Made by a program: the position numbers and the translations under genes | Part shown: one piece after another, positions 1 to 39,360 of the stretch | Layout of the letters: the number at the start of each line of letters is the position of its first letter | Numbering within the stretch: position 1 is the stretch's first letter | IMG/VR virus record: IMGVR_UViG_3300044712_001727 | Location: 1 to 39,360 of that record | Reading direction: 5' to 3' (one strand) | DNA: 39,360 nucleotides | DNA from: a virus | The notes under the pieces: model-generated | What the model was told of the DNA's origin: nothing | Database searches by the model: none | Seen by the model: only the letters and a program-made list of their open reading frames with translations

Positions 1-127
1 AGCGGCAAAACTGGGCAGCGGGATGATTGGCATCATTGATCTTCTCGCTGTTAGCCAGGCCGTCGTCATCGCTGTCGGTACCGTCGGAGATGCCCCGGTT
101 TTTCTTCTTGTACTCCAGGTCCATCTT
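1..127. repeat. Exact 127-bp repeat at the left window end
   Basis: Identical to 39110-39236, with the mismatch at 128 against 39237. Its length matches the right-end repeat. Confidence 0.85.
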
Positions 128-349
128 CTCGCCCTCGGCCTTAGGAGCCACGATCAGGGCGTAGCGTTCACCATCGATTACTATCTCGCCGCCGAAGAAG
201 CCGCCGGCCAGTGGTAAGCCCATGAGTGCAAATGGTTCTGGTAGAAAGAGCCGCGCACCGATATCCAGTGTCACGTTAGGCTCTGTCTCTACGATGTTCT
301 GCCATCCTGGTTGATTGTTGTTCACTACTGTTGCAATCGGTTTCATCAT
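1..349 (-). CDS. DGR target protein, N-terminal part (runs off left edge)
   Basis: Open reading frame from ATG at 349 (or 346, which lies 7 nt from an AGGAG site at 354-358) that leaves the window with no stop. The visible 116 residues have a distinct N-terminus of about 45 residues. They then match the two complete target proteins at 38275 and 38835: GGFFGGEIVIDGERYALIV, APKAEGEK, a DGTDSDDDGLANSEKIND stretch, then NHPAAQFCR, which in the complete copies leads into the DUF1566-like variable domain. The first 127 bases are identical to 39110-39236. Inference: this is a third target of the DGR, and its different N-terminus may be a virion anchor. The truncation looks like an assembly breakpoint rather than a broken gene. 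Confidence 0.8.
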   Translation of the reverse strand, partial: MMKPIATVVNNNQPGWQNIVETEPNVTLDIGARLFLPEPFALMGLPLAGGFFGGEIVIDGERYALIVAPKAEGEKMDLEYKKKNRGISDGTDSDDDGLANSEKINDANHPAAQFCR

Positions 350-370
350 GTTTCTCCTTTCGTTTTAAAG

Positions 371-1981
371 TTACCCACACAGCGCTTTTTTGTCCTTCAT
401 CAACTCATCCCAGGCGTTTTTCAACTGAAACGGATGTTCAAATTTTTCGACAGTAGACCAGTTTTTGCGACCGGACTTGATACGCGGAACAGAGCCGTGA
501 CCAGGGATGACACCTTCAGTGCGGTAAAAGTCGAAACCGGCCGCATAGAGCTTCTTGGCACTGGTGTTCATGACGACTTTTCCGCGATGATCTACTTCAA
601 TACAGCTGCCCATCTGCAGCATCTCTTTGAGGGTTCTTTCGGCTGCGGCGTAGGTATTGAACATAACTTCCGGAGCCCACCCCTGGAGATAGTTATCCCA
701 AGTACGCTGGACGGTTTTTTTATCCCGGTCGTATCTGACCAGAATGAAGCCAGCGCCGAGGAGCAAATTTTCATCGCGGGAATAAATATCAGCAACGGCT
801 ATGCTTTCGGTGTTTGGCAATTCGGGCTGCAGCTCTTCAGGTTCCAGCAGGTTTTCAAACAGCGAGGCCTGTCTGGTGAGCCGCGGGATCTGGCGCAGGC
901 CTGCAGGACCATATTCAAAAATTTTCAGATAGCCGTTATAGATCTTCGCTTCGTGATCTTCGTGGATGGTACCGATCTTCCGGTAATAGTCGATAATGGC
1001 GTCGACGCTTTTAAAACGGGCGGCGTGATCAGGATCATAGGAGACGCCCCAGTCATTACGTGTGCGCTCGACATAGAGCTGGGCCGGATAGTGGGATACG
1101 GTTTCAGCTGACATCCAGCCGAAGATGAAGGCAGGCTTGAGCGGGCGCTTTTTGGCAGGTTTCGGTTTTGGTTCAGATTCCGCTGGTGATGCATCCGGAT
1201 CGGGAATAATAGCTACAACCGCGGGCAAAGCGCCGCTATCGCGCTTTATCAGACAGTCGTGCTCCGGGTCTTTGGCAAGGCTGATACATTCCGTGCGCCT
1301 GGAACATGATTTTGAACAATGTCCGAGCCGTTCGATAATGGCGTCGACCATAATCCGTTCATCGTCGGATATTTTGCCCTGTCCGGAACAAAGGGCCTGC
1401 TCTGTCGTTACCAGCCCGGCAATGATGGCGGTGATGGTGCAATATTTTGCGTATGAGTGTTCCCGGTCCGGTACCGGGATCATTATGTGTGGCCGGGTTG
1501 CCAGAGGGCATACTCCACAGACCGGCATGTCTTCAACCCGGGTGAGCTGTTTGATGTCCGGAAGCGGGTAGCGGGTCCAGTCTCCGCCTATAGGGTGACA
1601 GAAGTAGGGCTCCAGGACCGATTGTGCATCAGTTTCATACGACTTTGAAAAATCGTTGATGGCCGCGATGATTTTATCGGTGTCGGTTTTTTTGGATTTT
1701 CCGGCATATTCATCGACCTTTTTCCGCAATCCTATCAACTCATACATGACCGCGGCGGCAATACTATCAAACCCTCTACCTACACGATATGAAGGACAAC
1801 CGCCACACCCTGGGGTTCCACTGACATAATAAAATTTGTAGTCGTAGCCTGAATAAAATCTCCCGTCAGGGCCGCAAGCCACTTGTATTTCAAGCTCGGT
1901 TTTAGTCTTTTTATCGGAGAACACAGGAAGGGACACATAATCCACAAGCACACCATGCTCGTTTGGCTGTGTAGGTTCCAT
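371..1981 (-). CDS. Cysteine-rich phage protein of unknown function (536 aa)
   Basis: I do not recognise a family. The ATG at 1981 overlaps the stop of the sliding-clamp gene by one base (TAATG) and is preceded by AGGAGG, so the two genes are translationally coupled. The N-terminal half contains paired cysteines: C59-x2-C62, C128, C155-x2-C158, C181, C198 and C222-x3-C226-x5-C232-x10-C243. That spacing could bind zinc or an iron-sulfur cluster. A low-complexity linker rich in Lys and Pro (about residues 265-285) separates this from a C-terminal half with aromatic-rich segments. It is the last complete gene of the replication operon before the DGR target at 349, so a role in DNA replication or repair is possible but unproven. 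Confidence 0.75.
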   Translation of the reverse strand: MEPTQPNEHGVLVDYVSLPVFSDKKTKTELEIQVACGPDGRFYSGYDYKFYYVSGTPGCGGCPSYRVGRGFDSIAAAVMYELIGLRKKVDEYAGKSKKTDTDKIIAAINDFSKSYETDAQSVLEPYFCHPIGGDWTRYPLPDIKQLTRVEDMPVCGVCPLATRPHIMIPVPDREHSYAKYCTITAIIAGLVTTEQALCSGQGKISDDERIMVDAIIERLGHCSKSCSRRTECISLAKDPEHDCLIKRDSGALPAVVAIIPDPDASPAESEPKPKPAKKRPLKPAFIFGWMSAETVSHYPAQLYVERTRNDWGVSYDPDHAARFKSVDAIIDYYRKIGTIHEDHEAKIYNGYLKIFEYGPAGLRQIPRLTRQASLFENLLEPEELQPELPNTESIAVADIYSRDENLLLGAGFILVRYDRDKKTVQRTWDNYLQGWAPEVMFNTYAAAERTLKEMLQMGSCIEVDHRGKVVMNTSAKKLYAAGFDFYRTEGVIPGHGSVPRIKSGRKNWSTVEKFEHPFQLKNAWDELMKDKKALCG

Positions 1982-3111
1982 TACGACCTCCTGACCATGA
2001 TCACCTCCAGCCGCTCATCCCAGTTGCTATGATCGGTGGGAAGAAGGATAACTGCCGAGTCCGGATCCCTGTATTTGATGACGACGTCCTCCGAGTCACG
2101 GGCCAGGGATTTGAGGGCATCGAGGAGATAACGGGGCGTGATGCAGATATCTACTTCGCAATCGCTCGCTTCACATGCAACGCTGTCGGAGATGTCGCCG
2201 GCTGAGTTGGATCCGGCTACAGTGATATGATCCGGCCGGATCCGCAGGTTGATGCCGTCTGATTCGATCAGCACAGAGACACGATCGATAACATTGATCA
2301 GCTCTTTACTGTTGACGACAGCGGTGTATGGGTAATTTACCGGTACGCAGCGGCGATAATCAGGATATTGAGATTCGAACAGGCGAGCCAAAATGGTGAT
2401 GCCAGTTTGTTCGACACTCATATGGTTGTCGCGAAAACGGATGGCGGTTGATACCCCACCGAGTTTTTTTATTTCAGCAAGCGCACGGGGGGAGATTGTG
2501 ACACCGGTGTCGAATTGTTCACAGTCTCCGCTGTAGGGAATCGATACGGCAGCGACTGAGAGTCGGTGGCCGTCAGTGGCGGCGCCACAAATACGGTCGT
2601 TTTGAGCGCGCAGGTTGAGCCCGCTGGTAGAAGCGCCTTCCGACTGCCCGATGGCGTGCCCGATAGCATTATATATTCCAGAGAGGAATGTCCCGTCACA
2701 TTCTACATCCGGCGCACCGCCAGGAATATCCATGACTGGGAAATGTTCGTCAGGATCCACACAGGCGATAACACCGCTGTAGTCTCCGCAATTGATTTGT
2801 AGCCGCCTGTTTTCGAGACCGGTGAGGCGGATGGTTTTTTCAGGAAGGGTATGGACGATGCCGGAGAATTTATCAGCCGAGAGACATACAGCCCCTCCCC
2901 AGGCGCAGTCGAAATATCCACGCGGATCTATTTCACACAGAATGCCGACCTTGAGATCAGTGGCCGCGCACGTGACCCGCCGAGCAAGAAAAAAGTCGAG
3001 CAAAAAATATGGGTGTTGCCGCCCTACTGCGCCGCGCGCCCGGTCGAGCAAATAGCACAAATCCTTTTTATCCAGTTCCACTGACAATCCCTGTCCTTTT
3101 ACGTTCGCCAT
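1981..3111 (-). CDS. dnaN: DNA polymerase III beta subunit-like sliding clamp
   Basis: A 376-residue protein close to the usual length of bacterial DnaN (about 366). The sequence reads as a three-domain clamp, with segments such as SADKFSGIVHTLPEKTIRLTG, ATDGHRLSVAAVSIPY and FESQYPDYRRCVP, which correspond to well-conserved DnaN motifs (TDGHRL; F-x-YPDY-x3-P). The C-terminus EVIMVRRS resembles the V-M-P-M-R-L tail that forms the binding cleft. The start is ATG at 3111, with GGAGG six bases upstream. The open frame continues to 3519, but that extension overlaps the zinc-finger gene and lacks a ribosome site. The protein would encircle DNA and tether a polymerase. No DNA polymerase is encoded here, so it presumably captures a host polymerase. 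Confidence 0.88.
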   Translation of the reverse strand: MANVKGQGLSVELDKKDLCYLLDRARGAVGRQHPYFLLDFFLARRVTCAATDLKVGILCEIDPRGYFDCAWGGAVCLSADKFSGIVHTLPEKTIRLTGLENRRLQINCGDYSGVIACVDPDEHFPVMDIPGGAPDVECDGTFLSGIYNAIGHAIGQSEGASTSGLNLRAQNDRICGAATDGHRLSVAAVSIPYSGDCEQFDTGVTISPRALAEIKKLGGVSTAIRFRDNHMSVEQTGITILARLFESQYPDYRRCVPVNYPYTAVVNSKELINVIDRVSVLIESDGINLRIRPDHITVAGSNSAGDISDSVACEASDCEVDICITPRYLLDALKSLARDSEDVVIKYRDPDSAVILLPTDHSNWDERLEVIMVRRS

Positions 3112-3176
3112 AGCATCCTCCATAGTTGTTATGCCGTTTCCGGCCCCCTCCCCCTCGCCGCGCGCCCTTTTTATCC

Positions 3177-3569
3177 CTATCCGTCTACAGACCCGCCGCC
3201 AGTGATGGATAATTGACCCAGGACGGCCAGCCGATCCAGCATGTCCCGGACACACCCGGGAGACTTGCCGAGTAGTTTTCCAATATGCGGTACCGGCACC
3301 GCTGAGAAGTGCAGCAGCAGCAACTTGACAAATTCCTCCGGCTCCCATTCGGTGCCCCGCAGCGGCGCGATCGTCGCCATCGGTCGGAAGGAGGATCCGT
3401 GTGCCCGGCAGTAGGTCCGCTCCAGGGCCTTGAAGCTGGCCAGCGGCTTGGTACCGGTAATGATGGCGCCACAGACGGGGCATATGATGCCGGCAGGCAA
3501 ATACTGCCGGCGGATCCACGCCCAGGCGGTCGGTCGGTCGATGATGTCAAGTAATTGCTCAATTTTCAT
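3177..3569 (-). CDS. Zinc-finger / HTH DNA-binding protein
   Basis: 130 residues. Near the N-terminus C30-x2-C33 and C54-x2-H57 could coordinate zinc. The C-terminal part, PHIGKLLGKSPGCVRDMLDRL, looks like a helix-turn-helix. The ATG at 3569 overlaps the stop of a small frame ending at 3566 (ATGA), suggesting translational coupling. It lies between the tail-Z-like gene and the sliding clamp in the early operon. A DNA-binding accessory role in replication or late-gene control is a guess from motif and position only. Confidence 0.65.
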   Translation of the reverse strand: MKIEQLLDIIDRPTAWAWIRRQYLPAGIICPVCGAIITGTKPLASFKALERTYCRAHGSSFRPMATIAPLRGTEWEPEEFVKLLLLHFSAVPVPHIGKLLGKSPGCVRDMLDRLAVLGQLSITGGGSVDG

Positions 3570-3784
3570 AACTCACCTGCCTGCCGGAAGGTTCCGATAT
3601 TCCGGAACGTGAAAAAGTTGTCTCTGACGCGAAAGCCGCGCGCTTGCTCGCTCGCAGGGTTGCAGGTGGCTGGAAGGACCCGCGATTTAATGAGAAGGTC
3701 GCCCCGGTCGAAACCGCAACCTCGCCGGTCGATCCCGCCGCCGGCTTCATTGCCCACCTCGCCCGAGGTAGAACTCAAGCTCAT
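3566..3784 (-). CDS. Possible small ORF coupled to the zinc-finger gene
   Basis: A 72-residue frame that starts inside the 3' end of the tail-Z-like gene and whose TGA overlaps the ATG of the zinc-finger gene (ATGA), as in the other coupled pairs of this operon. The composition (Ser, Gly, Arg rich) is not convincing. A competing frame (3559-3750) also covers the 177-base interval. I see no domain. Either this is a real coupled small gene or the interval is a leader. Confidence 0.3.
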   Translation of the reverse strand: MSLSSTSGEVGNEAGGGIDRRGCGFDRGDLLIKSRVLPATCNPASEQARGFRVRDNFFTFRNIGTFRQAGEL

Positions 3785-4355
3785 GCATGAACTTGGCCTC
3801 CAGATCTGCCTCGATCTTTGCTACGATCGCATCGTTGATGTCGATCTGTTCAAACATGCTGGCTATGGAGATGGCCGCCTTGACATTGACCGGGTAGCGG
3901 CCCTTGCCCTTACGGATCAGGATGCCGACGTGCCCGCTCTTGAACGTCTGCATAAAGGCCGACTTGAGTTGAGTGCGACGGCCCTTGATCACCTCTACCT
4001 CAACACCCTGGAACTTGTAGGCGCTCTTGCGCTGAGTTCCCTTGGTGCGGGTGATCACCCTGTTCCTGGTGAACTGACGTGCTCCGAAGTAAGAAAGCGA
4101 TATCGACTTACCACCGATCACCAGCTCTGCGGCCAGGTTATTGATTCTGGCGGTAAACATAGTCAACCTGGCATCAAGGATGTTTTTCGGCACGTTGTAG
4201 ATTTTGCGGATCTCAGCCGATGTCAACGTACGGACAGAGCTGATCACCTTGTTCATGGCGCTGCGCATGGCGGCCTTGACATCGTTGATCGTCTCCTCGG
4301 TTGCTGCATCCATCGCCTCTTTGAACCCTGTGCAGGTAAACATTTGAGTCGCCAT
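3747..4355 (-). CDS. Minor tail protein Z-like protein
   Basis: 202 residues. The sequence has the pattern of the lambda-type minor tail protein Z family (Pfam Minor_tail_Z): a helical N-terminus with AMRSAMNKVISSVRT, the region IYNVPKNILDARL, a basic central strand region (GARQFTRNRV, then GVEVEVIKG), then GHVGILIRKGKGRYPV and a C-terminal helix. In lambda, gpZ acts at the tail end during head-tail joining. Here it sits inside the replication operon, far from the head-tail genes at 25929-26680, which is unusual. The start is ATG at 4355, with a GGGGGAA stretch upstream. The iteron-like repeats begin immediately upstream of it. Confidence 0.65.
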   Translation of the reverse strand: MATQMFTCTGFKEAMDAATEETINDVKAAMRSAMNKVISSVRTLTSAEIRKIYNVPKNILDARLTMFTARINNLAAELVIGGKSISLSYFGARQFTRNRVITRTKGTQRKSAYKFQGVEVEVIKGRRTQLKSAFMQTFKSGHVGILIRKGKGRYPVNVKAAISIASMFEQIDINDAIVAKIEADLEAKFMHELEFYLGRGGQ

Positions 4356-4363
4356 CTTTCCCC

Positions 4364-4384
4364 CTGTCCGGCTTGTCCGGCTCT
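4364..4384 (+). repeat. Iteron-like 21-bp repeat, copy 1
   Basis: A 21-bp sequence built from two tandem TGTCCGG units, exactly repeated at 4438-4458 (74-bp spacing). A further TGTCCGG follows at about 4383-4390. Confidence 0.7.
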
Positions 4385-4437
4385 GTCCGGTTGATGCCAG
4401 ACAGCTTTTTTAAAACAATATCGGCGGCTTAACTGCT

Positions 4438-4458
4438 CTGTCCGGCTTGTCCGGCTCT
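4438..4458 (+). repeat. Iteron-like 21-bp repeat, copy 2
   Basis: Exact second copy of the 21-bp repeat at 4364-4384. It is followed by an AT-rich stretch (about 4458-4510) containing TTTTCTTTATCC and AAGATAAATAA. Confidence 0.7.
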
Positions 4459-4699
4459 TTTCTTTATCCTAAGAAGATAAATAACTTACTGGTAACAGCA
4501 TCAAAAAAACCTTCGTGCGCGCGTGCGCGTCACATAAGGGATATGAAAATCTGCCGGACACGCCGGACAGAGTCCCGCAATGGTGCTCTGATACTGGCTT
4601 TGCGGGTGTCCGGCTCTCGTAAAATCTGCCGGACAGTGCCGGACGGCACGGACATTGCTTATGGTGTATTTTCATTGGCACGTCCCTTGCTGATTATCC

Positions 4700-7228
4700 T
4701 TAGGGTAGCTGGCCGTCGGCGGGAAAGGGGAGCGGGGAAAGGGCCTCGGGCTCGGACTTCTCGTCAACAATACGAAAACCGACATATGCATTCCGACGCT
4801 CAGTCGCGCCGGAATGATGATCCAAGAGCACGTTGTCCTTACCGTCCTTCACCTCTATCCCCCGTTCCTTCATCTGCCGCAGAAACTCTGCCCTGAACGT
4901 AGGCTCACCCATGGGTTGCAGGTTATAGCCCCGTACGCGCTTGCTGTAATCTTCGTAGAGCGTGGACTTGATCACCTTGGCCGCTGTATCGGCCTCAATG
5001 TGCTTCTCGATGTAGTACAGCACGTTATTGTTGATCATCTTATACGTGGCCAGGGTATCCTTCATGCTGCCCGACTCGGTGAACCCCTGCTCACGCAGCT
5101 TCACCAAACCCATCAGCGCCCAGGCAAAGATGCCCGGCAACTCCTCCAGCAGCTTTTCCTGAAGGAACAGATCAGCCTCACCTCGCTTGACGAACTGCCC
5201 CTCAAACTTGATAATCATGATCTTTCGAAAGAAACCATCCGAGTTATCCAGCATTTTCGGCAGTTTGTTTGTGCTGTAGATCAGCTTGCAGAACGGCGTG
5301 AAATCGAAGGGAGTCTGGTTCTTGAATGACGCACAGATCGGGTCTCCGGACACAATCGCCTTGATCTCCTGGCTCTGCATCGCCTTTGACTCGATCTCCG
5401 TGCTCATGTTGATCAACTTGTCCACCAGGCGCGACAGATAGAACTGATCCTCCAGCCGCCCCATGGGGATATGTGACACGTTGTCAGCGCCGGTCAGCGC
5501 CTTGATCGTGTTCATCCACTTGCTTTTACCATCACCACCAGGGCCATAAAGGATCAGCATCTTCTCGTAGCGCGTCTCCCTGGTCAGGCAATACCCGGCG
5601 AATTTCTGAGACTCCAGGATCGCGGCAGGGTCCCCCATCCACTGGTCAAGACAGCGCTTCCAGGTCGGACAATCAGGGACATTCTTCGGATCAAACTTGA
5701 TCGGCAGCATGTAGGTAGCGAAGTATTCCTTGCTGTGCGGCAGCAGACTCCCTGTGCGCAGGTTGAACATGCCGGACTCAAGACAGATCAGATCCTCGTG
5801 ATTGTTCAGCTTACGACCAGCAGGCAGGACTGACAAATCGCGGACCATACCGGCCACATCCGAAGCCTTGGCGCTGTTGCCTTCCTCAGCCAACATCTGC
5901 AACGCCTTGTTGCGGATGTACTGCAGGTCATACTGCTCCCAGAAGCGGCCTTCCCAGCGGTACACCAGGCCGGTCAGAGGATCAGAGACAATCTCGATAT
6001 CCTGCATGATGGCCTTTGTCAGCAGCGCCGGCATGAACTTGCGGCCCTTGAAGAATCGCCGTAATCCAGGATCGATATCCGGCTTCTTATCCGGAGGCGC
6101 GAACGTCCCGGCAGTAGCGAGCAGCCCCTTGAGATCAGCCACGCCCAGGCCACGCTTGATAAAGAAATCCGTCAGGTCCTCGCCATGATTGACCGGCCAT
6201 CCCGCGCCTTCTGTCAGGACAAACTCAGAGAACTTCTGTTTCGGATCATCCAGTGGGTGCGGAGTGGAGTCAAACATCAGCGAGGGCCAGCGAATCCAGC
6301 GGAACAGAGACACCACCGGAGCCAGTTTCAGACCGGCCTTTTCGTTACCGGCCAGCCCCACCTTGTCGGCGTCGTAGCAGTTGATCACCTCGCGGCCCTG
6401 GAAGTGTTCCGTCCATTCATCCTTCCAGATCCCGGCTCCGGTTGTCTTGGTAACCGCGTTCAGCCCCTGGGAGAGCGCGCAGAACAGATCAGGCTCGCCC
6501 TCGACCTGCCACAATGGCCCGGTGCCCCACCGGGAGGGGGGAGGGAAAAGACGGGCCTCGCCCCGCTTATTGCATGAGCAGATCTTGACGTCATCCGCGC
6601 CGCGATCCCACGGCAGATAGAAGCGGATATTAACCAAATTGCCATCATCATCGGGGATTGGTATGGCAACGCGCCGCTGCCCGAAGGGCATGCGCACCTG
6701 GAACAGCTTTTGGCGATCCTTGGTGTGAATGTAGAGCCGCAAGCGCATTTGCTCGATGACATCCCGGCTCCAGCCGCGCTCCGCTGCCAACCGCTCGACC
6801 CATTCATCGGGCAGCTCCGGCAGGGCATCAAACTGTTCCCAGGGGATAGGCGGCAGATCCTCGGCAGGCGGTTCTTTTTCAGATTTTGGTTTGGGTGCTT
6901 TTGGCAGGTCCGGAGTAAACGGCGGGGAATGCTGATCATCTTTCTGAATTTTGAACTCTTCGCAGAAGGCCTTAAAACCGCCGTTGTCGCGGCTTTTGCC
7001 GTGGACATGGCACCAGAGGTCAACCAGGTCGCCCTTGAACTGGCAGGCCATGCAATTACAGAGGTCTTTTTTGTAGTTATAGGAAAATGAAGGCTTGTTT
7101 CGGTCATCATGCGCCGGACAGAGGCCGTGCAGCTCCCCCTTGTTCGCCAGCACTTCCTTGACTTCGAACAGGGCTCGTGCAATGTCGGCGCGGCGATCCT
7201 CGGTCATATGTTCAAGGCATAAGCGCAA
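4700..7228 (-). CDS. Phage primase-helicase (CHC2 zinc finger + D5-type helicase)
   Basis: 842 residues. The N-terminal zinc finger is CPAHDD...CNCMAC, with C37, H40, C59 and C62. A toprim-like middle part follows (residues about 225-300). A C-terminal SF3/D5-type helicase has Walker A GPGGDGKSKW near residue 560. This layout is that of P4/D5-family phage primases that synthesise primers and unwind DNA at the fork. The start is uncertain: TTG at 7228 lies 9 bases after the previous stop with a GGGGTG ribosome site, whereas ATG at 7207 has a poorer site. It is the largest gene of the early operon and lies next to the iteron region, which fits an origin-binding or loading role. Confidence 0.88.
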   Translation of the reverse strand: MRLCLEHMTEDRRADIARALFEVKEVLANKGELHGLCPAHDDRNKPSFSYNYKKDLCNCMACQFKGDLVDLWCHVHGKSRDNGGFKAFCEEFKIQKDDQHSPPFTPDLPKAPKPKSEKEPPAEDLPPIPWEQFDALPELPDEWVERLAAERGWSRDVIEQMRLRLYIHTKDRQKLFQVRMPFGQRRVAIPIPDDDGNLVNIRFYLPWDRGADDVKICSCNKRGEARLFPPPSRWGTGPLWQVEGEPDLFCALSQGLNAVTKTTGAGIWKDEWTEHFQGREVINCYDADKVGLAGNEKAGLKLAPVVSLFRWIRWPSLMFDSTPHPLDDPKQKFSEFVLTEGAGWPVNHGEDLTDFFIKRGLGVADLKGLLATAGTFAPPDKKPDIDPGLRRFFKGRKFMPALLTKAIMQDIEIVSDPLTGLVYRWEGRFWEQYDLQYIRNKALQMLAEEGNSAKASDVAGMVRDLSVLPAGRKLNNHEDLICLESGMFNLRTGSLLPHSKEYFATYMLPIKFDPKNVPDCPTWKRCLDQWMGDPAAILESQKFAGYCLTRETRYEKMLILYGPGGDGKSKWMNTIKALTGADNVSHIPMGRLEDQFYLSRLVDKLINMSTEIESKAMQSQEIKAIVSGDPICASFKNQTPFDFTPFCKLIYSTNKLPKMLDNSDGFFRKIMIIKFEGQFVKRGEADLFLQEKLLEELPGIFAWALMGLVKLREQGFTESGSMKDTLATYKMINNNVLYYIEKHIEADTAAKVIKSTLYEDYSKRVRGYNLQPMGEPTFRAEFLRQMKERGIEVKDGKDNVLLDHHSGATERRNAYVGFRIVDEKSEPEALSPLPFPADGQLP

Positions 7229-7237
7229 TGGTCACCC

Positions 7238-7609
7238 CTACGCCGCTGCCAGCATTAGTTCGTCTTGTATTTCAATCACCGGCGGGCGTTGCTCGTAAAT
7301 CTGCCAGGCACGCTTATGTATCCGGACAAAGCGATCAGCGGTTTTCTTCACCTGTTCCATATTGCTTGCCAGATAGGCGACATTCATGTCATCCCCAGAC
7401 TTTTTCAGCTCAGCGATTACATCCGGGCGGTTCTTCGTCAGCCAGCCCCAGGGATCAGGGGCCGGGAATGACAGCGCCACGTCACGGACAGCACACCTGA
7501 TGATTTCATAGGCCGCGGCATCGTCAAACGCCACCGTCACTGGAGGAGGTAGAGGCGGGATATTCGTTTCATGAACGGCCAGGCCGGGCATTGCTGACAA
7601 CAGGCTCAT
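7238..7609 (-). CDS. Hypothetical early phage protein (123 aa)
   Basis: No recognised domain. It is mostly helical with a Pro-rich N-terminal stretch (NIPPLPPPVTVAF). The ATG at 7609 overlaps the stop of the upstream gene (ATGA) and has GGAG upstream, so translation is coupled. The stop lies 9 bases before the primase-helicase start, so the pair is probably co-expressed. A role as a helicase accessory or loader is possible only by position. Confidence 0.7.
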   Translation of the reverse strand: MSLLSAMPGLAVHETNIPPLPPPVTVAFDDAAAYEIIRCAVRDVALSFPAPDPWGWLTKNRPDVIAELKKSGDDMNVAYLASNMEQVKKTADRFVRIHKRAWQIYEQRPPVIEIQDELMLAAA

Positions 7610-7875
7610 ATATATTCTCCAGGAGAAGCATCAGGACGTCCGGACACCGCCACAATAGTTTTTATGCAACATGCGGCCACCTGGGATAATTCACGAATCA
7701 CTCCATGATCACCATGGAGGTCGCCCCTGTTGTAGGCGGCGGCCGCTTCCATCATAAACTCAGTCTGGATCACGCCCATTATCTGATCGAGGGTGTAATC
7801 CTGCCAGTCGCCATGTTTCTCGACAGACAGGTTGTATTCCGTCAATACGGCGGCAAGGACTTCGGGGAGAGTCAT
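7606..7875 (-). CDS. MazG-like / NTP-pyrophosphohydrolase-like small protein
   Basis: 89 residues. The pattern EYNLSVEKHGDW...E-x3-EAAAAYNRGDLHGDHGVIRELSQVAACCIK resembles short phage MazG-like proteins, in which acidic residues on helices bind magnesium for nucleotide hydrolysis. It lacks the full EExxE/ExxD set I would want for certainty, so enzyme activity is not assured. It is coupled to the downstream gene by an ATGA overlap, and its start lies close behind the stop at 7878. Confidence 0.6.
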   Translation of the reverse strand: MTLPEVLAAVLTEYNLSVEKHGDWQDYTLDQIMGVIQTEFMMEAAAAYNRGDLHGDHGVIRELSQVAACCIKTIVAVSGRPDASPGEYI

Positions 7876-7877
7876 GG

Positions 7878-8588
7878 TTAGCGGCCCAGACCTTCAAGCT
7901 GCTGCACCGTGCCAGCTGCTCGGACAATCATCTGGCACGGATTCAAGCCATGCAGATCGGCCAGCCATTCACGCTCTTTTTGCTGGTAGGCGTCGCGCAG
8001 GGCGGCCAGGATAAGTGCATCAATGTTGGATGGGGGTTGACTTGATTGTTCGATTTCATTGGGAGGGGTAAGATCGGTAACTTCTCTAACCTGCACCTTG
8101 GCAGCTTTTTCGACGTGCGCGAGGACCTTGTCAACATCAGAAACAGGTTGCGGGATACTTATAGGCTTGCCGGTCTTTGGATCAATGCCGCGCGCCTTCA
8201 GGTGGTTCCAGCATAAACGCTGACGGGTGACTTGTTTTGTACAGCCCGGTTCGGAACAGAATTTATGCCCCGTAGCCGGCTTGGAAACAACCTTGGACGG
8301 GGTCACGGTGGCAGGCGGTGCAGCAGGCTTGTTCTTCTCGCTGTAGCAGGTACAACACAATCCGTCCTTGCCATGCTGCGCCAGCTTGCCACAATTATTT
8401 TTGCACTTGCTTGCCATAATCTCCTCCTGATTTATAGTCACCAAATCGCCAAGGCCGGGGCAGCCCTCACACGCGAAACGCGGGGGGAACCCTCTGCGAC
8501 CTCCCCTGCCCGGCTGGCCGGACTTGTTCTTTCGGCACTGCTCAATGCTGATGGATGCCGAAAGGCGATCGCAACGGAACAGCTTCAT
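7878..8588 (-). CDS. Cys-rich putative zinc-binding protein with two possible starts
   Basis: One continuous frame with two plausible starts. ATG at 8588 overlaps the TGA of the 34-aa gene upstream (ATGA), with GAGG nearby. It gives 236 residues whose first part (MKLFRCDRLSASISIEQCRK, then FACEGCPGLGDL) looks like a small Cys protein. ATG at 8417 is preceded by an excellent AGGAGGAG site that at the same time encodes the peptide QEEI. It gives 179 residues beginning MASKCKNNCGKL. The inner protein has CKNNC, CCTC and C-x4-C...C clusters (CSEPGCTKQVTRQRLC), suggesting two small zinc modules, and then an acidic helical tail. Either a fusion or nested expression of two products is possible. Confidence 0.6.
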   Translation of the reverse strand: MKLFRCDRLSASISIEQCRKNKSGQPGRGGRRGFPPRFACEGCPGLGDLVTINQEEIMASKCKNNCGKLAQHGKDGLCCTCYSEKNKPAAPPATVTPSKVVSKPATGHKFCSEPGCTKQVTRQRLCWNHLKARGIDPKTGKPISIPQPVSDVDKVLAHVEKAAKVQVREVTDLTPPNEIEQSSQPPSNIDALILAALRDAYQQKEREWLADLHGLNPCQMIVRAAGTVQQLEGLGR

Positions 8589-8689
8589 CCGCGCCTCTTC
8601 ATCAGCATCATCAAGCCCAGGGCAGCCACACCCATCATAGAGCCCAGAAACAAGCCGCACCCAAAGCCGACCCACACTGCCGCGATCAT
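8585..8689 (-). CDS. 34-residue single-span membrane protein
   Basis: A very short frame from ATG at 8689 to TGA at 8585: MIAAVWVGFGCGLFLGSMMG, a further hydrophobic stretch, then KRRG. It is one Gly-rich transmembrane helix with a positive C-terminus. Its ATG overlaps the stop of the 60-aa gene upstream and its TGA overlaps ATG 8588 downstream, both as ATGA. This double coupling is the main evidence that it is translated. Function unknown. Confidence 0.55.
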   Translation of the reverse strand: MIAAVWVGFGCGLFLGSMMGVAALGLMMLMKRRG

Positions 8690-8868
8690 CGGCCACGCTC
8701 CTGGTCAACCCCCAGGATGCGCCACATCTCCATGGTCGGTTCCAGGCGAGCGGCCTGTTGGCTTTTTGTCTCAAAAAATGCAGCGTCGATTAATGCGCCG
8801 CCGAGCATAAAAAGGATGCACACAACGACAACCACTGAAATCATCCACTCTACTAGATTCATTTTCAT
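8686..8868 (-). CDS. 60-residue membrane protein
   Basis: A single N-terminal transmembrane helix (EWMISVVVVVCILFMLGGAL, about residues 7-26) followed by a short soluble tail ending DQERGR. The ATG at 8868 overlaps the stop of the 62-aa gene upstream, and the TGA overlaps the start of the 34-aa gene downstream. It forms a pair of tiny membrane proteins with that gene. Such early phage membrane peptides often act on the host envelope or in exclusion, but nothing in the sequence proves this. Confidence 0.6.
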   Translation of the reverse strand: MKMNLVEWMISVVVVVCILFMLGGALIDAAFFETKSQQAARLEPTMEMWRILGVDQERGR

Positions 8869-9053
8869 GGTCTCACGCCCTCCAGTCCGTGATAGTAAAT
8901 AGGTGTGTGCAGCGGGCAGCGCGCTACGGCAGATCCGGCCAGCCAGGATGAAATCAGTTCCCGGCAGAGCGCGCCGCGGATGATGCAGCGTTCTTCATCC
9001 CGGCAATCTCCGCAGGGCGGCTGCGGCGGAGGATCTATGGCCGTGGCTGACAT
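8865..9053 (-). CDS. 62-residue Cys-containing protein
   Basis: Contains C14-x2-C17 (PPCGDCRDEERC) and further cysteines and histidines (RCPLH), so a small zinc-binding protein is plausible. It overlaps the end of the 48-aa gene upstream by 19 bases and the start of the 60-aa gene downstream by 4 bases. No family recognised. Confidence 0.55.
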   Translation of the reverse strand: MSATAIDPPPQPPCGDCRDEERCIIRGALCRELISSWLAGSAVARCPLHTPIYYHGLEGVRP

Positions 9054-9181
9054 GGTTTCTTTCCGAGTTTGCCATCAGCGTGCAGCTGGTGGATGAATGC
9101 GCCGAGGTTCTGCCAGGCGCTTTTCTGGCCGGGCGTCCAGGTTTCATATTGCGCCAGCGTGGGTTTCTGTTTGGTTGCCAT
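9035..9181 (-). CDS. 48-residue hypothetical protein
   Basis: A short frame with a strong ribosome site (GGAGG 7 bases before ATG 9181) beginning MATKQKPTLAQYETWTPGQK. The GGAGG is formed by the last codons of the upstream 145-aa gene, so the two are linked. Trp- and Gln-rich, no domain recognised. It is too short for many gene finders but fills the gap between two coupled genes. Confidence 0.55.
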   Translation of the reverse strand: MATKQKPTLAQYETWTPGQKSAWQNLGAFIHQLHADGKLGKKPCQPRP

Positions 9182-9183
9182 GG

Positions 9184-9621
9184 CTAGACCTCCGTCGCCA
9201 CTTCGATTGACCTGTCATATTCGTCCAAAACCGTTCGGACATGTTGTGATTCGCGGTGAAGCCGGTGCCGTTCGTCCGGAGAAATCCGATTGTCACGGAC
9301 TGCGGCGGCATGTTCCATCAGCAAGTGAGAAACCTCACGCATCACATCGCTATGAGCATCATGGATGGTTGCGGTCGAAATAAACGGCTTGACGCACTCT
9401 TCAAGACACCGGATCACTGCCGTAACATCCTCCACCGGCCGGCCAATCCGCAGGGCCGTAACCATGATTGTGACAACTATGTCCAGGGGATTACGGGCGC
9501 CGGAACCGTCCACCGGGTCTTCTTTCCATTTGCGGACCAGCGAAACATCCTTGCCGACCGCCTTTGCTACTGACTCTGACTCCCGGCCGATACATGCTGA
9601 CAGCGCCACATACGTTTCCAT
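9184..9621 (-). CDS. CII-like phage regulatory protein (putative)
   Basis: 145 residues. The N-terminal segment ESVAKAVGKDVSLVRKWKED reads as a helix-turn-helix, followed by a region on lysine-poor helices and a C-terminal helical part with several His and Arg. Length, HTH and position as the second gene of the leftward early operon suit a transcriptional activator or replication-initiator-type regulator, as in CII-like phage proteins. The start is ATG at 9621 with GGGAGACGGGA upstream. Confidence 0.55.
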   Translation of the reverse strand: METYVALSACIGRESESVAKAVGKDVSLVRKWKEDPVDGSGARNPLDIVVTIMVTALRIGRPVEDVTAVIRCLEECVKPFISTATIHDAHSDVMREVSHLLMEHAAAVRDNRISPDERHRLHRESQHVRTVLDEYDRSIEVATEV

Positions 9622-9657
9622 TCCCGTCTCCCTTTAACCAATAATTGCCAAAACGGC

Positions 9658-9918
9658 CTATGCCGCTAATCTTGTATCAACATCCTCGGGCCACTCAACA
9701 GCCAGGCCCTGGCGGCGGAGCTCCGCAACGACTCGTTGCGGCAGCTTGCCACTTGGGGAAAGATAAACCTGGCGAAAAATCTGGCGGACAGAGGACACGC
9801 TCTCGCCGAACCCGCTGCGAGCGGCCCAGATGGTGATCGACCACCCCTTTTCTTCCCAGATCTGGCGGGCGGTTGCGTCGTAATCAACTAAACCTTTGTA
9901 AATCGTAGATTTTTTCAT
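9658..9918 (-). CDS. Small Cro/Ner-like DNA-binding protein (putative)
   Basis: 86 residues. The segment ARQIWEEKGWSITIWAARSG followed by VSSVRQIFR has the spacing of a helix-turn-helix seen in Ner- or Cro-like phage regulators. It is the first gene of the long leftward operon and is divergent from the plus-strand gene at 9957, with only 38 bases between them. That is the usual position for a switch protein opposing the CI-like repressor (10799). RBS AAGG lies 7 bases before ATG 9918. Confidence 0.55.
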   Translation of the reverse strand: MKKSTIYKGLVDYDATARQIWEEKGWSITIWAARSGFGESVSSVRQIFRQVYLSPSGKLPQRVVAELRRQGLAVEWPEDVDTRLAA

Positions 9919-9956
9919 TGCGTTGCCTTTTTGTGCTTTTCTGGTAAAATGTAAAA
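9919..9956. promoter_or_regulatory. Divergent promoter region between early and lysogeny genes
   Basis: 38 bases separate the starts of opposing genes at 9918 (minus) and 9957 (plus). On the plus strand TTGCCT and TAAAAT are about 16 bases apart, but this would place transcription very near the ATG at 9957. I see no clear operator here matching the 23-bp repeats at 11500-11608. Confidence 0.35.
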
Positions 9957-10229
9957 ATGAATAAAAACAGCGATCAATTATTCGGAACCGTCAGCCTCAT
10001 CAACACCAGCACCCGGCGGGCTGCCATTCTGCTCGACAATGGCGAATACTCCATTGCGGAGGTGTCTGACGATATAGGTCTGTCCCTCGGGGATCGGGTA
10101 AGCGGATGCCTTGAAAAGGTGGGAAAAAGTGTCGTCATCAAAAATCACACGTCCGGTATGAGCGGGGAGATCAGGATTGACGACATTCATCAGGACCGCA
10201 GCACTGCCATCCATACGCTCCAGAGATGA
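9957..10229 (+). CDS. Small beta-rich phage protein (90 aa), lysogeny side
   Basis: MNKNSDQLFGTVSLINTSTR begins a compact beta-type domain with the pattern FGTVxLIN...LDNGEYSIAEV...LGDRVSG...HTSG. I recall similar short proteins of unknown role in phages, resembling a small OB or cold-shock-like barrel. There is no good Shine-Dalgarno site before the ATG, and the upstream space is only 38 bases, so it may be leaderless. It is followed by a 160-base gap. Function unknown. Confidence 0.55.
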   Translation: MNKNSDQLFGTVSLINTSTRRAAILLDNGEYSIAEVSDDIGLSLGDRVSGCLEKVGKSVVIKNHTSGMSGEIRIDDIHQDRSTAIHTLQR

Positions 10230-10357
10230 CAGATGTGCTGCGGCAGCAACATTGTGAATACGGGCGGTAGTAAACAATAACCGGGGAGGCAGAGCGACAT
10301 GCCTCAAAGCTGACTGCTGCGCCGCAATTATGAGTCGTTGTTGTTTTAACATCGTCG

Positions 10358-10376
10358 CCCTCGTTTCTGTTTTTGT
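10358..10376 (+). promoter_or_regulatory. Repeated leader motif, copy 1
   Basis: CCCTCGTTTCTGTTTTTGT, about 20 bases before the 79-aa gene. A close relative occurs at 10742-10759 before the repressor gene. It may be a shared promoter or operator element. Confidence 0.3.
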
Positions 10377-10392
10377 ATTCAGAAAGGTTAAA

Positions 10393-10632
10393 ATGAAAAA
10401 CTCCGACATATTTAAAACGATTCTTTCCGAGGCTTCCGGGAGGCCACTTGACGAAGTGACCGAAATGTTTGAAGCGCTCTCCCGTGCAAACAACATGAAA
10501 AACATGGAGCAAGATATTTCAGACAATGAAGCTGCGACACTATTGGCCCAACTTCGTACGGAGTTGCCCGGAATCAGACAATGGTTGATTCAGGGCCGGT
10601 TTATGGCCGAAAGTCAAACCGGCAATTGTTGA
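10393..10632 (+). CDS. Hypothetical protein (79 aa)
   Basis: The start is ATG at 10393 behind AAAGG. An upstream in-frame ATG at 10330 would add an unlikely hydrophobic leader. The helical acidic protein (KNSDIFKTILSEASGRPLDE...) has no recognised domain. The region just upstream (10358-10376) resembles that upstream of the repressor (10742-10759), so the two may be co-regulated. Confidence 0.5.
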   Translation: MKNSDIFKTILSEASGRPLDEVTEMFEALSRANNMKNMEQDISDNEAATLLAQLRTELPGIRQWLIQGRFMAESQTGNC

Positions 10633-10741
10633 ATAAGACTCCGGCCAAAGAAAATCTGTGCCTGTTCCACTGCTTCTTGTGATCCGAGAGTTTTGAAAAG
10701 AAAAGCTTCCCAAACTGGACACTGGCTCATGTTTTTATGCT

Positions 10742-10759
10742 CCCTCGTTCCTGTTTTGT
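10742..10759 (+). promoter_or_regulatory. Repeated leader motif, copy 2
   Basis: CCCTCGTTCCTGTTTTGT upstream of the CI-like repressor, similar to 10358-10376. It is followed by an AT-rich run (GGTAAAAATAAAGTAAAG). Confidence 0.3.
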
Positions 10760-10798
10760 TTCAATCGGTAAAAATAAAGTAAAGTAGGGTGGCTCTAT

Positions 10799-11248
10799 AT
10801 GTCAACAAAAAAAATAGATTCATGTGGTTTATTTTCTAATAGGCTGACATTATTACTAAAAGAAAATCGAATCCGAAAAAACAAACTTGCGGAAGAAATA
10901 GGGCTCACTCCCCAGGCAATTACTCATATGACCAAGGGACGCAGCAATCCATCACCACAGACAATCAAATCAATAGCCCGTTTTTTTAAAGTCACTGAAG
11001 ATTGGTTGGAATATGGAACTGGAATCAAGGATGCAGAAGAAGACATGGAAGATTATTACGCCAGCCAGAGATATCTTGGCGAACCAGAGCAACCAAAAAC
11101 CATTGCCGAACGGATTGGATCTGGCTACTTCCCAGAAGTAAAACTGATTGCCGATTATATGGATGTAAAATTCAAAGGGAAAACATCGGAAGAGCGATTA
11201 AAGATTGTTGAGGATATCATGGAGGATATCAGACAAAAGTATAAGTAA
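10799..11248 (+). CDS. CI-like phage repressor (XRE-family HTH)
   Basis: 149 residues. The N-terminal XRE helix-turn-helix domain (residues about 12-72: NRLTLLLKENRIRKNKLAEE, then IGLTPQAITHMTKGRSNPSP) is followed by a typical FKVTEDWLEYG segment and a short charged helical C-terminus. There is no LexA-type peptidase domain, so RecA-driven self-cleavage is unlikely and induction must work another way. It is the best candidate for the lysogeny repressor and for binding the three 23-bp operators downstream. The plus-strand gene ends at a bidirectional hairpin terminator. Confidence 0.75.
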   Translation: MSTKKIDSCGLFSNRLTLLLKENRIRKNKLAEEIGLTPQAITHMTKGRSNPSPQTIKSIARFFKVTEDWLEYGTGIKDAEEDMEDYYASQRYLGEPEQPKTIAERIGSGYFPEVKLIADYMDVKFKGKTSEERLKIVEDIMEDIRQKYK

Positions 11249-11270
11249 GGCCTCGCGTAAACGAGGCCTT
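11247..11270. terminator. Bidirectional hairpin terminator after the repressor
   Basis: A perfect 9-bp stem AAGGCCTCG / CGAGGCCTT with a 6-base loop. It overlaps the end of the repressor gene and precedes the stop of the convergent small gene at 11275. The T-run is poor on both sides. Confidence 0.6.
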
Positions 11271-11274
11271 ATGT

Positions 11275-11436
11275 TCATCGCCTGATCATAGACAGGGCAT
11301 GTAACGGAAACACAACTATAGCGATCAGAACCACTATCACTTCCGGTGGAAGTTTTAACAATAAAAGTCGTCTGATCTGATTCATCTTGCTACGTGAACG
11401 CCGGTCTTTTTGATACAACTTAGCATAGTCCTGCAT
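11275..11436 (-). CDS. 53-residue membrane protein
   Basis: The start is ATG at 11436, five bases after an AAGGAGG site. An earlier in-frame start would lack one. A basic N-terminus (QDYAKLYQKDRRSRSK) leads to one hydrophobic helix (PPEVIVVLIAIVVFPLHAL). It is convergent with the repressor and divergent from the secreted-protein gene at 11629, so its upstream region also faces the operator cluster. Function unknown. Superinfection exclusion is a common role for such genes near repressors. Confidence 0.5.
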   Translation of the reverse strand: MQDYAKLYQKDRRSRSKMNQIRRLLLLKLPPEVIVVLIAIVVFPLHALSMIRR

Positions 11437-11499
11437 ACATCCCTCCTTGAATTGGTATGTTATATGAAAGGATCCCAAAACACCAAAAAAGCCGGGTCA

Positions 11500-11522
11500 A
11501 AGTGTAAAGTTTTTTTACACTT
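11500..11522 (+). promoter_or_regulatory. 23-bp palindromic operator, copy 1
   Basis: Perfect inverted repeat AAGTGTAAA-N5-TTTACACTT. Two further copies follow at 11567 and 11586. Confidence 0.7.
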
Positions 11523-11566
11523 CATTAAGATATAATTGTAATATGCTGATATTATTGTAAATTTAA

Positions 11567-11589
11567 AAGTGTAAAGATTCTTTACAACT
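11567..11589 (+). promoter_or_regulatory. 23-bp palindromic operator, copy 2
   Basis: Same geometry as copy 1: AAGTGTAAA, 5-base spacer, TTTACAACT. The left arm is perfect and the right arm is imperfect. It overlaps copy 3 by 4 bases. Confidence 0.65.
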
Positions 11590-11608
11590 GTAAAGTTTCT
11601 TCACACTT
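11586..11608 (+). promoter_or_regulatory. 23-bp palindromic operator, copy 3
   Basis: AACTGTAAA, 5-base spacer, TTCACACTT. It has one mismatch in each arm relative to copy 1 and lies 20 bases before the ATG at 11629. Binding here would block transcription or translation start of the downstream pair. Confidence 0.65.
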
Positions 11609-11628
11609 TATTAGAAAATGGAGGGGAT

Positions 11629-12657
11629 ATGAAAACCGTGGTTGTTGCGTGTTTACTGCCGTTCTTCTCTACTACATGTTTTTCCGCAATCAAAGGCGAT
11701 ATGAACGATGACGGAGAAGTTGATATTGCGGATGCATTGATCGTTTTACGTACAGCTATTGGCGTCGAACCAAAAATATCGATTCCTGTTCCTATACAGC
11801 CAGTGTGCCCCGCCCCGGTAGTTTGCCCTGCCCCGATTGTATGTCCATCTCAGACAATATGCCCCGCAGCGACAATCTGTCCGACTCCGATTGTATGTCC
11901 TGCGCCGACAGTTTGCACCCCAACAACAATAATTATTAAGGACTCTACCACCTGCCGGACTCCAACCGCAGGTTATCCTAAAATAGTGAAAAGCATTCCG
12001 TTCCCCGCTGGCGTGACATATTTTTCCGATCTTGCTTTTGACCGGGTGAACAACACCGCGTGGCTTCTCGCCGGAAATGATACCGGACAGCCGAAATGGT
12101 TAGTGCATATAGCAACTGATGGCACGGTACTGGGAACCAATGCCTATGTGAACACCACATGGTCAGTTAATTATGGCAGCTTCCTGGCTAGCAATGGTGT
12201 GTCGATTTGGGCAACATCTTATGGATGGCTGAATGGTATTCCAATTACAAAAGTATATTCTCTGGATACATCCGGCAATGTTTTGAAAGAGATTCCTTGC
12301 CCGGCAACTACTGCCGGTGGATTTTGCACGGGCATCACATGGGATGGGTCCAAATTCTGGACCGTAGCCAGCGATAGTAAGGACCTTGTATCTTTTTTTC
12401 CTGACGGCACCATTTCTGCAAAGTTCATCGGCATTTTTCCCGAAGTATCGAGATCTCGAAACCTGTTTTATGACTGGGCTAAATCCCGCCTAGTTGCCTC
12501 CGATAAAACCTATCTCGACGTCATCGATACTTCAACCGGCATCAGAACACGCACCTTTCCATACAACAACGGCGTGAACGGCGATTGGGATGGTCAATAT
12601 TTTTGGAACATCAACACTTCCACACTCCAGATAGAAATTATGGATCTGGGGATATAA
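11629..12657 (+). CDS. Secreted dockerin-like / Cys-Pro-repeat / propeller protein
   Basis: 342 residues. A signal peptide (about residues 1-20: MKTVVVACLLPFFSTTCFSA) is followed by one dockerin/EF-hand-like calcium loop, DMNDDGEVDIADAL (residues 24-37). Next comes a linker of seven Cys at exactly six-residue spacing (C60, C66, C72, C78, C84, C90, C96), with units such as VCPAP. The rest, from about residue 115, has propeller-like repeats (AFDRVNNTAWLLAG, ITWDGSKFWTVAS, NGDWDGQYFWNIN). It is a non-virion lysogenic conversion candidate. The RBS is GGAGGGG, and only 6 bases separate it from the integrase gene, so the two are likely co-transcribed under the operator cluster. It is not a standard phage gene. 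Confidence 0.75.
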   Translation: MKTVVVACLLPFFSTTCFSAIKGDMNDDGEVDIADALIVLRTAIGVEPKISIPVPIQPVCPAPVVCPAPIVCPSQTICPAATICPTPIVCPAPTVCTPTTIIIKDSTTCRTPTAGYPKIVKSIPFPAGVTYFSDLAFDRVNNTAWLLAGNDTGQPKWLVHIATDGTVLGTNAYVNTTWSVNYGSFLASNGVSIWATSYGWLNGIPITKVYSLDTSGNVLKEIPCPATTAGGFCTGITWDGSKFWTVASDSKDLVSFFPDGTISAKFIGIFPEVSRSRNLFYDWAKSRLVASDKTYLDVIDTSTGIRTRTFPYNNGVNGDWDGQYFWNINTSTLQIEIMDLGI

Positions 12658-12663
12658 CGCTAC

Positions 12664-14121
12664 ATGACCACCTGTGCCATCTACATCCGCAAATCCCGTG
12701 AAGAAAAAGACAAACCCTCACACCGTCTGACAGTCCAGCGCGAACAACTCCCGGCATACGCAGCCGTACAGGGCTGGAACAGCATCACCTACGACGACGG
12801 CCACGCCTCAGCCGCCCAGGGTAAAACATCCGACCTCAAGGAACGCGCCCGCCTTGAAGCCGATATCCGCTCCGGAACAATCGACATAATCCTCTGCATC
12901 GAACTCTCCCGACTCTCCCGGGATGACTCCCTCCAGGACTACGTTGCCTGGCTCGATCTCTGCTCCAGAAACAACGTCCGGCTCGCAACCATGTCCAGGA
13001 TCCTCGACCCGGCCCAACATAGCGACTGGATGCTGCTGCTGATGGAAGGCGGGTTTTCATCTGTCGAGATGAAAGTGCTCCAGGGGAGAATGAAAGAAGG
13101 GCGTCAGGAAGCGTTCAGGAGCGGGAAATTTATGGGGGGATTGTGTCCACCGCCATACATCTACGACAAGGCCACAGGCAAACCCACCGTTGACCCTGAT
13201 GCACTGAAACGGATGCAGCAGCTATGGTCTCTGGCAGAACAGCACGGCACCCGGCACATATCCCAGGTCATCAACATGCCGCTTATCGCCATCCGGCGCG
13301 CCATATCAGACGAACGCCTCCTCTACTACCAGGCGCTCCGCCAGAGTCCTGACGGCGGCGACATGATCCCCTGCGACTGGCAACCGGTCATGACCGCAGA
13401 ACAGGCCGCCCTCATCAAAGCCCGGCGCACAGACCGCATCAAAGGCTATCACCGCAGGGAATCCGGAGGACTCCTCAGCGCCATGGGAATCCTCGTATGT
13501 GGCTACTGCGGCCGCAGCTGCCGCAGCTGGGCTAATAGCAGAGACAAGGCCACATGGTACGGCTGCAAAGCCAACGAGCACGCCCGCACCTGTCAGCCGT
13601 CGCGCCTGATTCAGCAGCAGCTTGTCGATCATGCCGTCACCACGCACGTCCTTAACACACTGGCCGATCAAGATCAACTCCGGAGCGCATGGGAAGCCAA
13701 TCAGGGCACCGACGACAGCGCAGCCAGGATAAAAGAGATCAACAGGGAAATCTCCACCATCACCGATCGCAAACAGCGACTGATCCACGCCATCACCGAA
13801 GGCGTCATCGAGCTCGCCGACGCCAAACAGATGCGCATGGCGCTCGATGCCGAACTCCAGGCGGCAGAAACCAGCAGAGGGAACATCCTGTCGAACATCA
13901 GTACGCCTCCGGACTGGCAGGCCATGGCCGTCACCGCAAAGAAATTCCACGCCCTCGACACTCCGGATCAGCGAGAAATCATCCGCCTGAGCCTCGCCGA
14001 AATTCGCCTCTACTCCTCATATGCTACATGCACCTACAGATTCCCGCGAGACCAACACGGAAGCACCTCCGCAAGGATTCACCTGCCCCCGAAATTATCA
14101 CCCGGAAGAAAGCCCCTGTAG
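12664..14121 (+). CDS. int: Large serine recombinase (phage integrase)
   Basis: 485 residues. The N-terminal resolvase domain has the catalytic serine S11 in YIRKSREE (the usual Y-x-R-x-S motif) and the conserved arginine region ELSRLSRDD (residues 80-88). A recombinase domain follows. A zinc ribbon at about residues 277-310 (VCGYCGRSC...WYGCKANEHARTC) and a coiled-coil-like stretch (KEINREISTITDRKQRLIHA) come next. This is the layout of phiC31-type integrases, which join attP to attB without host factors. Unusually, it lies 6 bases behind the secreted-protein gene and shares its regulation. The 250 bases downstream hold the expected attP. Confidence 0.92.
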   Translation: MTTCAIYIRKSREEKDKPSHRLTVQREQLPAYAAVQGWNSITYDDGHASAAQGKTSDLKERARLEADIRSGTIDIILCIELSRLSRDDSLQDYVAWLDLCSRNNVRLATMSRILDPAQHSDWMLLLMEGGFSSVEMKVLQGRMKEGRQEAFRSGKFMGGLCPPPYIYDKATGKPTVDPDALKRMQQLWSLAEQHGTRHISQVINMPLIAIRRAISDERLLYYQALRQSPDGGDMIPCDWQPVMTAEQAALIKARRTDRIKGYHRRESGGLLSAMGILVCGYCGRSCRSWANSRDKATWYGCKANEHARTCQPSRLIQQQLVDHAVTTHVLNTLADQDQLRSAWEANQGTDDSAARIKEINREISTITDRKQRLIHAITEGVIELADAKQMRMALDAELQAAETSRGNILSNISTPPDWQAMAVTAKKFHALDTPDQREIIRLSLAEIRLYSSYATCTYRFPRDQHGSTSARIHLPPKLSPGRKPL

Positions 14122-14140
14122 CAGAAAACCAAAAGCAAAA

Positions 14141-14165
14141 GGCCACCGATATTGAACCGGTGGCC
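14141..14165 (-). terminator. Rho-independent terminator of the late operon
   Basis: 8-bp stem GGCCACCG / CGGTGGCC with a 9-base loop. Read on the minus strand it is followed by TTTTGCTTTTGG. It lies downstream of the last late gene (14378) and convergent to the integrase. Confidence 0.6.
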
Positions 14166-14181
14166 TCAATTGATTACTTTT

Positions 14182-14216
14182 GTAGCCGCGTGCTCTACCA
14201 TCTGAGCTAAGGTGGC
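14182..14216 (-). other. tRNA 5'-half-like sequence
   Basis: On the minus strand this begins GCCACCTTAGCTCAGATGG and continues GTAGAGCACGCGGCT. It matches the tRNA consensus for the acceptor strand, the T8-A9 bases, the D-arm and the 5' anticodon stem. The 3' part that follows does not complete a tRNA. It may mark past integration at a tRNA gene or be an att remnant. Confidence 0.45.
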
Positions 14217-14267
14217 AAGGATATCAACAACTGCGTGCAGTGTTAATGCTGGTTTGCGGGGTGTTTT

Positions 14268-14312
14268 GAGCTACAAATGAGCTTGTAAGTAGTTGATTAT
14301 TCGTTGTAGCTC
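14268..14312 (+). other. Candidate attP inverted repeat
   Basis: Arms GAGCTACAA (14268-14276) and TTGTAGCTC (14304-14312) are perfect 9-bp complements around a centre near 14290, about 150 bases downstream of the serine integrase gene. Serine-integrase attP sites are about 50 bp with imperfect dyad symmetry, and this size and place fit. Unproven. Confidence 0.45.
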
Positions 14313-14377
14313 GCAACAAAGGTATATTACTTTTGACCGTATGTCAAGAGTCACCCGAAAGTCCGCTTTTACCGATG

Positions 14378-14629
14378 TTATCGCGCAGAAAACGCCTGCC
14401 GCATCATTTCCGTGCGGCTCTCCTCAAATGCTTGGATGACTTCCTCGGACCACACCTCAGCGGCTTTGTCCACAACCTCCTGAGGTTGGTCGGTTAGATC
14501 CGCTCCGGGACTGAGGCAATAGCGATGCAACGACTTATCTGTTGTCACATTATTGTCAACCTGTAAGGTTGTTTCGCGGATCTCCAGGATACCGTTACTC
14601 AGCACGTTGATGTCATATGTTTTTTCCAT
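14378..14629 (-). CDS. Small late protein at end of tail operon (83 aa)
   Basis: MEKTYDINVLSNGILEIRET begins a short beta-strand protein with a helical C-terminus. It sits after the tail-fibre-like genes and before the terminator, where small tail-fibre assembly or unknown proteins are common. No domain recognised. The RBS is weak. Confidence 0.6.
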   Translation of the reverse strand: MEKTYDINVLSNGILEIRETTLQVDNNVTTDKSLHRYCLSPGADLTDQPQEVVDKAAEVWSEEVIQAFEESRTEMMRQAFSAR

Positions 14630-14640
14630 CGTTCCCCCCC

Positions 14641-15204
14641 TTAATTACAAAAATATTCCGCGCAAAAATAGACACTAAATGCCGTATCCATTGGTATGGT
14701 CGCAATACTACCACCGCCAACCGGGACCTGATACAATACAATGTATGTTGTATTAGGCCAAATCAGACCGTCTTTGCAATAATTGCCGGCGGTCAGCGAT
14801 AGCCCATCAACCAGACCGATCGACACTGACTGGTAGAAGTTTGTTACATTTAACCCTGCCGCTGGCAGATTATCAATTATGATGTTACCAGTACCGGTAT
14901 GGTTTGAAATAGTTGTCATCCCTATAGCGGTATATTTATTCATTATTTTCTGATAGCGGCCTACTTGTGCAGTGTAAGTACCTGTTCCGGCCGAGGTGCT
15001 GCCGCTGATCACAGGAAGAAATGTCCCAAATTCGGGTGTTACCCCGGCCAGTTGTAATGCATTCAGGGCCGTAGCAGGTTGATATCCGGAGGTACCGGCA
15101 ATGATGGCGTTGATGTAGGTTTCTAAACTGGTTTTATTGGCGTCCTCTTCCGAGTTTGTCAATCCTCGCGCCAGTTCGTAGCGTTTAAGTAGATCTAAAG
15201 GCAT
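14641..15204 (-). CDS. Tail-fibre / receptor-binding-like protein
   Basis: 187 residues. The N-terminal helices (PLDLLKRYELARGLTNSEED) lead to a Gly/Thr/Ser-rich beta region (STSAGTGTYTAQVGRYQKI, NHTGTGNIIIDNLP) typical of phage fibre tips. It ends in two close Cys (CAEYFC). It lies directly after the tail-tip protein and is probably a distal tail appendage. It carries no variable repeat of the DGR. Confidence 0.6.
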   Translation of the reverse strand: MPLDLLKRYELARGLTNSEEDANKTSLETYINAIIAGTSGYQPATALNALQLAGVTPEFGTFLPVISGSTSAGTGTYTAQVGRYQKIMNKYTAIGMTTISNHTGTGNIIIDNLPAAGLNVTNFYQSVSIGLVDGLSLTAGNYCKDGLIWPNTTYIVLYQVPVGGGSIATIPMDTAFSVYFCAEYFCN

Positions 15205-15213
15205 GGTGCCCTC

Positions 15214-18063
15214 CTATATGTTGGATAGTAGATAATCTTCGCTGTAGTACGTTTCGGACATATACGGCCATTCCTGGTGGACGTCAGTGGCAGTGATGGC
15301 AATGCTGTCAAGGGTGCCGCTGTCGCCGGGCCGCAGATCGGCGGCGGTGATCTCCAGCAGCTGGCTGGAGTCGATCGCCAGGGCGACACCGTCGGCAAAT
15401 TGGAGCGCTTCATAGTCCAGGGCTGCCAGCCAGGTATAATTGCGGTAGCGCCGGGCGTGCTTGCCGATATAGTAACCGAATACATCGATTGCCATGGCGG
15501 CGGAGCGGATGAAATCAAACATAAACATTTCAGCAGACGGTTCCCGCTCGCCGTAGTAGGCGATTGATTCGGTGTTGCGATCGGAGATGCAACCCTGGTA
15601 ACTATCGGCGGTACGGTCCATGCTCCAGTCGCGATCGTAACGCAAGGCCAGGACGTTGATGACCTCTGATAATGGCGCTTTGCTGACTTTGAGGGAGCGC
15701 TTGTTGCCATCCAGCAGACAGTTGCTGATAGTTTTTATCGAGCTGAGTACGTCGGGCCTGACGATCAGCTCTGATGCGCCGCAGTATTTTACGAACCAGG
15801 CGCGGCACTGGAAGGCAATTGAGTCCAGCCAGTACTGCGCGGATCGGTATTCGGTGATGGCCCCGTCGATGCGGTATGAGGCGGGAAAAGTGCCGGTCTG
15901 GGTCAGGGTGGTATCGTTGCAGTACGTGGTCAGGATATCATCACAGGCATCGAATGGGGCGGCCACTGCCTGGCGCTGAACATCGGCCAGGATACCGCTG
16001 CCGACGACGACTCCGGCCACGTTGTTGCCGGTAAGCGTGACAGTGCCATACTTGGCGACGGCTCCGGTTTTTGCGGCGCTGCCGGTTTTTGTGACGGAGC
16101 CGGAACGGAAGGCGATTCCGGTCCGGGTGAGCAGCACGTTTTGCTGCCCGGTGAGGACGGCAAATGAGATATTGCGCTGGGCCAGAGGGAAACTCACTGA
16201 CGGATTAGACCAGCCGCCGGACACATATATATCGACCTGATTGCTGTCAATATCCGCGCCCGAGGCGTTGAAACGGATATTTTCGGTGTATCCGCTATAG
16301 TATCCCGAATAATTATAGGTTTTGTAGGTGTTGCCGTTGATCTTGACAACGAATTGCCCGGAACAGCCGCTTGCTGATAGCGTTATGTCAATCATGATTG
16401 ACATGCCCGTGCGGGTGCCTGACTGGGTCGGATAGACCACGGACATGGGGGAATTATTCCAGTTCGGCGTGGATGATGCGTTCTGGCCAAGAATGTACGA
16501 ATCGCTCGAATCCTTCACGTGGCTGTGAGCCGTATCACCCAGGTTGATATTATCGGTTACGGCGATGCCGTCCGAAACACCAATCCCATCCGATACCCCT
16601 GTAGTATCACTCACCCCGATTCCATCAGCCAGCGCCAGAGTAACCGCCTGTTTCAGCGTGATCACGCCCGGTACCGAGACAACCGCGCGGCCGGGATAGG
16701 AGGGGTGGGCGTTGCCGACCGCGCCGGTATAGAGCGTACAGATGGAGGTGATAGCCAGTTCCACTTCGCCACCCAGCATGGTACGGACCCGATCGATGCT
16801 ATCCACAGGTCGGTCACTGGCGACAAAAATGTATTCGGTTTTTTTCTCCCAGCAGACCGCCCCCTGTGCATGCTCTGCGGCCAGACTGGATCCCGTGCCA
16901 CGGACAACCGTGCAGTTAATGCCCGAGATGGTGATAATTTTGATGTCCTCATCGTCGATGGTCATGATCATGCCAACCGACAAGCGGGTTGTATCGGACA
17001 ACACAAAAGTGGTTGTTATGACCGATACAGCCGTCACCAGCGAGGTTTTGACGCCCACGTCCAGCCCACGGGCCGGAACCCGCTCCACGCTGCCAAAGGG
17101 CAATGGGATGACCTTTCCGACGTCCTTGGGATCCGCGTTGGGCCAGAGAACGGAACTGACCAGCGTGCCGATGTTATTGGAGAGCCGGGCCGCTTCGCTC
17201 TCGCACTCCAGGCGCAGGGTGGTATCGTCCATCTCGGGATGGTTGCAGACATGCCCGCGCCATTTGAGGACCGGCGGATGTGTGGCAGCGTTCAGGCCAT
17301 GGAACCAGAGATAGAGATCGACCGGGTTTTGTTCCAGCTCGTAGGTGTTGGCCAGGGTTCGCAGGTTGGGCGAGGCGTCCGGATCGATCAGCAGATCAAC
17401 GGAAAAATCACTCACCTTATATTCGCCGAGTCCGCCGGTCAGGCCGCTTTGAATGCTGCCCCATGATTTGACCAGGGCCAGGGTGGTGTAGTTCTGCCCG
17501 GCCCATCCGGTAATGGTGAAGGCGTGATCGGAGAGCCAGTAATCAACCGCGTTGACGGTAAGTTTAAATATCCAGCAGGGGAAGGAGCCGGCTACGGCGG
17601 CGGAGGCAGCGGCCCAAGTGGTGGCCGCCGGCGCGGCCAGGGCGATCAGCTCTTCAATTTCAAGCTCGACCTGGTTGCGGTTCGGGCCGGTTTGGGTATG
17701 GCGGATCGGCGCGACGACGCGGCATGTGTGATCTCCGCCGGACAGGTAATCCTCGCTGTAATAATCCTGCCCCAGGGCGAAATAGTTGGACCCAATGTGG
17801 TCATGCCAGGTGAATGTATGCCGCCCGGCATCGAGCGTGGTATGGAGAGCCAGCAGGCTGGCCAGCACGGAATCGGAAACCTGTGTGTAAGTCAATCTGC
17901 GCGGGACGCGGTAATGCAGCGCCTTGTTGTAGACATACAGCGAGCCGTCAGAGGCCAGGGCCGAGGCTTGGATCAGCTCGGACGGGTCCTCTGCATTACG
18001 GAGCGGCGGACCGGGAAACTGGATGGTAGTACCGCCGTAAATTATGGCGTTGAGCGTGGTCAT
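15214..18063 (-). CDS. Tail tip / host-specificity-type protein (949 aa)
   Basis: A large late protein after the tape measure, the usual place of the central tail-tip or tail-fibre hub. The N-terminal 250 residues are strand-rich, with Trp/Tyr-rich motifs (e.g. FTWHDHIGSNYFALGQDYYS). Two simple repeat zones stand out: GVSD-type units around residue 490 (GIGVSDTTGVSDGIGVSDG) and TKTG/AKTG units around residue 660. The C-terminal part (about residues 700-949) contains a hub-like domain. Neither the DGR targets nor this gene share repeats. Assignment is by size, position and composition. Confidence 0.7.
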   Translation of the reverse strand: MTTLNAIIYGGTTIQFPGPPLRNAEDPSELIQASALASDGSLYVYNKALHYRVPRRLTYTQVSDSVLASLLALHTTLDAGRHTFTWHDHIGSNYFALGQDYYSEDYLSGGDHTCRVVAPIRHTQTGPNRNQVELEIEELIALAAPAATTWAAASAAVAGSFPCWIFKLTVNAVDYWLSDHAFTITGWAGQNYTTLALVKSWGSIQSGLTGGLGEYKVSDFSVDLLIDPDASPNLRTLANTYELEQNPVDLYLWFHGLNAATHPPVLKWRGHVCNHPEMDDTTLRLECESEAARLSNNIGTLVSSVLWPNADPKDVGKVIPLPFGSVERVPARGLDVGVKTSLVTAVSVITTTFVLSDTTRLSVGMIMTIDDEDIKIITISGINCTVVRGTGSSLAAEHAQGAVCWEKKTEYIFVASDRPVDSIDRVRTMLGGEVELAITSICTLYTGAVGNAHPSYPGRAVVSVPGVITLKQAVTLALADGIGVSDTTGVSDGIGVSDGIAVTDNINLGDTAHSHVKDSSDSYILGQNASSTPNWNNSPMSVVYPTQSGTRTGMSIMIDITLSASGCSGQFVVKINGNTYKTYNYSGYYSGYTENIRFNASGADIDSNQVDIYVSGGWSNPSVSFPLAQRNISFAVLTGQQNVLLTRTGIAFRSGSVTKTGSAAKTGAVAKYGTVTLTGNNVAGVVVGSGILADVQRQAVAAPFDACDDILTTYCNDTTLTQTGTFPASYRIDGAITEYRSAQYWLDSIAFQCRAWFVKYCGASELIVRPDVLSSIKTISNCLLDGNKRSLKVSKAPLSEVINVLALRYDRDWSMDRTADSYQGCISDRNTESIAYYGEREPSAEMFMFDFIRSAAMAIDVFGYYIGKHARRYRNYTWLAALDYEALQFADGVALAIDSSQLLEITAADLRPGDSGTLDSIAITATDVHQEWPYMSETYYSEDYLLSNI

Positions 18064-18422
18064 GGCTGGACTCGCATGGTGACGGTTACGGTGTGGCTGT
18101 TATAGGCGATCTCACGCGGGTTGAGTGTGGGCTGATGAAACTTGACCGTGCGTGCGGTACCGGAGGTGTCGTTGTAGGTGAACGCATTGGACATGCCTCT
18201 GGCGACGTTGGTGAAGAACCATTCCAGCTCCGAGCGATTGCTGTCTGTCAACCGCAGAACCAACGTCATGAGATCATCCACGGCCAGTGAGTCATGCACG
18301 ATCGGCACGTCCGCGGCGGTCTGTTCGCGGGGCTGGATGCGGTCCAGTGACCATTGCGGACGCAACGGCGACAGGGTGAAGGTGATGGTCTGACTGGCAT
18401 GTACGAACGAAGCCTGGGGCAT
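18060..18422 (-). CDS. Minor tail protein (120 aa)
   Basis: A compact beta-rich protein between the small Cys protein and the tail-tip gene. It overlaps the latter by 4 bases (ATGA), and its start follows TAG-ATG of the preceding gene. A distal tail or assembly role is inferred from position. No family recognised with confidence. Confidence 0.6.
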   Translation of the reverse strand: MPQASFVHASQTITFTLSPLRPQWSLDRIQPREQTAADVPIVHDSLAVDDLMTLVLRLTDSNRSELEWFFTNVARGMSNAFTYNDTSGTARTVKFHQPTLNPREIAYNSHTVTVTMRVQP

Positions 18423-18617
18423 CTACGGCCTCGGCGTCATAGAAAAATCGGCGCAGTTGATGATGATAATGCCGTTGCCGGGAGTTGGGTCCTGGTGGGC
18501 CGGATCGGTGTTGAGCTTGTTCTGGAGTGGGGAAAGGGTCCCATACAGAACAGGGCGATCCGGACAGATACTTTTGTCGATGCATTGCGAACAGCGGGTG
18601 TCGAATGACCAGGACAT
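18423..18617 (-). CDS. Small Cys-containing tail-region protein (64 aa)
   Basis: MSWSFDTRCSQCIDKSICPD contains C9-x2-C12 and C18 and may form a small zinc knuckle. The ATG at 18617 has AGGAG upstream, and the stop (TAG) is immediately followed by the next ATG. It lies just after the tape measure gene, so it may be a minor tail assembly factor. Confidence 0.55.
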   Translation of the reverse strand: MSWSFDTRCSQCIDKSICPDRPVLYGTLSPLQNKLNTDPAHQDPTPGNGIIIINCADFSMTPRP

Positions 18618-18629
18618 GGGGTGGCTCCT

Positions 18630-21557
18630 TTAGGCACGCAGCCGGGTTTTCATATATTCCTGAAGCTTCGGGATGACCTGACGGGCCAGATCATCGGCGG
18701 TGTTGCGATCGGTTACGTTGGGCAGCACGAACTGGATGTTGCCCTGGACGGTAATGCCAGCTGTGCCGGTACCGCCGGCGGCAGGGTTGTATTTTTCAGG
18801 GACTACGGCTTCTTTTTTGTGCAGATAATAATATCCGTCCGCAGGGATCAAATTTGTTCCGGTGGCAAGTTTTGGTGTACTGCCCCAATAGGCATCCCCG
18901 AGGGACACAAACGGAGAATTGCCGGATATGCTGGCGGTCCCGCCCGTAAATCGTGAAGCGGCGGCAGCGGCGGCTGACTGGTAGTTATATTGTCCGGCAG
19001 CATAGTCTTTGGCATAGATAGGCGTACCATTTGAAAATCCGACGATGTCGCCCGTCAATACGCCCAGATCCTGCTCGAACTGCAGCGTTTTGGCTTTTTC
19101 CTTATTCAAGGCGGTTTGAAGCTCATATTGCCGGGTAAGACTGGCAATGGCGGTCGTAGCGTTCTTTTCGGTCGCCAGGAGTAAGCGACGCTCGATATCT
19201 TCCAGCTTTTCCCGGCCGGCGCGCATATCGCTTTCGGCCTGACTGATTGCCCTGTTTTTCCCCAGTACTGCGTCAAGTTCGTCCTGAAGTGCACGGACTT
19301 CGGAGGTAAACTGGCGGGCCTCGTTGAGTTCCCTGATGCTGGCCTCTGTGCGCTGGATGGAAAACTCACGCTCTTTCAGCGCCAGTTCGGCGCTGCTCAT
19401 CCGGCGGTATTCCACCGTTTTTCGTTCGGCGGCGATCTTGGTTTCGGCGGCCTGCACATACTGACCGGCCTCTTCAAGAGACTGGGCCTGTAGCTTGGAA
19501 TATGCCGCGGCTGATGATCTGACCGCGTCCTGGAATTTTGTCTCTTCGGTGATGCGGGTCTTTTGCAGATCCAACTTGGACAGCAATACGGCTTCATCGG
19601 CCTTGGTATTTCTGGCCAGCTCTTCGCTGTATTCCCGGCTGTTGGCTCCCTTTTTGGCAAGCACGAAGTTCAGCAGGTCAACCTCTTTGTTGTAATAATC
19701 AACGTCGTTGTCATATTTAGTTTCGGCGGCAGCCAGGGCAATTCTGGCTTCTTCCTCATAGTATTCCTGAGTAGTGATCCGGCCTTCGGCATAGAACTGT
19801 TTTAGGTCAGCTAGCTCCACTTCGGCCATGTGCTTGGCGTAATTGGTTTTTTTGTCCTGCGATGCCTTGAATGCCGCCAGTTCTTTTTCCTGATCCTCGA
19901 TTTTCTTCTTGATCTGTTCTTGTGTGTCCTTGACGTCGATTTTTGGCGGGGCTTTACCGGAAGCGGCACCCTCGCCTTTCTTCGCCAGCATGGCATTGTA
20001 GTTTTTAATCGAATCCGCTTCGCGGGCCTGTGCCTCATTGTACATGGCCTCGCCGGTCAGATTGAGGCCGGTGCTTTGATACAGCTTTTTATCGGCCCAT
20101 CGAACCAACGGTTGAGCGGCATAACCGACACCGACACCTGCTGTCAGAGCTCCGGCGGTACTGAGCAGTCCGCCGCCGATAGCAGCCATAATGCCACCGC
20201 CCGCAGCAGCGCCACCAGCTACCGCAGCTCCGGTACCGGCAGCAGCAGCCACACCGGTACCGGCAGTAATCATTCCGGTAGCCAGCATGACGGCACGGGT
20301 AGCGGTCGCCACTTCAAGCATGGTTTTCATCATGGCGACAGCGCTGCCGATCCCCTTCAACAGCAAACCTCCGACGAAGAATGCGACGAACGGCTCAAAA
20401 TTGTTGTAAAGCGCTTTGGCAATATCGGCGGCGGTGGACATATAACTTTTGAGGGTTGTCCAGCCTTCCTTGATATCACCGGCGATGACATCCTTATGCT
20501 CTTTCAGGTAATTATTGATCTTATCCAGCCACCCGGAAATATCCTTGACGATGGTGGGGAAACCGGCCTGGAGGATGGCTGTCACGGCGGTCTGGAATGA
20601 CGATTTTACCGATGACCACATAGTGCTGATATCTTTGCTGCCCTCGCCGAAACCTTTTAGACGGTTGCCCAATTCTTCCAGCAGTGTTCCGGACTGTTTC
20701 CATTTATCGACCTGCTCTTTCAGCGGGCCGTCAACAGTCTTTTGGATCATGCTGGCGAGCTGACTGTTCTGATCGACCTCGCCGCGTAGCAGGGCGGCGA
20801 CTTCCTGCCGGACCTGCATTTCATCCCTGCCGTTGCGGCTATAGACCGCTACGGCGTTTGCCAGGCGGGTGAACGCCTCGACCTGTTTGCCATTGGTTGT
20901 ATCCAGCAGCACACCCTGCTTAGTCATTTCGAACGTGATTGTCTGCAGGTTGGTGAGGTTAAGCGAGGTGTTTGCATCCACCTTCATCAGGGTTGCTTGC
21001 AGGCCTTCGGCGTATTCTTTGGCGGCCTTGTAGTTTGTGGCGATATCATTCCCGCCCTGAAGGCTGGTGATGGTGGCCGCCATCTGTACAACCGACATCT
21101 GAAAATCATCGACAGCCTGAACACCGGCCTGAAACCCTTGCCAGAGTTTCCCCCCGACATACCACGCCGCCACGCCGGACATCAGAGCGGTAAAGCGGTT
21201 CGTCAGCGTATCGACAGACGCGCCGACACCGTCGATGTTTTTGGTGAGGCTCTTTGCGCCCTGGTTCGCGGTCTGGAAATTACTGGCTTTATCCAGGGCA
21301 GAAATTTTGGCGGTCATGGCCGCATGACCGTTCTGCAGATCCTTCCAGGTAGCATTTCCGCTGGATTCAATCAGTTTGAATGCAGTGAGCGCGGCCTGTT
21401 TCTGCTTGTCAAAGGAAGCTTCGGACTTGATGCCAAGCTGCTGATAGGCATATCCCAACAGCTTGGAGACATCTTCGCCCTTGACCTGCATTTCCTTCAT
21501 CGCCGCAACGGCTTGATCCGGGCTGGCCGATATGAGAAATCTGACGTCCTTAGCCAC
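18630..21557 (-). CDS. Tape measure protein (975 aa)
   Basis: A long helical protein with several Ala/Gly-rich hydrophobic stretches, for example FEPFVAFFVGGLLLKGIGSA near residue 400 and a Gly/Ala-rich stretch near residues 430-480. It also has extended coiled-coil segments (KKKIEDQEKELAAFKASQDK; EEARIALAAAETKYDND). This is the standard composition of siphophage tape measures. At about 1.5 angstrom per residue the tail would be near 145 nm. The start is GTG at 21557, which overlaps the chaperone end. It is preceded by the frameshifted chaperone pair. Confidence 0.9.
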   Translation of the reverse strand: MAKDVRFLISASPDQAVAAMKEMQVKGEDVSKLLGYAYQQLGIKSEASFDKQKQAALTAFKLIESSGNATWKDLQNGHAAMTAKISALDKASNFQTANQGAKSLTKNIDGVGASVDTLTNRFTALMSGVAAWYVGGKLWQGFQAGVQAVDDFQMSVVQMAATITSLQGGNDIATNYKAAKEYAEGLQATLMKVDANTSLNLTNLQTITFEMTKQGVLLDTTNGKQVEAFTRLANAVAVYSRNGRDEMQVRQEVAALLRGEVDQNSQLASMIQKTVDGPLKEQVDKWKQSGTLLEELGNRLKGFGEGSKDISTMWSSVKSSFQTAVTAILQAGFPTIVKDISGWLDKINNYLKEHKDVIAGDIKEGWTTLKSYMSTAADIAKALYNNFEPFVAFFVGGLLLKGIGSAVAMMKTMLEVATATRAVMLATGMITAGTGVAAAAGTGAAVAGGAAAGGGIMAAIGGGLLSTAGALTAGVGVGYAAQPLVRWADKKLYQSTGLNLTGEAMYNEAQAREADSIKNYNAMLAKKGEGAASGKAPPKIDVKDTQEQIKKKIEDQEKELAAFKASQDKKTNYAKHMAEVELADLKQFYAEGRITTQEYYEEEARIALAAAETKYDNDVDYYNKEVDLLNFVLAKKGANSREYSEELARNTKADEAVLLSKLDLQKTRITEETKFQDAVRSSAAAYSKLQAQSLEEAGQYVQAAETKIAAERKTVEYRRMSSAELALKEREFSIQRTEASIRELNEARQFTSEVRALQDELDAVLGKNRAISQAESDMRAGREKLEDIERRLLLATEKNATTAIASLTRQYELQTALNKEKAKTLQFEQDLGVLTGDIVGFSNGTPIYAKDYAAGQYNYQSAAAAAASRFTGGTASISGNSPFVSLGDAYWGSTPKLATGTNLIPADGYYYLHKKEAVVPEKYNPAAGGTGTAGITVQGNIQFVLPNVTDRNTADDLARQVIPKLQEYMKTRLRA

Positions 21558-21870
21558 TTGGTTCTCCCTGGGTATCAGGTTGTGCTATTTTGCGGCATTC
21601 CGATTCGATCAGCGCGAGTTGCAACAGATCGTCACGGACCACGCGGAATTCCTTGACTACCTGCTGAGCCAGACCCATTTCCGACAGGTGCGCGAGCAGC
21701 CAGCGCACTTCCAGCAATCTCATATCCTCATCTTCCAGCTGATCTATCCCGGCCAGGCATGATCCGGTCACACAATCAGGGTAGATGCCGTCCACTTCGA
21801 AATTTTCCCGGCACGACTCACAAGAAACCTTTGGATGATCCGCCCGCGCCCAAAGGTGCGCGATTATTCG
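21550..21870 (-). CDS. Tail assembly chaperone, T part (reached by -1 frameshift)
   Basis: This frame is open from the GGGAAAC site at 21876-21870 to TAA at 21550. With the frameshift it adds 106 residues to the G part, giving a 253-residue GT fusion. A GTG at 21795 could start a shorter protein, but has no good ribosome site. The T part has CESC and PDCVTGSC cysteines (possible zinc) and then helices. In lambda-like phages G and GT chaperones coat the tape measure during tail assembly. Only the fusion would carry this T domain. Confidence 0.75.
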   Translation of the reverse strand, partial: RIIAHLWARADHPKVSCESCRENFEVDGIYPDCVTGSCLAGIDQLEDEDMRLLEVRWLLAHLSEMGLAQQVVKEFRVVRDDLLQLALIESECRKIAQPDTQGEPSG

Positions 21871-21876
21871 TTTCCC
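21827..21876 (-). promoter_or_regulatory. -1 frameshift signal: GGGAAAC slippery site plus H-type pseudoknot
   Basis: The slippery heptamer G-GGA-AAC is in frame with G, two codons before its stop. After a 7-base spacer comes stem 1, CGCGC (21862-21858) with GCGCG (21849-21845). Its loop ACCTTTGG (21857-21850) is fully complementary to CCAAAGGT (21834-21827), giving an 8-bp stem 2. The -1 frame continues to 21550. Confidence 0.75.
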
Positions 21877-22310
21877 GGTTTTTCTTCCTTGGCCATTTCG
21901 GACAGCAGATCATCGAGGCCGCGCAGATCCCCAGCATCCAGTTGTGGCAGATCATCGTCCAAAAACTTGGTTTCATCGGTGCAGGTACGGTAAACGAATT
22001 CTGAAAAGCGCTGGCTTTTGGCAATCAACAGGTTTCGATTTTCGGGCGTAAACGGCAGCGGCTTACCATCCGGGAGTGACAATCCGGGTTGATCATGATC
22101 AGACGGGTTACGCCAGCCGAGCACTGCCGACTTGCCCAGAAATATGTCCTGGACATGGGTGGGCTTGGCTTTCATTTTTTTGGCAGCTTCCGCACCCTTC
22201 ATGAGTATGTCATTGACCGTTTCCTTTTCCAGAAACTGCAAAAGGACTTCAACATCCGCACCGTAGGGAAACCATTTTTGAGGAGGTGTTTCGAATATGC
22301 CGACTTTCAT
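21864..22310 (-). CDS. Tail assembly chaperone, G part
   Basis: 148 residues, between the major tail protein and the tape measure, the normal place of gpG. It has a helical body rich in Lys and Asp, ending ...SEMAKEEKPGNE. The last codons contain the GGGAAAC slippery site, so a fraction of ribosomes should enter the T frame. An upstream hairpin-rich gap of about 200 bases separates it from the tail tube gene, probably lowering its expression relative to the tube protein. Confidence 0.8.
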   Translation of the reverse strand: MKVGIFETPPQKWFPYGADVEVLLQFLEKETVNDILMKGAEAAKKMKAKPTHVQDIFLGKSAVLGWRNPSDHDQPGLSLPDGKPLPFTPENRNLLIAKSQRFSEFVYRTCTDETKFLDDDLPQLDAGDLRGLDDLLSEMAKEEKPGNE

Positions 22311-22379
22311 GGTGTCCTCTCCTTATCTTGATTGTATGTTCTGTTAATTCAGCGGGTTCAGCCTATGCAGATTCAAACT

Positions 22380-22505
22380 ATGTGCACCCCGCGGGTGTTG
22401 TTCTATTGCAGATCCGCCTTCGGCGGATCCTATCTCACGAAAAGGGCGGTAAGGGGCTCCGGATGGCGCGGAGCCCCAGCCCTAAAGGAGGGAAAGGGCT
22501 CCGCC
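22380..22505 (-). terminator. Hairpin cluster between major tail protein and chaperone
   Basis: This 200-base gap holds no gene. It contains a perfect 8-bp hairpin (GATCCGCC / GGCGGATC, loop 3, 22411-22429), a GGGGCTCC / GGAGCCCC stem (about 22453-22477) and a CACCC / GGGTG arm (about 22386-22398). T-runs are weak, so attenuation or RNA processing is likelier than full termination. Confidence 0.45.
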
Positions 22506-22510
22506 AAAGA

Positions 22511-23569
22511 TTACGCCAGCAGACTGGTCGTGATTTTGTTGGTCACCGTGATCCATAGGGGATCGGTGATGCCGGTCATACCTGTCGGAGCCGCTGTTGC
22601 TCCAAGCACTTCGTATTCTCGGCTGTTTTGTATGATACCGGCCGAGTAGGGATTCTCGTACGTTTTCGGCTTGAGGTGCGGCATCTGAATCATAATCGAG
22701 TAGGGGATTGCTCCCTCTATGATCGACCCGGTGCAAAAGAGCATCGCCTTGGAAGAAACATTATTTTTTAGCGCTGTGCGGGGTGCCAGACTGAGAGTGC
22801 GTGGAAATTGCAGTTTTAGAGACACTTCGAACATACCGTCACCGGTCGGCTCATCAATCAGATCGCGCGGACTGGTGTCACTGGATGTGTATGTACCGTA
22901 TACTCCGGTCAATTTCCGCTCGATGGTTAGCTCGATTGATGATGGTCCCAGTTTATCTCCAACCGCCAGGGCAATGCCGGATTGATCATTCATCCATAAC
23001 TGAGTCTGTCCCATATAGACACGACCCGCGCGCTCCAAAATTGTCACATTGAGAAACGTGGTTGTCGTATTGGTTGAGCTGGCCGGATTAACATCTGTTC
23101 CAGGGCCTGAAATGGTGATCTGTACCGGTTTTCCCGTCTCGAATTTAAGAACGGCTTTGCTTGGCTTCCAGGATAAAATTTCTTCGATTCCGAGTGAGCC
23201 AATCATTCCGCACAGAGTGCCGAATTGTCCCGAGGTAGTCGTGGCAACCTTCATGATATGGTCCCACGACAGCGTTCCCAGATTATGCTGAGAAGGTGCT
23301 GCCGACGTCCCCATGATCATGGCCAGCATCGACAATATGGGGCCGTCGTTATAGCGCAGATATGCCGGGACAATTCCCTCGCATTTTGATTCTCCAACCG
23401 AGGTATCAACGGAAAACAGTTGGCCGCGGCTATCATCTTTGATGTTGGTAATATCGGCCTTGAGCCCCAGATCCAGACCGAGAAAACCGTTTCCCGCACC
23501 GCATGCTACCGCAGTGTTCCATGTCGAACCCTTTTTAAAGGCATATCTCAGCTCAGCACCGTTACTCAT
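22511..23569 (-). CDS. Major tail protein (tail tube)
   Basis: 352 residues, strand-rich and Gly/Thr-rich throughout (e.g. ATTTSGQFGTLCGMIGSLGI), with no coiled coils. It lies upstream of the chaperones and tape measure, as in siphophages. No tail sheath gene accompanies it, so a long non-contractile tail is implied. It overlaps the small gene upstream by 8 bases. Size is larger than lambda gpV (about 246 residues), so it may carry an added surface domain at the C-terminus. Confidence 0.8.
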   Translation of the reverse strand: MSNGAELRYAFKKGSTWNTAVACGAGNGFLGLDLGLKADITNIKDDSRGQLFSVDTSVGESKCEGIVPAYLRYNDGPILSMLAMIMGTSAAPSQHNLGTLSWDHIMKVATTTSGQFGTLCGMIGSLGIEEILSWKPSKAVLKFETGKPVQITISGPGTDVNPASSTNTTTTFLNVTILERAGRVYMGQTQLWMNDQSGIALAVGDKLGPSSIELTIERKLTGVYGTYTSSDTSPRDLIDEPTGDGMFEVSLKLQFPRTLSLAPRTALKNNVSSKAMLFCTGSIIEGAIPYSIMIQMPHLKPKTYENPYSAGIIQNSREYEVLGATAAPTGMTGITDPLWITVTNKITTSLLA

Positions 23570-23732
23570 TGAGATCCCCTCCCTTCGAATTTACGTTTGT
23601 TTTTGCCGGGCGTTCAAAAAGTTCCGGCGCAAAATTTTTTTCGTCAATGGTGTATTTCTGACCGGCGATGATTTCTCCAAAAACCGGCGACCATCCCAGA
23701 TTGCCTTTTGCTGTTACAGTTATTTGCGGCAT
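23562..23732 (-). CDS. Small tail-region protein (56 aa)
   Basis: A start at 23732 (ATG, with GAGGAGG upstream) gives 56 residues beginning MPQITVTAKGNLGWSPVFGE. An earlier in-frame start would lack such a site. It is a beta-type small protein, coupled by overlap to the major tail gene. A head-tail joining or decoration role is a guess. Confidence 0.55.
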   Translation of the reverse strand: MPQITVTAKGNLGWSPVFGEIIAGQKYTIDEKNFAPELFERPAKTNVNSKGGDLNE

Positions 23733-23748
23733 ATGATCCCTCCTCTGA

Positions 23749-24012
23749 TTATGATTCTGCTTTAAGTGCTTCGATCTCGAACGGGTTATTTTGGTAACCG
23801 TAGCGGGCCATATAATAGAGATACAGGACGGCAAAACCGATGTACCAATAGCGCCGCCACTGGCGCTTGTGACAATCCTCGTGTTTCCTCCAGATTGTGG
23901 AGACCTGATATTCCGGGACGGAGTAGAACGTCACCGGCCCCAGGGTGATGGCCCAGCTTTTGTGACCTTTGCGCATGAATAACAGCGCAAACCTTGAATT
24001 ATAGAAATCCAT
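23749..24012 (-). CDS. Small HExxH-containing protein, lysis region
   Basis: 87 residues. It contains HEDCH (residues about 44-48) followed by WRRYWYIGFAVLYLYYMARYG and NPFEIEA. This resembles short phage proteins with an HExxH...NPFExEA pattern and may be a zinc peptidase-like or lysis-associated protein. The start overlaps the Rz1 stop (TGATG). Activity cannot be judged from sequence alone. Confidence 0.5.
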   Translation of the reverse strand: MDFYNSRFALLFMRKGHKSWAITLGPVTFYSVPEYQVSTIWRKHEDCHKRQWRRYWYIGFAVLYLYYMARYGYQNNPFEIEALKAES

Positions 24013-24257
24013 CAGCGGTAGCCCTCCAGAACTGTTTCCAGTTGTTCCGCATATCCGGCCACGGCTTCCAGGGATTCCGCATAAGCGCGGATCACCTCGG
24101 CGGGTGGCGAGTCGGGCCGCAGGGTACCGAGCGAGAGGTGCGGACGGGCGATCACCGGCGGCGCCGGGCAGGGAATAGCCACCGGCACCTCGACGGTGGG
24201 CGGAAGAGTGGTGCAGGCTGATAGCAGGAAATAAGCGGCGAAGATGCTATTTTTCAT
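24012..24257 (-). CDS. Rz1-like outer-membrane spanin lipoprotein
   Basis: Starting at ATG 24257 the product is 81 residues: MKNSIFAAYFLLSACTTLPP, with a lipobox LSAC (C15), then a Pro-rich periplasmic segment. The start lies inside the 3' end of the i-spanin gene in another frame, the classical nested Rz/Rz1 arrangement. Rz1 sits in the outer membrane and pairs with Rz to fuse the membranes at lysis, so a Gram-negative host is implied. Confidence 0.8.
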   Translation of the reverse strand: MKNSIFAAYFLLSACTTLPPTVEVPVAIPCPAPPVIARPHLSLGTLRPDSPPAEVIRAYAESLEAVAGYAEQLETVLEGYR

Positions 24258-24639
24258 CTTCCCACCTCCTGTTGAACTCCAGGGCATGTTCTGCGCCCCA
24301 TACAACCGCATCCGGACATGCGGCCGGGATGGCGGCGACAGTGACGGTGCGGACGCGCTCGACAGTGACGGTGCGGACCTTTTCCGCCTTCTGTGCCGAT
24401 TCCAGTACACGGGCAGCCTGTTTATCGGCTTCGGTCTTCCAGGCGGCAACAGCCTTATTCTGAGCGGCCAGCTTTTCGCCCAGGGACTCCTGGCGGGCTT
24501 TGTATGCGTCAAGCCGTTCGCTCTGGATCTCCGTCGTGACACCCAGGCTGATGCAGACTACCAGGAGCGCGGCGACTGCATAGAGCAGGGCTTGTGCTCC
24601 CCAGGGGGATTGCATGACTATGCCGGCAAGGTAGCTCAC
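24247..24639 (-). CDS. Rz-like inner-membrane spanin
   Basis: 130 residues. One N-terminal transmembrane helix (ALLYAVAALLVVCISLGV, about residues 17-34) is followed by a long helical periplasmic domain (RLDAYKARQESLGEKLAAQN). The start may be GTG at 24639 (overlapping the endolysin stop) or ATG at 24615. The stop overlaps the Rz1 gene. It bridges the periplasm with Rz1 in the last step of lysis. Confidence 0.8.
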   Translation of the reverse strand: MSYLAGIVMQSPWGAQALLYAVAALLVVCISLGVTTEIQSERLDAYKARQESLGEKLAAQNKAVAAWKTEADKQAARVLESAQKAEKVRTVTVERVRTVTVAAIPAACPDAVVWGAEHALEFNRRWEDEK

Positions 24640-25250
24640 CAGTTCACCCTCGACAGCCAGCTGTTGAGGTACTTTTCCATGCGCGGGTTTGCGTTTGCGA
24701 TGTCGATGTAGCGCCCCAACTGGTAGCCGTTCAAGAGCTTGTAGAACCGCACCCGGTTTGTTTTGGAACGGGTATACTCATTGATCCACGTGACGGTTTC
24801 GGGGCTGATCCGGCTGGCAACCGGGAAGTCCCGGCCTTTTCCGTTCAAATGGTTGCAACAGCGGGTGACAATCCGGGCGGACATGCCGACTCCGCAGTTG
24901 ACGGCGGTGTCGAATATCTCGGTTGCAATGCCCTGGCTCTTAAGATCAGAGAGCCGCAGCGGGATCCAGAAGTCATGCTCGTAGAGTTTCCCGGCCTGCG
25001 ATAGCGTCAGGTTCCGGATGTCAAGATTCGGGTAGGTATTGGTGGCAATACCGAACTTGGTACAGCCCACACGACCTACGCCGACCTTGCCGCCGGTCCA
25101 GTTGCCAGGGTCGGAAGGATCACACTGCAAACCACCCTCATGTCCGAATACGACCGCCAGCGACTTCTGTATGTCCGCGGCGAACACCGGAGCGCAGGTT
25201 GTGCAGGCGAACAGCGCCAGGAGAAATAATCCGCAGAGTTTTCTATTCAT
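24636..25250 (-). CDS. Endolysin, glycoside hydrolase family 108-like muramidase
   Basis: 204 residues. The N-terminal signal sequence (MNRKLCGLFLLALFACTTCA) is followed by the GH108 signature GHEGGLQCDPSDPGNWTGG, with the likely catalytic Glu38. The pattern TKFGIATNTYP and the C-terminal part with NGYQLGRYIDIA also fit the family. It cleaves the glycan of peptidoglycan. A signal peptide suggests export by Sec before holin action. Its start overlaps the upstream 59-aa gene, and its end overlaps the i-spanin gene. Confidence 0.85.
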   Translation of the reverse strand: MNRKLCGLFLLALFACTTCAPVFAADIQKSLAVVFGHEGGLQCDPSDPGNWTGGKVGVGRVGCTKFGIATNTYPNLDIRNLTLSQAGKLYEHDFWIPLRLSDLKSQGIATEIFDTAVNCGVGMSARIVTRCCNHLNGKGRDFPVASRISPETVTWINEYTRSKTNRVRFYKLLNGYQLGRYIDIANANPRMEKYLNSWLSRVNW

Positions 25251-25422
25251 GTTGTTTTCCTTCCGGTGACGGTATCAGCAGGTCAATAACTACTTCCCCG
25301 ACGGTCTGGACATCCACCATGGCCGATTCGATCAGGTGGAGTGTGTGGACGTCAGCGGCTGTTTCGCGCAGATCGTTCAAGGCGCGGTAGCAGCGATAGA
25401 GGGCATATAACACTTTGACCAT
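25243..25422 (-). CDS. 59-residue hypothetical protein before the endolysin
   Basis: MVKVLYALYRCYRALNDLRE begins a short helical protein whose TAG overlaps the endolysin ATG. An RBS-like GAGAGG precedes ATG 25422. Unknown function. It is too short for the usual gene-calling thresholds. Confidence 0.5.
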   Translation of the reverse strand: MVKVLYALYRCYRALNDLRETAADVHTLHLIESAMVDVQTVGEVVIDLLIPSPEGKQHE

Positions 25423-25519
25423 GACAGCCTCTCAGGTCCGGATTGTTACGGCAGCGCTTGCAGGCCTGCCCTTTTCCGTGGTGTCCGTACTGTCTCAGCA
25501 CGGGGCAATACCAGGCCAT
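25352..25519 (-). CDS. Possible 55-residue Cys-rich protein
   Basis: The ATG at 25519 lies directly after the stop of the 31-aa zinc-ribbon gene. The product begins MAWYCPVLRQYGHHGKGQAC and contains C20-x2-C23 and other Cys/His. It overlaps the 59-aa gene by about 70 bases in another frame, which makes it doubtful. Conservation would decide. Confidence 0.3.
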   Translation of the reverse strand: MAWYCPVLRQYGHHGKGQACKRCRNNPDLRGCHGQSVICPLSLLPRLERSARNSR

Positions 25520-25615
25520 CTATCTACTCTCACAGGCCGACCAGCCGCAGGCCGGGCAGGTGGCGCATCCGCATTCGTGCCGCAGGATGGCGTTGCACTC
25601 GGGACAGGTCGTCAT
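25520..25615 (-). CDS. 31-residue zinc-ribbon-like microprotein
   Basis: MTTCPECNAILRHECGCATC followed by PACGWSACESR: CPEC and CPAC knuckles typical of a small zinc ribbon. Its ATG is 2 bases after the stop of the 101-aa gene, and its stop is followed by the next possible ATG. Function unknown. Confidence 0.45.
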   Translation of the reverse strand: MTTCPECNAILRHECGCATCPACGWSACESR

Positions 25616-25616
25616 T

Positions 25617-25922
25617 TCAGTTCGTCAGCTTTGAGAGCTGTTCCGGAGGGATTCCGGATTTGACCGCGATCACCAATAAGATGCCCTTGATAATGGCTAT
25701 CTCCGACGCCAGTTTGGTGGTAATGTCATCGCCCGCTTTTTCGCACTTGGCACAATCCGCGCGGGTGATAAAATCGCCGATAGTCTTTTTGCACTGGGCG
25801 CAATCGGCCTTGGTGATAAAGTCGTCGCGGGTGGCACGTTTGAAAAAGTAATCGACGACCCGCTTTAAAATCTCCATTCCGACTATTGAGATGATAACCA
25901 GCATGGCGGTGTGTGTGTCCAT
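25617..25922 (-). CDS. Membrane protein with a tandem Cys motif; candidate holin
   Basis: 101 residues. The N-terminal hydrophobic helix (AMLVIISIVGMEILKRVVDY) is followed by two near-identical units DDFITKADCAQCKK and GDFITRADCAKCEK (each C-x2-C), and a second hydrophobic segment at the C-terminus (IAIIKGILLVIAVKSGI). It lies two genes before the endolysin, where holins are found, so a membrane pore or lysis role is plausible. The paired Cys motif is not usual in holins. It could also bind zinc. Confidence 0.5.
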   Translation of the reverse strand: MDTHTAMLVIISIVGMEILKRVVDYFFKRATRDDFITKADCAQCKKTIGDFITRADCAKCEKAGDDITTKLASEIAIIKGILLVIAVKSGIPPEQLSKLTN

Positions 25923-25928
25923 ATCCCC

Positions 25929-26381
25929 TCACTCTTGCCCAAAGGGCGTAACGTAAAAGATGGTAAATGCGACCTGCACGATACTGTAGATTTCATCTCC
26001 GGCCTGGACAGCGACCGATGATTTGCAACTGTCTATGATCTCAATCAGGCCGCCGAAGCGGAGATCAGCGTAGAGCGCCTTGACCAGATCGGCCTTGAGC
26101 TTGCGTCCGGCAGCCCCGGTCAGATCATCGGCTATAAACCCCTCCCAGGACATGGGATACATATGATTGACCTGCCCCATATCGGGCGGTACCGGTCCGA
26201 CCTCGACGCCGCTTTGCAGCTCTCCCGGGAACCAGGCGATGCAGGGCATGACGTCCGGGTACTCGGTGTAGGCCAGTTCGCGATAGACGCTGGCGCCCGC
26301 GCTGGTCTGGTAACCGTTGGTGGTGCGGATGGTGGCCAGCAAGTTTGCGATGTAGCTGTCTATGGAGTCTTGAACGGTCAT
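25929..26381 (-). CDS. Head-tail connector / tail terminator-like protein
   Basis: 150 residues, between the capsid genes and the lysis cassette. The length and pattern (helical N-terminus, then AWFPGELQSGV and IYSIVQVAFTIFYV) resemble tail terminator (gpU-like) proteins. It overlaps the preceding gene by 4 bases (ATGA). Confidence 0.55.
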   Translation of the reverse strand: MTVQDSIDSYIANLLATIRTTNGYQTSAGASVYRELAYTEYPDVMPCIAWFPGELQSGVEVGPVPPDMGQVNHMYPMSWEGFIADDLTGAAGRKLKADLVKALYADLRFGGLIEIIDSCKSSVAVQAGDEIYSIVQVAFTIFYVTPFGQE

Positions 26382-26680
26382 TTTTTCGCCAGTATCACCC
26401 GGGTAAACCCGGATGCCAGATCCTGCGGTTTGGTGTGCATGCGGTATTCAACCCCGTCGATGACGAACGTATTGCTGCTGGTTACTCCAGACATATCGGA
26501 TATTGCGCACATGAATGACGGATTGAGCGTGCCGGCGGTAGCCTCGAAAGGAGAGACAGTCTCGAAGTCCTTGCGGAACTTGCCGCGGATGGTTTTGACT
26601 GTCACGGTTAACAGTTTGACCGTGATATCCTCGCCGGTCAGATCGAGGATGTCGGTTATGTCGGCGGCATCGAACTGCAT
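26378..26680 (-). CDS. Head-tail joining protein (FII-like, putative)
   Basis: 100 residues. A beta-rich small protein (DITDILDLTGEDITVKLLTV...) next to the tail terminator-like gene and behind the capsid genes. Position and size fit a neck or head-completion protein of the FII type. Sequence evidence is weak. Confidence 0.55.
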   Translation of the reverse strand: MQFDAADITDILDLTGEDITVKLLTVTVKTIRGKFRKDFETVSPFEATAGTLNPSFMCAISDMSGVTSSNTFVIDGVEYRMHTKPQDLASGFTRVILAKK

Positions 26681-26941
26681 TTACTTGCCCGCCTGTTTAT
26701 TGGCATCTTTGCCAGGTTTGGCCTTGATCGGTTCGAGCGACTGGAGCAGCGCCTTGCCGACCTCCCCGTCATAACCGATTACTTCACCGGATTTGAACTG
26801 GACCGCGCTGCGGATCTCGTAGAGCCCGTCTCCCAGATTGGTCAGGGCATGGGAGCGGGCTGCGGCCTGGACAGCGGCGAGCTGCAAGATGCCTGTATTG
26901 AATATCAAGCCTTCGGCAGCGGTAATCTTGAACTTTTCCAT
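26681..26941 (-). CDS. Small head-region protein (86 aa)
   Basis: The start at ATG 26941 has GGAG upstream, which rules out the earlier in-frame start. MEKFKITAAEGLIFNTGILQ begins a small protein with a basic tail (KAKPGKDANKQAGK). It lies just after the terminator behind the capsid gene. A head-tail connector or decoration role is inferred. Confidence 0.55.
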   Translation of the reverse strand: MEKFKITAAEGLIFNTGILQLAAVQAAARSHALTNLGDGLYEIRSAVQFKSGEVIGYDGEVGKALLQSLEPIKAKPGKDANKQAGK

Positions 26942-26975
26942 AACAGCTCCTTTGATAAGGGTTCGGGTGTTGAAC

Positions 26976-27006
26976 AAAAGGCCGGGACCGGTGCCCCGGC
27001 CTTTTT
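26976..27006 (-). terminator. Terminator after the major capsid gene
   Basis: GGCCGGG / CCCGGCC 7-bp stem (26980-26986 with 26995-27001) with an 8-base loop and TTTTG on the minus strand. It would partly stop readthrough from the strongly expressed capsid gene. Confidence 0.65.
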
Positions 27007-27025
27007 ACTTCAACGTCCGAACGGC

Positions 27026-27964
27026 TTAGGTAAAGGTCGTCAGGCAGGCAAACTGCCAGAAACCATAACCTGCGGCACGGCTGGTATACAGGCCGTACTG
27101 GTGCTTTTTGTAGGTGAACTCCAGCTCCGAACCTTCGGCGATGGCCGAAACCTCGACCGGCTCCTCTTCTTGCCGGATCAGCGGCGGCACATGGGAATCT
27201 GTGCGGAACACGTAGAACTTGGTGGCGTCGGTCAGATAGGGGTTGACGTCAAACGAGACGCTGAACTTGTCGGTGTTGACCAGGGTGTTTGTCCGGCTCG
27301 TGCTGCCATCCACAATGATGGTATCGGACAGGGCCGCAGCAGTAACCTGCATCAACGCAGTAGGAACCATGACCAGAAACTGGCTGGCGGAGGCGTTCAT
27401 TGGTTCGCCCTGATCGTCTTTGAAGCCAAGAATGGCCTGAATGGCCGAAAAGATGGCGGTGGACATTTCGGCGGCGGTCGGCGTGGTGCCAGTGGCTGCG
27501 GCGCAGGTCAGATCGTTGTCCTGGGTGCCGCTGTCGCCTTCGGTGTGGTCGGTATCAAAAAAATACTGGCCGTCGTAGCACACCTGTGATTCGCCGTTGG
27601 TTAGCAGCGTCGAAAGCAATTTTGCCCAGTGAGCGTCGGCGCGGTTGACGTGCTCGCTGATGCGCATTTCGATCTGGCCGGTTTTATCGCGACGCAGTTC
27701 CTTGACAAGGAATTCGATGGTGGACTCGAACTCTTTGTTGCGGATCTTGTAACTCTGATCCCGCAGACCCTTGGCGTTACGCCCGCCGACCCACTCGCGC
27801 ATGCCTGGCACCTGTCCGAGCCATGCATACTCTTCGGTTTCCTGATCCGACCCGTAGGGGATGGCGTTGGAAATCCGGCCTACCCAGGGGAGACCCGTGG
27901 GCTGTTCGAGGGCCAGTGAATACATTCCCATCACGGCCCGGCTGCTCAGTTTCTCTGTTCCCAT
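27026..27964 (-). CDS. Major capsid protein (Mu gpT-like)
   Basis: 312 residues. The sequence (SLALEQPTGLPWVGRISNAI; TEEYAWLGQVPGMREWVGGR; a C-terminal YKKHQYGLYTSRAAGYGFWQ) matches the Mu-like major head family T (Pfam Mu_gpT), which has the HK97 fold. It follows the decoration-like gene and precedes a terminator, which is typical of the most abundant capsid protein. Confidence 0.85.
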   Translation of the reverse strand: MGTEKLSSRAVMGMYSLALEQPTGLPWVGRISNAIPYGSDQETEEYAWLGQVPGMREWVGGRNAKGLRDQSYKIRNKEFESTIEFLVKELRRDKTGQIEMRISEHVNRADAHWAKLLSTLLTNGESQVCYDGQYFFDTDHTEGDSGTQDNDLTCAAATGTTPTAAEMSTAIFSAIQAILGFKDDQGEPMNASASQFLVMVPTALMQVTAAALSDTIIVDGSTSRTNTLVNTDKFSVSFDVNPYLTDATKFYVFRTDSHVPPLIRQEEEPVEVSAIAEGSELEFTYKKHQYGLYTSRAAGYGFWQFACLTTFT

Positions 27965-28000
27965 ATCCGTTATCTCCTTTACAGTGGTTTTTGTGATGTG

Positions 28001-28765
28001 TTATTCGCTGGCCCAGATGCCTTTGAGGCCGTTGACCGTGTAGCCGTCGGTATGACCGGCGGTGAGGGTGACATAATCACCACGCCGAGCGGTTGCCAGG
28101 GTGTTGATCAGATCCTTGTCATCAGTCCCGGCCAGATCCGGCCCCATGATTTTGTCGGAGGAGTTGGGAGACGCGCTGATCTGGGCTGTGCCAAACGGCG
28201 CCATGCAGACCAGGGTGACGTCTGAAAGCGCGGTAGCAGTGACGGGCAGAGTGACGACCGTGGTCACCGTGCAAAAAATGACCTTGCCGGTATCCTGTGC
28301 GTCAAGGGTTTTGGTAGCTGCGGAAAGGGTTTCTTTGACTTTTCCCTCGTAGGGATCGGCGTATTTGTCTGCGTCAAACTCGACGATGACCACGCCTGAA
28401 CTGACGAAACGGCGTACATAGCCGACGAAACTGGCCCCGGTCGGCAGGAAGACAAACGTGTCGTCATCCGTGGCGTAAACCGGTTGATCAACATCGGTGA
28501 TGACTGCTCCGGATACGGACAACTGTACGCAGCCGCGGCGGTTGACCCTGACGTTGATTGCGGAGGCGGTACCAGCGGAATTGTCAGCCTGGCGCTCGGC
28601 AAAACCGGCGAACAGATCTCCGGCGACCAGCGGGCGGGCCAGGCCGGTTCCGGCAACGATGCCGACGGCCGCACCCTCATAAACGATGTCGCTGGCAATA
28701 ACCGGGAATTCGTTGATATCCCCGAGTTCGTAGGCACGGGGAACGTTTTTCGCTAAAGTTGTCAT
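28001..28765 (-). CDS. Head decoration / fibre-like protein (DUF2190-like)
   Basis: 254 residues. Its N-terminal part (PVIASDIVYEGAAVGIV; a DLFAGFAERQADN stretch) resembles DUF2190-type capsid decoration proteins found between protease and capsid genes. A C-terminal addition after about residue 140 carries a Thr/Val-rich repeat-like domain (VIFCTVTTVVTLPVTATALS), probably a surface domain. It may trimerise on the capsid. Assignment is by family likeness and position. Confidence 0.65.
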   Translation of the reverse strand: MTTLAKNVPRAYELGDINEFPVIASDIVYEGAAVGIVAGTGLARPLVAGDLFAGFAERQADNSAGTASAINVRVNRRGCVQLSVSGAVITDVDQPVYATDDDTFVFLPTGASFVGYVRRFVSSGVVIVEFDADKYADPYEGKVKETLSAATKTLDAQDTGKVIFCTVTTVVTLPVTATALSDVTLVCMAPFGTAQISASPNSSDKIMGPDLAGTDDKDLINTLATARRGDYVTLTAGHTDGYTVNGLKGIWASE

Positions 28766-28795
28766 AAGCTCTCTCTCCTATTTTTTTTGAGATGG

Positions 28796-29305
28796 TTATC
28801 TTTTGTTGAGAATCCGGACCCGTCCGGCTTCCTGATTGCGACGGAAGGCTACAAAAGCTTCCTGACTGGTGAATTCTGACTTGAGCGCCGGGTTTTTATC
28901 CCACTCGGCAGCGGCACGCTCTTCGACCGTGGCGTCTGATCCGGAAGCGCAATCATCCCCGGCGTCTCCGGTTGCAGTCGGCAGTGCGGCAACCACAGGG
29001 TTCGCGCCTGCCTGCAATCCGGACAGAGCGCTTTCGCGCAACTGCTTTTCGGCAGCCAGGACCGAAAGAGCGGCCTCACCGCCGGTGGTTTTTCCGTCGA
29101 ACTTCAGTTCGGCAATCAGCTTTTCGTGTCCGGGCATGCAGGCTGATTCCACCGCCTGGATGCGTTGCCGCTCGGTTGCAGCCCCCTCTTCGCGTGCCGC
29201 GGCAAGTGCCGATGTTTCAAGGGCAACGGCTGCGGAGGCTTTTCCCTCGGCCAAAATAGCCTGGTAGAGGTCGGGGTGTTTCTCCAGCAATGTTTCTCGA
29301 TCCAT
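28796..29305 (-). CDS. Nested scaffold protein (internal start)
   Basis: In-frame ATG at 29305, five bases after CGGAGG, begins MDRETLLEKHPDLYQAILAE and gives 169 residues of the helical C-terminal half of the protease gene. This is the lambda C/Nu3 arrangement, in which the same frame yields both protease-scaffold fusion and free scaffold. Confidence 0.55.
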   Translation of the reverse strand: MDRETLLEKHPDLYQAILAEGKASAAVALETSALAAAREEGAATERQRIQAVESACMPGHEKLIAELKFDGKTTGGEAALSVLAAEKQLRESALSGLQAGANPVVAALPTATGDAGDDCASGSDATVEERAAAEWDKNPALKSEFTSQEAFVAFRRNQEAGRVRILNKR

Positions 29306-30199
29306 TTTTTCCTCCGTTTCCGTCGCCGCTGTAACGGCTGACATTTTTGTTGTACTTCTGACGCCCTTGCGGGCGATCTGGATTGCTTTATCCACCGGCG
29401 CAACTTCATCAGCCAGACCTATACCAACCGCTTTTTTTCCGACAAAACAGCCCGCCTCTGTGCCTCTGACGACACTTTCGGAGATGCCACGGTTGCGGGC
29501 CACGGTGGAGACAAACAGGTCGTATGTTTCGGCAACGCCCGCCTGCAGCTCGGTAAGCGCCTCGCTGGAAAGAGGACGGTGGGGAGAGTAATCAACCTTT
29601 TTCGCTCCGGCGTAAATGTGGGTGATAGTTATACCGGCGGCATCTTCGGCCCGGGAAAAATCGGCATGGGTAGCGACTACTCCGACAGATCCGGCGCCAC
29701 CGGTGCGGGGGATGATGATCCGTCCGGCGGAACTGGCCAGCAGGTATGCGGCGCTGTAGGCTGATTCGTTACAAACGGCGGTGATCGGTTTCATGGCGCG
29801 GGACTGATAGATATGATCGGCCAGGTCAAATACGCCGCAGACCTCGCCGCCAGGGGAATCGATATCCAGCAGTATTGACTGGACTCCGTCATCAGCCAGG
29901 GCGGTGTCAAAGGCCTTGCGGATCTCGCCGTAGGTGGTGGGCCCTCCGCTGGGATAATCGGAGGCCATGACGCGGTGGAGCAGCGGGCCGTACATACCGA
30001 CTACGGCAACACCATCTCGGACGTAGTAGCCGGAGCGGGCGCGGTCCTGATCGGAAAGGACAGCGGCCTCCTGGAGGGGAAGCGCGGACAGATCCAGATT
30101 GAAGCGCGGGCCGAGGGCGTGCAGCACTACGTTCAGCTTTGCTTCGGATATCATCAGCGGTCGGTTGAAGAGCAGTTCGGCTATTCTCATGTTTCTCAT
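28796..30199 (-). CDS. S49-family prohead protease with C-terminal scaffold
   Basis: 467 residues. The N-terminal half is an S49/SppA-type protease: LLDIDSPGGEV, NESAYSAAYLLASSAGRI (nucleophile probably S149) and the GSVGVVATH region, as in lambda gpC. The C-terminal half is helical and Ala/Glu-rich (ETEEKMDRETLLEKHPDLYQ), as in scaffold domains. An internal start gives the scaffold alone (see 28796-29305). The ATG overlaps the portal stop (ATGA). It cleaves capsid precursors during head maturation. Confidence 0.88.
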   Translation of the reverse strand: MRNMRIAELLFNRPLMISEAKLNVVLHALGPRFNLDLSALPLQEAAVLSDQDRARSGYYVRDGVAVVGMYGPLLHRVMASDYPSGGPTTYGEIRKAFDTALADDGVQSILLDIDSPGGEVCGVFDLADHIYQSRAMKPITAVCNESAYSAAYLLASSAGRIIIPRTGGAGSVGVVATHADFSRAEDAAGITITHIYAGAKKVDYSPHRPLSSEALTELQAGVAETYDLFVSTVARNRGISESVVRGTEAGCFVGKKAVGIGLADEVAPVDKAIQIARKGVRSTTKMSAVTAATETEEKMDRETLLEKHPDLYQAILAEGKASAAVALETSALAAAREEGAATERQRIQAVESACMPGHEKLIAELKFDGKTTGGEAALSVLAAEKQLRESALSGLQAGANPVVAALPTATGDAGDDCASGSDATVEERAAAEWDKNPALKSEFTSQEAFVAFRRNQEAGRVRILNKR

Positions 30200-31812
30200 G
30201 CCGGGGAGTCCTCCGGATTGTTTTTGTCGTAGGGCGGCGTGTCAACGTGTTGCACCGCCTGTTTTTCCATAGGAGTAAGGCCGTCCCGATCCCTCATGCG
30301 CTTTTCCTTGACCTGCTGGCGGTGATTCCGCTCCCAGTCGCCTCCGGTGAGCTTGATGGTTTCTTCGGCCAGCGTTGACAGCCCTTCGTCAATACGGGTG
30401 GTGGCGGCATTGGCGGCCTTGTTCTCATCAATATGGCCGCGGGCGTCGCCGATCCACTCGCAACCCAGATAGGCCATGCGGATCAGAGGATCGGAGAGAA
30501 AACCGGGAGCGGAGAGACGGCCCAGGGCTACGGCTTCGGTGATAACCGCTTCCCAGATCGGCTGACAGTAATCGGCGGCCAGCCAGAAACGGCAGGAAAG
30601 GACATAGCGCCAGAATTCCAGGAGCGCAGCTTGTGAGGCGGAGTATGAGGCGGTGAAGTGTTTGATCAGAATCTCATGGGGCATCTCGATTGCTGCGCCG
30701 ATCTGCTGCGCCATGGCATTGAGGAACGCTTCGGCGGCGACGTTGGGCCGCTTGGGATCCACAACACTGATGTCCTCATCGGGCCAGAGGCCTATCACCG
30801 ACCCGGAGCCGAGCTTGATACCATCGGTGTCGATGCGCTCTTTTGCTTTTTCATCCTGGTCAACCAGCTCCGGATTCGGATTGCTGGATTTGACAACGAC
30901 GGTGAGCAGCGAGGAGACCACGGCGGCCTGAATCTCGTTGTCGGTATAGGTGGTGAACTGCTTGATCAGCTCGATAACCGGGGCCAGATCGGGAACACCA
31001 CGGGTCTGGCCGATGCGGCGCTTGCGGTAGACGTGCAGCACGAGGCGGCGACCATCGGTGTCAAAGGCTTTCAGCTCCATCCATTCGCGCTTTTTGGTGT
31101 AACGCATGTTGCCGGGATGGAACTTGGCGATATGATATTTGACCGGAGCGCCGTTTTTGTCTTTTTCGACTCCGGCGATCATGGTTTCCGTGTCCGGTTT
31201 GAGGCTCGGATTGCAGACCCGGTCGGATTCAATAAAGTTTATGCGGAGACGATAGGGATTGTTAGGGCGCGGGATGCGCGGAAGATTGGTGAAGGTGTCG
31301 CCGGCGGACAACATGGATCGAAAAACAAGATCCTGCGACTGGGAAAAGTTGAGTTGCTGCTCGACGTCAAAGTCCTTACCGGAGGTGGCCAGCTTAAATT
31401 CCTGCTCGGCCTTGCGCTCCCAGGCGTCGGCCTGATCTTCGCTGAGTCCGGAGAGTATGTCGCGATCAATGGCGGCGCGGGGTTTGAGACCGGTACCGAC
31501 TACGTTGGTGACTTTGGTATTGATGGCACCGGCGGCGATGGGAGAGTTGCGCTCCAGGTCGCGGGACCGGTCGCGGAGCTCGGGGAGATCGTAGAGGATA
31601 ACGGAATCGGCGTCGCCATCGCCCGGTTTCCAGGAGGATGTCTGTTTCCGGTCGCGGCGTGCGCCGGTGTAGCCGCCGACAATAGCCATCTGGGCCCGGG
31701 CGCGCATGCGCTCGACACCGTGAGCCGGACTGAAATAGTTGACGACCTTATCCGCAAGGGTCGGCTCGACAGTGACCGTTTCACGGCCTATGCGCAGGGT
31801 GAACGGTTTCAA
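30196..31812 (-). CDS. Portal protein (lambda gpB-type)
   Basis: 538 residues, length and sequence fitting the lambda portal family (Phage_portal_2): VGGYTGARRDRKQTSSW, the NFIESDRVCNP segment, YTKKREWMELKAFD and a conserved HIDENKAANAATTRIDEGLS near the C-terminus. It forms the dodecameric ring through which DNA is packaged. It uses a TTG start at 31812 that overlaps the DUF6148-like stop by four bases. It follows the terminase genes. Confidence 0.9.
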   Translation of the reverse strand: MKPFTLRIGRETVTVEPTLADKVVNYFSPAHGVERMRARAQMAIVGGYTGARRDRKQTSSWKPGDGDADSVILYDLPELRDRSRDLERNSPIAAGAINTKVTNVVGTGLKPRAAIDRDILSGLSEDQADAWERKAEQEFKLATSGKDFDVEQQLNFSQSQDLVFRSMLSAGDTFTNLPRIPRPNNPYRLRINFIESDRVCNPSLKPDTETMIAGVEKDKNGAPVKYHIAKFHPGNMRYTKKREWMELKAFDTDGRRLVLHVYRKRRIGQTRGVPDLAPVIELIKQFTTYTDNEIQAAVVSSLLTVVVKSSNPNPELVDQDEKAKERIDTDGIKLGSGSVIGLWPDEDISVVDPKRPNVAAEAFLNAMAQQIGAAIEMPHEILIKHFTASYSASQAALLEFWRYVLSCRFWLAADYCQPIWEAVITEAVALGRLSAPGFLSDPLIRMAYLGCEWIGDARGHIDENKAANAATTRIDEGLSTLAEETIKLTGGDWERNHRQQVKEKRMRDRDGLTPMEKQAVQHVDTPPYDKNNPEDSPA

Positions 31813-32027
31813 TCCGCCACCTGCAGACGCCGCACGTAGATGCCGCCCCGGTCGAGTCGCTGTAAACGCCGGTCCCAGGTTTCAATGCCCTTCTGTATCC
31901 AGTCCAGATTGGCGCGGGTATACTCGACACCGTCGATGACGATCTTTTGCCCGGCCAGCACTTTTGTTTCGGCGGCGAGGTATTCGTTGAGCTTTGATTG
32001 TGCGGTTGCGAGATCAATCCCGGCCAT
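31809..32027 (-). CDS. DUF6148-like / gpW-like small head protein
   Basis: 72 residues: MAGIDLATAQSKLNEYLAAE followed by a GQKIVIDGVEYTRANLD strand pair and a WDRRLQRLDR helix. This resembles the short proteins (DUF6148, gpW-like) found between terminase and portal genes. It may help head assembly or join the head to the tail. RBS CTGGAG lies 5 bases before ATG 32027. The upstream neighbour is a foreign-looking cassette. Confidence 0.7.
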   Translation of the reverse strand: MAGIDLATAQSKLNEYLAAETKVLAGQKIVIDGVEYTRANLDWIQKGIETWDRRLQRLDRGGIYVRRLQVAD

Positions 32028-32159
32028 ATCGGCTCCAGTCGATGATATGACCGGGATTGTGTCAGGTGTTTTACGGGGTGGGAATCACTTCTGGCACATT
32101 CTGACGCATCCTGACGCAAAATGTTGTGGTTTTGAAAATAATTTTATCCATATCTTGTG

Positions 32160-32492
32160 TTATGGCGATTCCAAAATTGACCGCATTTGCTCAAGCAATA
32201 GTTCAAATTTTGGCAAATATCTTTCGATCACCTCTTTATCGCTGCCCAGGACGTCGGCGGCGAATTTGTCCCAGGGCAGATACTGGTCGAACTCGTCTTC
32301 CTCTGTGCACGAAACAAATAAAGCATCTCCGTCAGAATTCCTGGACAGAAAAACAGACGGGGATGACCAATTTGGCAATAAATCGATTGCCGCATCCACA
32401 ATAGTTTCCGTCAATTTGTTGGCAACTTCCGCCATAACCACGCCCAGGACGTGGGCGCGGAGCGCATCGGTTATTTTCGCTTGGTTAGTCAT
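32160..32492 (-). CDS. Third gene of AT-rich cassette (110 aa, unknown)
   Basis: The ATG at 32492 follows GGAGG by 9 bases. The helical acidic protein (MTNQAKITDALRAHVLGVVM) has aromatic-rich segments (DQYLPWDKFAAD) and no recognised domain. Its plan resembles the 125-aa neighbour: an N-terminal helix with A/V-A-N-K/T-L, then short strands, then a C-terminal amphipathic helix. They may be divergent relatives. Probably an accessory moron gene. Function unknown. Confidence 0.6.
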   Translation of the reverse strand: MTNQAKITDALRAHVLGVVMAEVANKLTETIVDAAIDLLPNWSSPSVFLSRNSDGDALFVSCTEEDEFDQYLPWDKFAADVLGSDKEVIERYLPKFELLLEQMRSILESP

Positions 32493-32538
32493 AGTTAAAA
32501 TCCTCCTTGGTTTCCCGCGCCGGTCAGGGCGCAGGCCG

Positions 32539-32916
32539 TTAGACATATCCCAATGCAATGGTTTCGATATCTGCCGCTAATTTTTTTAATGCGTCGCTAA
32601 TCTCTTTCGCCCGTTTTTTATCATCCGCGTCAACCTCACGTTCCAGCATCCACACAGCCGCTTCCCGCAGGTTAAATTCATAGCGCGGGTTGTTTTTAAG
32701 AGGCCCTGATAACTGCAAACGCAAGGTAAGAGGATCTTCAGGCAACTTTCCGGCGGGTTCAGGAAAATATATATATGTATCCATTCCGTCCATTACATCT
32801 TCCAAAATATCTGCGGCAACCGTTTTGATCAGTGTATTAGCCAACTTTTCAATTTCTTTGGGTGCTTCGTAGTATTCAAGATCCCATACGTTCTTTTCAG
32901 AAGTTACCCTTTTCAT
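32539..32916 (-). CDS. Second gene of AT-rich cassette (125 aa, unknown)
   Basis: The ATG at 32916 overlaps the stop of the 45-aa gene (ATGA) and has GGGAGG upstream. The product begins MKRVTSEKNVWDLEYYEAPK, with helices ANTLIKTVAADILEDVMDGM, a YIYFPEPAG strand and a charged C-terminal helix. No family recognised. Translation coupling to an RHH-like small protein suits a two-gene toxin-antitoxin or exclusion unit, but this is inference. Confidence 0.6.
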   Translation of the reverse strand: MKRVTSEKNVWDLEYYEAPKEIEKLANTLIKTVAADILEDVMDGMDTYIYFPEPAGKLPEDPLTLRLQLSGPLKNNPRYEFNLREAAVWMLEREVDADDKKRAKEISDALKKLAADIETIALGYV

Positions 32917-33050
32917 TTCGCACCTCCCAGTCGCTGTCGCATAGCCCACTTGATCCAGTTCCACAGATTATCAAAGCCGTCTTTTTCCGCCTGTTCTTCC
33001 CACTTCTTTTTTTCCTCATCAGTTAAAGTTCCGCCGTGTATTCGAGCCAT
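32913..33050 (-). CDS. 45-residue RHH-like protein, first gene of cassette
   Basis: MARIHGGTLTDEEKKKWEEQ, then DNLWNWIKWAMRQRLG: a short basic and acidic protein with one strand and two helices, compatible with a ribbon-helix-helix regulator. RBS AAAAGGAGA lies 8 bases before ATG 33050. It is the first gene behind a sigma70-type promoter that overlaps a direct 9-bp repeat, as is usual for autoregulated antitoxins. Confidence 0.6.
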   Translation of the reverse strand: MARIHGGTLTDEEKKKWEEQAEKDGFDNLWNWIKWAMRQRLGGAK

Positions 33051-33083
33051 AGAATTGTCTCCTTTTGCTGGATTTTTAACAAT

Positions 33084-33111
33084 TCTATACGCAATTATAC
33101 GCAACTGTCAA
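33084..33111 (-). promoter_or_regulatory. Sigma70-type promoter of the cassette with repeated operator
   Basis: TTGACA (33111-33106), 16-base spacer, TATAGA (33089-33084). Across the -10 lie two direct copies of TTGCGTATA (33104-33096 and 33094-33086) with a 10-base period, a likely autoregulatory operator. Confidence 0.7.
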
Positions 33112-33138
33112 CAGATAAATAATTTGCACTAAAAATGA

Positions 33139-33170
33139 ATCTAACCGGCTCAATTTTGAGCCGGTTAGAT
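33139..33170 (-). terminator. Strong terminator before the cassette
   Basis: A perfect 15-bp inverted repeat (arms 33139-33153 and 33156-33170) with a 2-base centre, followed by TCATTTTTAG on the minus strand. It overlaps the stop of the HTH gene and isolates the cassette from the terminase transcript. Confidence 0.75.
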
Positions 33171-33452
33171 CGTTACAGGAATATCAAGCGGGGAAAAATC
33201 ATCACCCATCACCAGCAGCCGGTAATCCTCCAGCGCCTGGAGGGAATAACGTTTCCCCTTCATCTGACCAGGCCGCAACGGTTGCGACTTGATCAACCCC
33301 TCTTCATCCAGTCTGTACAGCGTGCGCACCGATATTTGCAGCAATTCTGCGGCACGGGGCGGGCGCAATACGGTGTTTGCCAGGATAATGCGGCGCTTCA
33401 AGGCTTCGATATCACCCTTGTTGATCTTATCCGACTGCGTTTCATTCGCCAC
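33165..33452 (-). CDS. MerR/HTH_17-like small DNA-binding protein
   Basis: 95 residues. PRAAELLQISVRTLYRLDEE is a helix-turn-helix of the excisionase/MerR-like type, followed by GKRYSLQALEDYRLLV, a typical wing and helix. It uses GTG at 33452 within the end of the terminase large gene. It might be a regulator or excisionase (Xis-like) despite its distance from the integrase. Confidence 0.65.
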   Translation of the reverse strand: MANETQSDKINKGDIEALKRRIILANTVLRPPRAAELLQISVRTLYRLDEEGLIKSQPLRPGQMKGKRYSLQALEDYRLLVMGDDFSPLDIPVTI

Positions 33453-35352
33453 TTGATACCCCCTGGCTGTATATTATGCGGCTTTTCTTTGGTTTTGGCG
33501 GCAGTTCGCTGCCTGATTTGAGTATGATCTGCAGATCCTTTGCCCGCGCTTCATAGTTCGGATTGAGTATTTCCCGCACGGCCATGTTGCCGACCCGCAC
33601 GTCCAGCGCTTCGTTGCGGATAAAGCCGGGGCGCAGCTTCCAGACCGTTTCCAGCTTGTTCGTGCGGCGGTTCTTTTCCTTGACGGCATGCTCTGCGGTA
33701 AGCATGCGAAAATATTCGAAGTCGTAGGACATGGGGAAGTGGCAGCTTCGCGGCCCGCCGGGCTCGTTGTTGAGCCAGGTGAAGAGGGCGTCTTTTCCGG
33801 AGCTGACGCCCAGCTCGTAGAAGGCGACCTTGTACTTTGGCGATTTGCTTGGCTTGCGCGGGACAAGCGGAGCGCTGCTGTTGTTGCCACCCTTGTGCGC
33901 GATGTAGCGCCGCGAGCGCCTGACGAACTTGGCGACCATTTCTGCACGGTAGCCGAGGTCAACGCCCATTCTGGTGATCGTCAGTTCGGCGCCGGATTCG
34001 TGCAGCCAGGTGGATGTTTCCGCCCAGTCGTGGAGCTGGCTCCAGATGTCATCCTTGGTGGTGTCACCGTGGAATGAGCGGTATTCGACACCCCACGATT
34101 CGTGGCCCGCGCCCCAGGCGACGACCTCGCATTCCAGCCGGTTGGCCTGGACATCCACGTCGGCGGTGAGGACAACGGCCTGCATCGGTACGCGCCAGGT
34201 TGCATCCTCGGGAGCGTAATGCTCGCGGCGATTGTAGAGTTCTTTTTCCTTGATGGTGTCGCCTTCGGAATCTACCGGCAGCGGCAGGCCGAGACAGTCG
34301 TTGTAGAAGTATTTGAGGTTTTCCAGCGTCGGCTCGCTGAGGGTGACCAGATAGGCCTGGGCGATCTCGTTGAAATAGACAAAGCGGGACAGCATCGGGG
34401 GAACATGCCACCAGATCGAGGATGGGCGCAGGTGAATGACGCGATCGTCGCGGCGTTTCCAGCGGCCGGCCTTGACGGCATCGTCGCGGTCGTCTTCATC
34501 CCATTTGCCCTGGCACTGTTCGCACTCATACCAGGCGGAGCCGTTGCGGGACAGGTCGCGGGGATCGGTGACGCCATCGGCCCAGCGCACTTGGGAGAAT
34601 TTAAGGGTTTGCTCGTGCCTACAGTGCGGGCAGACGGCGTAGAACTCGCGGACCTCCTGGGCATGATGCTGTGCGGACCAGACCGGGCCATCGACGGTGG
34701 AAGATGTGCAGGCGTCGAGGATCTTGCGCGAGTGTTTGAAAGCCCTGGTTCGGGCGTAGGACTTCTGGAGGGCCGAGGCCGGATAGAGATCGATTTCATC
34801 ACGGATCAGATAGCGGATCGGCTTGGAAGCGAGGCGACCTTCTGAATTGGACCAGGCCAGATATATGGTCATGCCGTTTTTCAATCTGATCCGTTGCCGG
34901 CCCAGATCATCAGGGTTCTTTGTTCTCAATTTCCGCAGAGATGGAGTATCTCGGAACATTGGAATCAGTCGGTCGCTGATGGTGTCGCCACCGGTTGACT
35001 GATCCTGCATGACCAGCAGCGCCGGGCCGGGATCCTCGGATGCGGCCCAACCGATGCAGTTGTGCAGCACGTCGGTTTTACCCCCCTGGGATCCTCCTGC
35101 AATGGTGAGGTGTTGGACGTGTTCTGTGCTGAAGGCGTCCATAATGTCTACCAGATAGGGCGCGACATCATTGTCCCAGGGGCCGGGCAACGGTGATATG
35201 TGGACGTGGCGCTGGCGGTGTGCCCACTGGGACCCGCTCTTGTTGGACCCGGCCTGAAAAGCCAATCGTTCACCGGGATAGAGCCGGTAGGAGCGAGGCG
35301 GAGCTGCCGGCAGCCAGGAGTAATCAGTTATGTGCTGAACGGCGGCAGACAT
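33442..35352 (-). CDS. terL: Terminase large subunit (lambda gpA-like)
   Basis: 636 residues. Walker A GGSQGGKTDV (K92), a Walker B-like region YLIRDEIDLYPA and the CPHCRHEQTL zinc motif of the GpA family (Pfam Phage_GPA). Nuclease domain acidic residues lie in the C-terminal half, for example the ADVDVQANRLE and VDLGYRAEMV regions. It cuts and packages genome DNA through the portal. It lies just after a 47-aa membrane protein and terS. Confidence 0.93.
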   Translation of the reverse strand: MSAAVQHITDYSWLPAAPPRSYRLYPGERLAFQAGSNKSGSQWAHRQRHVHISPLPGPWDNDVAPYLVDIMDAFSTEHVQHLTIAGGSQGGKTDVLHNCIGWAASEDPGPALLVMQDQSTGGDTISDRLIPMFRDTPSLRKLRTKNPDDLGRQRIRLKNGMTIYLAWSNSEGRLASKPIRYLIRDEIDLYPASALQKSYARTRAFKHSRKILDACTSSTVDGPVWSAQHHAQEVREFYAVCPHCRHEQTLKFSQVRWADGVTDPRDLSRNGSAWYECEQCQGKWDEDDRDDAVKAGRWKRRDDRVIHLRPSSIWWHVPPMLSRFVYFNEIAQAYLVTLSEPTLENLKYFYNDCLGLPLPVDSEGDTIKEKELYNRREHYAPEDATWRVPMQAVVLTADVDVQANRLECEVVAWGAGHESWGVEYRSFHGDTTKDDIWSQLHDWAETSTWLHESGAELTITRMGVDLGYRAEMVAKFVRRSRRYIAHKGGNNSSAPLVPRKPSKSPKYKVAFYELGVSSGKDALFTWLNNEPGGPRSCHFPMSYDFEYFRMLTAEHAVKEKNRRTNKLETVWKLRPGFIRNEALDVRVGNMAVREILNPNYEARAKDLQIILKSGSELPPKPKKSRIIYSQGVSSGE

Positions 35353-35356
35353 GGCG

Positions 35357-35500
35357 TCAGAATGTCACCGTGGCGGTGAGAATTGCAGCTGCAGCCCAAT
35401 AAATAGCGCGGCGGTAATCATCATGAAACACACAGACTGCCGCGGAACCGACATTGAGCGCGATGGTGAAGCACGGAAAAAGCCACTTCGGAATTATCAT
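35357..35500 (-). CDS. 47-residue two-helix membrane protein between terS and terL
   Basis: MIIPKWLFPCFTIALNVGSA, then AVCVFHDDYRRAIYWAAAAI: two short hydrophobic helices. The ATG at 35500 overlaps the terS stop (ATGA). Unknown. Small membrane proteins in this spot are found in other phages. Confidence 0.55.
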   Translation of the reverse strand: MIIPKWLFPCFTIALNVGSAAVCVFHDDYRRAIYWAAAAILTATVTF

Positions 35501-36201
35501 TCGTCATCCTCTTCCGGCCCCTGGATCGGGCGGCTGTAGTTATCAAGCACCTTGCGGTTGATGCCGAGCATGAAGCTGATCAGGTCCGGCGCTTTTTGCG
35601 GATCACCTCCGACCATTTTAATTATCCTGCCGGCGGAGCTGCGGGCGGAGGCGTCCAGATGCGTCTTGAGGTCGCTGGCCCGGGCGGCAAGTTCAATTTC
35701 TACATGTTCACGGGGGATCAGTTCGCCCTGGCGCTCCTTATACTTCAGCTCACGCAGACCGGCATCGCTAGAAATACGCCGGATTTCTTCCTTAAGCTTC
35801 TGTTCCTGAAGGTTAATCATGTCATCCGTGGCGGATCCGTCCTTGCGCTGTAGATGTTGCCGGGCATAATCCTGGGCGGCGGACAGGGTGTATTTCCCGT
35901 CCGGGCCGGGCCGGATCTTTCCATCATCGCGGTGTTCATAGGCGCTGCTCCTACTGATCTTCCACCCCTCGGCATCCAGATACGCGACTACATCCATGAG
36001 CGAGTCGAACAGATGCTCCCCGCCGGACTCGTAGCGGGAAGTGCGGAAAGCTTTAAGGGCGGCCTCGGCTTTTTTCAGGCTCTTGAGGTTGGCACCGGTC
36101 GGCTTGCGCTTGGCCAGCTCCAGGGCATCGTCGCGGTGAGCAACAAGGCGCGCTTCTTCCTGGTCGATAGCTGCGGTTATGTCAGGTGCCGAGATGGTCA
36201 T
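35497..36201 (-). CDS. terS: Terminase small subunit (Nu1-like)
   Basis: 234 residues. The N-terminal helix-turn-helix (ISRSSAYEHRDDGKIRPGPD), preceded by an acidic/basic leader, a coiled-coil-like centre (EQKLKEEIRRISSDAGLREL) and a C-terminal helical region. It fits Nu1-like recognition of the packaging site, and it lies immediately upstream of terL. The ATG 36201 overlaps the previous gene. Confidence 0.75.
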   Translation of the reverse strand: MTISAPDITAAIDQEEARLVAHRDDALELAKRKPTGANLKSLKKAEAALKAFRTSRYESGGEHLFDSLMDVVAYLDAEGWKISRSSAYEHRDDGKIRPGPDGKYTLSAAQDYARQHLQRKDGSATDDMINLQEQKLKEEIRRISSDAGLRELKYKERQGELIPREHVEIELAARASDLKTHLDASARSSAGRIIKMVGGDPQKAPDLISFMLGINRKVLDNYSRPIQGPEEDDE

Positions 36202-36476
36202 GGCTCCGGATCCTCGACGTAGTACCCACGCTCGACGTTGTCGTAGAGGGTTTGCTCATACCCCATGGCGATGTCTGCTCCCCTGCCCTCCAGGATGTGA
36301 TGCAGGGTTTCAGCGCTGTGTTTGGCGTTCCACGTTTCTGTCGCGGCCCGCTGCAGATTGCACCATAGCAACTCCCAGCCTATCTCAAATACTTCGGGAA
36401 GAAGATGCCACCATTGGCGACAGAGAGAATTGGAGACAAAGCGGGTGGTGGGGAACTGGTAGAGGTCGCGGTTCAT
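36198..36476 (-). CDS. Hypothetical protein before terS (92 aa)
   Basis: A Trp/His-rich helical protein (WWHLLPEVFEIGWELLW). Its stop overlaps terS by 4 bases, and it starts 34 bases behind the reverse transcriptase stop. No domain recognised. It could be the first gene of the late operon. Confidence 0.55.
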   Translation of the reverse strand: MNRDLYQFPTTRFVSNSLCRQWWHLLPEVFEIGWELLWCNLQRAATETWNAKHSAETLHHILEGRGADIAMGYEQTLYDNVERGYYVEDPEP

Positions 36477-36510
36477 AGGATATTCTCCGTTTATGATTGT
36501 TTTCTGCCGG

Positions 36511-37641
36511 TCAATTTAAGCGTTTCCTGAATACCTTCGTAAATCCGCCATCCACACAATGCCCCTTACGGAGCGCCACCCTTGCGAGTCTCGCCCTGAC
36601 ACCGTGGCTGTGGTCCGACTGCCGGAACAATCCGAAGTAGCTGTTCGCGCTCCGCACAAAATTTTTACAGCTCTTACTGGTTACTGTCTTCCAGACATTA
36701 TCCCGCGTCGTCCGCCTCAGCACCCTTCGCCATGGCTTGATGATCTGTCCAACAAAATCCACGCCTCGCTCGATTGGCTGAAGGATCGTCTTACGCGGAT
36801 TGAGCGCCAGACCGAGGTACTCCGAGACAAACCTGCCGATCTCAGCACTGGCAGCGTTCAGCCAGGTCGGGGAATCATGCAGCAACACCATGTCGTCAAC
36901 GTATCGGATGTAGTGCCGAGCTCCTATACGGTGCTTTATATGCTGATCGAGTACATCCAGGTAGACATTGGCGAAAAACTGGCTGCTGAGGTTGCCGATC
37001 GGCAGCCCCAGGTGAGGGGGTTGGTTAAACAGGCTCTTGTGTGGCGGGATCAGGGCCAGCAGGTCAGGTGCGGCCTTGATCCGGACGTTTTCACGCGGAT
37101 CATGGAAGAGAATGGTATCGACCAGCCGCATTGTCCACGGTTCATTGATCTTCCGAGACAGCAGATCGCGGAGGATGTTCTTGTCGATACTGACAAAGAA
37201 GTTGGCCATGTCGAGCTTCAGGTAGTAGGCCCGGCGCGTCCAGTTCTGCGTGATGCTCCTGATCTTATGTTCCAGGCGTTTTGCGCCGTACAGCGTGCCA
37301 CGGCCAGGTATGCAGGCGCAACTATCCGCGATGAAGGAGCGATGGAACCTATCCGCAATTCGATTGTAGAGCAGGTGGTGCACGATCCTGTCCCGGAAGT
37401 CGGCCGCCCATACCTCGCGGGGTTTCGGCCTGGTTACCACAAAACAGATGGAGGTGCCGGGCTGATAGCTCCCGTCCACCAGCTCCCGGTACAGCTCCAT
37501 GATGTTGCGCTCCAGGCTGGTTTCAAACTTTAATGCATTGGCGGTATTGCGCTTGCGCTTGCGGCAGTCGTAATAGGCGCACAGCAGTTCATCCACCGTC
37601 ACGTCGGCATCGCTATGATCTGCGGACCGCTCGAACCCCAT
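36511..37641 (-). CDS. DGR reverse transcriptase
   Basis: 376 residues from ATG 37641. A longer in-frame ATG at 37677 would make its leader from the template repeat. The reverse transcriptase domain has LKLDMANFF (D144), LGLPIGNLSSQ (about 211-221) and the active site YVDD (247-250). The IGxxxSQ form of motif 4 separates DGR RTs from group II intron RTs (QGxxxSP). It copies the TR RNA into cDNA with random errors at adenines, with Avd as partner. It is downstream of avd and TR in the usual avd-TR-RT order. Confidence 0.93.
   Translation of the reverse strand: MGFERSADHSDADVTVDELLCAYYDCRKRKRNTANALKFETSLERNIMELYRELVDGSYQPGTSICFVVTRPKPREVWAADFRDRIVHHLLYNRIADRFHRSFIADSCACIPGRGTLYGAKRLEHKIRSITQNWTRRAYYLKLDMANFFVSIDKNILRDLLSRKINEPWTMRLVDTILFHDPRENVRIKAAPDLLALIPPHKSLFNQPPHLGLPIGNLSSQFFANVYLDVLDQHIKHRIGARHYIRYVDDMVLLHDSPTWLNAASAEIGRFVSEYLGLALNPRKTILQPIERGVDFVGQIIKPWRRVLRRTTRDNVWKTVTSKSCKNFVRSANSYFGLFRQSDHSHGVRARLARVALRKGHCVDGGFTKVFRKRLN
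37620..37640 (-). other. Predicted IMH-like 3' end of template and targets
   Basis: In TR and both VRs this end (GGGGTTCGAGCGGTCCGCAG on the coding strand) is unchanged, although it contains adenines. It is the expected initiation-of-mutagenic-homing region (IMH, IMH*). Sequence beyond it differs between TR and VR. Confidence 0.7.
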
Positions 37642-37719
37642 TGTTGTTGTTCTTATTGTTGTTGTTCTGGTTGCCATTGTTGAAATTCACGATCCATGCG
37701 TTGTTGGAGTTAGAGGCGT
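37620..37719 (-). repeat. DGR template repeat (TR)
   Basis: A 100-bp copy of the variable regions at 38288-38387 and 38848-38947. Read in the target frame it has 16 Asn codons of AAY type in about 34 codons (NASNSNNAWIVNFNNGNQ... and onward), the usual adenine-rich template. All differences to the two VRs fall on coding-strand adenines. It overlaps the RT leader and lies behind avd. Confidence 0.93.
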
Positions 37720-37891
37720 TATGTCGTGATGCTCACGTCGCACAGCGGAAGGCATTGCCGATCCGCCATGAAACTGCGGCGCGACCTTGCAGGGCCAATG
37801 CCCGCCGGTTTCGTCTTAAGGCGCTTTACCGTGGGGGCCTTTCCCCAGGGACACGACCAGATTATTCGCACGGACATAACCGCCATGACGG
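37720..37891 (-). other. avd-TR spacer without a convincing gene
   Basis: 172 bases between TR and avd. A 68-residue frame (37719-37925) exists but has no good start and no domain. In DGR systems the flanks of TR are structured RNA needed for cDNA synthesis, so a non-coding role is likely. Confidence 0.4.
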
Positions 37892-38245
37892 TCATGCAAC
37901 AGGCGACGATGCGGACTTGAGCCAACCAGATGATTGCCTGCCGATCTGGTCGGTCAACTCGATGGTCTGGGCGAACTGTCCCGTGCTGATCAACCGCATG
38001 TCCTTGGACAGCCTGAGCAGTAACGTCACCACCTGGAGGTGCTCCTGTAGTGTTTCCAGGTGGTGACGCTTATCGCGGGAACAGTTTGCCCGATAGATCA
38101 GCACGGTCAATTCGACACACTCCTCACGGATCTTGCCACCGAGCGATTGCTTGTAGTCACGAGGCATATCTTTAGTTATACGGGTGACCACCTGGAGCAG
38201 ATCATAGGTAACGCGGTATATGGGAAGTGTCGAAGCCAGTGCCAT
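37892..38245 (-). CDS. avd: DGR accessory protein Avd
   Basis: 117 residues: helical, basic, with LPIYRVTYDLLQVVTRITKD, the segment REECVELTVLIYRANCSRDK and QEHLQVVTLLLRLSKDM. This fits the Avd four-helix bundle that forms a pentameric barrel and binds the RT and the TR RNA. ATG 38245 has AAAGGAA upstream. It lies between the first target gene and TR. It is needed for mutagenic homing. Confidence 0.85.
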   Translation of the reverse strand: MALASTLPIYRVTYDLLQVVTRITKDMPRDYKQSLGGKIREECVELTVLIYRANCSRDKRHHLETLQEHLQVVTLLLRLSKDMRLISTGQFAQTIELTDQIGRQSSGWLKSASSPVA

Positions 38246-38274
38246 AGTTGATTCCTTTTTAAATAGTTAAAGGG

Positions 38275-38799
38275 CTAAATTTTTAATCTGCGGACCGCTC
38301 GAACCCCACCGTTGAAGCTCTTACCGCTGGTGCCCTGGCTGCCACTGCCGAAACCCACGACCCATGCGTAGTAGGAGCTAGAGGCGTGCTCAGTGCTGGA
38401 CCAATACCAGGTCGTATCGAATGCCTCTGCCCCACCGGCACGGAAGAGTTCAGGAGTCTTCTTACGGTTCGGGCCGAGTGCCATCCAGATCCGCATCAAC
38501 TCATCCCGTGAAGGCAAATACCAGTCATTGAAACCGCCGATCTGGAGCGACCGGCAGAACTGGGCGGCAGGGTGATTATCGTCGTTGATTTTCTCACTGT
38601 TAATAAAGCCTTCTTCGTCACTGTCGGTTCCGTCAAAGGCATTCAGCTTTTTCTTCTTGTAATCCAGGCTCAACTTTTCGCCCTCGGCCTTTGGAGCCAC
38701 GATCAGGGCGAATCGCACTTCATCAACGATGATCTCACCAGCGAAGAATCCGCCACCAAAAGCCACTCCCAAAGCGGGTATAACCAATTTTTTTGCCAT
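38275..38799 (-). CDS. DGR target protein 1 (DUF1566/C-type-lectin-like variable domain)
   Basis: 174 residues. An N-terminal beta segment GGGFFAGEIIVDEVRFALIV, a DGTDSDEEGF acidic loop, then the DUF1566-type domain (FNDWYLPSRDELMRIW; FDTTWYWSSTEHAS). The C-terminal variable region, residues about 138-171, ends GGVRAVRRLKI. The variable residues sit on a C-type-lectin-like surface that would contact the receptor. The start ATG at 38799 has GGGAGG upstream. It shares its first 127 bp with target 2. Confidence 0.93.
   Translation of the reverse strand: MAKKLVIPALGVAFGGGFFAGEIIVDEVRFALIVAPKAEGEKLSLDYKKKKLNAFDGTDSDEEGFINSEKINDDNHPAAQFCRSLQIGGFNDWYLPSRDELMRIWMALGPNRKKTPELFRAGGAEAFDTTWYWSSTEHASSSYYAWVVGFGSGSQGTSGKSFNGGVRAVRRLKI
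38288..38387 (-). repeat. DGR variable repeat VR1
   Basis: 100 bp aligned to the TR with no gap. By hand count there are 21 substitutions, all at template adenines (coding strand). The resulting surface includes SSSYY, GFGSGSQG and SFN changes. Confidence 0.93.
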
Positions 38800-38834
38800 G
38801 CTGCACCTCCCTTAATTGTTAAATTGGTAAATGG

Positions 38835-39359
38835 TTAAATTTTCAATCTGCGGACCGCTCGAACCCCATTGGCGTCGCTCTTACCGTCGTAGCCCTGGGA
38901 GCCATTGCTGAAATACACGACCCACGCGTAGCCGGAGTAAGAGGCGTATTCGGTACTTGACCAATACCAGTCCCGTTCAAACGCCTCTGAGCCGCCCTCG
39001 CGGAAGAGTTCCGGAGTGTTCTTCCGGCTCAGGCCCAGGTTGCGCTCCAGTAGCGCCAGTTCATCACGCGACGGTAGATACCAGTCATTAAAGCCTCCAA
39101 CCTGGAGCGAGCGGCAAAACTGGGCAGCGGGATGATTGGCATCATTGATCTTCTCGCTGTTAGCCAGGCCGTCGTCATCGCTGTCGGTACCGTCGGAGAT
39201 GCCCCGGTTTTTCTTCTTGTACTCCAGGTCCATCTTTTCGCCCTCGGCCTTTGGAGCCACGATCAGGGCGAATCGCACTTCATCAACGATGATCTCACCA
39301 GCGAAGAATCCGCCACCAAAAGCCACTCCCAAAGCGGGTATAACCAATTTTTTTGCCAT
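38835..39359 (-). CDS. DGR target protein 2 (mosaic of target 1 and target 3)
   Basis: 174 residues with the same plan as target 1. The N-terminus (to about residue 42) is identical to target 1 at base level (39234-39360 = 38674-38800, 127 bp). The next stretch (39110-39236) is identical to the left-edge target at 1-127. The variable region has YASYSGYAWVVYFSNGSQ and SDANGVRAVRRLKI. The ATG is at 39357-39359, at the window edge, so its ribosome site is outside the window. Confidence 0.93.
   Translation of the reverse strand: MAKKLVIPALGVAFGGGFFAGEIIVDEVRFALIVAPKAEGEKMDLEYKKKNRGISDGTDSDDDGLANSEKINDANHPAAQFCRSLQVGGFNDWYLPSRDELALLERNLGLSRKNTPELFREGGSEAFERDWYWSSTEYASYSGYAWVVYFSNGSQGYDGKSDANGVRAVRRLKI
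38848..38947 (-). repeat. DGR variable repeat VR2
   Basis: 100 bp aligned to the TR without gap. By hand count there are 20 substitutions, all at template adenines. It differs from VR1 in many codons. Confidence 0.93.
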
Positions 39360-39360
39360 G
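39234..39360. repeat. Exact 127-bp repeat at the right window end
   Basis: Identical to 38674-38800, with the first mismatch at 39233 against 38673. With the left-end repeat of equal length it indicates a de Bruijn breakpoint (k=127). Confidence 0.85.

Follow-up and report, generated by a model that had tools for sequence, protein, structure and literature searches.

The window, by which we mean the whole 39,360-nucleotide stretch analyzed here, contains a real diversity-generating retroelement (DGR). Very probably it is an intact DGR of a temperate phage, with a template RNA composed of the structured RNA RT-15 and a helix at the 3' end of the template repeat (TR), and with recipient lectin genes marked by a phased AT array. 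All DGR features given with coordinates below lie on the minus strand. Program alignment of TR (37620–37719) with the variable repeats VR1 (38288–38387) and VR2 (38848–38947) was gapless, and the homology was 2 nt longer than 100 bp, reaching 37618, 38286, and 38846, respectively. VR1 differed from TR at 21 positions and VR2 at 20, and every difference fell on one of the 38 adenines of TR (hypergeometric p = 1.4e-11 and 6e-11, respectively). The changes were A>G (16), A>T (4), and A>C (1) in VR1, and A>G (13), A>T (5), and A>C (2) in VR2. The preliminary description of this DNA had reported an ungapped alignment differing at template adenines only, and the program found no non-adenine difference in either VR; the 16 Asn codons counted there in TR were reduced to 15, accompanied by AAG, ATC, and CAG in the VR frame.

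The reverse transcriptase (RT; 36511–37677) matched RVT_1 and contained both the IGNLSSQ and the YVDD motifs noted previously. Its best PDB match was 8ub7 (3e-40), compared with 1e-8 for group II RTs. In a tree of DGR and group II RTs, from which retron and Abi RTs were left out, it joined the DGR RTs against the group II RTs with a support of 100/100, and its own clade had a support of 100/98. The 117-aa accessory protein Avd (37892–38245) matched PF22296 (bAvd; E = 1e-16) and phrog_3206 ('Avd protein of DGR'), and its match to NF033474 was under the cut-off of that model. The avd-TR-RT set described earlier was thus recovered, and a DGR with adenine-specific TR-to-VR change was fully supported by the adenine counts, the Avd and Lcl_C matches, the RT tree, and the relatives.

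Target 1 (38275–38799) was a 174-aa stand-alone Lcl_C/C-type-lectin protein (PF07603) with VR1 in its C-terminal part, and the gene carrying VR2 (38835–39359, of which 39237–39360 is uncertain in the assembly) also matched PF07603. In both targets, the VR was located at the C-terminus of the Lcl_C domain, which has a C-type-lectin fold. A phmmer search of the target protein against the PDB gave no significant match, but fold comparison of the AlphaFold model of target 1 (pLDDT 95.2) found the C-terminal domain of Legionella Lcl (8q4e) as the best structural match, with a Z-score of 14.0 over 123 residues. Lcl is a collagen-like adhesin, whereas the window targets comprise nothing beyond this domain, with a C-terminus varied by the DGR. 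The diversified lectins would most likely bind host surface molecules. A serine integrase (phrog_95) and a repressor-like HTH protein supported the temperate lifestyle that had been proposed, and the host is probably a member of the Geobacteraceae; the proposed siphophage assignment was not confirmed, the candidate tape-measure and tail proteins having no PHROG match. The commonest families flanking the DGRs of the clade were methylases, HNH nucleases, integrases, RecE, sliding clamp, and repressors; the 25 commonest included no tail family. The clade targets appear, from their sequences and settings, to be small lectin domains standing alone outside tail modules, so that one may ask which function is being diversified by these phages, and for what reason. 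One answer would be that the targets act inside or on the lysogen rather than as virion adhesins, for example as hypervariable binders against rivals or host factors. The isolated lectin domains, the neighbors listed above, and a similar setting in the phages Magia, QDWS, Haboob, and Cruim01 speak for this idea, but in Legionella the Lcl_C domain belongs to an adhesin, and the known DGR targets of phages are mostly tail proteins (PMC8144416), so that we regard it as a serious possibility but not as our preferred one.

The contig breaks within the target array. The contig-end repeats were exactly 127 nt each: 1–127 was identical to 39110–39236, and 39234–39360 to 38674–38800. Since the VR2 gene reaches an assembly-graph repeat at the contig end, the sequence upstream of 39236 is uncertain, and 39237–39360 may be misassembled. 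The 5' part of a long-form target, beginning MMKPIATVVNNNQPGWQNIVETEPNVTL, was found at 1–349, where it was cut by the contig start. When 349–1 was joined at the shared 127-mer to 39236–38835, a 207-aa gene carrying VR2 was obtained, a target size also present in the relative L003. Gene conversion had been considered as the origin of the 126-nt N-terminal identity between the two targets, but was set aside because an origin in the assembly graph is likelier, given that each contig end is an exact 127-nt repeat. The genome might instead encode a third target, in which case the VR2 gene whose N-terminus is MAKK would be real. The sequence at the 39236/39237 junction was unique, so the junction probably had some read support, and relatives carry one to four targets; against this, exact 127-mers occurred at both contig ends, and the targets of the closest relative, L003, number just two, of 207 and 174 aa. 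We consider a third target doubtful and retain the joined 207-aa gene.

Just downstream of each VR was an AT array phased at 8 nt, TTTAGCCCTTTAACTATT (38262–38279) after VR1 and TTTAACCATTTACCAATT (38822–38839) after VR2. The pattern TTYAn4TTYAn4TT matched the window only at these two sites. Among the VRs of the clade, 87 of 116 were followed by an 8-nt-phased ATTT array, compared with 0.27 by shuffling, and 120 of the 126 matches within 761 kb were at VR ends, but no array followed TR in either of two sets (0/75 and 0/73). The strict form was missing from about one-fourth of viral VRs and from 40% of VRs in bacterial genomes. This distribution suggests that the array marks the recipient VR, and its presence after VRs and absence after TR led us to propose that the template is thereby protected. 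In practical terms, the array is a near-diagnostic sequence tag for DGR targets. It could alternatively be a translational or transcriptional feature, such as a leader of the next gene, with no role as a homing signal, since in many cassettes, including that of the window, it sits in the short gap ahead of the next gene. This is unlikely: the array follows VRs regardless of the next gene, even at distant targets, and it is absent after TR and almost absent elsewhere in the 761 kb.

RT-15 (RF03018) was detected at 37717–37908, between avd and TR, ending at the first bases of TR. The match covered the full model (1–192 of 192) at 126.7 bits (E = 1.3e-29), compared with an Rfam gathering cut-off of 82, and in each of the 30 core-clade loci examined (the window and 29 relatives) RT-15 adjoined TR. 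We propose that RT-15 makes up the structured 5' portion of the template RNA. Neither the name nor the type of the Rfam entry mentions DGRs, and the present results link this RNA family to a DGR template. The literature searched, which did not take in the original publication of RT-15, yielded no description of RT-15, and none of its position upstream of TR combined with an RT–TR overlap, of the helix described next, or of the phased array. The linker of RT-15 (37858–37866, AAUA-AUCUG) and the 3' end of TR with the bases just past it (37614–37622, CAGAU-CAUA) were predicted to form the 5' and 3' arms of a long-range helix. Across 99 loci, the observed and expected Watson-Crick pairs were 44 and 33 at position +1, 90 and 43 at +2, 71 and 51 at +3, and 53 and 39 at +4, and registers other than the proposed one were flat. 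Compensatory branch events from +1 to +4 numbered 0, 8, 4, and 6 (18 in total), whereas control column pairs nearly all had 0–1. The helix is thus supported by covariation, although its core, AUCUG/CAGAU, was uninformative because it is invariant. In the window itself, +1 and +4 were unpaired; position 37617, the first base beyond the conserved CAGAU, was weak or mismatched. The Rfam model lacks the helix because it stops at the start of TR. Two other pairings were rejected: that between UCUGGU of RT-15 and ACCAGA inside TR, predicted by RNAalifold, was near-invariant in both strands of the pairing and did not hold in L086, and that between the linker and VR instead of TR showed a weak excess at +2 only, positions +1 and +3 to +6 being without clear covariation.

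The cassette had been assigned to the type of the Bordetella phage BPP-1 (mtd-avd-TR-brt), and this held for the core chemistry. Both have Avd, a DGR RT (33% identity), adenine-only TR/VR differences, a C-terminal VR in a C-type-lectin fold, and the order target-avd-TR-RT. It did not hold for the spacer RNA, the hairpin after VR, or the IMH/IMH* difference. BPP-1 has the RF03022 spacer RNA 3' of TR and 144 nt from TR to brt, whereas the window has RT-15 5' of TR and an RT overlapping TR, with in-frame ATGs at 37677 and 37641, the frame opening inside TR. The RT frame was locked to TR in 67 of 69 clade loci and open across the TR end in all 69, and the TR–RT gap was -8 nt in the clade and +152 nt in BPP-1-like loci. 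With the RT frame extending into TR, the clade lacks the spacer RNA of BPP-1, and no RF03022 match was found at E = 0.1. A GNNA-loop hairpin followed 2 of 116 VRs in the clade, compared with 35 of 39 in BPP-1-like loci; in place of the GAAA hairpin of BPP-1, the window has the phased array, and inspection found no GC-rich hairpin or cruciform with a 4-nt loop after either VR. The 3' ends of TR and VR were identical in the window, and there was no systematic IMH/IMH* difference clade-wide (20 mismatches in 2740 positions). The targets also differ, being a tail fiber in BPP-1 and Lcl_C proteins in the window. An ordinary BPP-1-type DGR, with the same RNA and target-site logic, a spacer and hairpin diverged past recognition, and RT-15 as an unrelated RNA, either regulatory or a leader of avd/RT, would agree with the shared core proteins and adenine chemistry, and homing of BPP-1 is impaired but not abolished by deletion of the stem-loop (PMC12875486). 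We nevertheless judge it improbable given the lack of space for a spacer, the rarity of the hairpin, and an RT-15 that adjoins TR in 30 of 30 loci with a linker covarying with the TR 3' end. Related RTs (57–63% identity) were encoded by Burkholderia phage Magia, Shewanella phage vB_Sb_QDWS, and Pseudomonas phages Haboob and Cruim01, those of Magia, QDWS, and Haboob falling in the same clade as the window RT. The four DGRs share RT-15, an RT frame overlapping TR, and small targets outside the tail module with the window, but differ in hosts and target N-termini. Their annotation covers the overall cassette only; that of Magia notes a lectin target that has an IMH-like region, and that of Cruim01 lists RT-15.

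cDNA priming and discrimination between target and template in DGRs are known mainly from BPP-1, and this clade appears to solve both with other parts. In our model, a single avd-RT-15-TR-RT transcript would serve as both mRNA and template, and RT and Avd, by analogy with BPP-1, would bind the structured RT-15 RNA 5' of TR. By folding back, RT-15 would pair its linker, NNNN-AUCUG, with CAGAU-NNNN at the TR 3' end; the helix would carry this end to the RNA core, where, as in BPP-1, cDNA synthesis may start, possibly primed by a poorly paired adenosine facing the first base past TR. The fold-back would thereby replace the role of the downstream spacer of BPP-1. The RT misincorporates at template adenines, as the substitution pattern shows, and the cDNA would replace the C-terminal VR of at least two stand-alone Lcl_C lectin proteins, the phased array marking the recipient and shielding the template. 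The result would be up to 16 fully randomizable residues on a C-type-lectin fold. That the clade represents a DGR lineage with an RT-Avd-recruiting, cDNA-priming RNA 5' of the template (RT-15), a covarying fold-back helix, a conserved, weakly paired adenosine primer, and recipients recognized by the phased array in place of a hairpin is a view toward which we lean with some reserve. The base-pairing model is precise enough for compensatory mutations.

The VR 3' end of the window had no exact match in viral_contigs. Two relatives, L012 and L016, were 99.8% identical, and each of their 14 differences over 8516 bp fell on a TR adenine within a single VR; between L027 and L028, 14 of 20 differences were VR changes at TR adenines. 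Mutagenic retrohoming is strongly indicated in these relatives by comparison of their sequences. Although a single contig represents this phage, a decayed and inactive cassette is very improbable, as all ORFs are open, the RT motifs are intact, the VRs have changed only at TR adenines without accumulating other changes, and relatives are active. The clade comprised at least 335 viral and at least 115 bacterial-genome pattern matches and is large, widespread, and, judged from the pairs of relatives above, active. Clade-wide, 1812 of 4358 adenine positions were changed, compared with 30 of 9453 non-adenine positions, and the corresponding numbers in an independent set of bacterial genomes were 1944 of 4694 and 30 of 10937.

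Alignment with TR placed the variable repeats VR1 and VR2 at 38288-38387 and 38848-38947 and the TR itself at 37620-37719, all on the minus strand and ungapped, as in the preliminary description, and the homology continued 2 nt past the 3' end noted there. VR1 and VR2 differed from TR at 21 and 20 of 100 positions, respectively, and every difference lay, as had been counted by hand, among the 38 TR adenines (p = 1.4e-11 and 6e-11); the TR contained 15 Asn codons, one fewer than first counted. The proposed Avd and RT matched PF22296 and RVT_1, and the two targets were Lcl_C proteins (PF07603). In a 37-row tree that included group II intron RTs and left out retron RTs, the RT was grouped among DGR RTs, as had been claimed, with a split from group II intron RTs supported at 100/100. 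Its clade (100/98) contained RTs of Burkholderia phage Magia, Shewanella phage vB_Sb_QDWS, and Pseudomonas phage Haboob together with many prophage RTs, and its closest solved structure was 8ub7 (E = 3e-40; group II RTs, 1e-8). The window DGR adds a new member to a widespread set, and DGR catalogues most likely include loci of this kind already (PMC8144416).

When TR/VR pairs were sought by ungapped scan in 80 viral relatives, adenine-specific pairs were present in most of them, usually with two targets. Adenines were changed at 1812 of 4358 positions versus 30 of 9453 for the other bases, and 73 bacterial-genome loci gave 1944 of 4694 versus 30 of 10937. Two viral relatives, L012 and L016, showed 14 differences in 8516 bp, all 14 in one VR and all 14 at TR adenines, and 14 of the 20 differences between another pair, L027 and L028, were of that kind. 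These pairs are direct evidence that mutagenic homing has recently taken place in the clade, as distinct from the window genome itself.

The RNA around the TR differed from that of BPP-1. Whereas RF03022 lies downstream of the BPP-1 TR, the window carried RT-15 (RF03018, 37717-37908) upstream, between avd and TR and ending on the first TR bases, and there was no RF03022 match around the TR at E = 0.1. RT-15 occupied the same position in 29 of 29 core-clade relatives tested and was found neither in the basal relative L244, a Cyanobacteria MAG, nor in plasmid L096 or the BPP-1-like loci. The RT reading frame was open across the TR end in 69/69 loci and in fixed phase to it in 67/69, and the median distance between the end of TR and the start of the RT match was -8 nt in this clade versus 152 nt in BPP-1-like loci. 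A consensus fold supported RT-15 well (50 pairs, 27 with two-sided changes) and contained no structure directly 3' of TR. In BPP-1, the TR-brt spacer recruits bRT-Avd and provides the priming adenine (PMC12875486), so that, if the analogy holds, this role must be filled in some other way in this clade. One relative, L005, had two type II hammerhead ribozymes (2531-2611 and 3344-3409) upstream of its DGR cassette.

AUCUGG was invariant in RT-15 and CAGAU near-invariant at the TR end, and the four bases 5' of AUCUG and the four 3' of CAGAU covaried in exact antiparallel register, which points to a long-range helix. Among 99 distinct loci, Watson-Crick pairs at +1 to +4 were observed/expected at 44/33, 90/43, 71/51, and 53/39 (z = 3.1, 12.2, 6.4, and 3.9), with A-U, C-G, G-C, and U-A all occurring at +2, and registers offset by 1-3 were flat. 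Changes from one Watson-Crick pair to another on branches of the RT tree numbered 0, 8, 4, and 6, and off-register control column pairs had mostly 0 or 1 (highest 4). In the window, the helix joined 37622-37618 with 37858-37862, plus the +2 and +3 pairs. The +1 position, often A opposite C, was the exact end of TR-VR identity; by analogy with BPP-1, our guess is that it may be the priming nucleotide.

A need for hairpins after the VR was proposed to be conserved in DGR retrohoming (PMC3240598), and consistent with this a GNNA-tetraloop hairpin followed 35 of 39 VRs in BPP-1-like loci (0.14 expected); in this clade the count was 2 of 116 VRs. What followed the VRs here was a series of ATTT units spaced 8 nt apart. 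Scored as TTYAn4TTYAn4TT, this array followed 87 of 116 VRs (0.27 by shuffling), 0 of 75 TRs, and 0 of 39 VRs in BPP-1-like loci, and in bacterial genomes 91 of 153 VRs and 0 of 73 TRs. Of 126 matches in 761 kb, 120 coincided with the end of a detected VR and another 3 came after IMH-like sequence; the window had exactly two, one after each VR. Because TR and VR 3' ends were otherwise alike (20 mismatches in 2740 positions), this array is the leading candidate for the feature that singles out VR, rather than TR, as the recipient. By inspection of this single case, the L244 VRs were separated from a downstream hairpin by an AT-rich stretch, possibly an evolutionary intermediate. In the literature searched, with subscription papers outside it, there was no description of the array or the RT-15/TR helix, nor, the original RT-15 paper also lying outside, of RT-15 as part of a DGR template. 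At L011:564 and L075:1205, in two further relatives, a phased AT array followed IMH-like sequence with no VR detected; these are probably additional targets that the scan missed.

The AlphaFold model of target 1 was a single C-type-lectin domain (pLDDT 95.2), and its best match was the C-terminal domain of Legionella Lcl (Z = 14.0 and rmsd 2.8 over 123 residues; Foldseek E = 1.5e-5). The target had 16 residues open to full randomisation and no tail-fibre domain attached. The commonest flanking genes in relatives encoded methylases, HNH nucleases, integrases, RecE, sliding clamp, and repressors, and tail families were absent from the 25 commonest families on either side. We infer that the targets act as adhesins.

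Exact 127-nt repeats linked window 1-127 with 39110-39236 and 39234-39360 with 38674-38800, so that both contig ends lay in repeats inside the target array, a pattern characteristic of a k=127 assembly graph. A long-form target N-terminus on the minus strand ran from 349 to 1, and joining it at the shared 127-mer to 39236..38835 gave 624 nt (207 aa); the targets of relative L003 are 207 and 174 aa. A circular genome with two targets (a long form with VR2 and a short form with VR1), or three, is therefore probable, and 39237-39360 should be treated as uncertain sequence.

Since the nearest bacterial genomes by RT were Geobacteraceae (80 and 78% identical), the phage host is likely to belong to this family. 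PHROGs identified the product of 12664-14121 as a serine integrase and that of 10799-11248 as repressor-like, on which basis a temperate life is likely. Adjoining the integrase, a 342-aa protein (11629-12657, plus strand) with no match in Pfam or NCBIfam had, by eye, a dockerin-like start (GDMNDDGEVDIADALIVLRTAIGV) and is possibly a lysogenic-conversion gene. Between the RT and small-terminase genes, a 92-aa ORF (36198-36476, minus strand) matched nothing in Pfam, PHROG, or NCBIfam. The phage also encoded a DNA polymerase sliding clamp (1981-3519, minus strand) with DNA_pol3_beta domains (phrog_947).
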